This document shows, piece after piece, positions 1 through 64,000 of a stretch of 64,000 nucleotides of DNA. Source of the DNA: Cloeon dipterum (Eukaryota; Arthropoda; Insecta; Ephemeroptera; Baetidae); NCBI RefSeq assembly GCF_949628265.1, contig NC_088790.1:1554545-1618544 (forward strand). Direction: 5' to 3'. Position numbers and translations under genes: made by a program. Numbering within the stretch: position 1 is the first letter of the stretch; each line of letters begins with the position of its first letter. The notes under the pieces are model-generated. The model ran no database searches. It saw only the letters and a program-made list of their open reading frames with translations, and was not told where the DNA came from.

Positions 1-194
1 AAAACAAGTACTGATAAATATGAGCAGTCTGCTGAATCCCGCTGTGAGCCAGTGAAATACCACTAACTATGATTATTCGCTGGCATTCTTTTGGTGCTCT
101 TTGCTCGTCTGACTGTTTTGACTCTTCTTGTTTCGAATATTTGCTGTCTCTCATTTGGCGCCTAAAAGCCATAAATTTCCGATTTCTGTTTTAG

Positions 195-1620
195 CATCAT
201 ATTCCGCGAGTATGCAAAGCCCTTCCTCCGTTTGTTAACCCTGACGGTGGACGAAATGAATGGCCCGATCAAGAAGTACCTAAATAATTTCGAAATGTTC
301 AGTTGTCTCTATGAAATCAAGCAACCGTTTCCAAGGCGTGATTCGATCAAATCCTTCGCTGGAGTGGGACTGCACTTGCCAGATCGTTTTTGTAGAGAGA
401 GAGCCTATTGCGAGGTTCGGATTGAGCGGACACTAGACTCTGAGGCGAGCTGCACCCTGAACATCGTGTCTGACAAGCAGGTGGCCAGCTTAGAGTACAC
501 CTTACTGAAAAGCTCGATCTCCGTGCCTAAGAAAGCGAAACACAAGTTCGCCCTATTGTTCAGGCCCAACCGAGATATTTTAATCAAAGAATTCAAATTC
601 TTCTTGCCACTGTCAATCCAGAGAAACTCTAAGAATTGGTGGTAATTGATATTTCTAGTTCAGGCTGTAAAGAAGTAATTAATATTCATGCATTCCGCAG
701 CATGGAGCATATGGAGCGTGACTTTCAGACATTAGAGTCTACTTGTCGTGCAAGTATCGAGGTGGGAAGATCAGCAAAGACGTGTTACCACTCCTTTAAA
801 TTTTCGTGAGTCGTACTTCAATTCACCAGTTGCATAAACCCTAAGTGTTCGAAGCCGCCAACAGATGGCGCCACCGTGGACTTTCGATTTTAAGGCACTT
901 CCGCTGCGATTTCAGACTCAATCTAGCTACCGTGCATTCTTCAATTAGTTTGCTATTTTTTGACGTGCTGTATACCACAATCGGTTCAGCCAATCGCCGT
1001 AGAATCGTGAAAAACTATTTTTTGAAATAAAAAAATCTTTACGAACGTTTCTACGGCGACTGGCTGAACCGATTGTGGTATACAGCACGTCAAAAAAAGC
1101 AAATTAATTAAAACAAGCAAAATAGCTAGATTGAGTCTGAAATCGCAGTGGAATGCATTAAAACCGCTTAAAAGAAATTTTTTAAAAAAAAGTCTGGTTG
1201 CACCATCTGTTGGTGGCTTTAATAACTAAGGATTTATGCAACTGGCCAATTGCATTTTTTAATAGGAAATTTGAAACTCCCAACAGAAATTAAAACACCC
1301 CTATTTTTGTTGACAGGAAAAACATGGAAGACGGCTTGGTTACGCTGAGACCGAGTGTGGATGTCAAGGTTGACCGTTTCACAGACGTGAGAATTGAGGT
1401 GATCATCTGTGGCAACTCTTACTTACCTGACCTTGGAGCAATTGTGGATGATTGCGTTGAACACAAAAGAAAATACGTGGAACGAAACAAGGTGTTTGTA
1501 AATTGTACTTCGAGCAAATTGCAGTTCCAGCATTACGAGTTGGACGAAGAATCGACGGTCCTAAGAGAGGAAAAGAACACCATTTTCAAAAGTGTCCTCT
1601 TTGATTCCATTACATACTGA
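195..1620 (+). CDS. BTB/BACK-type protein, C-terminal part (5' exons outside window)
   Basis: Three exons join in phase: 195-641, 701-805 and 1317-1620, with good GT-AG borders and a stop at 1620. The frame is open into the acceptor at 194, so the start lies left of the window. The first residues (FREYAKPFLRLLTLTVDE) match the end of the BACK domain of the intact gene at 56-59 kb, which has RLLTLTADEF at the same place. BACK domains follow BTB/POZ domains in cullin-3 adaptors and related scaffolds. About 240 residues follow that the 56 kb gene lacks; they are rich in beta-strand-like stretches and are shared with the neighbour at 2.3-3.6 kb. I do not recognise this second domain; a diverged PHR- or TRAF-like sandwich is possible. 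Intron 2 contains a foldback transposon. Family assignment is inferred from the BACK remnant. Confidence 0.6.
826..1245. mobile_element. Foldback MITE, copy 1 (about 420 bp palindrome)
   Basis: The two halves are near-perfect inverted repeats of about 200 bp. The outer ends read CCAGTTGCATAAACCCTAAG and its complement, with an inner GCCGCCAACAGATGGCGC block. It sits in an intron of the BTB-like gene. Copies lie at 60434-60842 (complete) and 41560-41815 (right half only). No transposase is encoded; the short ORFs in it are products of the palindrome. Confidence 0.8.
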
Positions 1621-1989
1621 AGGAAGGTTGAAGTCCTCCCTTTGCTACTCAAAAAAACAATACTTTGAAATTTTACTTTTGATGAAGACATCACACAATT
1701 TATTGCTTTATACATCTAGAGGTATATATATTCCTCGAGATGCAACCTACATATCGTTATAAAACTAAAGGCAAATTGAAGCAGAAATCCAGCGCAACGG
1801 AAGAAGGAGCTTGACTCATCGTTATTTTTCATATTTTATTTAGAAGAAAAATGAAATTGAGTGGTTCAAATTGGACTGAAATTAGCTGTCGCAATTTTTC
1901 TGCTTTTGCTTCAGATATATTAGACTTTAGTTGAAGCTGCATACTTGGATACTTCTGATAACTTTGCCTCCTGTCGTCCAAATGAAATC

Positions 1990-2296
1990 TTAAAATCAAT
2001 CAATCAATTTGTTTATTAAACACAAGATTGTGTACAACAGATTCTATTATGTAACAATAAGGTCAGTCATTTGGCTGGCAATTTTGCAGCCTGAGTCTGA
2101 CTCATCTGATTTTTGTCACTGCTCAAAAAGTGATAGATTTGCTCTTCCTCACACCACAAATTATAAAAAATCCATACAAAACCAGTGGTTTAAGATTTTC
2201 CGGATTGAGTCGGGGTTTTTCGACACACCCGCGATGGTTGACCAGAGTTGGAAAGCCGTGTGCATACACAAACAGGCACACGCTGAAATCTTAAAA
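1990..2296. mobile_element. Rearranged LINE fragment
   Basis: The plus strand from about 2187 encodes FRIESGFFDTPAMVDQSWK, which matches the C-terminal region of ORF2 in the 33-37 kb LINE. The adjoining segment at 2009-2050 is the same family's 3' UTR in the opposite orientation, including its terminal hairpin (2020-2033). Coding and UTR parts therefore face each other, so the copy has been inverted internally. Confidence 0.6.
2020..2033 (-). promoter_or_regulatory. LINE 3'-terminal hairpin, copy in fragment
   Basis: ACACAAGATTGTGT forms a six-base-pair stem. The loop and stem bases differ from the hairpins at 26227, 27772 and 33320, but pairing is kept. Confidence 0.5.
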
Positions 2297-2319
2297 TGAT
2301 AAGGGTATTATTTAAATTG

Positions 2320-3615
2320 CTACCATTCAACCAACAAAACTAGCTTTTTAAGTATGAGGACTATGCTGACGTTCGCGAAACACAGAACCATGACATTCGT
2401 ACTTAGCGTCACCCAGCTGTCCATTTTCGAGCTGTCGAAATAGAGGGTTAAACTTGTGTCAAGATATGAAATAAAGAGGCAATAAGAGGAAGTGTAACTT
2501 ACGCAATATCAGCGGTCAGGGAGACATCGGTGAACAACGAATTTGACGATCCTTTCACCGTTATCTTGGCACAAAACAAAGAGCAGAAAATCTTCAAGGC
2601 ACGCTTCCTCTGCTCTTTGCTGAAATTCATATATATTGATTTTTGTACAGCCGTAAACCTTAATTTATCTCTCCCACCTTTCCTCAGGGTTTTTCTGGAG
2701 GGACAGAGGACAGAAGATCTCAATTTCTTTGATACAAAGATCTCGTTGGGGTGCGAACAAGAGAACAAACTTCGGTGTTTTAGGCATTAAAAACTTTCTG
2801 TTGAGAAAGGTATCCTTGACGCTGGACACCTGCTCCTCAGGAACGATGGTCAGGGTGCAGCTCGAATCAGGGTCTTGTGTCCGCTCATTCTTCATTAAGC
2901 AAAGTTGGCCCATTGCGCAATAAACCTCATCAAAGGGCAGTCCGGCGATGGAATCGATAGAGTGACGGATGAGCGGTGGAGAACCGATCTGGTTGACAAT
3001 AAAGGTCCATTCGTTAAAGGCCAGGTATTTCTTTATCGAGTCGTCCAGCTCGTCTTCAGTCAGTGTCAGCACTCGAAGGTGTAGCAGAGCGTACTCGCGG
3101 AATACGTCACTACAAAAATAAAATATTTAATAAAATGCGGCCATTCAGGACAAATTGATATTACAAAAATCTTTTTGAAAAATTTTAGAGGTTAATAAGA
3201 GTTCTCCTTCCTTTGAAATTCCGTATTTTTGGGGCCAGGCGTATTTATCAGAGAAGTGGACGAGAATGGCTTCATTCTCAATATCCATCTTCAGGGAGAG
3301 GAAGCGGGACAGAGTTTTAGACTTGATGTACAGAAACTGCGGACTCTTTTGGAATTTTACTGGATCGCTAGTGAGCATCTAAAGAAAAAACTTAGACCTT
3401 GCCTCTTTTCGGACTGAAAAAATCATACCTCTTCGCCAGCAATGTTCGTTGTAAATATCCCAGATGTTGTGCACGGATAAGTTGATCTTTAACTCGTCGA
3501 CGCACACCTTTCCCAGCTCCCTCGCACCAAATCGCTCAACCAAGGCAGCCATGCAGAGGGATATATCAGAGCCCCAAATTTCGTCTTCTTCAACAGCTCC
3601 GCCTCTCTCAGGCAT
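2320..3615 (-). pseudogene. BTB/BACK-type paralogue, probably decayed
   Basis: Exons in transcript order are 3429-3615, about 3150-3378, 2678-3109, 2503-2619 and 2320-2431. The last three join in phase and match the three exons of the gene at 195-1620 along their length (VLTLTEDELDDSIKKYL versus LLTLTVDEMNGPIKKYL). The first two encode the end of a BTB fold and a BACK segment: MAALVERFGARELGK, then SDPVKFQKSP and ENEAILVHFSDKYAW. I could not join exon 1 to exon 2 in frame (phase 1 meets phase 0), the donor of exon 2 is weak, and no BTB start exon is visible upstream, where a LINE tail lies. A missed micro-exon is the alternative to decay. It converges tail-to-tail on its paralogue with about 700 bp between them. 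Confidence 0.55.
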
Positions 3616-3639
3616 CTGCCAGGATAAATACGTTTCTAA

Positions 3640-3717
3640 CCATCCATTTAGAAATGTAACCATATATACATATCTCTTGCATAACCTCGCCAAAAGACAA
3701 TAAAGATATAGTTTATT
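3640..3717 (+). mobile_element. LINE 3' tail (GCCAAAAGACAATAAAG family)
   Basis: The segment GAAATGTAACCAT...CGCCAAAAGACAATAAAG is followed by a TTAA-rich tail. Related ends lie at 39740-39800 and 40900-40975 on the same strand, and at 32332-32470 and 43808-43960 on the other. Here it lies just upstream of the decayed BTB gene and may mark what removed its first exons. Confidence 0.5.
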
Positions 3718-8432
<4,715 letters not shown>

Positions 8433-8449
8433 AATGATTTCGAAACTTT

Positions 8450-8568
8450 CGCTGCGACTAGAGGTCTGAGCCACCCAATTTTTGTCGGCTGCTGTCCTAA
8501 ATCTCGCGGCTGGCGCGGCTCGCAAAAACTGGCGGCGCGGCTCGCTCAGACCTCTAGCTGCGACAAAC
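8450..8568. repeat. GC-rich imperfect hairpin beside the TG tract
   Basis: CTAGAGGTCTGAGC at about 8459-8472 is answered by GCTCAGACCTCTAG at about 8546-8559, a 14-bp perfect stem. The loop of about 73 nt is rich in CGGCTGGCGCGGCT motifs. Similar CGGCTGGC-rich sequence occurs near 46790-46870 and 48040-48160, suggesting a small GC-rich repeat family. Confidence 0.6.
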
Positions 8569-9951
8569 ACGCAGCGCAGTGCACTTACCTTTTCTCCGCT
8601 CTTTTATTCTCGCTCAAGGAGAAAAACCCTCAGTTTTCTAGAATCGCCGCCGCGAACCAACACCCCTCAATTTTGAATGGACCTGGTCCGCTTTTAACAA
8701 ATGCGAGTGGAAAATGTGAGCTTTCAGCTCACAATCTCAGCACGCTCCAGCAGAAATTCAATAGAGGGGGAAATGTTTGTTAAGAGCACATACACACCGC
8801 CGCGGCCAACATAGAGACACTTTTTATTCCAAGCATCTATCTCTCGATGAGGCGTTTGATACACACGCGATAAAATTGCGATGGGAAAAATTGCCCCTAA
8901 TATTCTTAGAATTATTTAACCCTCAATATCAAACTTCTTCAATGTGTTCCCATGGTCAGGATTGACTTGACGCGCAGACACTGCGTCAGGTAGAGTACGG
9001 CGGGAAAATTACAAACGTAAAATGAAAATTTACCATGAAAATATCTTTAGCACAATTGATGTTTTTGTTGTTATTCAAATTCAAACTTTATTTATTTTAT
9101 GGCATAATTAATATATACATGATATGTAACTTTTCTCCAAAATGCAAGCTATCCATTTATAAATACACACACAATTCAAGATTACACATTATCAAAGTAA
9201 GTTACAAACAGAAATATCAAGCGATCTTACTAATTTTTAACGTATGCAAATGCCAAGTATGCATAAACATCATAAAATTTCATTTGATAAGCAAACTTGT
9301 GCAGCGCTGCCGTGAACTCTTGATACCTATAGGCTCTAGGGGGGTTACTTAACAGCTGATCAGCCCGGTAATTGGCGAATCGACCGTTAGATGGCACATC
9401 AGGCTAACGGAAATGAAAATTTGTAAACGCGCGGAAAGAAATAGAGGAGCTTTTCTTTTTCTCTACCGCTGTGTAATGCAAATAAATAAATGGATAAACA
9501 AAATATACGTGGGAATGAAATTATTGGGTCGGCTCTTATTTGACGTTTCTGATATTTACACGCCATATTGACTTCCAGACCGGTGGAAACCAACGCAGAT
9601 CTCAACCCGGTTCCCGGTGGAGTGTGTGGTTTTTCTGCTACAATTTGCGTAATTAATTAATTTTATGCAAAGTAGACAGACCATAAAAGCTCGAAACCGC
9701 GCTTATTTTCTGCATATTAGCTATTTTTTGGGCAGCTTACTCCATCCGACGCCATACCTGCGCGTCTCGGGTAAGTCAGCCCCTTGTGTTTGTAACGAGC
9801 CAAAGAGTCGAGTTGGGGGAGTGGCGCAGCTGTTTAAGCAGCTGTTGAGTGTGGCTAGTGTTAAGTTTGTGCTGCCAAAACACACACACACACATACACA
9901 CACACACTGTTGTAGCCTTTGCACCAGTGCCCGGCCAAGAGCAGATTCATC
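8569..9951. other. Intergenic, then promoter and 5' UTR of the small acidic gene
   Basis: No exon was recognised before 9952. A short (CA)n tract lies at about 9881-9908. The final 300 bp have raised GC content and lead into the start codon at 9952, so they probably include the promoter and 5' UTR. Confidence 0.4.
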
Positions 9952-11831
9952 ATGGAGGTTAGTATACTTCATTAATTATTAAGGAAGCGAACGAGGATGC
10001 TGCCTAGAGATTTTTTGTAACATCTGAATTAGGTTCCGCGTGTAAGAATCTGTGTTTTTTTGGTTGGAACTGAGCTAGGAAACAAAATATTTATAACAAT
10101 TTAAATTAATATTCAATAAATTTGATAAATTTTTAACTTAGCCAGTAATGTTGTTGCAATTTTGGTACGGTATATTTCAACAATTCTGAGCAAATGCTAA
10201 TCATTTTAAGAATTTGTTCCCGAGAATGTCGGTTCAAAGAGAAAATATTTATTTTCACTTATCGCTGGTTTGTTGACCCTTTTAGTGGCTTGTTTTGGGT
10301 TCTTAAATACTCGGAGCCAAGAATGAATAATAGATGATATAAACTAGAGCGTATTCAAGAAAGATTTTTCTAGTCTTGTTTAAAAAATTGATTTTCTTGT
10401 CCTCTTGCCTGTTCCGTCAGCTATATTCCTATTTTTTCCTGATTTTAAAATTAAATTCCATAATATCTTAAAATATGGTCACAACAAGTTATCAATATAT
10501 AGTAACTGCTATTAGAGTAATGATTTTGAAATAACAATATTTTTGAGGAAAATTTTGGACGTGGACACTTTAGGCTAAACATTTAGACCCATTTAAGATA
10601 TTGAAGTAGTAAAACAGCAGTAAAAATCTATAATATCTGTCTTCAAAAACATGTTTTTTTTTCTTAATGATACCATTATAAAGACCAAGATTGTAATTGT
10701 TTTGAAACAAAATTCCTGTCTTCCCCTGTTCCTGAAAAATATTTTCCTGGCCTGGCGGAGTTCCAGAAACGGCAGGAATTCCAGTTTCAATTTCCTGTCT
10801 TGGAATTTGCTCTAATGAAAACCCATTTTATCCATTGAGAAGTGGCAACAGTAGGGGAGAAGAGTAAATTCCGCTCTGCCGTGTTTCCACCTGCGAGATA
10901 CAAATAAAAGAAAAAGGACCTGCATTCTCAAAGGGGGTGACATTTTTTGCATTTATTGTGACTCTATGCTGAGAATTCAGAGCGTTCCACAGCCGCTTAT
11001 TGCTAGCAGTCGGACTGCTACTGTGAAAAAATTTGTTTTATTTCGGCCCAATTCATGTGTGGTGCGGGCGGAATGGAATGAACGCGAAAATCTGTCAAAT
11101 CTTTTTCATTGTTCTGCGCAGGGGCGAAACCAGAGCCTCTCTGAGGTTTACGAGACCCCGTTGTTTTTGCCGTGGACCTGACCAAATTTTCTAGGTTCCT
11201 CTCGCGTTTTCTCGCCCATTCCAGAATTTTCGAAGAGGGATAAAAATCACGTTTTTTGCCAGGAAGAAAGACCTGTTAGTTGAAGTTCACAACCAATTTT
11301 GTATAAGTCGCCTGATGCGTCGCTTTATATTATTAAATATTTGAATTCCGCTGTTCCAGCTCCCTGCAGCAGAGAATAAACATGACAAAACTGATCGCGT
11401 CGAGAGCGAGACGTCGTGCGAACCCAATAAGTGAGATTTTTTTGTTTTCAATTTAAGAATTATATTTTAAACAAATTTGTCTGACAGAATAGAGAAGCAG
11501 GCAAGTGGCGGCGAGTTGAAGGCAAAGACCAGCGAGGACAACGACAGCCCAGGATCCTCTGAGCCTAAGAAGGAAGAGGTACACATGAATTTCTTAAAAT
11601 TTATTTGAACATTTTATCATATTTACAAATTTGTGGCAGGAAACCTCGTCGAAGCAGGTGGAAGCAACGCCGTGGATGGTTCCACCCAGGACCTTTTGCA
11701 ATAATTGGATCCCCACCATTGGGAAGGAAGAAAGAGCAAAATTGATGCGCCAACAGGAGCGTGAAAGGCGCGCAGCAGGTCGGATTCAAGGGATAACGCC
11801 GATGGACGAATTTAGCAGCGACTCCGATTGA
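9952..11831 (+). CDS. Small acidic/basic four-exon protein, 119 aa, function unknown
   Basis: Exons 9952-9957, 11360-11430, 11488-11578 and 11640-11831 join in phase (0, 2, 0) to a 119-residue protein beginning MELPAAENK and ending DEFSSDSD. The first coding exon is only ATG GAG. Residues 1-55 are hydrophilic and probably disordered, rich in Glu, Lys and Ser. The last exon holds the likely conserved core, with PWMVPPRTFCNNWIPTIG followed by a basic helix KEERAKLMRQQERERRAAG and an acidic Ser tail that could be a CK2 target. I see no signal peptide or membrane segment. I do not recognise the family. The consistent splicing and open phases make it a likely real gene. Intron 1 carries an hAT-like MITE. 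Confidence 0.65.
10345..10814. mobile_element. hAT-like MITE, copy A (470 bp)
   Basis: The ends are TAGAGCGTATTCAAG at left and CTTGGAATTTGCTCTA at right, inverted relative to each other. Flanking octamers ATATAAAC and ATGAAAAC match at six of eight bases, as expected for an aged 8-bp target duplication. The interior carries diverged TCCTGTxCTGTTCC-like repeats. It is the same family as 30989-31782, in the opposite orientation, and lies inside an intron of the 119-aa gene. Confidence 0.7.
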
Positions 11832-12874
11832 TTGCCTCGTGACCACACCAATTCCAAGCCATGTCAGATGACGAGAAAGGAAAATTTTAAAAGTATAGTT
11901 TGGTCATCCTATTGCGAAAAGGGTGAGAAAAAGGGTGACGAAATAAAATTGCGTTAAGTATCCTCATTCTTGCATTTTAATTCTCTCTGTTCACACTTTT
12001 TTATTTTGTTCTAGGGATTAAACAAAATAAATTTCAAATTCACAATAAGCTGGGGAAAGCCAAATCCCAAATTTAACAGAACAGTAATAAACACGATATA
12101 CAAATAACATAGAATTAAATTTAGCCTTTGTGGAAAAAGGAACACTTCTTCATAATACTGATAATAAAACATGGGAAAAAGCCCGATTTTGAATGCTTGC
12201 GCGCATAGAACAAAAGCGCACTTATATTAAACCGGTTTATATTGATATTCGTCAGAAATATTCGAATTATTAATATTAAGCATATTAAGGCAGTCTTGCC
12301 TTATGAACCGGTACCAGAAAAGCCGGTTAAATCTACAGAGTGGACTTCAAATATATTAAAATCATGAAATAATATTGCAACCTAATTGGGTCCGATTTTA
12401 CTTACGTGATTGCTACCAGCTGCTGGAATATTTAGCCACGCCCACACCTGTGTGGAAATCGTGGCAACACCGCAGAGTGCACTCTACGTTCACGTAGTTG
12501 AGCAAATTAAGGAGAGTAAAGGTAGGAGATGCGAATAAACAGACAGAGTCACCAAAAGAGGGGAAGGGGTGGGGGTGAACAACCAGCGAACAAGCGACGA
12601 CAAGAGCAAATGACACAAGATGGCACTGTTTTATAATTGTAGAGTGATTCTTGCTACACTTGAGTTTGCGCTTTATTGTTTAGCGATAAAATAATCGTTA
12701 TTAATATAAATCTAACTTAATTCTAGAACTTCAGGACCAGAATTCATTTTTCCTCCAATGCAGCTCGATTATAGTGGAATGATATACTGCAAAAGCCAGG
12801 AAAATGCTTGTTGCCAATGCATAAACTCGTCCCTCAGGATTCAGTTAAGCCTAAAATGACCTGAGAAGCACTCC
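11832..12874. other. Intergenic stretch without recognised genes
   Basis: This is the 3' flank of the 119-aa gene (an AATAAA-like signal, GAAATAAAATTG, at about 11940) followed by AT-rich sequence. A GC-richer block lies at 12410-12620. No exon was recognised. Confidence 0.4.
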
Positions 12875-14030
12875 ACGCATCACGGGGAGGGCGTAACGCG
12901 TCACGGGCTGGTCGTCGGGCGTCACGGGCTGGTCGTTAGGCGTCACGGGGAGTGTCACGCGTCACGGGGAGGGCGTCACGCGTCACGGGCTGGTCGTCAC
13001 GCATCACGGGGAGGTTATTGTCACGCGTCACGGGGAGGGGGTCTCGCATCACGGGCTGGTCGTCACGCATCACGGGGAGAGCGTCTTGCGTCACGGGCTG
13101 GTCGTCACGCGTCACGGGGAGGGCATTACGCAACACGGGGAGGGCGTCACGCGTAACGGGATGGCGTCGCACGTCACGGGGAGAGCGTTGCGCGTCACGG
13201 GGAGGGCATTACGCATCACGGGGTGGGTGTCGCGCGTCACGGGGAGGGCGTCACGCGTGATGCCGCATCACGGGGAGGGCATTACGCATCACGGGGTGGG
13301 CGTTGCGCGTCACGGGGAGGGCATTACGCATCACGGGGAGGGCGTCACGCATAACGGGATGGCGTCACACGTCACGGGTTGGGCGTCGCGCGTCACGGGG
13401 AGGGCGTCACGCATCACGGGGTGGGCGTCGCGCGTCACGGGGAGGGCATTACGCATCATGGGGTGGGCGTCGCGCGTCACGGGGAGGGCGTCACGCATCA
13501 TGGGGTGGGCGTCACGCGTCACGGGGAGGGCGTCACGCATCACGGGGTGGTCGTTACGCTTAACGGGGAGGGCATTACGCATCACGGGGAGGACGTCACG
13601 CATCACGGGGTGGGCGTCGCACGTCACGGGGTGGGCGTCGCGCGTCACGGGGAGGGAATTACGCATCACGGGGTGGGCGTTGCGCGTCACGGGGAGGGCG
13701 TCATGCGTCACGGGGAGGGCCACGCTCGTCACGGGGTGGGCGTCGCGCGTCACGGGGAGGGCGTATTTCGTCACGGGGATGGCGTCGCACGTCACGGGCT
13801 GGTCGTCACGCATCACGGTCTGGTCGTCACGCGTCACGGGGAGGACATCACGCGTCACGGGGAGGGCGTTACGCGTCACCGTAAAGGTGTCACGCGTTAT
13901 AGGAAAGGCGTCACGCGTCACCGTAAAGGCGTCACGCGTCACCGTTAAAGCGTCACGCGTCACAGGAATGGCGTCACGCGTCTCGGGTAAAGCGTCATGC
14001 GATGGCTGTCTTGTCGCGTCTCCAAGGAAA
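12875..14030. repeat. CpG-rich 21-bp minisatellite (about 55 units)
   Basis: The unit is close to GCGTCACGCGTCACGGGGAGG, with variant last segments GGGCTGG, GGGGTGG and, near the right end, GTAAAGG. A 21-bp period is a multiple of three, so frames stay open on both strands: heptads like VTGRASR on plus and PVTRDAL on minus. The long ORFs here are explained by that and are not listed as genes. CpG and ACGCGT density is far above the surroundings. Confidence 0.95.
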
Positions 14031-15476
14031 AAATAAAGCTTTTTAAATTCCATGTCCGGCTGTCGCGTGCGGTGTCTGCGATAAAAGAATTAGTAATGTC
14101 GATTTTTTTAAAATCTGGATTAAAGTCGAAAACGCGGGAGGCGAACTAAATAGCATTATAACTCGTGACGATCAGCGTATGGAGTTTGATAGTTTTTGTT
14201 AGTAATGGACAATCTTGCCATGGATACATTCAGCATTTTAGTTTTTAGTTTATCGTTTATATTTATTTTGAGCCAATATGTACAGGGGCGACTCATTAAA
14301 ATACGTCAATCTTATCCTAAATATACAAACTAAAGACTATTGTTAACATTACAGTAGAGACAAGTTAAGTTAGTTAAGATACAAATGGTGTTTTGTGATT
14401 TTTAATAGGGTTGGTCCATCCCCTATCTCAGATAATTTATATATTTAATTCTACAGTTGATACAACATAGAAATTAATATCGTTTCGCTTTGGCAGCGGG
14501 GATAGTTTGTCAGGTTTTTGACGAGCTTCAAACAGCCGAACCTAAAGTAAATGTGTCAACGGCGAGTGGCATCTCGCAAACGACTACCAAAAGACGGTTA
14601 ACCTCGCTGAAATGACCGACAAGCAGTACCAGGAGACCACCGGCACCCTCAGGTACTAATCAAACAATTTTTAACATACATAGAACAATAAAGTTTTTTG
14701 AAACCAGAGCTAAATAAGTGATGGCGAAAGTTTAATTTGAAAAAGTGTGGTCATCATGCTGAACAGAATAGCTTTGAACGAGAACAAAATTGGCATCAGT
14801 TATTTGCGCAGTTGGCACATTTGGATGGTGGCGACAGAATTCTTACCGAGTACCTCAGTTTCGCCACGTAAGAGTTGCTGTTAATAGCCAGACCACGAAA
14901 CCCTGTGTCAAAAGACGCCGTTTAATGAATTTCTCGCTCAATCGCTAGCCGTAGTTGAACGCAAATTTTATTTCAAAGCTCCTTAACTCTAGGAAATTTT
15001 TCAAAATTGGTTTGACAAGAAATAGTGTTTAATTAGTTATTGCCGCGTTTTTAATAATTTAAATCTTTTGTTATTTTTGTAAAAATTGAGGTAGTAATTC
15101 TGCACAATGTGTTCGGATATTGAAACAGTGTTGCTTGGTAAAGATTAATCATCAAATACTGTAAATGCCATCTTTTGTTTTGTGGTAGAAAGGACAAAAT
15201 AAAAAATAATTTTTTTGACCAGCTGCAGATCTGTTTATTTTTAAATTAGAAAATTTTATACGTTTATAGTTTATTGCAATTTGCTCTGAAGAACAGAAGA
15301 TTTCGTTAACGGCCACGTCAATTTTATATACAATTTTGGCTCGACAAAAATTCTGCACCAAAAGTAATTAATAAATTACCTTATAGATATTCAATCAGAA
15401 ATTGAAAATTCTGAAATAGAACTAGTTTTATATACATTGCAAATCTTTAATTGAACAGATACTGATCCAAACTGCA
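14031..15476. other. Intergenic, AT-rich, with one possible tiny gene
   Basis: Apart from the two-exon candidate at 14612-14871 I see no coding or repeat structure. Confidence 0.4.
14612..14871 (+). CDS. Possible two-exon small protein (46 aa or truncated gene)
   Basis: ATG at 14612 opens MTDKQYQETTGTL. A GT donor after 14652 and an AG acceptor before 14772 join in phase 2 to give SFEREQNWHQLFAQLAHLDG and then DRILTEYLSFAT. The frame stops at 14871; alternatively a donor after 14867 (GTAAGA) leads to exons I could not find. The peptide is hydrophilic and helix-like, and no family is recognised. It may be the 5' end of a broken gene. Confidence 0.3.
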
Positions 15477-16531
15477 TTAAAATATTGCTACATATTGAAT
15501 GCCACCAGGAAGGTTGCCTGAATGTTTCTCTATCATGTGATCAATTCGGCCAAAATTATCCACGAAGTGATAGTTGCAATCGGGTATGACACATTTTTCA
15601 TATTCCCCATGGTTTTCTTTAAAATGTTTGACCAGACCACTGTCAGAAACGTGTGTTGTTATGCAGTCTGGTTCGGGGCAAAAAAAGGTGCACCCTTCAT
15701 ATTTCGGCATTTGTAGAGGAGGCACATTGACTGAAAACCAAAAGAATCACAAATTCCTCCCTTGCAAGTGGTCATTACTAAATAAAATTTACCTTTAGGT
15801 CGGTTGCTCTTTGCAGGATTTTCGCTGGAAGCAATTACTGATGCGGGTGCTTCATTCAAACTCCGTTGAGGCAATGTCACTTTTCCTTGATGCTGTAGAG
15901 GTAGTCGTGCTACAGAGGAAAAGATTAAAATATCTTTCGTTATTCAGTAACTTTTCACTAGATTTTACCTAGAACCGGAATGCTTGGGAAAGCAAATCCA
16001 ACGCTTTCTTGGCACTGTTGCAGCATAAGATTGTTCCCCTGACAATGAGTTGGCTGATTGTGAGTCATACCATCTTGATTAAAACTCGGAGTTAGGAAAG
16101 GACTGCATGGCGGAACACCACCTGGTGGCCAAGCTGAACATCAAAAGTTAGAAATTGATAAGTGTAGTAAAAATGTTAAGAATGGATCAGATTTGCTACA
16201 CATTTTGGCAGAGTGTATAATATGAATTTAATTTGGTACTCACTCAAAAAGCGATGCATAATTTACCTTGTGGAGCGATGTAACAATGTGCCACAAACGG
16301 CTGTCTAGTCGGAGCAGGATACTGAGGGTTGAATTGAAAAGCTTGAGGAGCCTGCATTCCGTAGAATGCTGTGGAAAGACATTGATATTGAGAGAATTCC
16401 GGAAATCCTTAAAATGGTATTCAAAATATTTTAGAGTCACGCATTGAACTCACCAGGCGCAAAATTTGCGACGAAGGGCTGGCCCAGTCCCATTCCTGAA
16501 TGCATCCTACCTTGACCTTCACTCGGGGCCA
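15477..16531 (-). CDS. C2H2 zinc-finger protein, C-terminal part (5' exons not found)
   Basis: Five exons join in phase on the minus strand: 16454-16531, 16267-16368, 15969-16133, 15793-15909 and 15477-15730, all with GT-AG borders. The N-terminal 140 or so residues are rich in Pro, Gln and Met (APQAFQFNPQYPAPT; FPSIPVL), a disordered, possibly activating region. The last exon encodes two zinc fingers of the form C-x4-C-x12-H-x4-H: CPEPDC...H-FKEN-H and CVIPDC...H-MIEK-H. The unusual four-residue spacing of both Cys pairs and both His pairs sets them apart from the common Kruppel pattern. It is likely a nuclear DNA- or RNA-binding protein. The first exon here lacks a start; upstream sequence holds a LINE relic and SINEs, so the 5' end may be lost or further away. 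Confidence 0.65.
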
Positions 16532-16959
16532 CTGAAACAAAAATATGTACATTCAGTTGCCGTAAAATTATTTTTTAAATAAACTTTGATGTCCGTAAAG
16601 ACGGCTCTCCATTTTAGTGTTGACAGATTACACTCACACATCTATAAAGCGAAAAGTCTTTTCTTCTAGACTTCCCAAAAATTCTTGCTATTTAGACCTT
16701 TAAATTTTAAACATTAAAAAATATGCATTTTACATCAACTCACGAAAAACTTGAACAATACAAAATATTACATGCTCATTATACCTCTGTAAAAAGCTTT
16801 TGCTATTTCCTCATTTTGTACAGTGATTATATCCGATTGTTTTATTGTACCTACCGCAGTTTTTCCGCCGTGTAGAGCTTGAACGAAGTGGATTATTGCT
16901 ACGTCTCAGGGTTGACAACCTACTGACTATATATTCTAGCCTGACTAACACGATTGTAC

Positions 16960-17260
16960 TACACTCTTGCGGCAGATGAATGAATCCCAATATAAAAAAG
17001 GCGCCATGTATTTAAAATTTCATTTGGTTTAAACTTCTCAGGGATCACCTGTATCGAGATTTGAGTATATAACCTATATAATCTATTATATAGAATTTTG
17101 TCCACATGTGGCCATTTTAACCCCGTCTGGACCAGGAGCCTTTCCTGCTCCTGGATACATTTTTTGGAGTGTAACCTCGTCTTCCACGATATGAGTAAAT
17201 ACTGAATAGCTTCGATAGCTTTTGATTGGTCGTTATACAAAAAGAGTACAAAGAGCCGGT
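16960..17260 (-). mobile_element. LINE reverse-transcriptase relic
   Basis: One frame reads KMYPGAGKAPGPDGVKMA, the KAPGPDG motif typical of the start of LINE reverse transcriptase. It is followed by a stop within about 10 codons. Only a short degenerate segment remains. Confidence 0.55.
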
Positions 17261-17399
17261 CTTAATCCACAATTATAGCAGAGATACTCCTTCCCTCCTG
17301 AAGCGGGTGAGGTACTTGCACTTTGAAGGCTGCTCAATTAAATCATAAAAACCACACCACTTCTCCAGGCTCGAGTGATTTACCCTTCATTTTTTGTGC

Positions 17400-17700
17400 T
17401 TTTGCCAGCCCACTGAAGGGCCATTTGCCTCCGCACCGAGGACTGCATTGAAACGCTAGACATTCGTCCCGTGAAGCCGAATCACGCGTGCTGGAAAGGT
17501 GCAAACCAGCAAGTAGCGAGTCGGCGCCGGTGCGCCTCCCAGCCCGTTGAGTGATTTGAGCATTTCGAGTCACTAAACTAACCACTTTTTGCCATCTCTG
17601 ACATTCGGTAGCCAGGATTAGATCTCCAAACTGCTCAAATACCTCCCATAGCTTTGACACTTCTGAGAGTGCCTTAACAATGCGAGCCAACGGGCTGGTC
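17400..17700 (-). mobile_element. SINE copy 1 (variant 3' end)
   Basis: GC-rich element whose 5' part (CCCGTTGGCTCGCATTGTTA) and body (GCCGACTCGCTACTTGCTGG) match the other copies. Beyond GGGCTGG the sequence departs from the family's GGGATAAAAAGAGC end. Confidence 0.75.
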
Positions 17701-18048
17701 GTACATATTTCTTGTAAAAAAATTTAACGAATTTCAAATGTTACAAATTTTAAAAAGTTCACAATGATTTATTTAAAAAAACACACTATAGTTTCACGTA
17801 CAGAAGATATTAATAATTTAACTTCCCTGAATATTTTGCAGCTCAAACTTACCAGATTTATATCACAGCATGGGAAATGATAGAAGTTCATGCTCTTATC
17901 ACAAAAATAACACATGCAAGTAGAGCTTCGCTTTAAAAATCTTAAGTTTTAAACAGCAAAAAGTGAGAGCCTAGACGCAGGCATGTTTTGTTGGCGTGTT
18001 CCTGTTCGAGTATAGCACACCAACTCTGTTCAATACTATCGTGTGTCG

Positions 18049-18482
18049 AAACCAGCCCGTTGGCTCGCATTGTTAAGGCACTCGCTCAGAAGTGTCAAAG
18101 CTATGGGAGGTATTTGAGTAGTTCGGAAATCTAATCCTGGCTACCGAATGTCAGAGATGGCAAAAAGTGCGGTTAGTTTAGTGACACGAAATGCTCAAAT
18201 TGCTCAACGGGCTGGGAGGCGCACCGGCGCCGACTCGCTACTTGTTGGTTTGCACCTTTCCAGCATGCGTGATTTGGCTTCACGGGACGAATGTCTAGCG
18301 TTTAAAAAAAAGTCCTCGGTGCTGAGGCAAGTGGCCCTTGAGTGGGCTGGGTCCCTGTGCGGCCTGGTGGGCCCATGTTATTCGTTCGTGGTGTTATTGG
18401 CACTCGGAATTCAGCATTCGTGCTAGTGCAGTGCCCGCCCTTCCCGGTCCGAGAGGATAGGGATAAAAAGAGCAAAAAATTA
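18049..18482 (+). mobile_element. SINE copy 2, nearly full length
   Basis: Runs from ACCAGCCCGTTGGCTCGCAT to GGGATAAAAAGAGCAAAAAA, about 430 bp. The head could carry a diverged tRNA-type A box (TGGCTCGCATTG) and a B-box-like AGTTCGG about 50 nt further; this is weak. One long frame is open through much of the body in several copies. Confidence 0.75.
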
Positions 18483-18709
18483 TTTATGAAGAAAAATATT
18501 TTGAAAAGAAATATGCAATAAAATTTCCATGCCATATGTTGATTGCTCGTTAGAAACAGTGACTGTATCATGAAAATTACGGACGTCACGCTTCCGTCGC
18601 AAAGGGAAATAATTGGATGACTGCTCCATTTCGTGCCTAATGAAATCAGTAGCTTGCAGTGTGCTATGGTGTCCACACACTTTATATTGAAATTCGAACT
18701 TTATATAAG

Positions 18710-21700
18710 ATGAATCCTATGAAAATTACATTCTTGTGTATTCTGGTGTCTTTAATTGTATGCTCTTTGCTGAAGTTATTAATTACTGAAGAGCCTATTT
18801 TAATTTCAGCCATACTTCGACTGTAAAAAAGCTAGCGATAAAAAAGTAGAGCGTAAGTTATTACGATTTTATGTATGTGCGGTGAGGTGGAATTTATTTC
18901 AGGATCACGTTCATTTCGCCGTAAAGTTATCAAGGATCAAGGACAGATAAGAATAATTGGACCACTGAATCGAAAAATTATCAATAGTAAATAACAAATT
19001 ATCATTTATATTAATTATTTGAAAAAATAAATTTACTTTTCTAGTTAAAACAGTCGTATTCAGAAATACACAACGGGCTCACATAATTAAATGCTGCGGC
19101 CAAAGAAAGTGTTCCAAATCGAATTTCAACAGGAGCAAGTAAATATACTATACATATTTTCCTAATCAAAACCAATGCAAAAATTTGCTACAATATATCT
19201 TTTTCTAGAAACAAAACATCAAACTTCGATGGTATTTATTTCTCAATTCAAGACAATTCAAAATTATTTACCTCACCTGAGATTGTCAACAAAAAATTTT
19301 ACTTTTTGATACTGCTGCCGCGAGTAGCACTATCGATTTCATATAAAAATTTACTCACGCAAATACGGTTCGCGGAAATTGCTCTCCGGCAGCGAGCAAC
19401 TCTTCCCGTCCTCCATTATATTGCGTCATAATTTTGCAGGTTGGCGGAATAAATACAACTGTATGGCATATATATTCAATTTGATTGAAATTTAAAACTT
19501 GACCAAAAATTACTCTAGCACCCTCCTACAAAAAAGTCAAAATCGGGTCGAAAAAGTACAAGTTTCCGTATGAAAAGGTGTGCTTATTTGGACAATGGTT
19601 TGTACAAATGAGACCTTTAATAATATGATTTAGGCTACCTTTGAAAACGCGGAGAAAATTTGCCAAAAAGACAATATGGATATAGCTTCTTTAGATAATC
19701 CAACCGAGGTAGCAGGCATTTCAAATTACTTGCAGTACATAGGTGGAGTGAAGTTAAAAGATTTAGAAACAAAATTTGAAAAATTATTCGTAGGATTATC
19801 GGATGACCCAGTTTTCTCGTCGATATCCTCCCTGCTTGAAGGAGGAGCGAGTTCTTTATTAAATTGGGCAACTGAGAGTCCTCCAGAAGGGCAGGGTGAC
19901 TGTCTTGTTCAACAGGAGGGGCTGTTTTTCAACGCTTCGTGCGACACGAAGAGGAATTTCATTTGTGAAGACCCGAAAGAAGAGGATAGGTCAGACTCGT
20001 ATTTAAATTTGAATATTGATTCGGAATGAAATATCGAAACTATGATTTAGAGGATTGGATACTTTGACTTCCATTGAAGACGGTTCGATCTATTTCGAAA
20101 AATAAATTTCTTTAAAACAGTTCAAAATAGCGGTTCTTAATTTTGTTAACGGAAAAAATATCGTCATCCCGGAAAATCGAGCTACGATTCCAGAGGCTAA
20201 ATCCCTCTGCAAAGACGAGGGTTTGGAGCTGATGTCTCTTAAATCAGTCGCGGAATTGGATCCTGTCCAAGATTTACTCGGGGACTTGGGTAATTTTGAG
20301 GAAGGACTGAAAATTCTTGAAATATACTTCTCCTTTAGGCCTCTCAGCAACCACACTTTTGACATCGATGGAAAAAGTTACCGACGGGGGCACAAATTGG
20401 CTAGGAGATTTGGCCTCGGCTTTGCTTCCTCCTGAAGACCCTTCAAAGGATGGCGACTGTCTCGGTCTAAGCGCCCTTGGTCTTGCGGGAATATCGTGCG
20501 ACATGGTTTCAAACTTCGTGTGCCAGGTTCCCGATCCACCAGGAACCAAAACGACTGTTAAAACAACAACCAAGAAGTTGTAATGATAGAAAATAACCAT
20601 TGGATTGATATGAAAATGTTATGCCTATTAAAGGTTAACCACATTTGCAACCACAGATGTGACAGAAATTGCAACCGAAAAGGAAACCACACCCGTGCCA
20701 GACACAACAGAAGCAACCACGTATCAAAGATAATTTTTAAATAATGATTTTCTTTTGTCAACAGACATTTTAGATCATTATCTGAAACAACTGAAGCCAA
20801 TCCTTCCTCCACGTCGATCATAACTGCTTCAACTAAAACAATGGTAGCAACCACTGCAACTACTACTAGAACGACAACAACAACAACAATGATGACGACG
20901 ACAATATCATCAAAAACACCTACAACAACAACAACAACTACAACAATGTCTACAAGCATAGTTCCTTCAACAACCAGCACGACATCCATGCAGGTAACAA
21001 CTACTACAACAAGCACTTCAACGTCCACATCAACTTCAACAACTACCACTACAACAACAACTGTAAGTTTCGTGAAACAACGCGATTTTAACCTTTCTCT
21101 AATGGTAATCTTTTATGAAAAAGCCCATTCCATGCATTTTTGACTGCGCAGACTTTGACAAATTCTTGATGGTTTGTTTACTTAATTTACAGAGATTTGT
21201 CTTTGATCGTTTCTTTTGAATAGAGTCCAACAGTAGCACCAAATATTTATGGTTTGATTTCACTCAGTTTTACAAATTATGAGTCAGTTGATTAATAGAA
21301 ACTCATCAGCAGATGGCTCAGTGCAAACAGCAACTAGATGCAATAATAGAAAATTTTATATTTCTAGCGTCACGGTATAAATCTGACGATGTTAATTTTA
21401 AACATTCTTCAATTTCAATTTAAATAAGGTTTCAAGAGACGAAGCTGGTTTACGTTGTAAGGCTATGAACATGACGCTTTTAGCCGTCACCTCTCTCGAG
21501 GAAATTGACTGCTTGGCCTCTGTCAAGGGTGATTATTTCTCATTTGTTTGATTTGAAATAAAATTAAAAAGAAATAAAACGAAAAAAGAGGGGACCTTTT
21601 GGACAAGTGGCTCGAATGTGCATCCTCTCTGTGAACCAAAATTACTTTACACGTGGTGTTCAACGGGCGTGAATATATCTTCCACTCTGATTACGAACGG

Positions 21701-23888
21701 AGCGTTTTGGTTGCCAACCACGGCAACCGCCGTTACTCCAATCGAACGGTGTTTGGCAGTTACCACATCCCTTAATGCTGGAAAAGGGATGGTGCATAAA
21801 AATTGCAGTGAAGCCCTTCCCTTCATTTGCCAAAACAACGTCGAATGTCCAAAACATTGCACCAAAAACGTGCGTATTTTCTATCATTAACGTAGAGAAT
21901 AAAATGGATATTAAACATTTTAGACCTCCCTGTTTGATCCCACCGGAAATTTGATAAGTAACTCTTTCCAAAATAAATTTTCGCATGGGGATGTTAACTC
22001 TATTTTCTCTTTCAATCAGACGCACACTTTTATGGATTTTGGTTAGACATCGGAAACTTCACATATCTCTTAGGAAATCAACCGGTTGGGATAGATTTCT
22101 AATTTAAAAGATGAAGAATGTTGTTTAAGTATTGATTCCTAGATGACTTGGTTAGAAAGCTTCCTTCAATGTTGCGCTTTGGGGATGGAACCGCTCAATA
22201 TAGAAAATGTGGCTGAGCAACAAGGCTTGACCAGCATTACTGCTGACTTCAAATGTAAGTTTAATGAAGAACTCTACTTCGAAAAATATACTATTAACGT
22301 AATCTTACCATCGTTTGAAGATAATTGGCCTGCAAATTTCAATTACTGGACCTCAGCTACGTGGATGGGTTCTCCTGCTGGCCAATGGTCGGTTTGCGAA
22401 CCAACCGGCCCTGCAATGTTTCCCTCGGGTCTAAAATGGGAAAAAAGCCAGCCGGACAACCTAGGCGGCAATGAGAGCTGCGTCCATTTCCGTTTCGTTT
22501 TGAATGCCACTGGCACCATCTTGACTGACAGAAAATGCACAAATCATTATGTTTATGCATGCAAGGTTTATCGATTCACTAACTCTTTTGAAATGGCCTA
22601 AAGTTTTTGAAAATATGTGTATTATTGCAGTCTCAGTTAAAAGCCCTTCCAAAGCCGTGTAAAGTTTCCTGTCCGAGTGGTGCCTGTCAACGAGCGGTAT
22701 ATTCATTTAATACCCGGTTTCTCAGCTTTTTTCAAACTTATCTTTCAGACAAAACTTTTTGACACAACTGGAATGCTGATTGGTACGGAAAGTAAATAGT
22801 AACAAGTTATACAGCATAATTTCGTAGTCTCTTCCACATATGGGAACTGGTACCAGGGCTGCGGGAGAATCTTTCTTAGTTATTTGACAAGTCCGGCCAC
22901 ATGGTCCGTGGCTCGAGATAAATGCTGCGAAATCGGCCTGACCTTGGCCTCAATGGAGTCAATGGGAAAATTTAACTGCTTCTCCAGAATCACCTCCAGT
23001 ACAGGATATTTTGATCACGACAGTTATGATTTTAATTAAAATTTAAAGAAATTGGACCAGAGATGAACGGCGACTTCTGGCTTTCAGGAACGGACCAGGG
23101 ATGCCTTTCGAAGTTCCATTGGTGCTCGATAAGCCGTGATTTTACTTACCCAGAGTTGAAATGGAAGATTGACCACCCCGTACAAGGCATGAATTGTGTT
23201 TATCTCGAGGTTAGAAACGGATCAGCAATGCTGGCCACCGGTAATTGCCTTGAGCAGAAGAATTTCCTGTGTGAAATCAGGAAGAAGGGCACTTTCCGGG
23301 AGGCGATCAATGCGGAATGTGCTGAAACCTGGGACATCTCCCCAGGTAATACAAAATGTTATTGTATTATGTTAATTTTATTGGTTTTTAAAGCTCAAAT
23401 TGACCTGCTGTTGAACGCTAGCACCTTCCTCTCTGCTAGCATCTCGATAAATATCAAGGTTAAGAGAAATTGGTTTTACTCTTCATAGAACATAAATTTT
23501 AACCTGTCCCACAGTGCTTTATAAAATGTGTGGCAGTCGAAGTTGGAATGGTGACAAAATCATCTCATAGACCTGAAAGTTTAATAAATTATGATTTGCA
23601 GTTCTTCCGCGGAAGACCAGTCAGCATTGAAACTTTACGGCAAATTGAACTCATATCCCAAGAAAATCCCGCCAAATTGGAGCAGGCTTTTGCTGTTTAT
23701 GAGCAATGCCGCGGCCAAAGTTATAGATATTCAATTAAAAAAGTGAAAATTTTGTTTAATTTGAAATTCAAGAATTTGACGATGACTGCGTCACTGCCTA
23801 CGAAATTTACAAGTGCTGCCAGGAAAGGGCACCTGCCCTTGTTTCAGAAATAATTATTAATAACTATGATAATGGATCAATTGTATGA
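18710..23888 (+). CDS. Secreted multi-C-type-lectin protein with C-terminal OBP domain
   Basis: ATG at 18710 opens MNPMKITFLCILVSLI, a signal-peptide-like start. Early exons 18710-18757, 18810-18852, 18903-18986 and 19045-19138 join in phase. CTLD-like segments follow. CTLD1 (19634-20029) has FENAEKICQKDNMDIASLD and FICE. CTLD2 (about 20120-20583) has a 50-bp intron near 20289. A Thr-rich mucin-like linker spans about 20650-21065. CTLD3 is 21429-21528 and 21589-21869; CTLD4 is 21924-21957, 22020-22084, 22143-22254 and 22321-22565; a linker is 22631-22696; CTLD5 is 22749-22791, 22828-22998 and 23049-23345. All exons from 21429 on join in phase. CTLD4 has a QPD galactose-type motif, but the WND position is lost. 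OBP exons are 23394-23458, 23515-23550, 23602-23719 and 23773-23888. Joins between 19139 and 21428 are uncertain. Likely a secreted or mucosal recognition protein. Confidence 0.7.
23318..23888 (+). other. Odorant-binding-protein domain (PBP/GOBP type) of the CTLD gene
   Basis: After the last CTLD the spliced protein has six cysteines spaced C-x30-C-x3-C-x42-C-x8-C-x8-C, which is the classic insect OBP signature. Cys 1 is in AECAETW, Cys 2 and 3 in CFIKC, Cys 4 in YEQC, Cys 5 in FDDDC and Cys 6 in YKCC. Spacing depends on removing a 51-nt in-frame intron (23551-23601). In OBPs these cysteines form three disulphides around a small hydrophobic ligand pocket. Finding it fused to CTLDs suggests a two-mode binding protein; that function is inference. 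Confidence 0.75.
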
Positions 23889-23934
23889 AACATTTATCCA
23901 AACTCTTTGAAATTAAAATACAAATAATTTTTAG

Positions 23935-24727
23935 TTAACTCCACCAATCGGTTGTGTTTCCGTGCGCCGAAGTTGTTGGCTCTCTGATAACTTCCCCTGC
24001 GTCTTTAATGTATGTTTTTTTGTATATTTTCTGCATTCGGATTAATCAATTTCTTAAGGAAACTGCATGGGCTAATCTAAATAAAGCCAGAACGGGTTAA
24101 CCCAAAAATTATTATTTCAATAACGTACGTTTAAATATAAATTAAATCCAGATTCTCTTGGACAATTGGTGATGCTGCAAAATAGGCTGATGTATGTGGG
24201 CTCTATGAACTTAATAGGAAATTACGTAAGCATTTTTTTAAACCAATTCAAATCTTACCTTTAATATTCCTTACAAATTACGATATAAAGGATCCTATTC
24301 AAATATTCAAACACTGCTGCGCACTAGGAATGAAACTCATGGAGCCTGAGAGCCTAGAAGATCTCAATTGGGCGGCAAGTCAATCAGGTGACTTAATTAA
24401 ACATTTCCAATCTTTTCACAAAATACACCACTGACTATTTCCGCAGGGAGCGCATTTGATCTGTTCGTGGGCGAGACGGAGTTTATAAACGGGACGCACG
24501 AAGTATGGTGCAACAGCAGCAAAATTATACCAAGCAGCTTCTACGATACTTTAAAAGCTCCGATTTATCCGTGTGTTGAGTCGCTAGCGCTTTTAAGCCC
24601 AGTTACGCAAAAGCTGTACATGAAGACTTTGCCCAATGGAAATATCATCGATTCGTTCCTCAATCCGCAGAATTATAACCCTTTGAAAACATCGGGAATT
24701 TACTCCTTTATTTGTGCAAATCTGTAG
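23935..24727 (+). CDS. Extra CTLD module, possible alternative C-terminus or gene fragment
   Basis: Exons 23935-24009, 24059-24095, 24152-24225, 24291-24387 and 24447-24727 join in phase (0, 1, 0, 1). They follow the linker-plus-CTLD exon plan of the upstream gene: Cys-rich linker (PPIGCVSVRRSCWLSDNFPC), a short exon, then FKHCCALGMKLMEPESL, and a terminal exon ending SFICANL with a stop. There is no start codon or signal peptide. Its linker begins in phase 0, like exon 22631, so the donor after 22565 could splice here and skip CTLD5 and the OBP domain. The alternatives are a 5'-truncated gene or pseudogene. Confidence 0.5.
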
Positions 24728-26210
24728 TTAGCAAATTTTAATTCCTGATGGGAGTTTCCAGGAGTTCTTTTCATTTCTTACACATAACTTTTTGTGAACA
24801 AAACTGTGTGAATAAAATACATTTAAACGCAAAATTGCAACTGGTGTATTAAATTTTTGAATTATTATCAAAAGAAATAAATTAAACCGGGCTTCATCCT
24901 CGTTGCAAAATTTTCGTTTCAATTTCTCGACTATAGTTTTGACGTCCTAATTGAAATAGCGCGCTTCCTCCGTGTTCTCTTACGGAGTGGCGCCTGTCCG
25001 AAGGGTATTGAGACGTCCGGTGATTACACGGATGTCTTTGGAGTTCAGGGAATTAGAAGGATTTATGTGTAGAGAGACACAGCCGTTGTGTGCTATCTTA
25101 ACTCCATCTTTATTCTAACTGGTTGTACCGACAATGCTCACTAGGTGGCATGACAGTCTCTATATCTCACTAATCATGAGTAAACAATTAAAATAAATAC
25201 AATTTATAATGTCACATCTTAAATTACAAAAAATTTCAACAAAAAAAATCCAGACACTTTACAAATATCACCCACGAATTCGATCATGGGGCAGTTGCAA
25301 TGAGGATGAAGCCTGGTTGAATTTATTTCCAATATTAACACAACCTCAAGTGGTCGCCTATTTCAAAAATTATCAAATTGAGTCTGGTCATATATACCAT
25401 AGTAAGTAGAAATCAACAATTTCTTAATTTAGAATTAATTCTGACGGTTTTTAATTGATTTTAATCAAAACAATCAGTTTATTTCTCCTCTCGCCCCAAT
25501 GAAACTTCTATTCGTGAAAATCGGATCTAAAGAAATTTCCTATTCTTTGGAGAGTTAACGTACCCAGCGCAGACCTTTGTTGCAGAATTTAGAGTTTAAC
25601 TTTAGTCACCGAACGCAAATTAAAAAGTTTGTTGATTTTTCTGAAAATCTTCTGGCATCCCAAAAACAAAAATTATCATTCCTGGTGGAAAGTGACAGAA
25701 AAATGATGTCAGTGAAGACTTCCGATCCAGTCGTGTGGGTTGTACAGGAAATTTGAAACATTATTAATCACTGGTGTTGAATTAAAATTATACAACATAT
25801 TTATACAGATTAAAAAATTGACTTGCTCTTGAACCACTTTTCTTGCTACAACCTTTCTGAAGGTAAAATGAGTTTTTAACTGCAGGTGGGAATGTGATCA
25901 CGCTATCGCTCGAAATTTAAATTAAAAATATTTTGAGTGCTTCTTGAAATGCGTTGGAATTGAGATGCAAATTAAAATAGCAAATTTTCATAAACATCTT
26001 TGAAGTTTCATAGGGTCCAATCAGACTTTTTGCTAATTTTCTATAACTGTTTATCACCACGCAAAATCGAAAATACCCTACTTAACTCAATTTTGGCTTT
26101 TAAATGATATGTTGTTCGAGCTGAATAAAATACTTAGTGCGAGATTTATTTCCGATTTAAGTTGCTACCTAAAAGAAACGACAAAATTACATTTTAGAAT
26201 TATAATAATA
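24728..26210. other. Intergenic with an inverted repeat and LTR-like sequence
   Basis: The segment near 24880-24905 (CTTCATCCTCGTTGCAAAA) returns inverted near 25295-25315 (GTTGCAATGAGGATGAAG), suggesting a foldback element of about 470 bp. Sequence at 24960-25200 is compositionally distinct and could be a solo LTR, but I found no terminal repeat pair. No exon was recognised to 26210. Confidence 0.35.
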
Positions 26211-26211
26211 A

Positions 26212-27640
26212 TATAGCTTTTATTAAACACATATTGTGTGCTACATACATATTAAAAATACATTAAACAAGTAAATAAGTCATTTTGTCACATAATTTGC
26301 TGCCTGCGAGAGGCTAAGATCATTTTTATCACAGCTCAGGAAATGGTAAAAGTCGATCACTTTATAATAGCTATTATTAAACACTTATTGTGTGCTACAT
26401 ACATATTAAAAATACATTAAACAAGTAAGTAAGTCATTTTGTCACAAATTTGCTGCCTGCGAGAGGCTAAGATCATTTTTATCACAGCTCAGGAAATGGT
26501 AAAAGTCGATCTCTTTATCACAGAGCTTGCAAACGCACTCTTTCGTGGCACTGGTGTGGTAGATTTTTCTCTTGCACAACAAGAAGTGGAATCCGTGGCA
26601 GGCGTGCCTCGTGAGTGCGTGCCTCATTGTGTAGCACACGTTTTTCCAGCTTTGTTCGACCATTGCAGGGGAACCGTAAAATGCCGGATCGATCTCGGAA
26701 ATCTTAAACAGCTGATTGTCAATGAATTTATCGAACGTAGGAGACTCTGGCAGCGAAAATTGAGACGCAAGCTTCTCAATGAAAAATTCTGAGTCGGCCA
26801 ACTCATATGCAAGTCTGGATTTCATGAACTTGGACAGGCAAAGCGCTTTTTTGAGAAACCTGGATTGGGCAGACAGCTGGGCTTCCTGAAACAGCTGACC
26901 ATTTATTGGGGTGGAAATTAGAGAGGTCGTATCATTGGCATAATTGACAGTGAAACCAATCGTCACGTGAAGCAACAAATCAACTACTGCGCCAACAAAG
27001 AGGGTGGGTGACAACACACCTCCCTGCGTACTGCGGAGTCCCTCGGACGACAGGCAACTCGCGAGAGAACACAATCCTATTCAATTTCCCCAGTTTCAGG
27101 CAGCTTAACACCTAGTGTCCGATTGAATAAAGCTGACTGCAGGAAATCCAGTGCTTTACCTCGCACACCACAATTCTGAAACGTCTCTAGCACTATTGGC
27201 TAACAAACGGTTCCAAACGCATTTGACAAATTATAATAAATTTCAAGATTCTTCTATCCACTTTCCATCTTTTCATGAAGAAATTCAAACAACGCTGTCG
27301 CGTACAAAACCATGCTGGTTTGATGGCATCATCTTATGTGCCTCGAAAAAATTTGTTAACCTAATCAGGAATACATTTTCAACAATTTTTGAGAATTTTG
27401 GCAAATTAGCAATTAGTCGGTAATTTTTGACACTATCACGCACTCCTTTCTTAAACAATAGCGTCACAACCGAATTTTTTAGCAAATGCGGATACACACC
27501 TGTAGCAAAGGCACAATTTATCACATCCGCAAGAGGAGCAGCAATTTGAAGCGCAACGACACGCTTAACCAAAAACATCGGTATTTCATCCCAACCTGCA
27601 GCTCTTTTGGCCGGAAGCCGTCTAATATGGAACAAAATTT
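26212..27640 (-). pseudogene. Chimeric LINE relic (RT plus foreign C-terminus)
   Basis: The 27285-27635 frame encodes reverse-transcriptase motifs (AGWDEIPMFLVKRV; LLFKKGVRDSVKNYR; FSKIVENVF) of a Jockey/CR1-like kind. The 26442-27074 frame continues with GGVLSPTLF and YANDTT, a mutated YADD box. It then switches, after about residue 70, to a C-terminus closely matching ORF2 of the 33-37 kb LINE (RFLKKALCLSKFMKSRLAYE; CKLCDKEIDFYHFLSC). The 3' UTR segment is repeated twice at about 26212-26350 and 26368-26500. It is broken by stops and frame changes. Confidence 0.7.
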
Positions 27641-27740
27641 CATCGACACCAACTGGCGGAAAGGAACATGGTCTCCGGCTGCATTAATTGATTTTCAATT
27701 CATGGCTTTAGTTGGGCGTTAGATGAAGTTTGTTTTTACA

Positions 27741-28200
27741 TCAATGCTCTATTTTTATTTTATTTAACAAAACACTAATGGTGTACAACAGACATAAAAT
27801 ATTACAGTATACTAGCACGCATGAGAGTAAATAATGGGATCTTCTTGCATTCCAAAAAATGTTAATCACATAATACACATTTACAATCGACACAGGACTT
27901 ACAATGATATTTCTTACGAGTACAGAGTAAATATAATGATAGTCGTGATAGGCGTGCCTGGTGAAAACATGTCTATTTTGAAAACAGGCATTTTTCCAGC
28001 CCGGATCGCCCATTGTAGAGGTGGCATAAAAAACCCCCATCGATCTGGGAGAGCTTGTAAAATCTATTATTACTATTGTAACCAGCAGTTTCTGGAAGTG
28101 AAAATTTCTTTAGAAGATCATCAACCAAAATTTCAGTGTCAGCCAGCTCATATGCCAGTCCGGATTTCATGAATTTTGACAGTGCTAAGAAAATTTTTTG
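27741..28200 (-). mobile_element. LINE 3' fragment
   Basis: Contains the C-terminal ORF2 stretch MKSGLAYELADTEILVDDLL and NRHVFTRHA, plus the 3' UTR with the terminal hairpin at 27772-27784, in the minus orientation. Frames are broken. Confidence 0.65.
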
Positions 28201-28589
28201 AGAAAACGAGTTTTTGCAGTTTCAAACTTATTTAAGTCGGTCAAAGTAAGATATGGCTAGATTGCCTTATGCCGTAACATAGTGATTCGTGCTATGGCTA
28301 AGTGAAAGAGCTCTAATGCTTTGTAGCGGATCAATGCTCTTTAGCGGTTTATGTTCCCACGCAATTTACTTAACACAATCGTGTCATTAGTAGACTTCAT
28401 GCTTTATTTTTAAACTGTGCATGACTTTTAGGATATGGGCTGAAAATAATTATGTAAGAAAACATATTTATGCATGCATGTTTTATATTATCGCTACAAG
28501 GCAGCATTTTAGAATGTATAACTACAGTCAATTGTGTGATATGTAGCATTTGGCACTTACGCTTTCAAAAGGTTCATCGTGCAAGCAAT

Positions 28590-29180
28590 ATGACTAGAGA
28601 CAAGATATCTTGGACGAAAGAAGAACTCGACCACGTCGCCAACTTGATTGAAGTCACAATAAATAATTCTGGAAAGACTGAGCTGAGCCAGGACGAAGTC
28701 TGTGATGGCATCAGAAGGAACTACTCGGATCATTTTCCACACTTATCAGTCGCAAGATGGAAAAATCTGATAATTAACGCCAACGTAACGCATGGATCCA
28801 GGTTTGGAATTAATTTTGAGACATGCTGTTGGTTCGTACAGCAACCAAGGCATTCAAACAGTTACGGGGGTGGCCCGCATGCACCAAGAGAGCCGGAAAA
28901 TCGAGAGTCCCAGGGAGCAACCTCCTCTGGAATGGACAACCTGCATCAGCGCATCATGGCTGCACCAAGGACTCAAAACGAGTCAACTAATCCATTTTAT
29001 GTTAACGTTGAGTTCGAAGAGGAATCATTCCTTGAACAAGTGGATTATTACCTGAATACCAATCCACAGATAGATGATTTGGATTCGTTTCTACCATTGG
29101 TATATTATATACTAGAAGGTCAAAACTCGGATAATTTTGAACCCCTGCTGGACGAATCCGAACAAATGATGTTATTGTAA
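28590..29180 (+). CDS. Myb/SANT-like intronless protein, 196 aa
   Basis: Single open frame. The methionine at 28590 is preferred over the upstream one at 28470 because the 40 residues before it look like translated leader. The N-terminus MTRDKISWTKEELDHV and the later HLSVARWKNLI resemble the helices of a trihelix or Myb/SANT-like DNA-binding domain (about residues 5-60), though spacing is long. The middle is Gly/Pro/Ser-rich. The C-terminal 70 residues are strongly acidic and hydrophobic (VEFEEESFLEQVDYYL; DDLDSFLPLVYYILEG), as in activation or interaction regions. Lack of introns and the LINE-rich setting suggest a retrocopy or a transposon-derived gene. An AATAAA-like signal lies about 85 bp downstream. 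Family is uncertain. Confidence 0.45.
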   Translation: MTRDKISWTKEELDHVANLIEVTINNSGKTELSQDEVCDGIRRNYSDHFPHLSVARWKNLIINANVTHGSRFGINFETCCWFVQQPRHSNSYGGGPHAPREPENRESQGATSSGMDNLHQRIMAAPRTQNESTNPFYVNVEFEEESFLEQVDYYLNTNPQIDDLDSFLPLVYYILEGQNSDNFEPLLDESEQMMLL

Positions 29181-29974
29181 TGATAGTATATATCTTAACT
29201 TTTGGCATGTACACAATATATTGAACTAATCAAACATCAAGTCTTGCGCAAATTACATCACAAAAATAAACAAAATTATTTTATTTGTGATTTTATACAA
29301 AATCTAAACTAGCATCATCATTATAGAATTCTATCTCATATAAAAACGCACACAAGACAGCAACAAACTCTTCAAACCTTGGCTCAAGACGTACAGACAC
29401 TGGCAGAATGAAATGAATTGATCTGTAAGATTATATTAATAAAGATTGAATCAAACTAAAAAAGTTTTATTTTGCACTGCCTGCTTCTGCACTAAACCAA
29501 AAGACCAACAAGACGAAGCAAATCTTGGCTTTGATCATAAAAAGTATAGAAATTCATGAAAATAAATACAACAAATAAATTGAGAATTAAATAATAATAT
29601 TATTTTTACCTGTCTCGCATGTAAAAATAGAGAAAATTGTTTGTTGAAAGCTATAAACAACTAAGCTTGTGCTCAATGGTTCCAGCGCTCACCAAACTCG
29701 GCCAGTGTGTGTTTGATTTTTGAGTCATCGCTTTTTGGAATGCTGTACCACCTGCATTGAAAGACTGTTTGGCGGCACAGTTTCCTTCCAAGTGTAAGGC
29801 GAATGTGAGAGCGTTTTGATAATATTATGTTTTTTTCTTTTTTCTTTTAATAATTCTTGTTTGCAATCAGATGGAATGCATGTGGGAAGATCATCACTTG
29901 ATGTATTCATTTATTTGACTTTCAGTACTACCATGCTGACAGTAAAAAAAATAAATTCAATTTCATCCACCATG
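29181..29974. other. Intergenic, LINE-tail trace and AT-rich sequence
   Basis: At about 29196-29215 CTTTTGGCATGTACACAA matches the GCCAAAAGACAAATAAA LINE-tail family in reverse. Otherwise no gene was recognised. Confidence 0.4.
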
Positions 29975-30335
29975 CTCTTTTTTTGCTCTTTTTATCCCTG
30001 TCCGAGGACCGGGATGCTGGAACCCGGGTCCCAATAACACCGCGAACGGATAACATGGGCGCCCCAGGCCGCACAGGGACCCAGCCCACTCAAGGGCCAC
30101 TTGCCTCCGCACCGAGGACTGCATTCAAACGCAAGACATTCGTCCCGTGAAGCCAAATCACGCATGCTGGAAAGGTGCAAAGCAGCAAGTAGCGAGTCGG
30201 CGCCGGTGCGCCTCCCAGCCCGGCGTTAAGCAATTTGAGCATTTCATCGAGTCACTAAACTAACCACTTTTTGCCATCTCTGACATTGGGTAGCCAGTAT
30301 TAGATCTCCGAACTGCTCAAATACCTCCCATTGCT
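29975..30335 (-). mobile_element. SINE copy 3, 5'-truncated
   Basis: Carries the 3' end (TTTTTGCTCTTTTTATCCCT in reverse) and the body, and stops at CCTCCCATTG. Beyond that point the family's head is replaced by unrelated sequence. Confidence 0.75.
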
Positions 30336-30535
30336 CTTTACCGAAATGAAAATATTTTGGCCTCAAAGCGCTAGCGGTGAACCGATGATTACGCCCTAAA
30401 GGACCTCCATATAATTTTTGGTACAGCTCTTCCTTCTGTAGTGGTCGAGGGGGTGGTGGTGGCGTGGTTGTTGTTGTGGTTGTTGTCGGCGTTGAAATTG
30501 GGCTCAATTGTTGTAACTGAGCCGAGGCATTTACC
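30336..30535 (-). other. Exon-like Thr/Pro-rich coding fragment fused to a SINE
   Basis: The minus strand reads NASAQLQQLSPISTP, a Thr run, a Pro run and then RPLQKEELYQKLYGGPLGR and RPKYFHFGKE. It runs without a stop straight into the SINE body. Codon-like quality is high, but no domain is recognised and no start is clear. It could be a transduced exon or part of a disrupted gene. Confidence 0.3.
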
Positions 30536-30543
30536 CATGATCA

Positions 30544-30811
30544 TGTGACAATGAATTGTTTATTTACATGATTGGCAAGTTGGAAAAACGTAATTGTGTT
30601 AAATATTTCCTTTATTTTCGTTTTGCGATCAAATAAATCATAATCGGCGAATCAATTTTCCTCAATTGTTTGCGTGTCATTTTTATCGATAAGCCGGATA
30701 TGAATAAATGAAAAAAAAAATAAAAGAAAAAAATGGAAAATAAAGGAAATATTTAACACAATTACGTTTTGCCAACTTGCCAATCATCTAAAAAAACGAT
30801 TCATTGTCACA
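30544..30811. mobile_element. Foldback MITE, about 268 bp
   Basis: Left arm TGTGACAATGAA...GTTAAATATTTCCTTTATTTT is answered by an inverted right arm ending TTCATTGTCACA. Arms are about 80 bp around a unique centre of about 105 bp. No coding capacity. Confidence 0.8.
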
Positions 30812-30988
30812 ATCAAACGCTGCCAAATAAACATTTATATGCAACTGGTCAGTTCCAATAATTTTTAGATTAAATCAAAATTAAACGTAGATAATTTTGG
30901 ATACCAAATTTTTGTGTTTACTACAAACAAAAACCAAGTTACAAATCGCCAAAAACATCACTTTATTAAAAAATCTCAGATTTTGAAC

Positions 30989-31782
30989 TAGAGCGTATTC
31001 CAAGACAGGAAACTGAAACAGGAAACAAGAATTCCTGCTTTTTCCTGGAATTCCGGCAGGACAGGAAAATATTTTTCAGGAACAGGACAAGACAAGAATT
31101 TTGTTTCAAAACAATTCCATTCTTGGTCTATTTTATATCAAATATACCTCATTTATAGACAGCATTACTTTTCATTTTGATACTGCCTTACAATGTTTAC
31201 TTTCTTTCATGAACTATAAATATTTTCCAAAAAAACCTAACAATTATGACGATGTTTACAATTTTGCTCTAAAGCTTGAATTAAAATGCACAACTCTTTA
31301 ATTATAGTCAGTGGTGTTCGAAAAAACAAGCGTTTTACGGAAACAATCAACTGTATCAAAAATTAACATTTTTTAGGGGTTTTCTGCAATTCTTTTTCAT
31401 TTTAAGCACTATTTGAAATACTTTTTGTTGGATACTAAATTCTGTGCGGGGTGCATATTATTTTTTCCGTTTTGTTCATAAAGGGGAATTAGATGAATTA
31501 GAAATTATATTCTCTATCAAAATTTAAACACTTAGAAAATCTGTCAAATGGAAGTCTCAAATAATTAAAAGCAAACAAAAAACAGGTATAAATATTAATA
31601 TGGAAGAATTAGAAGACCATTTTGTAAATTTGAATTAAATTAAAGAAAAAAAAATAGGAAAAAAACAGGAACAGGACAGGACCGGAAATCCAATTTTGGA
31701 ACAGGAACAGGACAGGACAGGAAATTTTTTTCCCGGAACAGGTCAGGACAGGAACAGAAAAACCTTTCTTGAATACGCTCTA
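30989..31782. mobile_element. hAT-like MITE, copy B, with perfect 8-bp target duplication
   Basis: Left end TAGAGCGTATTCCAAG and right end CTTGAATACGCTCTA are terminal inverted repeats. They are flanked by identical octamers TTTTGAAC at 30981-30988 and 31783-31790. An 8-bp duplication is the hallmark of hAT insertion. Both subterminal regions carry GGACAGGAACAGGACAGG-type short repeats. No transposase is present. Confidence 0.85.
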
Positions 31783-31790
31783 TTTTGAAC

Positions 31791-33301
31791 CCCTGTAAAA
31801 AAGGCAATTTTTGGAATTTTTACCTAGTATTTTAGGGTCCAACTTAGATCCCCTAGGGCAACATCTCCACCGAATTTCATCAAGATCTGATGACCACTTG
31901 CCAAAGAGGGTGTCATTATATTTAGATCCTTCCATTTAGCACATTTAATGGTTCTTAAACATTTTTAGAAACATGTTTTCATGGCTCTACTCTAATTGTA
32001 TATTTCGTTTAGGACGGTTGCAACGAATGAATGATTAACAGATAACTTTTGACAAGAATGATAATAAATGTATATATTCAGTATGTCCTCTTAAAAAGTC
32101 AACACCATATGTAGCACCGTTTGGCACTTGGCACGGCGGGTGGATTTTTAGGCACATCGCGATTTCCTTTCGTTGAGGCGGTGGCTGCTGATGCTGAATC
32201 GACCGAAAGGCACGATATAAGTGATTGCGCCGGAAAATCTGCAAAAAGTCAGGAACCGGATCTCACGTCACGCGACCCGAGCGGAAGGTCGGTGAAGGGC
32301 AAGGATTCAAATAAAAAAAGCTTCTAAGCATTATTATTAATCTTAATTTGTCTTTTGGCATGTACCCAATTCAACACAATTAAATGCACCAAACCACATA
32401 CATCAAATTACAAATCAAACATACAGTTACATTCATTAAAAAAAATAATAAGTTGCTACAACTTCTGTACACATACAAAGATCTAAAATGTGCTCCAAAT
32501 AACTGGAAAAAGAATTAAAATCAACCTTGGAGCTGATCTCAAGTCGCGGGAAACTGGAAAAGGTAGTTTGGCTACATGTCTCGAAAATTCGGAAAAAAGA
32601 CCTTGCAATGAGGGAACGTGGTTGACGATGCGAGGCTCTGTCAAATTTGAATAGAAAGGAAACCATTTAAGTGTGCACTTCACGTATGGCGAATGCAAAA
32701 CAATAGTTAATAATGATATTTCATATTTCTATGGGTGCGGAAAATATCTAAATCGGGATTCTGACCAACTTGTGCGATGTAACAGTTAATAACCGTTTAT
32801 GGGTACATTCGAGAAGAATTGGCGAATTTTGGGACTTGGGACATCACATTTCTTGTAAGGAGAATGCGTAAAAAACAGGTTTTCCGGCCTTTTTATCAAT
32901 GTCCCGCGACTTTAGATCAGCTCCGAGGCCGATTCTAATTTATTTTTCGAATAAGCCGCATTTTTCATCCTTGCCCTTCAACAACCTTCATCGGGTCGCG
33001 CGACCTGCGATCCGGTTTCGGACTGTAATTTGCATATTGGCCGGCGCAATCTCTTATGTCCATGTTCAAACATCGCTCCTATAAACAAAATCCTCTGATT
33101 TGTATAGCTGATTTGCTAATTGACCTACCAATTATGCTGCGGCTTGAGCCCCTCTACAAGCAATTTGCTAGTGCCTTAAAGGACTTTTCGTACTTGCGAA
33201 GTTTTACTCAAAGATAGGATATATTTCTCGTATGTCTAAGAGTGGTAATTGTTGTGTTTGTAACTTGTTAATAAACATGTATTATATAAATTTTTTAATA
33301 T
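31791..33301. other. Repeat-rich intergenic stretch with nested inverted repeats
   Basis: Sequence near 32236-32320 (GATTGCGCCGGAAAATCTGC) returns inverted near 32950-33045. An inner pair lies at about 32515-32555 and 32895-32945 (GAGCTGATCTCAAGTCGCGGG and its complement). A related GGTCACGCGACCTG segment lies at 45840-45990. 32332-32470 is a LINE 3' tail (minus), and 33140-33190 resembles another LINE 3' segment. No gene was recognised. Confidence 0.45.
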
Positions 33302-33319
33302 GAATGAAATATTTATTAA

Positions 33320-33333
33320 ACACCAAAAGGTGT
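33320..33333 (-). promoter_or_regulatory. LINE 3'-terminal hairpin
   Basis: ACACCAAAAGGTGT, a five-base-pair stem with a four-base loop, lies just before the AATAAATATTTCATT end. Counterparts at 2020-2033, 26227-26239 and 27772-27784 have different bases, mostly paired. It is a likely recognition site for the reverse transcriptase, by analogy with other LINEs. Confidence 0.55.
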
Positions 33334-33363
33334 ACAACAGACATAAAATATAGAGTAATTAAA

Positions 33364-36192
33364 TCACATATCAATGCTCGTTTTTGCTTTGGCGGCTTGG
33401 CACAACGTCAGATTGTTCTTAACACATTCAAAAAAATGGTAAAAGTTAATTTGTTTAATATCACAGAATTTGCACTCGCAGTCCTCACTCGCGCAGGAGT
33501 GATAGGTCAATTTATTACAGATCAAATAGTGAAAACCGTGACAAGCGTGTCTCGTGAACATATGTCTGTTAATAAACATGGCTCCCTTCCAATTTTGGTT
33601 GACCATGGCGGGGGTGACGAAAAACCCCGGGTCGATTTCGGAGGCCTTAAAATCCTGGTTAGCCATGAACTTTTTAAATGAATCAGTCTCCGGCAGTGAA
33701 AATCTCGTTTGCAATTCTTTTACAAGGAAATCAGTGTCTGCTAATTTATATGTCAGCCTGGATTTCATTAATTTGGATACGGAAAGAGCTCTTTTTAGAA
33801 ATCTTGATTTGGAGGATTCTAATTTATTTAAGTCTTTGAGATTTAAAAATGGCCAAATCGCCTCTATTCCGTAACTTGCGATTGGAGCTATTGCAAGATT
33901 GAAAAGTTTCAAAGCAGTGCTGACTGATGATCTGGGGAGAGAGTTTAGTTTGGAGGTGGCTAGAATTTAAGCTCTCACTTTTTTCTCAATATGTTTAGAA
34001 AAAGAAATTCCGGAAGACTGAAACGTTACTCCTAAATAGGTAAATTCGGTGACGAAATCGACGACCTCATTTCTCACTACTAATTTGTCAGTTTACTTCA
34101 GCCTCCCTCTACCCTTGTTTCTAAACTTGAGTATGTTGCATTTTGAAAAATTTAATTTGAGCTCTTTTTCCGCTAAGTAGTCAATTAAGCTGGCCATGAA
34201 ATTTTTTAACTCCTCCAAGCAGTTTGAGAGCAGGACCAGATCATCGGCAAACATAATTAATTTGACATTTGGGAAGGTCTGTAAAAGTGCATTAATATCA
34301 GAAATAGCGTAAATGAAAAGAAATGGAGAAATGCTGCCACCCTGCCGAACTCCGTTCGATTGGACAATCGGCTCCGACACTGAAACTCCATCCTGGACAA
34401 CTAGAAAATTTAGGTCCAGCATTTGAGCAATCAAATTGATCTCCTCAAACGTCAATTTCCCAGAATTTAACAATTTTCCAAAGATGGATTTCCTGTCGAT
34501 TGAGTCGAAAGCCTTTCGGACGTCCAAGAAAATAGCATAGAGAGGCATTTTGCGCTCATACACGTTCAGATGTATCTCTTTGATTAGCAATTTTATTGCA
34601 TGAATAGTTGACTTGCCTTTGACAAAACCATACTAATTTTCAGGGATGGAATCGATTAAATGCGAATAGAGGCGGTTATTTAACACCCTGTCCAGTAAGT
34701 TGTAGAGCGAGCAGCACAAACTAATGCCTCTATAGTTATTCACGTCCGAGACACTGCCCTTTCCCTTGTACAAAAGCCTCAAACTGGACGTTCTCCAAGC
34801 GACTGGGAACTTACCCAGCTCGAGGCAGGCATTCAGGAAAGACAGTATCTCGTCCGGAATAACCAGCCACAAGAATTTGAGTGTCTCGTTCGACAAATTA
34901 TCCGGACCAGGAGCTTTCTTATTCTTCATATTTTTTATAGCAAGTTCTACTTCCTCTTTCATGAAATAATTAAGATCTATGCTCCTGGGATACTTTTCCA
35001 ACAGATATTGCAGGCCAAGGCTGTCGTTCTGCCCCAAATCTCTGACGTTGAATAGCTCTCCCAAGTACTGTGTCCACGTGTCCAGATTGACATCATTGGC
35101 CACGTAATTAAGATTTCGACCATTCAACCTCAGAAATCTGTAACAATTCTCCTCCGCCTCACCTAAAATCCTTTGGTCATGTTTTTCTTGGAATTCAGAC
35201 TTTTTCCTATTACACAATTTTCGATACTCTCCTTTTGCATTCAGAAATATTTTTAAAATTTCATTCCTTTCCTCTTGAGTTCCATCCCCTAACAATGAGG
35301 ACCCCGCTAGCGCTCTCAAAAATGTAAGATCTTGGCGAAAGATAAAGCACTCTGAGTCAAACCAAGGCCGACTCAGCCTGCCCCTTTCACCTGGCGCTGT
35401 TATCCTAGAACGTTCAACTAGTTGTAAAATATTATTATAAAAATTATCAAGGTCCTCATTGTGCAAATCAGCTTTTAGAATTATTTTATAACTTAAGAGG
35501 AAGTTTTCTAGTAAATCGTGATCTAATTTATACTTAATTTGGGTGGCAGCTTTTAAACTATTTTCTCCCGACTTAGGCACCTCCAAAATTGAACAGACCA
35601 TGCTATGCTTTCTAAAAAAAGTATCAATTAATAAAAATTCAGTGCATTTAACTGACTGGCCACAGAGAATTAAATCAATTACACTAGCTCCATTGGCGCA
35701 AACATAAGTATTTTGCAGAGGAAAGGTGTTGGCAAGGTGGAGATTATTAAGGCTAAGAAAGTCGTAAATTACTTCTCCTTTGTTGCACTTTTTGTCTAAC
35801 CTACAATTAAAGTCGCCTGCAAAAATTACTCTATCAGCATTTTTAATGAATTGCAAAGTTTCTATTAATTCATCCCAAATGTCTGCAGACTGTAATTCTG
35901 GATTTAAATATGTGGCCACAATTGTGAAACCGGAGAAGTTCAAAATTAAAAAGTTTCTAAGCTCATGACAGTCAATTAGAACCCCCAATCTCGGCCCGTA
36001 GTAAATCGACAAACCCCGCATAGGCCGCCCTCTGTTGGCTTTAGAACCTAATTTATATTTACAATAAAATCCCCTTATCGAGAGGTTTTTCAGCAAAAAT
36101 GTCTCAGTAAAAATAAGTACATCGAATTTAGAAATAAATTTGTCGTCAATTAAGTTGATCACATTTCTGAGACCCTCTGCATTCCACAGCAT
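33364..36192 (-). pseudogene. LINE ORF2: endonuclease-reverse transcriptase, three nonsense codons
   Basis: A single frame of 943 codons with no frameshift, interrupted by stops at 34633 (TAG, apparently from CAG), 34093 (TAA) and 33967 (TAA). Residues 1-210 form the endonuclease: WNAEGL, GDFNCRLD, SVIDLIL, and RKH where SDH is usual, so one catalytic Asp may be missing. The reverse transcriptase follows, with KKAPGPDNLSNE, NNYRGISL, then FLDVRKAFDS, GVRQGGSISPFLF and the catalytic FADD. The C-terminus has a zinc-knuckle-like CECKFC...H-FFE-C. Its start lies 29 bp after the ORF1 stop, which hints at reinitiation. Confidence 0.85.
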
Positions 36193-36221
36193 AACTTTTA
36201 AGGAATCGATTTTGGGGGGAT

Positions 36222-37448
36222 TTAGAAATTTGATAACTTAGCCTTATTGGCAGCTGCCTGCCTCGTCATCGGCCTCTTGCCAGGCTTGTCAGGGGCTCTT
36301 GAGGGCCCTGGTCGCACTTCTTCGTCATCATCAGCACTCTCCTCCATTGCATCGTCATAGTCGGTTGTCGCCCCCACTTCCGCTTCGTTCTCGTCCTCGA
36401 GCAGATGCTCGCCGAGAGGCTGGGCCTCATCGTTTGGGTTAAGTTTAGAGGCGGTCTGGGACGCCGATTGCTTGCTCTTCCTCGAAGGGAGATGGTAGAC
36501 ATGGGCTTCGATCTTGTATGGCATGGACTGGCAGCGCCTTTGGAGTTGTTCCTTGACCCAGTCCCACGAGAGTCCATCGAGTCCGGCGCAGATGCGCGGC
36601 ATAGCGAACTTCTTGATGTTGTTGTCTGCCAGATATTGGGCAAATTTGTCGAAGGCCACGTGGGTGCTTTCGAGAAAGGCCTCCGGCTTCTTCCTGAGCT
36701 TATGTGGGGCGGCTTGCTTGGTCACCAGGCTGAGCAGCCTTCCAAGGTCACCCGCCTCTTGGACGATGACGTCACCGATCTGGACTGGCTCTGAGGTTGC
36801 TGGTGGTTTCCCGAACCGCGCTGCACACTGACCGGCAACTCCGAGCTCGCAGCGTCGGTCTGCCGAGATCGCTTGCACGATGACGCCTTCCTGGGCTGAA
36901 AACAGATTGGCCTCTTTTTCTACAAAGGAAAGCTTACTCTTTTTTGCTTTGCTGGGACCTTTGCCCTCTGCAAGCCTTTTTCTGCTCTCCAGGTAGTCGT
37001 TTGTCAGTGGGGTGTCCGTGCCCGGCGTCAGCTCAGGGAATTTGCGCCACGGAGGGCGTTGGGCCCGCGCGCGGGGCTGTGGTGGGTTGCGTGCCAGGGC
37101 CGTTTCCAGCGCCGCCTCCGTGCGCGAAAGTCTTTCCTCGAGCCTTTTCTCGCGTGAGTCGGCGGCTTCAAGGAGTCTCTCGTAATGCCTCTCCCGGTTG
37201 TCTGCAGCCTCTAGTAGTTTGTCGTACCTCTGGATGATGGCTCGCAGAGACTCTACTGGTCCGTCTTCTAGGTTAGCAGTTTGCATGCGGCCGAACGTGC
37301 CGGACGCGCCGGCACGTGGGGGCGGTTTGCTAGGTGCAAAGTCTCTTGGCAGGCGCATCGTGGCTGCCGTGGCCGCTGAATAGGTCCTTGGGCTACCCTG
37401 TTGCCCGCCTCTACGCCGCGAGTTAGTCCCTGAGTTCGGCGACATCAC
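36222..37448 (-). CDS. LINE ORF1 with coiled coil and TARG1/OARD1-like macrodomain, 408 aa
   Basis: Intact frame from ATG at 37448. Residues 1-60 are basic and disordered. Residues 62-120 are a heptad-like coiled coil (YDKLLEAADNRERHYERLLE). Residues 174-320 form a macrodomain of the OARD1/TARG1 type: NLFSAQEGVIVQAIS, the glycine-containing segment RCELGVAGQCAARFG, LVTKQAAPHK, and FAMPRICAGLDGLSWDWVKE. The Lys of LVTK (K244) and the Asp of GLD (D291) sit where human TARG1 has catalytic K84 and D125, so ADP-ribosyl hydrolase activity is plausible. The tail (330-408) is acidic then basic, typical of a nucleic-acid or nuclear targeting region. LINE ORF1 proteins usually bind RNA; no RRM or zinc knuckle is seen here. 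Family match is strong; activity is inference. Confidence 0.85.
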   Translation of the reverse strand: MMSPNSGTNSRRRGGQQGSPRTYSAATAATMRLPRDFAPSKPPPRAGASGTFGRMQTANLEDGPVESLRAIIQRYDKLLEAADNRERHYERLLEAADSREKRLEERLSRTEAALETALARNPPQPRARAQRPPWRKFPELTPGTDTPLTNDYLESRKRLAEGKGPSKAKKSKLSFVEKEANLFSAQEGVIVQAISADRRCELGVAGQCAARFGKPPATSEPVQIGDVIVQEAGDLGRLLSLVTKQAAPHKLRKKPEAFLESTHVAFDKFAQYLADNNIKKFAMPRICAGLDGLSWDWVKEQLQRRCQSMPYKIEAHVYHLPSRKSKQSASQTASKLNPNDEAQPLGEHLLEDENEAEVGATTDYDDAMEESADDDEEVRPGPSRAPDKPGKRPMTRQAAANKAKLSNF

Positions 37449-37722
37449 CTTTAGGTGGCAGCTGCGCTGCTCCCTCTGGCCGGCTGACGTCAGAAAACAG
37501 TGATTTTTCTGCAGGAATTTGTCAGATTTCGCTTTGAAAATCGGGTCCAGGGACGAAATGTCTCAATACAGGGTTGAGGAGACACTTCGCGGCCCTCCTG
37601 GGCCCGACAGTGAACTGAAACAATTCCAAAATCCGGGGAAAAGGGTAAGAAAACTGCAGCTGCTTCGCAACGTGACCGCTTCTTACCTGGCGCTCTGCCC
37701 CTCTTCAAATATTTTTTAATAT

Positions 37723-38883
37723 TTGTTGCTTATGCAATCAGATTGGGTGCATGTGAGAACATCTTCACCGGAATTCCAAGCGGCGCCAGACTTGAAATTT
37801 TAAGAGGACATTCAGAATAATTCAATGTTCTTGACAAACTATTTGTAATTCATATTCGATGCAACCGTCAAAACGAAATATTTAATTTGGGTTCAGTTAT
37901 GAAAACATGTTTTGAAAAATATTTAATAACCATTAAGTATTATCAGTAAAAATAAACAATTTAGTATCATTTCCACTAATAAACAATTATTTTGTAAAAA
38001 TTTACAAAATTTGCTTTTGTTGTTGCTGCTGTATTCGATGATTTCACAATATATATTAAATATACGTGGTATTTTTTATATCCGTTTATAAATATTTTTC
38101 AAATTTTCATAAAATAAAAAAATCACGATAAATAAATTGTAAATTATAATAATTAGATAGTCTCAGTTTCCTTCTATTTAGATATTTGAAAATTTTTAAA
38201 AAATCGTGGAAATCAGGCATTTCTATTGTAACTTAAGTTGTTTGGTTAAATTGGCTTGAGACTAGGTTTGACACGTAATTATTCAAAAAAAGAATATTTT
38301 TAATTGTATTTATTTTATTTTTTGTGTCAATCTGTTACTTCTACTATCTCCCTTTTACACACAAGCGCTATCAAAATTGGAATTATTCCAGATTCGCGCG
38401 AACCAATATATGATGATTTTTGTGACAGTGCACTTTCTCGCTTAATAGAGGAGCCTATTTCACCAAGCAGGCACGAAGTGGGGGTGCTAGGTGCGAGTGC
38501 ATTGTACTCGCTTACAAGCATAATAAATTTGTCAGGAAGCCCAAATGCTTGAACTGGCGAAGCACGCATCGCTGATGGTGTGCTTTCAGCCAACCTGCGA
38601 CTATGATTCTGAGTCGGATCAGATTTAAAATTTAAACTTTTCCACCAGTAAATTTGGACTTTGCGTTGCATAAATTTATGAATCGGATAGCCGCATCAAA
38701 CTCTTCATTAAATTTAGTTCTGCTGGATAAGAAATCAGTTGCTTATTTAATGTTAAGATTTAATAAATAAAATACGTCAAAATAAATATGAATTTGAATA
38801 AGCTGGCAAACTTTATTCAATTTAATAATAAAACTAATTCATTAAAGACATCTGTCTATCACACTATTAATAACTTAACTTAT
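37723..38883. other. AT-rich intergenic stretch
   Basis: No exon with support. Frames open on both strands at 38304-38671, but neither shows a recognisable motif. Confidence 0.35.
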
Positions 38884-39306
38884 TGACCACCCCGTTGGCT
38901 TGCATTGTTAAGGCACTCTCAGGAGTGTCAAAGCAATGTGAGGTATTTGAGCAGTTCGGAGATCTAATACTGGCTACCCAATGTCAGAGATGGCAAAAAG
39001 TGGTTAGTTTAGTGACTCGAAATGCTCAAAACGGGCTGGAAGGCGCACCGGCGCCGACTCGCTACTTGCTGCTTTGAACCTTTCCAGCATGCGTGATTTG
39101 GCTTCACGGGACAAATGTCTAGCGTTTCAATGCAGTCCTCGGTGCGGAGGCAAGTGGCCCTTGAGTGGGCTGGGTCCCTGTGCGGCCTGGGGCGCCCATG
39201 TTATCCGTTCGCGGTGATATTGGGATCCGGGTTTCAGCATTCGTGCTAGTGCAGTGCGCGCCGGCCCTTCCCGGTCTTGGGACAGGGATAAAAAGAGCAA
39301 AAAACT
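38884..39306 (+). mobile_element. SINE copy 4, nearly full length
   Basis: From CCGTTGGCTTGCATTGTTAA to GGGATAAAAAGAGCAAAAAA, colinear with the copy at 18049 and with small deletions. Confidence 0.8.
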
Positions 39307-39659
39307 GTTAGAAGAGAATTTTAGTCATATCCAAATAAGATATTAGAGCTGTCAATAGTTGAATTGTGACAGTAAATTTAACCTCATTTAGTGTTCCATT
39401 ATATCATTAAAGGATTTTTTCTAGGATTTGTAAATTTAAAGTATGGTGTTTCCAATTATAAGACGGAATTTGATAGAAATGAATCATATTGTGTGTATAC
39501 TAAAATTATAAATACAAAATTTAATAAAAATACTTTCAAAATAAACAAATTTCAACTTGTGTCATAAAGAGAAAAATTCATAACTAGATCGATGATCTTT
39601 GCTACGAGGAAATATAATGGTCATGATGATATTTCTACAGAGAATCATTCCTCGATTGG

Positions 39660-39800
39660 TTTTGCTGCGGCTTGAGTTGTGATGCGAGAAATTTGTGTCA
39701 GTTTTAAAAGCATTTCTGTACCACAACCCCAGCAGTTGTGGGACATATACATATTTAGAAATGTAACCATCTGTGATGTATGATCTTGCCAAAAGACAAA
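39660..39800 (+). mobile_element. LINE 3' tail fragment
   Basis: Shares GCTGCGGCTTGAG..., ATATTTAGAAATGTAACCAT and CTTGCCAAAAGACAA with the tails near 3640 and 40730. It lies just downstream of the RNase H-like pseudogene. Confidence 0.5.
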
Positions 39801-39863
39801 AAAAGATGCGTTACTAGTTCATATTAAAATTAGTTTATTGCAATTTTTATCCTCTCTTTATTG

Positions 39864-40315
39864 CTACCAGCAATTCTTGTGGTTCGCCTTGTACGCCAAA
39901 CTTCCAGCAGCAGCTTGTTTAGCTGAAAACAGAGACTCCTGGAACTGAGAAGAAAAATAAAATTAGATATCAAGTTGTAAGATTAAGGTTAAGAGTTCTC
40001 ACAGTAGATACAACAAGTCCAGTCATACTCTTCAACAAATCACTCAAATATTTTTCGAACATATTGAAGAGGACCTTTGGAAATTTTCTAGCTGAGTTGG
40101 ATTCAATCGTGTATATGAGCGACCTGGATGATGTGTGCAGACAGACTTTTTTGATTCCTGCAACATTATAACGTTTTTGAGAATGGAAGATATATTCTAA
40201 TCCATATAAATACAAACCTGCCTCCCTTAGAATATCAAAGGCCATGGCTGCTGCCACAAAGAAGCCAGTTTTTTCATGCTGCCAATATTTTTGGTCAAGC
40301 ACTTGCCCTCGATTC
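39864..40315 (-). pseudogene. RNase H1-like paralogue, 3' exons only
   Basis: Exons 40218-40315, 40004-40155 and 39864-39944 join in phase (1, then 0) with the same phases as the intact paralogues at 52.7 and 62.9 kb. The peptide runs GFFVAAAMAFDILREAG, then IKKVCLHTSSRSLIYTIE, and ends ANHKNCW. This matches the alpha-A helix and beta-4 strand of an RNase H1 fold, where the usual YTDS is HTSS, so a catalytic Asp is missing. No first exon with the beta-1 strand is found upstream, where a LINE tail lies; the copy appears 5'-truncated. Confidence 0.6.
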
Positions 40316-40599
40316 CTGCAACATGTAACAAAAAATTTTAACGCGCGATTATGGAAAGTGATACTTTTAGGATCCGACATAAAGGCCTAAATCCTGATAA
40401 CTAAAAATCTATTTGCACATTTTCTTGAGTTTGTTCAATCGTGATAATTGTGGAAACTTCTCTCCCCAACAAATTTTTTATTTGATGTTTTTCTTTCCAA
40501 ATACTGTATCTGAATATAGTAAACTGTCAAAAGTGAAAAGTGGTTCCAAGATGTGCCAAACTTTCCGCTTAGAACTTCACTGAATCTCATATTTACATT

Positions 40600-40975
40600 T
40601 TTGTATGATCCTTAAAATAATAATAAGAAAATGCACGGTTTAATGTTCCTTTTGATTTGATTTGATTGTTTATTCTCACCGTAAAATTTAAATACATGTT
40701 AAAAAAACAAGTGCTGCAACACTGTATAATGATTTGCCAGTTTCGCCGCGGCTTGAGCCACAATATGAGCAATTTGTGCAAGCTTTAAAAGAATTTCTGT
40801 GCTTAAAGATATTTTATGATTTTACGGTAAATTCTTGGCACTTGTAAAAAATTTATAATTTTTTGTGTATTTCTTGTGTGTGTGCATTGCAATTAGGGGC
40901 GTATATTTAGTAATGTAACCATGTATGACCCTGCCTAAAACCAATAAAGTTATTAATTAATTAATTATTGTTGAA
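40600..40975 (+). mobile_element. LINE 3' tail fragment
   Basis: Contains CGCCGCGGCTTGAGCCACAA, GTAATGTAACCATGTATGA and CCAATAAAG with a TTAA repeat tail, colinear with the 39660 fragment but with an insertion in between. Confidence 0.5.
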
Positions 40976-41559
40976 AAAACGCGTCCTAATTTTGTTGGCG
41001 AATGAAATAGCCAATAATAAATCTTTGTTGTTCATTCAAGGGTGAACGCATATATGGGAATAATTAATTTTTTTAGCAAATCCAATAATTTTGCAGTTTG
41101 CTAAATTCTTGTAGTAAAATTTGATACTGTTTTAAAACATTAACGAAAAATATTAAAATTACTAAACACTTTGAATCTCAGATGTTCTGATACCGTTTAA
41201 CACATTAGTTTCATTGGTATTAAAACTTGAAAATTTTGATTTCTATATTAATTAAGTGTGCTATAATACCCATGCATGAAACTTGTGAAAACCACTACAC
41301 TGCAAGTTTTGGATCTAACAGAAAATTCCCTACAAATGGATCCGTTGATTTTTCACTATGCAAAGTGCGTCACCCTATTTTGCCCCCTTCTGCTTAAATA
41401 CCCACTGAAACCACATTTTCTCATATTCTAATCGACACTGGGGGTCGAAATAATTTTTTTCGACCAAATATTGAGAACAAGCGCAAATAGTTCCATCAAG
41501 CTTATTTTTTTAGTGTAACATATTATTTGATATATATACCCCTCGGCGATATTCTGTGG

Positions 41560-41815
41560 TGTGGCGAACGAAAATTCGAACTATATTTTGAACTAAAAAA
41601 ATCTTTTACAACGTTTCTACGGCGAATGGCTGAACCGATTTTGGTTTTCAGAACGTCAAAAAAAAGCAAATTAATTAAAAAAAGCAAAATAGCTAGATTG
41701 AGTCTGAAATCGCAGCGGAAATGCCTTAAAACCGCTTAAAACAAAATTTTTAAGAAAGTGTGTGGTTGCGCCATCTGTTGGCGGCTTCAAACACTAAGGG
41801 TTTATGCAACTGGTC
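41560..41815. mobile_element. Foldback MITE, right half only (copy 2)
   Basis: Matches the right half of the element at 826-1245, from the centre (CTACGGCGAATGGCTGAACC) to the outer end TTTATGCAACTGG. The left half is absent. Confidence 0.75.
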
Positions 41816-41866
41816 AATTGATAGTAAATATACATTCACCGTATATTTAAAAATTTCAAGAACTTT

Positions 41867-42070
41867 TTAGATCCTTTTTTCTGTGTCAATTTCATACATT
41901 TCCAGACGCTTCCTAAATAAAAAATACCCTTCAGAACATGAATGTTCACGGAGAAAATCTATTTTGCTACCATCCAATTCTAATTTATTATTAATAATAA
42001 TTGCTTCACGTTCCTCGTCAAGACTTCCTAATTTTGCCAATTTTTTTAGCACTGCTGATACAGATTGAAC
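41867..42070 (-). other. Unidentified open fragment
   Basis: The minus frame reads LKKLAKLGSLDEEREAIIIN and later SEGYFLFRKRLEMYEIDTEK before a stop. It is protein-like in composition and is boxed in by a half MITE and a SINE. No family is recognised; it may be a transposon-captured or broken exon. Confidence 0.25.
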
Positions 42071-42096
42071 ACTGAATTTCCTCCAATTTATTTATT

Positions 42097-42455
42097 TTGC
42101 TATTTTTATCCCTGTCCGAGGACCGGGAAGGGCGCGCACTGCACTAGCACGAATGCTGAATTCCGGGTCCCAATAACACCGCGAACGGATAACATGGGCG
42201 CACCAGGCCGCACAGGGAACCAGCCCACTGAAGCCACTGAAGGGCCACTTGCCTCCGCACCGAGGACTTTTTTTTTGAAACGCTAGACATTCGTCCCGTG
42301 AAGCTAAATCACGCACGCTAGAAAAGTGCAAACTAGCAAGTAGCGAGTCGGCCTAGAGCAATGCAGACGGTCACTCATCCACCTACTGACTGCACTCAAT
42401 GTTGCCTAACTTCGGTGATCTAATGCGCATTATTAGTGGCCAAGACACTTATTTT
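42097..42455 (-). mobile_element. SINE copy 5 with a 5S-rRNA-like head
   Basis: The 3' end and body match the family up to GCCGACTCGCTACTTGCTAG. Upstream the usual head is replaced by a 5S-like segment (separate entry). The 3' end carries TTTTTATCCCTGTCCGAGGA in reverse. Confidence 0.75.
42358..42455 (-). ncRNA. 5S-rRNA-like segment heading a SINE
   Basis: Read on the minus strand, GATCACCGAAGTTAGGCAAC and GGATGAGTGACCGTCTG match the middle of animal 5S rRNA, including its internal control region (A box, intermediate element, C box). The 5' part is more degenerate. Joined to a SINE body it would supply a type 1 RNA polymerase III promoter, as in SINE3 elements. It is not a functional 5S gene. 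Confidence 0.7.
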
Positions 42456-43541
42456 CGTGCTTGAATAATATCTGCAGGCCACTGTTTTGTATATTTTTTT
42501 TCAGTGGAAGAAACCTTCTCAATCCATCGAAAAGTTCTTTAACAGCATTATTTTTGCATGTACATCTACTAGGTCAAGTTCACTATGTGTTTGCTGGCAT
42601 AGCAGTGCCATAGTTATCTTTAAAATTGAATTATTTCCTTTTGTATTGGTACATCTGGCATTCCATGACATGTGTTTGAATTCCACACTTTATTTCGACT
42701 CCACAGCGTAACGATCATTGATTTTCGTGCCGTTAATATTTATTCTTGTTTTTTCTTGCATGTCAAAACATTCAATTAAATAATTAATTGAAAATATAGC
42801 AAGAAATGACATGGCACCAGCAAAATATTGATTAATTACAATGTAATCTCTCGCCGCACTGATTGTGAGCCGCATTATTATACAGTATTAAAGCTTTGAA
42901 TGTTATGCAACCCGCACTGAACAACTGTTCAGCGTCACAGTTTCCTTCCCAATGCAAGGCGTACGCGACGGTGAGATTTAAATATGCATAAATGTGTGTT
43001 TTGGGTTCATTACGGCTACTGACAACTTTTTTACCTAAAATAAACATCATTTCTCGCATATTTTAAAACTGTAAAAATGAATAATTGAATAAGAAATCGG
43101 GAAATAACGAAAAAAATTAATTTGCTTTCAAATGGGATTGAATATTATTTATCATTTGCTGTTCTGAAATCGATATGATCAAATTTATAAGTTTTTCAAA
43201 AACCGCTAACTTTTGTCACCTCCATACCAATGGAAATTAAGAGCCATTTTATTATTTTGGAAAGTCTCTTAAATACATTCTAGAGCTTAAATAATTACAA
43301 ATAACAACATAATGATGTCTGTAGAACACTATTATGCATTGAACATCATTTTGTAATGAACCTAGATGTTAGAAAGTTTTAAAATCACGGTGTATTTTGA
43401 GGAATGGCTACATTATTGGCACTCAACGAATCCTCCTTTTTTTCAAAAAAAAATTGAAATAGACCATATATATGCGATTTATATTATAGCCATCATCAAT
43501 AGCGCACAAGAGTTTTAAAGGTGGATCTTGAATCCATCAGC
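42456..43541. other. AT-rich intergenic stretch
   Basis: No exon or repeat could be supported apart from short AT-rich runs. Confidence 0.35.
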
Positions 43542-43694
43542 TCACTTTTTAATCCAGTAAAGGTAAGCTGTGAGTCTGACGTAAACGTCAGGTCGATGCG
43601 ACTCGCAGCCTACTGAAGGACCAAAGCTGGCAATTTCAACTTTGGTCTTCACTCCGTCATATTCAGTGATGGTGAGGGCGCCGCAAGACTCCCT
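43542..43694 (-). pseudogene. Orphan terminal exon of a trypsin-like serine protease (homologue)
   Basis: A 51-codon exon with an AG acceptor gives RESCGALTITEYDGVKTKVE, then IASFGPSVGCESHRPDVYVR and LTAYLYWIKK with a stop. It matches the last exon of S1-family proteases: GDSGGPL is RESCGAL, then SFG..GC, PDVY.R and YL.WI. The residues around the nucleophile are altered (Asp to Glu, following Gly to Cys), so it would be a pseudo-protease at best. No upstream exons are visible; a LINE tail and a SINE occupy that side, so it is probably a remnant. Confidence 0.65.
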
Positions 43695-43807
43695 CTGTTG
43701 TTGAAAATTTGTCAGTAAAAATTGAAGGGCAAAAAAGCGAAGCCTTTAACTAAAAACAATTTTGGTGATTCATTTGAAAGGATAATAACCTTGACTTTGA
43801 CTGTAAT

Positions 43808-43960
43808 TTCATAATAATAATAATAATAATTTATTTGTCTTTTGGCATGTACATAATTTAACACAATAATGCAATAAACCACATACATCCAATTGCAAAT
43901 CAAACATTCAGTTACATTCACTCAAAAAGAAAAGAAAAATTGAAGTTGCTACAACTTCTG
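43808..43960 (-). mobile_element. LINE 3' tail with (TAA)n end
   Basis: In reverse it reads CAGAAGTTGTAGCAACTT ... TACATGCCAAAAGACAAATA followed by (ATT)n. A close copy lies at 32332-32470. It sits about 110 bp upstream of the serine-protease exon. Confidence 0.65.
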
Positions 43961-44021
43961 TACACAATCAAAATACGTCAACAAACAAAAAACATCAACA
44001 AGTCAAGTTTAAAGTCCAATT

Positions 44022-44460
44022 TTTTTGCTCTTTTTATCCCTGTCCGAGGACCGGAGGACCGGGAAGGGCGCGCACTGCACTAATAGCACGACTGCTGAAT
44101 TCCGAGTGCCAATAACACCACGAACGGATAACATGGGCGCACCAGGCCGCACAGGGACCCAGCCCACTCAAGGGCCACTTGCCTCAGCACCGAGGACTTT
44201 TTTTTAAACGCTAGACATTCGTCCCGTGAAGCCAAATCACGCATGCTGGAAAGGTGCAAACCAGCAAGTAGCGAGTCGGCGCCGGTGCGCCTCCCAGCCC
44301 GTTGAGCAATTTGAGCAATTCGAGTCACTAAACTAACCGCACTTTTTGCCATCTCTGACATTCGGTAGCCAGGATTAGATCTCCGAACTGCTCAAATACC
44401 TCCCATAGCTTTGACACTTCTGAGAGTGCCTTAACAATGCGAGAGCCAACGGGCTGGTCC
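44022..44460 (-). mobile_element. SINE copy 6, full length
   Basis: Complete from GACCAGCCCGTTGGCTCTCG to the GGGATAAAAAGAGCAAAAAA end. Sequence beyond the 5' end (to about 44600, minus) is open and protein-like (GTRREVGPRSGSYTSMTSQF), which may be a flanking exon. Confidence 0.8.
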
Positions 44461-47400
44461 AATTCAGTGACCAGATTAAAGATGCCAGAAAACTGCGAAG
44501 TCATTGACGTGTAAGAGCCACTTCTTGGACCCACTTCTCGGCGAGTTCCTTTTGTCACACGCATTGACCATTTTTCTTGTTTTGTCGCTTTTCTCAGAGT
44601 AGAATAATTTCGATAATTTCTTCTAAAAAGTGCACGATTTACTCGAGTACGAAAACTGGAATAAAAGAAAGTATGCAACCCGCGGCGATTAAAAGCAGTG
44701 CCTGTTGCGAACTTCACACTTGACCGTTTTTCTCTCCTATATTCTCGCCTACAATTTTTTTAAGTCTAGGAAAATTTAAAACGAAATTTTGAATACCAAA
44801 ACAACATTTATATGTTACGAAACCAAAAAGAAAAAGATCATGAATTCACATTTTGAGTGACCTAATCCTTATGGCACTTTTTTAGAAAAACCTCGTAGGC
44901 ATTGGCGCATATTTCCATCAAATCAATTCCAACTTTTTGTCACCTCTCTTCTGATGGGAATTTAGAGCTTTGTAGGCTTCTCGGTCGACGTGAAATTGAT
45001 CTGGAATCATTTCAAAAACAATCCTGGTCTGATAAAATTTCGAATTTTTAGTTTTCAAAATCGTGATTTTTGCACTTTCATCTCCATAAGGAATCCCAAA
45101 ATTCGCTATTTATTCCAAACGGAGAAAGTTTAAAGAATTTTACTGACTCCATCGCATACAAAAGACCACCGTTGGTCTGGAAAAACCGATTTTCAGATTT
45201 TTCGCACCCATAGAAAAAATATTTTTATATGGATTTTTCTGCTTTACGGACAAAAATGGTTTTATTTTTCATAAAATTCCGCCGCTAGTCGGATCATCGA
45301 CCACAAACCCTCATCGGACTTTTACTTTTTTTATTTTTCGTATTTTTAAGTCAAAAATCTAATTTGGACCATTGGAACGTATTAAAAAAATAAAATAAAA
45401 CCAAAAACTTAAAAAGAGTGCAGATTTTGGGGGCGGGTGGGGGTGGCCAAATGGTCTCAAAGACGCAGAATTCCACGGCGAGTCTAATAAACTTTGGTTT
45501 TTAACCCTATAACTCATAGGAGCCGATCTAAGTCCAAAAAACGAAATTTGTGACATTTCAAACTTTTGTTTGCGGGGTATGGGCCTGAAAGTGCCGATTT
45601 CTTTTCGAATCGATGCCCCTTGGTCGGGTGCCTCGTATGCGGTTTTCCAAAATCGGACCATTTTTAGAATTTATTATGAATTTGTTCGGGCTAATTAGTC
45701 AAAAAAGTCAAAAATTTCCAAAATGTATTATTTTTATTAAAATTTGGCCGTTTGTCCGATCATTGACCACGATCCCTCATCGATCAGGTCTTTGATTGTT
45801 CTATTACTTGGGATACCCTTATGACCTTTTTGAGGGTACCGCGACCTGAGATCCGCTCAGACTGGTTTTTTCATTTTTCAGTAATTTCGAGCACATTTGG
45901 CGACACTCGGTGACGATTTTACGCCCTTTCCTTTCACCGAACTTCCTCAGGTCACGCGACCTGACGGTATTGCCGGTGATAGTCTTTTGGTCAATGGCAC
46001 CGCTTCGGAAAATATGAAGAGGCAATATTTGATTTAATTATTTAAAAAACAGCTCAAATGATTTTTTTGCTCTTTTTATCTTTGTCCGAGGACCGGGAAG
46101 GGCGCGCACTGCACTAGCACGAATGCTGAAACCCGGGTCCCATAACACCGCGAACGGATAACATGGGCGCACCAGGCCGCACATGGACCCAGCCCACTCA
46201 AGGGCCACTTGGTGAGACCTACACTTACGATCATTTTAAGGGCTATCCACCCTCAGATTGGTCCCGGGGCCACTTTCTTCGATTTATCCGACGCTGTAGG
46301 CCTTTTAGTCTTTACGCCATCTGTTTTTTGTCAGAAACCACCGACTGCCCTGGACCTAAAAGTAAAGCTTTTTTTGTAAATTAAATTTTAAGATGAAGGC
46401 TATTTAAGGATTTTCCCAAGATTTGCTTCTCACGACGATATATTCTGTTTACTTGAGGAACGTGCTAAAAATTAAACTGTGACGTCAGAGGGGTGACGCT
46501 TGCGCAGTATCGACCAAAATGTTCTAGATTTCAATGAAAAGCGCAGACTGTGTCAGTTAGCACCTTGCGCGATCAGAAAATACATTTGTGTCGTGTATAC
46601 TTTCGAAAAAACTCTCGTTTTTTTTTTTTAACTCGATGAATGAGCATATTTGTAAATTTTGGGGCAGAAAATTTGAAATGTATGAAAAGAAGAACACAAG
46701 AAGCAGCAGACGATGGAAACATTTATAAAAAAAATTTTATAGCGTGTCGTGCCATTACGAGTAGAGTAAGCCGCCCAAATTTTGATCGGCGGCAGGCATT
46801 CCGGCTCCGAGCCGTCAATACAGACATCGGCGGCTGCCTGGCAAAATTTCATCGGCTCGGCTGGCGGCTGGCTTGCAGCCGGCTCATATGTGCTTTTAAA
46901 CACTGCCTAACCGAAAAATCGCGCTGTAAACTGCAGAGGTCGGAACATACCCGCATTTTCCTGGAATAACAAACTGAATTGCAAAAAACAACCTATTTTA
47001 GGGTATTTGTATGGAATTTTGATATTTTTTTTCTGTAACAAGCATTTTTATTGAAGTTAAAAAATTATCATAGATGGCAAAAATAGGGATTTTTAGAAAA
47101 TAGTTTGGTTTCTCCGAGAGACTGAAAGTCTGAACACTGAGCGGTTATCGTAATTTTCCAAAGCTACTTAATTTTGACGCGAAATGTGACCTATTTGGGG
47201 GTTTTCGTAGAAGAATCTAAAACTGGTGGATTTTCCCGATGGTTTTATACGCAAAAATCAGTGGTTAATTTTTGCATATTGTAAAATTTGAGAACTTTGG
47301 TATAAGCTATAAGTTGCGTTTAATGCTTTAAAAGGGACGACAAAGTCAAGTTAATTGAGGATCTTTGTACAACATTTGTGTTTTTCCTTTCAAATGGCTA

Positions 47401-48463
47401 TAATTAAAGTTTATATTTTATGAATTAAGGAGCAATGAAATTTTAAGATAAAAGAAGCAAATTAGGTTGGAAATTGGTTTTCATATTGTAAAAACACGTG
47501 CAAACAGGGTTCGCAAATTTGAAAATACGCAAAAATCATTTGGCAACATATACCACTAGTTTTGGGGTTTACCGCATTTTTCCAACCGAAAAAGTCATAT
47601 TTCGCATCGTATAAAAAACTCAATTTTAGAAAATGGCGATGATCGAAGAGTTTAAATGCTCGGTCTCTTAGTGATTACATCAGTGGCTTTTATACGGATT
47701 TTGTAAAAATTCCTTTTTTTGGTAATCCATCCTGAGAATTTTCTATCTTCCATAAAAATACATTATTGTGAAAAAATGGTGCAAAATTGTATAAAAAAAC
47801 GCTCGAAACAGTTCGGGCACTGCAGTGGGGTTTTTCCGAAAAAATGCGGTTTTCCGAACCCTGATTGCGAATTACATAAGGTTGCAACTAACACGGAAAA
47901 CACCGTTTTTTTATAAAACAGTCGAATTATTGAGTATGATTTATACTTGAGATAAAATTTCCGTGAAACAGAGAACGGCGCGAAATTCTTTAACTTTAGA
48001 GCAAGCAGTGAAATGAAGAAATGACAAAAAGATAAAAATTATGGGTGCGGCTGGCTGGCTGACGTGGCTTAGCCGATAAAAAATGTCGGCGGCCGGCGGC
48101 TCGAGAAAAGGATCGGCTGAGTCGGCTGGCTTGGCGCGGCGCGGCTGGCTCAGTTTTCTAATTACGCCTTTTGTTTACCATTAAAAATCACTATATTTTT
48201 TAGCAGTGCAATGTAAACATACATAATTATGTCTGATTTAAAATCTTGACCATTTACATTCATTTTTTGAATTGTAAAAATTGACTAAAAATTACAATAA
48301 ACTTGAAAGATAATTTTCCTCGCTCTCTTTTAACTGCCTGTAATAGCTACCGTTTGCCTAGGATATTATTTATGTGGATAAAAAGCAGGGAGGAAAATTG
48401 AAAGTGCGAGTTTTGTGCACATGCAGAGTCTCAGCATTGTCCGTTAAAAATTTAAAAGCTTAC
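44461..48463. other. Repeat-rich intergenic stretch
   Basis: 44850-45800 is an unclassified repeat with counterparts inside the intron at 61790-62220. 45838-45990 carries GGTCACGCGACCTG-type sequence also seen at 32.2-33.0 kb. CGGCTGGC-rich patches lie at 46780-46870 and 48040-48160. No supported gene. Confidence 0.4.
46062..46212 (-). mobile_element. SINE copy 7, 5'-truncated
   Basis: Only the 3' 150 bp remain, ending at AAGGGCCACTTGG. 5' truncation fits target-primed reverse transcription. Confidence 0.75.
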
Positions 48464-48663
48464 CAAGGGTGGTCTTTCGCGAAGAAAATGCCCATGCCCG
48501 TTTGGAACGGATAGTCATTGTAGTTGGGCGCGCACGCTGCCACCCAAACTTGGCACGCGCCAGTGCGGTCAACTGTCAGCAACTCAAGCGGACTCCTCGC
48601 CGCCACCCCCTTCCCAGCTGAAGAGTCAGTGGAACCCAGGGGGTGCAGAGCTGGTGGATCCAT
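48464..48663 (-). pseudogene. RNase H1-like paralogue, first exon only
   Basis: ATG at 48663 leads to a 66-residue exon ending in phase 2, as in the intact paralogues. Its end, CQVWVAACAPNYND then QTGMGIFFAKDHP, matches beta-1/beta-2 of RNase H1 (YTDGxC ... GxGVxFGxxHP), with Ala at the first catalytic Asp. The later exons are not found downstream. A CCAAT-bearing region at about 49480-49620 may be its promoter. The N-terminus is shorter than in paralogues and lacks the coiled coil. Confidence 0.5.
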
Positions 48664-49494
48664 CTTTTACACTGGACAGAAAAAAACGTTGAGTTATATA
48701 TTGAGAGAATTGAATTTAAAATAAACGAGAGACTCTAGAATTTTCGGAAAATCTACTACAATCTCTTATTCAGTATTATTAAGGATGCACGTTAAAATCT
48801 ACTCCAAATTTAGCAGCGGCGAGGTAAAAGAATACATTTTTGAATTTAAGGAACTAAAAAGCTCATAACGCTGCATCAAAGTAGTTTTTTGCACGACCAA
48901 ATTGAAAAAAGCTATTTACACCAGATCTGGTGCGAGTGGTATTGCCTATAGGTAAGCACCGCGTTGCAAATTCCTCGGGGCAGAGCTGTGAGCGGTGTGC
49001 TTGCGCCAAAATGCAGAGAGACGCTGCTTTGCAACAATTGCAACCTTTGTCCATCTTATTTTTTTGGTTAAAATACTTGTCTTGTTTTTGTTCATAAATA
49101 ATAAAAGTTGAAATTTTATATATCCAGCTCAAATATGGTTAGAGATATCTGATCAAAATTAATCGCACCAGGCCAACACGTGCTTCAATGCACCCTCTGG
49201 CCTAAACAACCTGGTGCGAATAGTTATACCTGGGAAGGTAGTTCGCACCAGGACATGGCGCGAATAGCTTTTCCAAAAATGAAAAGTTTAAAATAATGAA
49301 AATAATCTCGCCATGTGGTTTTAAAGTACACGAGAAAAAGATCAATGACCAAACAACTTACAAGTTGCAGCCACAAATGTTTCGCCAAAACAAGATACAA
49401 AGGAGCTTAATTCGAAATCACAAGGTACGAAGCGAGAGCGATAACAATAAAGATGGAGAATTAAAAACCAGGTGATCGGCCAGGCCACGTAGCG

Positions 49495-49560
49495 CGCGCC
49501 AGTCAGCAACAGCCAATCAGCTTCGCGGGATGAGTGGAACGTGAGAATCAGATTTAGCGG
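49495..49560 (-). promoter_or_regulatory. CCAAT-containing promoter-like block
   Basis: CAGCCAATCAGC followed by GTGAGAATCAGAT is nearly repeated at 59030-59075 before the BTB-BACK gene (CAGCCAATCAGT ... ATGAGAATCAGAT). Related ATTGG motifs lie before the RNase H-like genes (51970 and 63575). Confidence 0.4.
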
Positions 49561-50229
49561 GATGCCTAAACTCGAGTTTAGACTATGCCCCCTTTCCTTA
49601 GTTTCTTTTGTGCGCTTCACTGACTCAGCATACCTGTTGGACCTTTTTTGAGATCACATTCATTTTGTTATCAAGCCGTTGCACTTATACTTATACATAC
49701 CTGTGGAGGTGTGAACACCTGCGTCAAAGGTCACGCCCCTTGACACGAACACAATATTGTGTTAGCAGAGCAAAAGTTAATTCATCTATGTTTACGTACT
49801 TCTTCATTGGCGTATTTTTATCCACTTCCAAATGTTGATAAGTTTTTCAAAATTTAAAAAAAATATTTTTGATTTATAATTCAGAACAGGACCACCTGTT
49901 TTTTTTACAAATAACTACTTTTATTGCTGCGGATGAAAAACTTCATTTTTTTCGCAGCCAGTGACAATATTTTGCCAGTTTTCTACAATTTTTAATCTTC
50001 TGCATACAAACCCCATGAAATCTAGTCTTCGCATGTTGAAAAACTAGTTTTCTTATTTAAATTTCATGGTGTTATTTCGGAAAATAATTCAAGGGAAATA
50101 ATTTATTTTTCTGAGTTATGTAAAACCGAAAATTACTCACGTTTATTTTTGCTTCACACTTTATCAATCATGTGTTTGTATATATTACCACGAAATTATC
50201 GGAAATCGTTATTAAAAAATTCAAATAAA

Positions 50230-50560
50230 TTAACAATTTGGCTCTAGCTCCTGAAAACGCTCAACTGGGGTTAGCTATAAAAAATAATAGATTTTTAGAT
50301 ATGAGTGTAACCGCATTGTTCGGCTTCGAAACAGCTGAAATTGGCCGCCCAAGAAGGGGGCGTAATCAAGGGAATACAATATGGCATTGCACCACGCCCC
50401 CTACAAGCGGCATGTCCGCGTCGCCACTGTATTCCCTCGGTTACGCCCCTCTCTTCGACGCCGAACATTTAGGTTTCACTCACGAAAAATAATAGAATTT
50501 TCAATAACATATACTCGTCCCGGTGCCAAAAAAGGTTGCAGGAAAAAATTCTATTATTCT
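50230..50560. mobile_element. Foldback MITE with GTTCGGC...TCGGTTACGCCC arms, copy 1
   Basis: Arms such as GGGGCGTAATCAAGGGAATAC and the complement GTATTCCCTCGGTTACGCCC flank a short centre. It is homologous to the element in the intron at 53305-53600; a half copy lies near 60000-60090. Confidence 0.65.
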
Positions 50561-51235
50561 TTATATATAATTGAAAGGCCACAAATTGTCAAAAATTATG
50601 AAAATCATGAAATTTTGGAGAAAAATACGTTAAATGGCTTATTTCTAACCACAAATAAAAACAGGAGAATGTTTCTATTTGTCCTCTTTTTTACAATTTT
50701 TTAAAATGTGTCTGGAATTAATTCAGCATTCTGAGCCACCTTCGCAACAGGACTAATGTAACAGGTAAATTTTTATCTTCTGGGTGTTGTAGGTTGGATG
50801 GTAGCTCGAAGTGTGACCTGGATTACACCAGCCGGGGTTGACTGACGCCGAAAAGAAGAGAAAAAGACGGCATGCCACACGCGCCAAAAAAATTCATTTT
50901 CGGTGTAAAATTGTAGAAAGTGGATAAGCCTCATTTTTGTCTCTTGAATTGAAACATAACTGTTTTAAAAATTTTGGAAGCTACTGTTTTAATTTACGGT
51001 GATCGTACAGCCACATTAAAATTCAATGAACGCAATTCACGGTCGAAGCTGAAGACCCAGAACCTCAATTTAAGGACGTTATTTTGATTCCTCTGCTTGC
51101 CTCGCCCTCTCGCACGCTCCTTCTGTGGAAAAACAGGAAAATTATTAAACTCTGGGCTGGACAACAGTGGAAAACCCTCTCTAAGAATTTAAAACCTGCG
51201 GCGCCTCCAAGGCCAGTTGAAAAAAATAGCAGCTG

Positions 51236-51638
51236 AATGTAACCGCACACTGTGCCCCCCATCAGACGCTGGAGGAGTCATAAACTGCTCGCCGACAATG
51301 GAAAAATCATCGATTTCTCCAGAATTATGCCTGACTTGTTTATTGCTCTGAACGGAGACTCCAGCTGCTGAGGCGGGTGCTTGTGTGTGGATACGAAGAT
51401 GAAATTCTGCAAGTGTGATTTTTATAGAATTTATAGCCAGTGGTGGGGCGGATATTACATCTTTAAACCACCTCGAAGGTTTCAACACGCACTTGACCGC
51501 TGCCAACAACTGGAGTCGTGTTTTCAGGGCGCCCCTGAGGACCAACAAGAACAACGGGACGTTATTATAGGGCGGGATTTGGGGACTTTGCTTCTCCATA
51601 TTATGCTGGCCATTAGCAGGTGCCACAAGCTTTCATAA
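51236..51638 (+). pseudogene. C-type-lectin gene fragment
   Basis: The exon ending at 51638 reads IYSQWWGGYYIFKPPRRFQH, then ALDRCQQLESCFQGAPEDQQ and EQRDVI, a CTLD start with the usual AxxxC and APEDxxEQ pattern. Upstream (51238-51350) AECNRTLCPPSDAGG and later ELCLTC form a Cys-rich linker ending in an in-frame TGA. No start or later CTLD exons are found. Probably a remnant of a lectin gene related to that at 18.7-24.7 kb. Confidence 0.45.
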
Positions 51639-52740
51639 AGTCAGGCCAAAACAAGGGCCGATTCTCTTCTTCAATTTTTTCTTTATAGAAATAAGAGGAA
51701 TATTATTTACGTGTTATTGATGTGTAAAATAGGTGAATTTTTTTCAACGAGATATAGCGATTATGAGTGCGTTACAAAATGACCAAATTTTTTAAAACAT
51801 ACTGATTCAAATATATACATGCACGTTTCTCACTCTGTCAGGAAGACCATACTCCTATTCCGACCCTTTTAAACTCTTGCTTCATTGAATTCATTCGGCA
51901 CACCTGTTCTTCAGCTTGTCACAAAGCGTCTATTAGGAGCGAGGGCGTGGCCGTCTTTGTCGTCGTCTCTGGCTGATTGGCCCGACCAGGTTTTTCATCT
52001 GTCCAGACAAGTTTCTTCCCGCTATCGACCAATCACAGCTCGTTCTGCATTCGGAATGTATGTATGAGGCGATCCATTTTTATTATTTTGCCGCTCATTG
52101 CCTTTTCGATCGTCTATTGTCTATTGTTTCCCGCTAGTTTGGCTGATCCAGCTGATCAAAATTCAGAATTCTTGTGCACGGCGTCACCAAGTTGGAAACG
52201 AATTGACGTGATTTCGAAGGTTTAGTCTTCTTAGAGAGCACCTTTGCCAGCAGGTAATCTTATTTAATCTCTCAAATAATGTGTTGTAGGTGTCTGATCT
52301 AATAGTGGTATGTATGTATGTAATGTAATTTTCGGAAGATGGACGATGGCCCTGCGATGGACACTCAATGTGGGGGACAGTTTAACTACTTTTTACTGAG
52401 TTATTTCGCTGTCCCCCAATCGAAAAACCCGTCATTGCTCGTCCCCCACTTAAAATAATTAATTTAAAATTCAGCTCTAACCCGTAATATGTACATTTAT
52501 TTTATTTGTTGCTTATATCCTTCTCGATTTATTTATATACACATGTATAATGTATGTAACACAAATTTTTCTGGTTCGTTCTCGGCTGGAGTAAAGATGC
52601 GTGACCTATAGTTTTTATTTATTTGATGTCTGGGAATGGAGCAACTGCATGGTTGATTTTTCAACATTTTTTGGCCAGTAACGGCTGTATTTCCACTTCT
52701 TTCTTGTCTAAGAGTAATCAAAACTCTGTTCCTTGCAGTC
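51639..52740. other. Upstream region of the RNase H-like gene
   Basis: CCAAT-type motifs (GGCTGATTGGC at about 51970 and CGACCAATCACAG at about 52025) lie in a GC-richer block of 51920-52060. The rest to the start codon at 52741 is AT-rich and probably 5' UTR or a leader intron. Confidence 0.4.
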
Positions 52741-54160
52741 ATGGGCAAAAAGAAGGCGACAAAGACGGAGGCTGGTGGGCCACAGGCTGCGGCCATCGTG
52801 AAACCTGAAAAGGAAGCGGTGAATCTGAAAAAGCCAGCGCCAAAGAAAAGGAGAAGAATGCAGCTCAAGAGAATTTGCCAGAATTTGCTTGTGGAGCAGA
52901 ACGCCTCATGCAAGCCACGGCCTGAGCCAAAATCGGAGAGCACTGTTGTCACCCAAAAAGAAGAGCGAGAGGAGCTGCTCAGGAAGCTTCGTCAGGGCCA
53001 AGCAGACGCCAAGAAGTGCCTGGCCAACGCCGAAAAGCAACTTCGCAAGGAAAATGAAGCCCTGAAGAGGCTGGACGCTGAAATTTTGGAAATTTCTCGG
53101 ATCCATGAGAATGAGGAGGTTGTTGGCACGCTGCAATTTGATTCGGAAAACCACTGTGTCGTCTCGGTGGACGGATATAGCTCCAAGAGAGGCACTGGAT
53201 TCGGAGTCTTCTTTGGAACAGAGCACAAGCTGTGAGTTCCCAGCGTTCAATTATTAATATTGAGAAATATTTTTCAATGTGAATTTATTCAAAAAAATAA
53301 AGATGATACTCTCGTTCCTGTGACTTTTGCCACCGGAGTTGTTCGTATTAAAAAATACGATATTTTGATTTGCGTGAAACCGAAATAATGTTTGGCGTCA
53401 AAAGGGGGGTAACCGAGGGAATAATACGATATGGTGGTGCACTACGCCCCCTATGAGTGGCATGTCAGCGCCGCCATATTGTATTCCCTCGGTTACCCCC
53501 CTTTCGACGTTGAACATTTTGGTTTCACGCAAATCAAAATATTTAGTATTTTTTAATACGAACTCGGGTGGAAAAAGTCTAAAAGGAACGAGAATATCAG
53601 CTTTTTTTATTAAATCCACATTGAAAAATATTAAACACCAACGCTTATAGTTTAGAATATTTAAATTCTCTTCTTTCAGGAATGTCTCACAGCCTTTTTC
53701 GAAGCGCCCTGATGCCCACTTTGACTCAGTTCTCTATGCTGCCTTTGTTGCTTGTGAAATACTCAAAAAACTAGGTAATCATTTTATATCTGCTCAAAGT
53801 CATAACGCCACCTCTGCTCCAAATTCTGCATGGTCGCTTTAGTTAAAAAATGTAAAATATTAGTGAAAATTAATTCCCTTTTCTATGCGTTTAGGTGTGC
53901 ACAGAATGAGCATCTTCACCTCTTGCAAAGGACTTTATGAAACCATCAAACTGATGAATAAGAACCGGAAAAAGCCAGGGTCCCGTGGTCTCTTCGCCGA
54001 GCTGTGCGTCTCGTTCAAGGACATGAACACAAAAGTGGTATATATATTTGATTTGTGAGATCTCTATTATTTAATTCATTATTGTCATTCTTATTTGTAG
54101 ACAATGGTGGCAATGAATTGCTCCGAAGGATGGAAGCTGGCAAAAAAAGGCGCACCCTGA
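52741..54160 (+). CDS. RNase H1-fold pseudoenzyme with basic N-terminus and coiled coil, 262 aa
   Basis: Exons 52741-53231, 53680-53774, 53895-54037 and 54101-54160 join in phases 2, 1 and 0. The N-terminal 60 residues are Lys-rich (MGKKKATKTEAGG; PKKRRRMQLKR, a likely nuclear signal). Residues 70-120 are a coiled coil (EEREELLRKLRQGQADAKK). From residue 137 an RNase H1-like fold is visible: VVSVDGYSS, GTGFGVFFGTEH, LYAAFVACEILKKLG, RMSIFTSCKGLYETI. Of the DEDD active site only D144 remains; the Glu position is V181, the TDS position is TSC (S205), and the fourth is not evident. It should therefore be catalytically dead but might still bind RNA/DNA hybrids. Intron 1 holds a foldback MITE. Fold call is strong; role is unknown. 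Confidence 0.75.
53305..53600. mobile_element. Foldback MITE in intron 1 of the RNase H-like gene
   Basis: Left arm CTCGTTCC ... GTTCGTATTAAAAAATAC and TTGCGTGAAACC return inverted at the right end (GGTTTCACGCAA; TTTTTTAATACGAACTC; GGAACGAG). Nearly the whole element is palindromic. Confidence 0.8.
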
Positions 54161-56076
54161 GTGCTTTCTTGTCTTACAATCAAATTAAAATCATTTTGAC
54201 CATTTCTTATATTAAATTGTAGCTTCTCAAAATTGAAAATATTTCAAATTTTACCTCTGAACCAGTGAGTCAAATGTCTTAGGTGCCAGTAATCTTTTAG
54301 CACCTTAGATTAATTAATTAAAATTTTAAATTTATCAACAAAAAACGAAAAAACAAAAATATCGCTTGGAGGAAATAGTCAAATTTTTTGGGAAAACTCC
54401 TATTTTTTAGGGAAGTTCATCTAGTAAGCAACCCTGATATTGCCGCCCCCCTCGCTTTTCCTGCCAACAGTAAATGGCGGGGAGGGTTGTTTTGATATGA
54501 AGTTATCATCCCCCTTATTCTGTGGCAGTCCCTCCTATTTGAACCACTTAAAACACCTACAAGCCTTTGATGGAATCGGATAGGTAAGGTCCTTTCGGAA
54601 GAATGGTGTTTATAACCGATTTTAAAGGAAATCTCATTAAATTGGAATTGTAGTTTAAATACGATATCCTGGAGTACGGCAAAAATTTAATTAACAAAAA
54701 AATTTAACCTTAATTAGCAGTTTATTTTTACCGAGCCAATTTAATGTCAAATGAGAAATCAAAAAGACGTACGTTGCTGTAAAATTATTATTATTTGATA
54801 GTTTTCAGCTTGATCTTACGAACGCATGCCAGCAAAAAATCAAATATTAACAAGCTAACCGATTCTTTGGTTTGCGGCTGGCGTATCAGGCCGAAGAGTG
54901 TACGTTTCAAAATTTGTAATGAAAAGGATTTCTCTTGTATATATAAGAGAGAGTTGTTTTTGATTGCTGTTATCAGATTCAACTTTGCTCGGTAGACTTT
55001 AATTAAAATTTGTTTGCTTACGAATGGCAAATTGTTTCAGAAGTTTTGTGCCGAAATGGGCACAATAATATGTCGAATATTTTGTCCGGGAGCACGTACG
55101 TTGAAAGCGAGCAGCAATCGAAGCTGCACACACTCAAGCCTCCAACCCTGATTTTAGGGTTTCAAATTAAAATTGGCAGGCTTTTTCACTCTGATTATAC
55201 GGTGATGTGCTCTTCGGCTACTAAAGAATTGCAAGAGGAATGTAGGCGTTCAGAAGGCAGCTCAAAGCTAAGGAATAAAATTTTCCAGAGTGAAATTCAA
55301 CGATTTGGATATTTCAAAAACGTCGTGTCCCAGAAGCTGAGGCTCTCCTCCTAACTCCTTCACCTCTGGCCACACAAAAATGAAGAGATCTTTCCAGTAG
55401 ATTGAATACTTGAAATTTGGGTTTTGAAACAAAAATTCTATCAAGCTCAATAATTTGCACAACCCGTGATATGTGAATTAACTTTTTTTCTACAGTCCTG
55501 AGATGACGAAAAGTGTTGAAAACCAGAGAGTACAAAAGATTGAAAAAAAACAGGAAACTCTCAAGTCGACGTTAGCCTGCTAGAGACAAAAAGCAGCTTC
55601 ATCATTTTTAGATTTAATTGCAGAAAATTTGAATTTATTCCTAATATAAGCAAATGCTTTTCAGGATTTTCCAGGTTTAAATGTACAATTTTTTGTTAGA
55701 ATATATTGTGTAATAAATGTATGTAGGCAAATTTCTTAAAAGTTTAGAAAATATTTTAAGAAGACACGTCTTATTTATTTCGGATCAATCACATCAATGA
55801 AAAAAAAAATTGGAAAACAATTAATCATATATCACTCATCACGCTAAAAACATCAAGATCGCAAAGAGCAGGGATCAACATAAAAATATTTTATCAAAAA
55901 GATATAGGCTATCTCTGTTTCTAAATTAATGAACTTGCAGAAATGCAAAAATTTCTTACTCTTTTGGATCTAAACATCAAAACTTATAGAAAACTGATCC
56001 TTTATTAAAAATAAAAAAATCAGTGAATTCAAGTTCTAAAAAAATAACAAAAAGGTTGAATCAAGACATTTAGCTT
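54161..56076. other. Intergenic, with a TATA promoter and a possible small gene
   Basis: A core promoter candidate lies at 54938-54980. The plus frame from ATG 55070 to 55354 (MSNILSGSTYVESEQQSKLH ...) is open but unrecognised, and the minus strand is equally open over 55268-55535, so I cannot choose a coding strand. Confidence 0.35.
54938..54980 (+). promoter_or_regulatory. TATA box with initiator-like site
   Basis: TATATATAAG at 54938-54947 is followed about 33 bp later by TCAGATT (54973-54979), close to the arthropod initiator consensus. It precedes the open frame starting at 55010/55070. Confidence 0.4.
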
Positions 56077-58854
56077 TTAAGCTTCTTCTTCCTTTTTCAC
56101 CTCAGCCCTGTGCTCCTTGCTCTGGCTGAGGCCGTCAGGCATTGGCAGCTGGCCTGGGGAGTGAATGTTGACCAGAACGGCTAACAAAGCTTCGCTGTCG
56201 AGCAGGCCGGCCTTGGCCACGCTGGCGCCAAACTCGTCGGCCGTGAGGGTCAAGAGTCGCAACCCTCCGATCACCACAGCGCCCAGCACGTCCTTGGCCA
56301 CTTCAGGGGTCAGGCGCTGACCTCCGTTCATCTCGTTGGCCCAGGAGACCACCCTCTCGACAAGGTCGACCTCTCGGACCTGCAGTTCTGGCGCTGCCAC
56401 CAGCAGCTCGAGCGCCCTCCTCGAACACCCTAAGAAGCCGCTGTCCCACAGACACAGAGTGGTCTCCTCGGTCAGCACCTTTAAAAGGAGGAACAAAAAT
56501 TATAATTCAATTGACTCAAGTAACTCAAGAGCCGCCATATATTTAAAACGCGCTTTTTTATTTTTACCAGTTTCTCTCAGGCATTGTTTGCTTATGATAA
56601 TTTTCTAATTATTTTTTTACGTGATCTCGACTTTGATAAGCTGTCAAGAGAAATTTTTGGAGAAATTGAGGCAGGAAATAAGAAAATTTTAACCTATATC
56701 ATACAGTAAATTTTAGGTTGTCACGGGGGGGGGGGGGGATGCAGTAATTTCAATTCTAGCGAAAGAAATCGGTAAAAATTGAGTTGGGGAAAACTGGCCA
56801 ATTTGAAATTTATACTTCTTGAAACAAATATTTTTTTAAATTAAAGTGGCGTTTAATTTAAAATATAAAGATGCTTTTTGGAATTCATTTAGCCTAAACG
56901 TCAGCCTCTCATAATAATGCTGGTATTTCTCAAATCCTTAAGAATTTTTATAAGATATTTTTTGCATCTTTCTGCGCAACAGGAAGACTCTTTCAACCCT
57001 TCAACCACTTCTTCAGTGCACCAGGGGACGTGAAGAAAAGTTTATTGAAGTTATATTGAAAAAGTGTGATCCGGCCCGGAGAACCAAAATCGTGTAAAAT
57101 GCTATTTTAGCAAGTATAAAATACATTTTGAATTCTACAGTTTTAGTAAAAAAAACAGGAGTTTATCCAAATTTTGGTTAAAAAGCAGTATTTCGATTTC
57201 TTATGTATAGTAGCATTCAAGTTCAAAGGTAAAACCCCTTTTCAAGCCCATCAAAATTGAAAATTAATGCACTTTTTCATCTAATTAATTTTTTTAAATA
57301 ATCAATCTTCTTTATTTACAGGCTTTTAAAATAAACTCTACATAGGAATTTGATAAAAAAAAATAACGTCATTTCTCTGCAAATAAATTCGAATTTTACA
57401 CCCTCGAAATCCTTTTTTTTCTTTTAATTGGACGCTCTAAATCGAAATTCTTTGCTATAGCAATTCCCCATATAGGAAGAATTCCTAAATAGATAAAAAG
57501 TCAATTCACTTGTAATTAATATGATTGTTTAGCTTTTCCTGATACTTAGATAATGGTAAAAAGCCCCAATTAAATCAAATTTTCTGCCCAGCATAATATA
57601 TTTATATATACTTGAAAAGCCTTCATCTATATCATTTTAACCCAAACTAATAAAAATGCATATTTTCCAATTTAAACAGGGTTGAAAAAGGGGGTTGGCA
57701 CCCTTATGAATATATATCAGCCATCTAGAATACATATATATGCATACTGTAGTTGGTTGTCAAGTCAAACCGTGTGTTTCTTTTATGAATCTTATCTTCC
57801 GAGAGACTTTTGTCGCAAAACATGTTTTTTAATTTGGAAGCCATTGTAAAAAATTTACGAAAATGCGTTAAATTTAACTCATCTTCACATATACCACGCC
57901 GTGCGGTGTTTCAGGGTCAAATTAGATTATTGTTTTAAATTAAATAAATTACCTTAAGGGCCTTTCGCTGGATGGGCGACTTGTCCAGGGCCATGTCCAG
58001 CAGTGGCCATATAGTGTTGGGACGCACACGAGCCAGCACAAAATTGCCTGAAGTCCTCGCAAGTGGCAGGCAGCCAAGCTGTTTAGCAAGAATGTGTGCC
58101 CCCATCGCCTCTGGCACGGTATAGAAGGAAGGCTTAAAACCGTAAGCGCTCCTGCAAATGGACAAAAATAAATTTAGCTCGGCTTTTCATGCAATTTATA
58201 GAATTTTATATTTTTCACCCCCCTCGAGGTCTATTTTTTCAAACGCCAGATATTCATTGGAAACTTAAAGTGAAATTACCTGATCACGTTGCGAAAAATC
58301 CAGGGGTCCTTAGTTTTGATTCTGATGTTCAAGGTGTCTCCTACGCCTAAGTCCCGCAACTTGTTCTCGAGGGTGGATGACAGGGCTGCCAGAATTACTC
58401 GGTGACAACGGAAATCCGCCTATGCGAACAAAAAATTTTGATTTGTATTGTACAATCCTGCAAGCCGATGTAAAAAATTAAATTAAATTAATCTGAGTAC
58501 AAAAATCTCTTGCATTTAAGCTTTTCCGGAAAAGTTAGTTTTCGCCAAGCCTACTTTTACATGGGATTCTGATAAGAACTGGCGAGAATGTGTAACCCGG
58601 CAGAAACTCTAACTTAACCATTGTATAATATATATATATATATAGTCACGACCAAATTTTAATGTATACTATGCACATGTTATCATATTTTCAAATTTAA
58701 AATACAGTCATCATGTAGGAAATACAGAAAAATGAACTATGTACATAACCTGAGTTCCGTCCAAGCAAGTGACAACCACCTTCAAGTCTTGAAACTGGCC
58801 TCTTTGCTGGAAACGTTGCAGTTTGTCCTGCAGAAGGGTGCCTTTTCCGACCAT
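56077..58854 (-). CDS. BTB-BACK domain protein, 281 aa, intact
   Basis: Four exons, 58750-58854, 58280-58419, 57953-58151 and 56077-56478, join in phases 0, 2 and 0 to a complete protein. Residues 1-100 are a BTB/POZ fold: MVGKGTLLQDKLQRFQ, DLKVVVTCLDGTQADFRCHR, VILAALSSTLENKL. Then come AHILAKQLGCLPLA and a BACK domain (about 150-260): ALELLVAAPELQVREVDLVE, VVSWANEMN, LRLLTLTADEFG. The tail is Lys/Glu-rich. BTB-BACK proteins commonly serve as cullin-3 substrate adaptors or scaffolds; no Kelch or PHR domain follows, and the second domain seen in the 1-3.6 kb relatives is absent. The promoter probably lies at 58990-59110, with a CCAAT box. Intron 3 is about 1.5 kb and holds only AT-rich sequence plus a 15-bp G run near 56725. 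Confidence 0.85.
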
Positions 58855-60433
58855 TTTGGACCTCCTGGAATTTTCAGTGGCTGCAGCTGAGAAAAGCGAT
58901 TACGTGTTGAACACAACCACAGGAGGCGTGCAGACAGCAGAAGGAGAATAATGTAATGTGCATGCAATGTGCATTTAAATACATACATTTGAACAGCTGG
59001 CGGTCGAGGTCTGTCGCCAAGCAGGCAGCATCAGCCAATCAGTGTCGCTGGACCGGTGCAACATGAGAATCAGATGTACGGTCACGCCTTCTTTTCGCTT
59101 TGTTTTCTTTTTCTTATTGTTAGTAGTAGTGCAACCTTTCAAAATCGCGGCTACTCCTCCTGCTACATACTTACCTGAGGATGAAGATTAAATTACACCT
59201 GCATACAGGTCCCGCAGCACCTCTCGCTTCGCACACACAATATAGCGCCGCAAAAAATACTACATAGCTCTCTTTAGGTTTTTATTATTACATAAAATAA
59301 CGCGACATTCTCATCACGATGTATGTATTCGTATTTCTCTATTCTTCTCTGCAACGGCGGAGTGTGGATGTAATTTTTTGCTTTTATCACACAAGCACAC
59401 ACAATTTCTTTTATTTTGAGCTAATTTATTATGCATGCATTATGAAACGGAATTGTCATGCATTTTCTCGTTCAAACTATACTCTTATACTTTTTTTTGG
59501 TTGCAATCTGAGTTGAGCGTGCCACTAAAATACTACATATATTTTCGAAAATCAAAGATCACAGCCCAATAACTCTCGCTGTGAATATATGTAAATTTGT
59601 GTCATTTCATTTTTATTTTAATTAACTTGAATCAATTTAAAATTATATTCTGGATTCTGGATTGATTTGAAATATTCGATATAGTGCTTTTGCTTCCAGT
59701 TTACGAAACGAGCTGTGATTGGCCGGAGGCAAAAACAGACAAGTTTGGACCAGCCAGAAACGTGATCTAACCAATCGGCAGGCAGCCACTGGGAATTGCC
59801 ACGCCCTGCTCACCTGCCACTGAGATCAACCGCGGAAAGGTTCCAAAAAAGGATTTGCGAAGATTTTGAATGAAAGAGGCCGCTGTCAAGGCCAGTGCAG
59901 AATTGGACCTCGGATGTGAATCCACATAGTTCCATGATTTTAATTCCCAAGTTGTGGCAACACGAGTGCGCAAAAATTTTATTTTTTACTCCGCCGCAAT
60001 AATGCTATCCCTCGGTTATGCATTTTAATTTGGATGTGTCGAAGCCGATCATTTAGGCTATATATACAAGCTCACATAAAAAATCTAGTATTCTTGTTCG
60101 AAAGAAACATCCCTATTTGATTTCAATGCTAAAATCTCGAACGAGAGGCATTTTATATTGTCTGGAATTGTCAATTTTTTAGTCCTTTAGTCTTATTCAA
60201 ATATAGTGAGAAAAATTTGTTTTGTGAATGTATCTCAGATAATCCGTAATGCATAATTTTGCTTGGAAAATATTTGTTTGTATAATTTTCTGGAATTTTG
60301 TTCATGCACCTGTTGAATCAGGAATCACAGTACTAAAAATGATTTTTTTACAGACCCGCTCTGCTTGGCAAAAGTTGCTTTTCGACTTCTTGGGCAAAGC
60401 TATAAAAGGGCCGGCGCATATGTCCAGCCAATT
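58855..60433. other. BTB-gene upstream region and intergenic sequence
   Basis: 58990-59110 has CAGCCAATCAGTGTCGCTGG and GAGAATCAGATG, shared with 49.5 kb. 59700-59790 has CCAAT-type motifs (TGTGATTGGCC; AACCAATCGG). About 60000-60090 resembles a half foldback element. No exon was recognised. Confidence 0.4.
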
Positions 60434-60842
60434 GACCAGTTGCATAAACCCTTAGTGTTTGAAGCCGCCAACAGATGGCGCAACGACACTTTCTTAAAAA
60501 AATTTGTTTTAAGGCATTTCCGCTGCGATTTCAGACTCAATCTAGCTATTTTGCATTCTTCAATTATAATTTTTTTTTTGACGTGCTGATAATTAAAATT
60601 GGTTCAGCCATTCGCCGTAGAAACGTTGGAAAAGATTTCTTTATTTCAATAAATAGTTTTTCACTATTCTACAGCGATTGGCTGAACCGATTTTGGTTTT
60701 CAGCATGTCACAAGAAAGCATATTAATTGAAAAATGCACAGTAGCTAGATTGTGTCTGAAATCGCAGTGGAAGTACCTTAAAAGCGAAAGTCTACGGTGG
60801 CGCCATCTGTTGGCAGCTTCGAACACTTAGGGTTAATGCAAC
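60434..60842. mobile_element. Foldback MITE, copy 3, complete
   Basis: Ends are GACCAGTTGCATAAACCCTT and its complement TTAATGCAACTGGG. Both arms match the 826-1245 element, with inner GCCGCCAACAGATGGCGC on each side. Confidence 0.8.
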
Positions 60843-60989
60843 TGGGTGAATTCACCGAAAAACGGCACCAGAAAAATTAATAATCGGTGATTTGGAATAT
60901 TTGCATAAGTTTTTAGTCAATGAGAAAGCGTCAAGTGTGAAAGATCCAATTTAAAAAATTACTCCTGCTCTTTTATAGGTTTAAATTTG

Positions 60990-61170
60990 AATTAAGAGCA
61001 AACCATCCAAGGCAGCCCACCTCAGCAGCTAATGCATTTTGAGCCAGATAAGGCTTTAAAGTTTGATTTCGGAGCCTGCGCGGAAGCTTGCACGACTCCT
61101 CCAGCGTCTGAGGGGGGTTCAGTGTGTGTATATGCAACCATGAATTGTTTAAAAAGGGAGATAATAATTT
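60990..61170 (-). other. Lectin-linker-like fragment
   Basis: On the minus strand TEPPSDAGG ... LSGSKCISC parallels the CPPSDAGG ... LCLTC linker at 51.24-51.35 kb, and the DNA also matches there (CGACTCCTCCAGCGTCTGA). It lies just downstream of the RNase H-like gene and lacks a complete exon structure. Coding status is unsure because the plus strand is open too. Confidence 0.3.
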
Positions 61171-61278
61171 ATGAATTCTACATTCGGGAATTCAATTCAA
61201 AAGGCTGCATAATTGTAGGTGTTAATTTTAATAACTGGTGATTTTATTCAAAGACTAAAATGGACAGGAAGAGAAAAT

Positions 61279-62953
61279 TTATTTGGCAGTTGCAAGGTGA
61301 GCCAAGCGGAAGGCCTCCTCAACCTGGGCTTTCAGCTCAGGGTCATCGTTGGGCCCGACGCAGGTCTGGTGAAACAAGAAAATCAGTAAAGCAAACAAAA
61401 TATTATTTTGGGAAAACTGAGCTTACCCAGCGCATCTTCATGCCCCACTTGGCTCGACGCAGGTCATATATTGGGCCTAGTCTATTTTCTTTGCGCCTCT
61501 TGATTCCCTTTTTCTCCTCGTTGAACAAAAATTTGGAGGATGTGTGCACGTGCAAGTTGAACACACCTGGAATCAAACATTGCCCTCATTATCAGGGCTA
61601 AAACAATTTACAAATCCAGCCCATACAGGGCAACTTCAAAAAAATCAAAGCAAAATATTCGAAAAATTCAGCACAGTTATTTTGGCGCAAAACCCATTTA
61701 AGCAACAAACGCGTTTTTCGTATTTTCAAGCCGGAAACCGAATTCGGAACAAAAGGACAATAATAATAAATAATTAAAGCCGAAAACATTAAAATAGCTC
61801 AAGATTTGAGGGGGCGTTGGCGACGGCAAACGAGCCCAAATCACGTAGAATTTAATGGCTTTGGATTTTCGCAGTGGAAGCAGAATTGATAATTTTCAAA
61901 GGCGAATAACCATGGATAGCAACAGTTGCCAAATATTGCTTTTGCAGCCACAAATTTTTCGAACCAAATTATCGAAAAAGTCAGAATTTTCAATGATTTC
62001 TACAGGCCATATTTCCAGTCCATGGTAAAAATTTTAAAAAATGGCTTTCCTTATCATGGTTCATTATAAGACTAAATAAAATCCGATCTGACCAAAATCC
62101 GATCTGACCAAAATCCTAATTTTTAACATTCAAAGATGTGATTTCTGCACTTTCTTGAACAGAATTACATGGGAAATAGAAAATACTCTTATATATCTAA
62201 GCACATGTACACGGGACCGACAGTCAAATTTTCAGGTGGGAACCATTGATTATTTTTCTGCCGCGACGGACGCCAACCGAGAGACGGCACGCAAAAAAAT
62301 TTAATCATATGATCTCACCATTCATTTTGGCTACATTGCACGCCAACGTGGCTGCCGCAGCCTCTGCATTATGGATGTACGGCGAGGGGAAAGGCACGCT
62401 CGCGTTCCTGAGTGACATAGTAAGGCAAATCAAGTATTAGAATAATTAACACAATTAAGACTCACCTTGGGTGGTGCAATCCAAAGCTGATACCAACCCC
62501 AGATGCAGCTGCAGTGCAGTATCCAGCCGTGTACACTTTGCAGAAGCTCTTCTCGTCCGGCAAGAAACTCATTGGAATCTGCATTTCTTGGTTTCTTCGG
62601 ACCAGTGGCTCCTCGGCTTGTACTTTGTCCACGCTGGCAAGGGCAGTGTAAATCGTCTGAACCTTGGCCTTCTCCACCCTGACTATTTCCTGCAAGGCTG
62701 CGATACGTACTTTTGTTTCCTTTTGCTGCTGCCGCAATCTCTTCAGCCTGTTCACTCCAACACACTCGAAAACGTTTAGGACTTGCTCAGGCTGACACAT
62801 GCTCGCAGTTTCCACAAAAAGATCCTTCTGCTTCTTTATTCTAACCGGGCGATGCCGTTTTTCATTCGGCTGGCCTCTAGACAAGCCTATGCCCTCTGTG
62901 CCCATAGCAGCAGCAGCAGCTATTTTAGCACTACTGCTCCTCGTGCTAACCAT
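61279..62953 (-). CDS. RNase H1-fold pseudoenzyme with coiled coil, 267 aa
   Basis: Exons 62466-62953, 62319-62407, 61427-61566 and 61279-61365 join in phases 2, 1 and 0, the same plan as the gene at 52.7 kb. The N-terminus is Ala/Ser/basic (MVSTRSSSAK; PVRIKKQK). Residues 65-110 form a coiled coil (RLKRLRQQQKETKVRIAALQ). The RNase H1-like part runs CKVYTAGYC, SGVGISFGLHHP, IHNAEAAAATLACNVAKMNG, FNLHVHTSSKFLFNE, and ends EEAFRLAHLATAK. The first catalytic Asp is A143 and the TDS Asp is S202, while the Glu (E178) is kept. Hydrolysis should be lost. Intron 2 contains the unclassified repeat also found at 45 kb. The upstream block near 63575 has a GCTGATTGGTGC CCAAT-type motif. Confidence 0.75.
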
Positions 62954-64000
62954 CCTGGAAATTTTTTCTCACCTCAATAAAAAATTCAAAGCTAAAATAT
63001 TCAATAAATTTACATAAATCGCTATTATACACATGTTACTTTCCAGTCTCATACTGGATAAAATATTACGAAACCTGATACAAAAGAGGCAATATAATTT
63101 AATTAAATTACCTTTCCCCTATTCTTTCAGGGACAGCTAGAGACGAAGGTCTTAGGTCTGACAGGAATCTTAATAGGTCTTGACGAGAATCGGCACAATC
63201 ATAACAATAACAATGGAGGAGATGAAAAATGTCTGACTGTGTCTAATGACTAATGAATTTATATGATGATGATAGTTAACTCTTGGGAGGGAAATCGGTG
63301 GGGGCGTGGCCTGGATGGTCCGTTTCCGTTCCACGCATTCTCTGTAGCCAGTTTTTATTCTTATGAAAACCGGTATGTACTTAAAACAATTTGGCTTTTT
63401 GAATTAAATCAAGAGGATTTAGTACAAATTTACAAAAAAACTCAATGAGTTGAATTTTTCATTTCAAATCACGAGTTTTGACCGCTTCAAGATCCGAAAC
63501 GTTTTCAAATTGGTACCGGTACATATATGTACGATTAAGAAAGCTTTTTTTCATTCGCTCGTCCTGTTCTTGTTCTCGTCGCTGATTGGTGCGGCTGCGG
63601 CACTGCGGCAGTCACAAAATCACAGAGCAGTCAGAGCTCACAATCAGAGCACAGTGTTGTGACACGAATTGACATAATCCTGAGCGCACTGCGAAATCGT
63701 TATGTCGCTGTTTTCATCTCCAGGTATGCATTTTGCGCATATAATTTGCAGTAATTAGCCCTGATTTATGTTTGTTTATGCATTTTTAATGAAACAGGTA
63801 GATATTCATAAATTTTAAGAACCACGTACATCTTAGCTGTGTTTGCATAATATGCATGTAATGTACATTATGTAATAATAACTATGTAAAATATGATTGG
63901 AAAAAATTACACTTTTCGCCGCCGACAAACAGTTTTTGCCATCCATATTTTCTTATAGAATATCCTCATAAGAATTGGCAAGATGTGTAACCCGGCGGAA
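62954..64000. other. Upstream region of the RNase H-like gene and edge sequence
   Basis: 63290-63310 has GGGGGCGTGGCC (compare GGGCGTGGCC at about 51945), and 63570-63600 has CTGATTGG. The last 40 bp (AAGAATTGGCAAGATGTGTA ACCCGGCGGAA) resemble 58570-58605, a short interspersed repeat. No exon was recognised. Confidence 0.4.

Follow-up and report, generated by a model that had tools for sequence, protein, structure and literature searches.

The closest described relative of the domain reported here is human TARG1 (also OARD1 or C6orf130; PDB 2eee, 4j5r and 4j5s), a free enzyme that, according to passages of two papers, strips mono-ADP-ribose from glutamate and aspartate residues, DNA and RNA, and whose K84A variant fails, in bacteria and in human cells, to undo the ADP-ribosylation of DNA (PMC8501950, PMC11920425). 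Within a 64,000-nucleotide stretch of the Cloeon dipterum genome, which was analysed as a whole and is referred to below as the window, the whole TARG1 domain aligns to a part of the first open reading frame (ORF1) of a LINE, with the equivalents of K84, D125, G43, G53 and G66 kept; unlike the free enzyme, this domain is joined to a coiled coil, linkers and an acidic tail, and it has 24-25% identity to TARG1.

LINE ORF1s have been sorted into types I-V in a survey of 448 Jockey-superfamily elements, and the present ORF1 resembles these types, as they are described in parts of that survey, in occupying the slot ahead of an endonuclease-reverse transcriptase ORF2 and in having been exchanged from lineage to lineage (PMC4120745). 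The words “macro” and “ADP-ribose” are absent from the main text of the survey (PMC4120745). The ORF1 does not belong to types I-IV by an RRM, CCHC, PHD or esterase domain, and a Pfam search of 17 LINE ORF1s at E 0.1 found none of these four. There is a likeness to the type IV ORF1s of CR1/L2 elements such as zebrafish ZfL2-1, which, as passages of one paper describe them, likewise have an enzyme fold beside a coiled coil and an arginine-rich stretch, and no RRM (PMC3905857); however, the CR1/L2 enzyme is an SGNH esterase, whereas the enzyme fold here is a TARG1-type macrodomain, and the two folds are unrelated. Uptake of a macro domain by a retroelement has a parallel in the macro-domain ORFs of fish elements (Basta et al. 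2009, cited in PMC4977317), although these elements are retroviral, carry the domain in an additional ORF rather than in a LINE ORF1, and are of a macro subtype left unstated in the citing passage. No macro-domain LINE appeared among the open-access papers listed by the literature searches; within that scope, this agrees with the original prediction, made from the letters of the window, that a LINE clade with such a layout is not known to have been described. Measured against those papers, the element is a LINE whose ORF1 forms a new class, a second enzyme-bearing one beside the esterase type.

The element and the layout of its ORF1

The features of the element are as follows, in window coordinates.

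33302..37703, minus strand: whole LINE, about 4.4 kb; 5' end GAGGGGCAG common to four copies
37711..37722, minus strand: probable 5' target-site duplication ATATTAAAAAAT, 7 bases before the common 5' end
36222..37445, minus strand: ORF1, intact, 407 aa from the ATG, stop included; frame open upstream to 37562
37080..37265, minus strand: coiled coil, ORF1 residues 61-122; best 28-residue heptad window at residues 71-98
36933..37079, minus strand: basic linker, ORF1 residues 123-171; pI 10.7, 13 K/R and 5 D/E
36480..36932, minus strand: predicted TARG1-type macrodomain, ORF1 residues 172-322
36717..36719, minus strand: K243, equivalent of the TARG1 catalytic K84
36576..36578, minus strand: D290, equivalent of TARG1 D125
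36225..36479, minus strand: acidic tail, ORF1 residues 323-407, pI 4.5
33364..36237, minus strand: ORF2 frame, APE-type endonuclease followed by reverse transcriptase, with three in-frame stops
34633-36237, 34093-34632 and 33364-33966, minus strand: ORF2 pieces in the window copy, with a short piece between
33290..33301, minus strand: probable 3' target-site duplication ATATTAAAAAAT, found by eye, positions checked

Based on blastn alignment, the 5' start of four copies of the LINE falls on the same base within 2, and their flanks differ. The 3' end of the window copy carries a short stretch resembling a hairpin, followed in our description by TAATAAA and a tail of TTCA repeats. We regard the 12-base flanking repeat as only a probable target-site duplication because it was spotted by eye in AT-rich flanks and lies across a 7-base gap from the 5' end.

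Pfam matched Exo_endo_phos_2 (E 8.4e-8) and RVT_1 (E 1.3e-23) in the ORF2 pieces of the window, and endonuclease and reverse-transcriptase matches were also obtained in the ORF2s of L031, L043 and, across two frames, L046. By the endonuclease and reverse transcriptase of its ORF2, the window element is classified as a LINE (non-LTR retrotransposon). When the L031 ORF2 was searched against the PDB, it matched only human L1 ORF2p and 8c8j. The two copies nearest to the window element, at C5:29.9 Mb and C4:0.3 Mb, have ORF1s that are 99% identical to that of the window, an open ORF2 frame of 958 aa, and 97-98% identity over the ORF2 piece compared. A deviant genetic code behind the three stops of the window ORF2 was considered and rejected; the 3' half of the L048 copy is open there. 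When aligned to window positions 33299-37705, L002 and L048 show 98% identity across the 5' 3 kb and 91% across the 3' 1.46 kb, and by these identities their element is a mosaic relative to that of the window.

ORF1 was listed as an open frame at 36222-37448 (minus strand) with GTG as its first codon; the ATG follows directly, which gives a protein of 407 aa and turns the residues earlier numbered K244 and D291 into K243 and D290. The N-terminus is basic, as is the linker, in which a conserved residue, Tyr151, lies ahead of the macrodomain. The heptad pattern of residues 71-98 was equalled by 3 of 500 shuffles. Across nine ORF1s given the same test, six (window, L005, L009, L031, L016 and L046) were equalled by at most 3 of 500 shuffles, and the pattern was weaker in L008 (35/500), L011 (153/500) and L043 (381/500).

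Other parts of the window contain related or repetitive DNA. Three stretches (26445-27080 and 27744-28221 on the minus strand, 1994-2296 on the plus strand) match the ORF2 C-terminus with 49-57% identity and are, by this similarity, relics of related LINEs. Positions 6846-8460 hold about 1.5 kb of almost pure GT/AC dinucleotide repeat that reads open in more than one frame (GC skew 0.61 in the bin), and positions 12897-14089 form a GC-rich, minisatellite-like stretch that is open on both strands, with VTGWASR-like repeats. Two open frames, at 52657-53235 (plus strand) and 62462-62968 (minus strand), share 23% identity over 149 residues (blastp E 8.8e-9); neither has a Pfam match above cut-off.

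Identity and conservation of the macrodomain

The Pfam Macro family (PF01661) matched the window ORF1 with E 0.0037 and 17.6 bits, without reaching its curated cut-off of 22 bits, and it matched 2 of 17 LINE ORF1s at E up to 0.1; Pfam alone would therefore miss the domain. We used phmmer to search the PDB with ORF1, and the top 5 of 11 matches (E up to 1) were human TARG1, with E 5.5e-5 to 7.2e-5. A profile of 16 LINE ORF1 domains from the same genome, built without any TARG1 sequence, matched TARG1 with E 1.7e-26 over positions 15-162 of the 166 in the profile; second among the families listed was 5m31 (E 9.1e-10), which we take to be DarG. A five-sequence profile of the window's own branch also matched TARG1 (E 6.9e-10 to 1e-9), and hhalign with three host TARG1-like genes gave 98.4% probability and E 6.1e-15. 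Identity to TARG1 is 34-41% in one set of LINE domains, the F type (L046, L049 and L054), and 18-28% in the others, the window included. Single-sequence AlphaFold2 gave a mean pLDDT of 42, and homology is carried by the sequence evidence, on which ORF1 carries a TARG1-type macrodomain. Rfam search gave no match, a search of viral contigs with ORF1 found no relative, and an alignment scan of viral contigs gave insufficient conservation.

We aligned 18 LINE rows (window, L005, L008, L009, L011, L016, L019, L020, L031, L032, L035, L038, L039, L043, L044, L046, L049 and L054), some of which, L031 and L032 for instance, are closely related. The K84 equivalent (K243) is Lys in 18/18 rows and is one of 6 invariant columns among 163, with a conservation rank of 5 (tied first); the D125 equivalent (D290), with rank 12, is Asp in 16/18 rows and Glu in two (L011 and L044). 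An earlier alignment of 25 rows, which takes in standalone genes and near-duplicates, had Lys in 25/25 rows at the first position, and Asp in 22 and Glu in 3 at the second. The equivalents of G43, G53 and G66 are kept in 18/18 LINE rows and that of D37 in 14/18. The position of TARG1 D20 is Asn in 8/18 rows, the window among them, and the L031 and L043 lineages have another residue instead of the glycine directly before the catalytic Asp.

The original prediction had proposed a TARG1/OARD1-type macrodomain with both catalytic residues kept and joined to a coiled coil in a LINE ORF1. Sensitive profiles matched TARG1 although Pfam Macro stays under its cut-off, the heptad pattern stands out against shuffles, and the window has both residues, K243 and D290, aligned to K84 and D125; together with the copies described below and with conservation, these results bear out the proposal.

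Purifying selection is concentrated in the macrodomain

We ran dN/dS on 14 pairs; domain dS was saturated in 8, L009/L008 was dropped owing to a wrong domain boundary, and 5 are quoted here. Domain dN/dS was 0.057 for window/L002 (few changes), 0.108 for L031/L032, 0.130 for L031/L020, 0.122 for L016/L019 (dS 2.2, near saturation) and 0.208 for L046/L049. The N-terminal part reached 0.37-0.47 and the tail 0.51-0.71 in L031/L032, L031/L020 and L016/L019, and the tail reached 0.54 in L046/L049, whose N-terminal dS was saturated. The four diverged pairs have dN/dS of 0.11-0.21 in the domain versus 0.37-0.71 in the flanks where measurable, and the flanks of window/L002 are also conserved (0.12-0.14). 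Purifying selection, which had been suggested as a check on the predicted domain, is concentrated in the macrodomain, with domain dN/dS of 0.057-0.208 in the five usable pairs. Against the trend, the N-terminal pN of L043/L035 (0.165) is slightly below that of the domain (0.180).

Two further pairs also depart from the trend. The tails of L031 and L019 are nearly identical (pN 0.048, dS 0.089), whereas their domain dS is saturated, and such mosaic ORF1s suggest that tails have been exchanged too. Within L031/L032, dS is 0.097 in the N-terminal part versus 0.431 in the domain, an inequality which suggests that parts of ORF1 differ in history.

Copies, exchange and possible roles of the macro-ORF1

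A search of the window's own genome (190 Mb, 10 contigs) with ORF1 gave at least 47 matches. At least 29 of 54 5'-complete ORF2 matches, meaning those that begin at query position 50 or before, are preceded by a same-strand macro-ORF1 at a distance of up to 2.5 kb; by ORF2 query, the counts are at least 17 of 36 (36 taken from 81 matches) and at least 12 of 18 (18 taken from 51). All of these counts are minimum values, since the macro-ORF1s come from two ORF1 queries and only the best candidates receive a score in the searches. The remaining 25 of the 54 had no macro match upstream. We read the DNA upstream of three ORF2s without an ORF1 match: one (L049, an element included in the 17 of 36) shows a TARG1-like ORF1 of 517 aa, and the other two gave no macrodomain match in the 3.3 kb (L050 plus L059) and 1.8 kb (L051) that precede them, even at E 1 with filters off. 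Since two of the three inspected ORF2 relatives show no macrodomain in this upstream DNA, the domain is not essential for such LINEs. The macro-ORF1 is part of the element, and the macrodomain is common, not universal, among these LINEs. The question of whether all copies of the family carry the domain therefore receives a divided answer: many copies do, and two of the inspected relatives show none in the DNA that was read. The domain is also spread more widely than was seen in the original prediction, across several diverged ORF1 lineages and two ORF2 groups.

Copies on contigs C1-C5 differ by type in their position. Among L031, L043 and F types, 25/29 copies are at most 2 Mb away from a contig end, versus 10.7% of the sequence; the corresponding counts are 3/4 for window-type copies and 1/12 for those of the L005/L008/L009/L011 type. 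Telomere targeting was considered and is not claimed: on C1, C2, C3 and C5 the copies cluster for the most part at a single end, and duplicates are among them. Searches for telomere repeats, in a mode that passes over simple repeats, gave no match.

Based on ORF2 pieces of 13 loci, the elements split into two groups at 100/100 support, one with the window, L005/L006, L008/L014, L009, L011 and the L049 element, and the other with L031, L035, L043/L047 and L046. L049 and L046 have sister macrodomains (100/98) with 65% identity, whereas their ORF2s, which fall in separate groups, share only one 92-residue stretch with 26% identity; it follows that ORF1 or its domain moved between the groups. A second hint of ORF1 exchange comes from L035, whose domain is sister to that of L043 (99/97) and whose ORF2 piece is nearer to L031 (40%) than to L043 (32%).

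How often a host TARG1 was captured is a question separate from that of mechanism. The F type groups with human TARG1 and the host genes L052, L053, L055 and L056 at 96/96, and forcing all 18 LINE rows into one clade costs 12.8 log-likelihood units (AU p 0.043; AU p 0.074 for 17 LINE rows in a smaller set). These results hint at two or more captures, which are unproven because some rows are long-branched. By comparison, one clade of the LINE rows minus the F type is not rejected (AU p 0.424, and 0.341 in the smaller set), and the order of coil and then macrodomain repeats in most lineages; we give a single ancient capture with fast divergence a little less than an even chance.

As to function, the original prediction had raised two candidate roles, countering PARP defence and processing ADP-ribosylated ends. 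We lean towards the reading that the LINE ORF1 acts through a TARG1-type hydrolase, clearing ADP-ribose from its own particle or from the insertion site. ORF1 would be a coiled-coil assembly factor with basic linkers, in which the macrodomain replaces an RRM, zinc-knuckle, PHD or esterase domain. The protein would travel with the element RNA and work as an ADP-ribosyl-hydrolase, with Lys243 forming a lysyl-ADP-ribose intermediate together with Asp290, as TARG1 does with Lys84 and Asp125. Its target would be mono-ADP-ribose placed by host PARPs on the element's proteins, on its RNA or on the DNA ends where it inserts, and removal would keep the particle or the insertion from being blocked. Catalytic activity, substrate, benefit to the element and RNA binding are the parts of this reading that we infer; the retention of the catalytic Lys over many diverged copies suggests that the element uses the domain in the course of the cell's ADP-ribose signalling or to oppose it. 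Among RNA viruses, some have macrodomains that reverse PARP-based defence. For human L1, passages of two papers place PARP1 and PARP2 among the genes necessary for integration and report that SIRT6 mono-ADP-ribosylates KAP1, thereby silencing L1 (PMC10201437, PMC4695847). An equivalent in a LINE ORF1 would suggest that retrotransposition, too, is restricted by ADP-ribosylation or involves it, and Lys243 is a single residue with which the question can be put directly to test.

Several features of the alignment would argue against a hydrolase, namely Glu at the D125 position in two rows, the loss of the preceding glycine in the L031 and L043 lineages and Asn at the D20 position in eight rows, as would the existence of such LINEs without the domain. 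A bolder form of the hydrolase reading, in which LINEs of the two ORF2 groups captured host TARG1 on more than one occasion, swapped it between groups and erase host PARP marks as a counter-defence, is tentative, and we would give it perhaps a third of our belief. The genome contains 24 PARP-domain matches, counted exon by exon, and the host PARP set is perhaps expanded. Tandem groups of these matches occur at C3:7.54-7.56 Mb and C1:8.32 Mb.

Many macrodomains bind only, and conservation of the fold and pocket could also be explained by binding alone. Such a domain would read rather than erase, binding ADP-ribose or poly-ADP-ribose and bringing the RNP to PARP-marked chromatin or breaks without hydrolysis. 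The altered loop around the catalytic Asp in some lineages fits a reader; yet a pure reader needs no catalytic Lys, and this residue is as constant as the glycines, so we consider this account unlikely. We give slightly less weight again to a structural or RNA-binding module in the place of the RRM, with the pocket kept just for folding: it would suit the 17 ORF1s without an RRM, CCHC, PHD or esterase match and the basic stretches that flank the coil, but the catalytic pair is among the most conserved columns of the alignment. Finally, although standalone TARG1-like genes exist in the genome (the L036 type and L052, L053, L055 and L056), a host gene that landed in or beside a dead LINE copy is refuted as a single-copy insertion by the four copies with one 5' end and differing flanks and by the macro-ORF1s upstream of ORF2s in two groups, and we regard it as extremely improbable.

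The standalone TARG1-like genes include L036 (two copies), L037, L040, L041 and L042, with open frames of 205-282 aa. Within 10-kb regions of standalone genes, ORF2 is matched only once, by a truncated window-type end upstream in L040. The L036-type genes are multi-copy and keep both Lys and Asp, and one group is arranged in tandem, about 4.9 kb apart.
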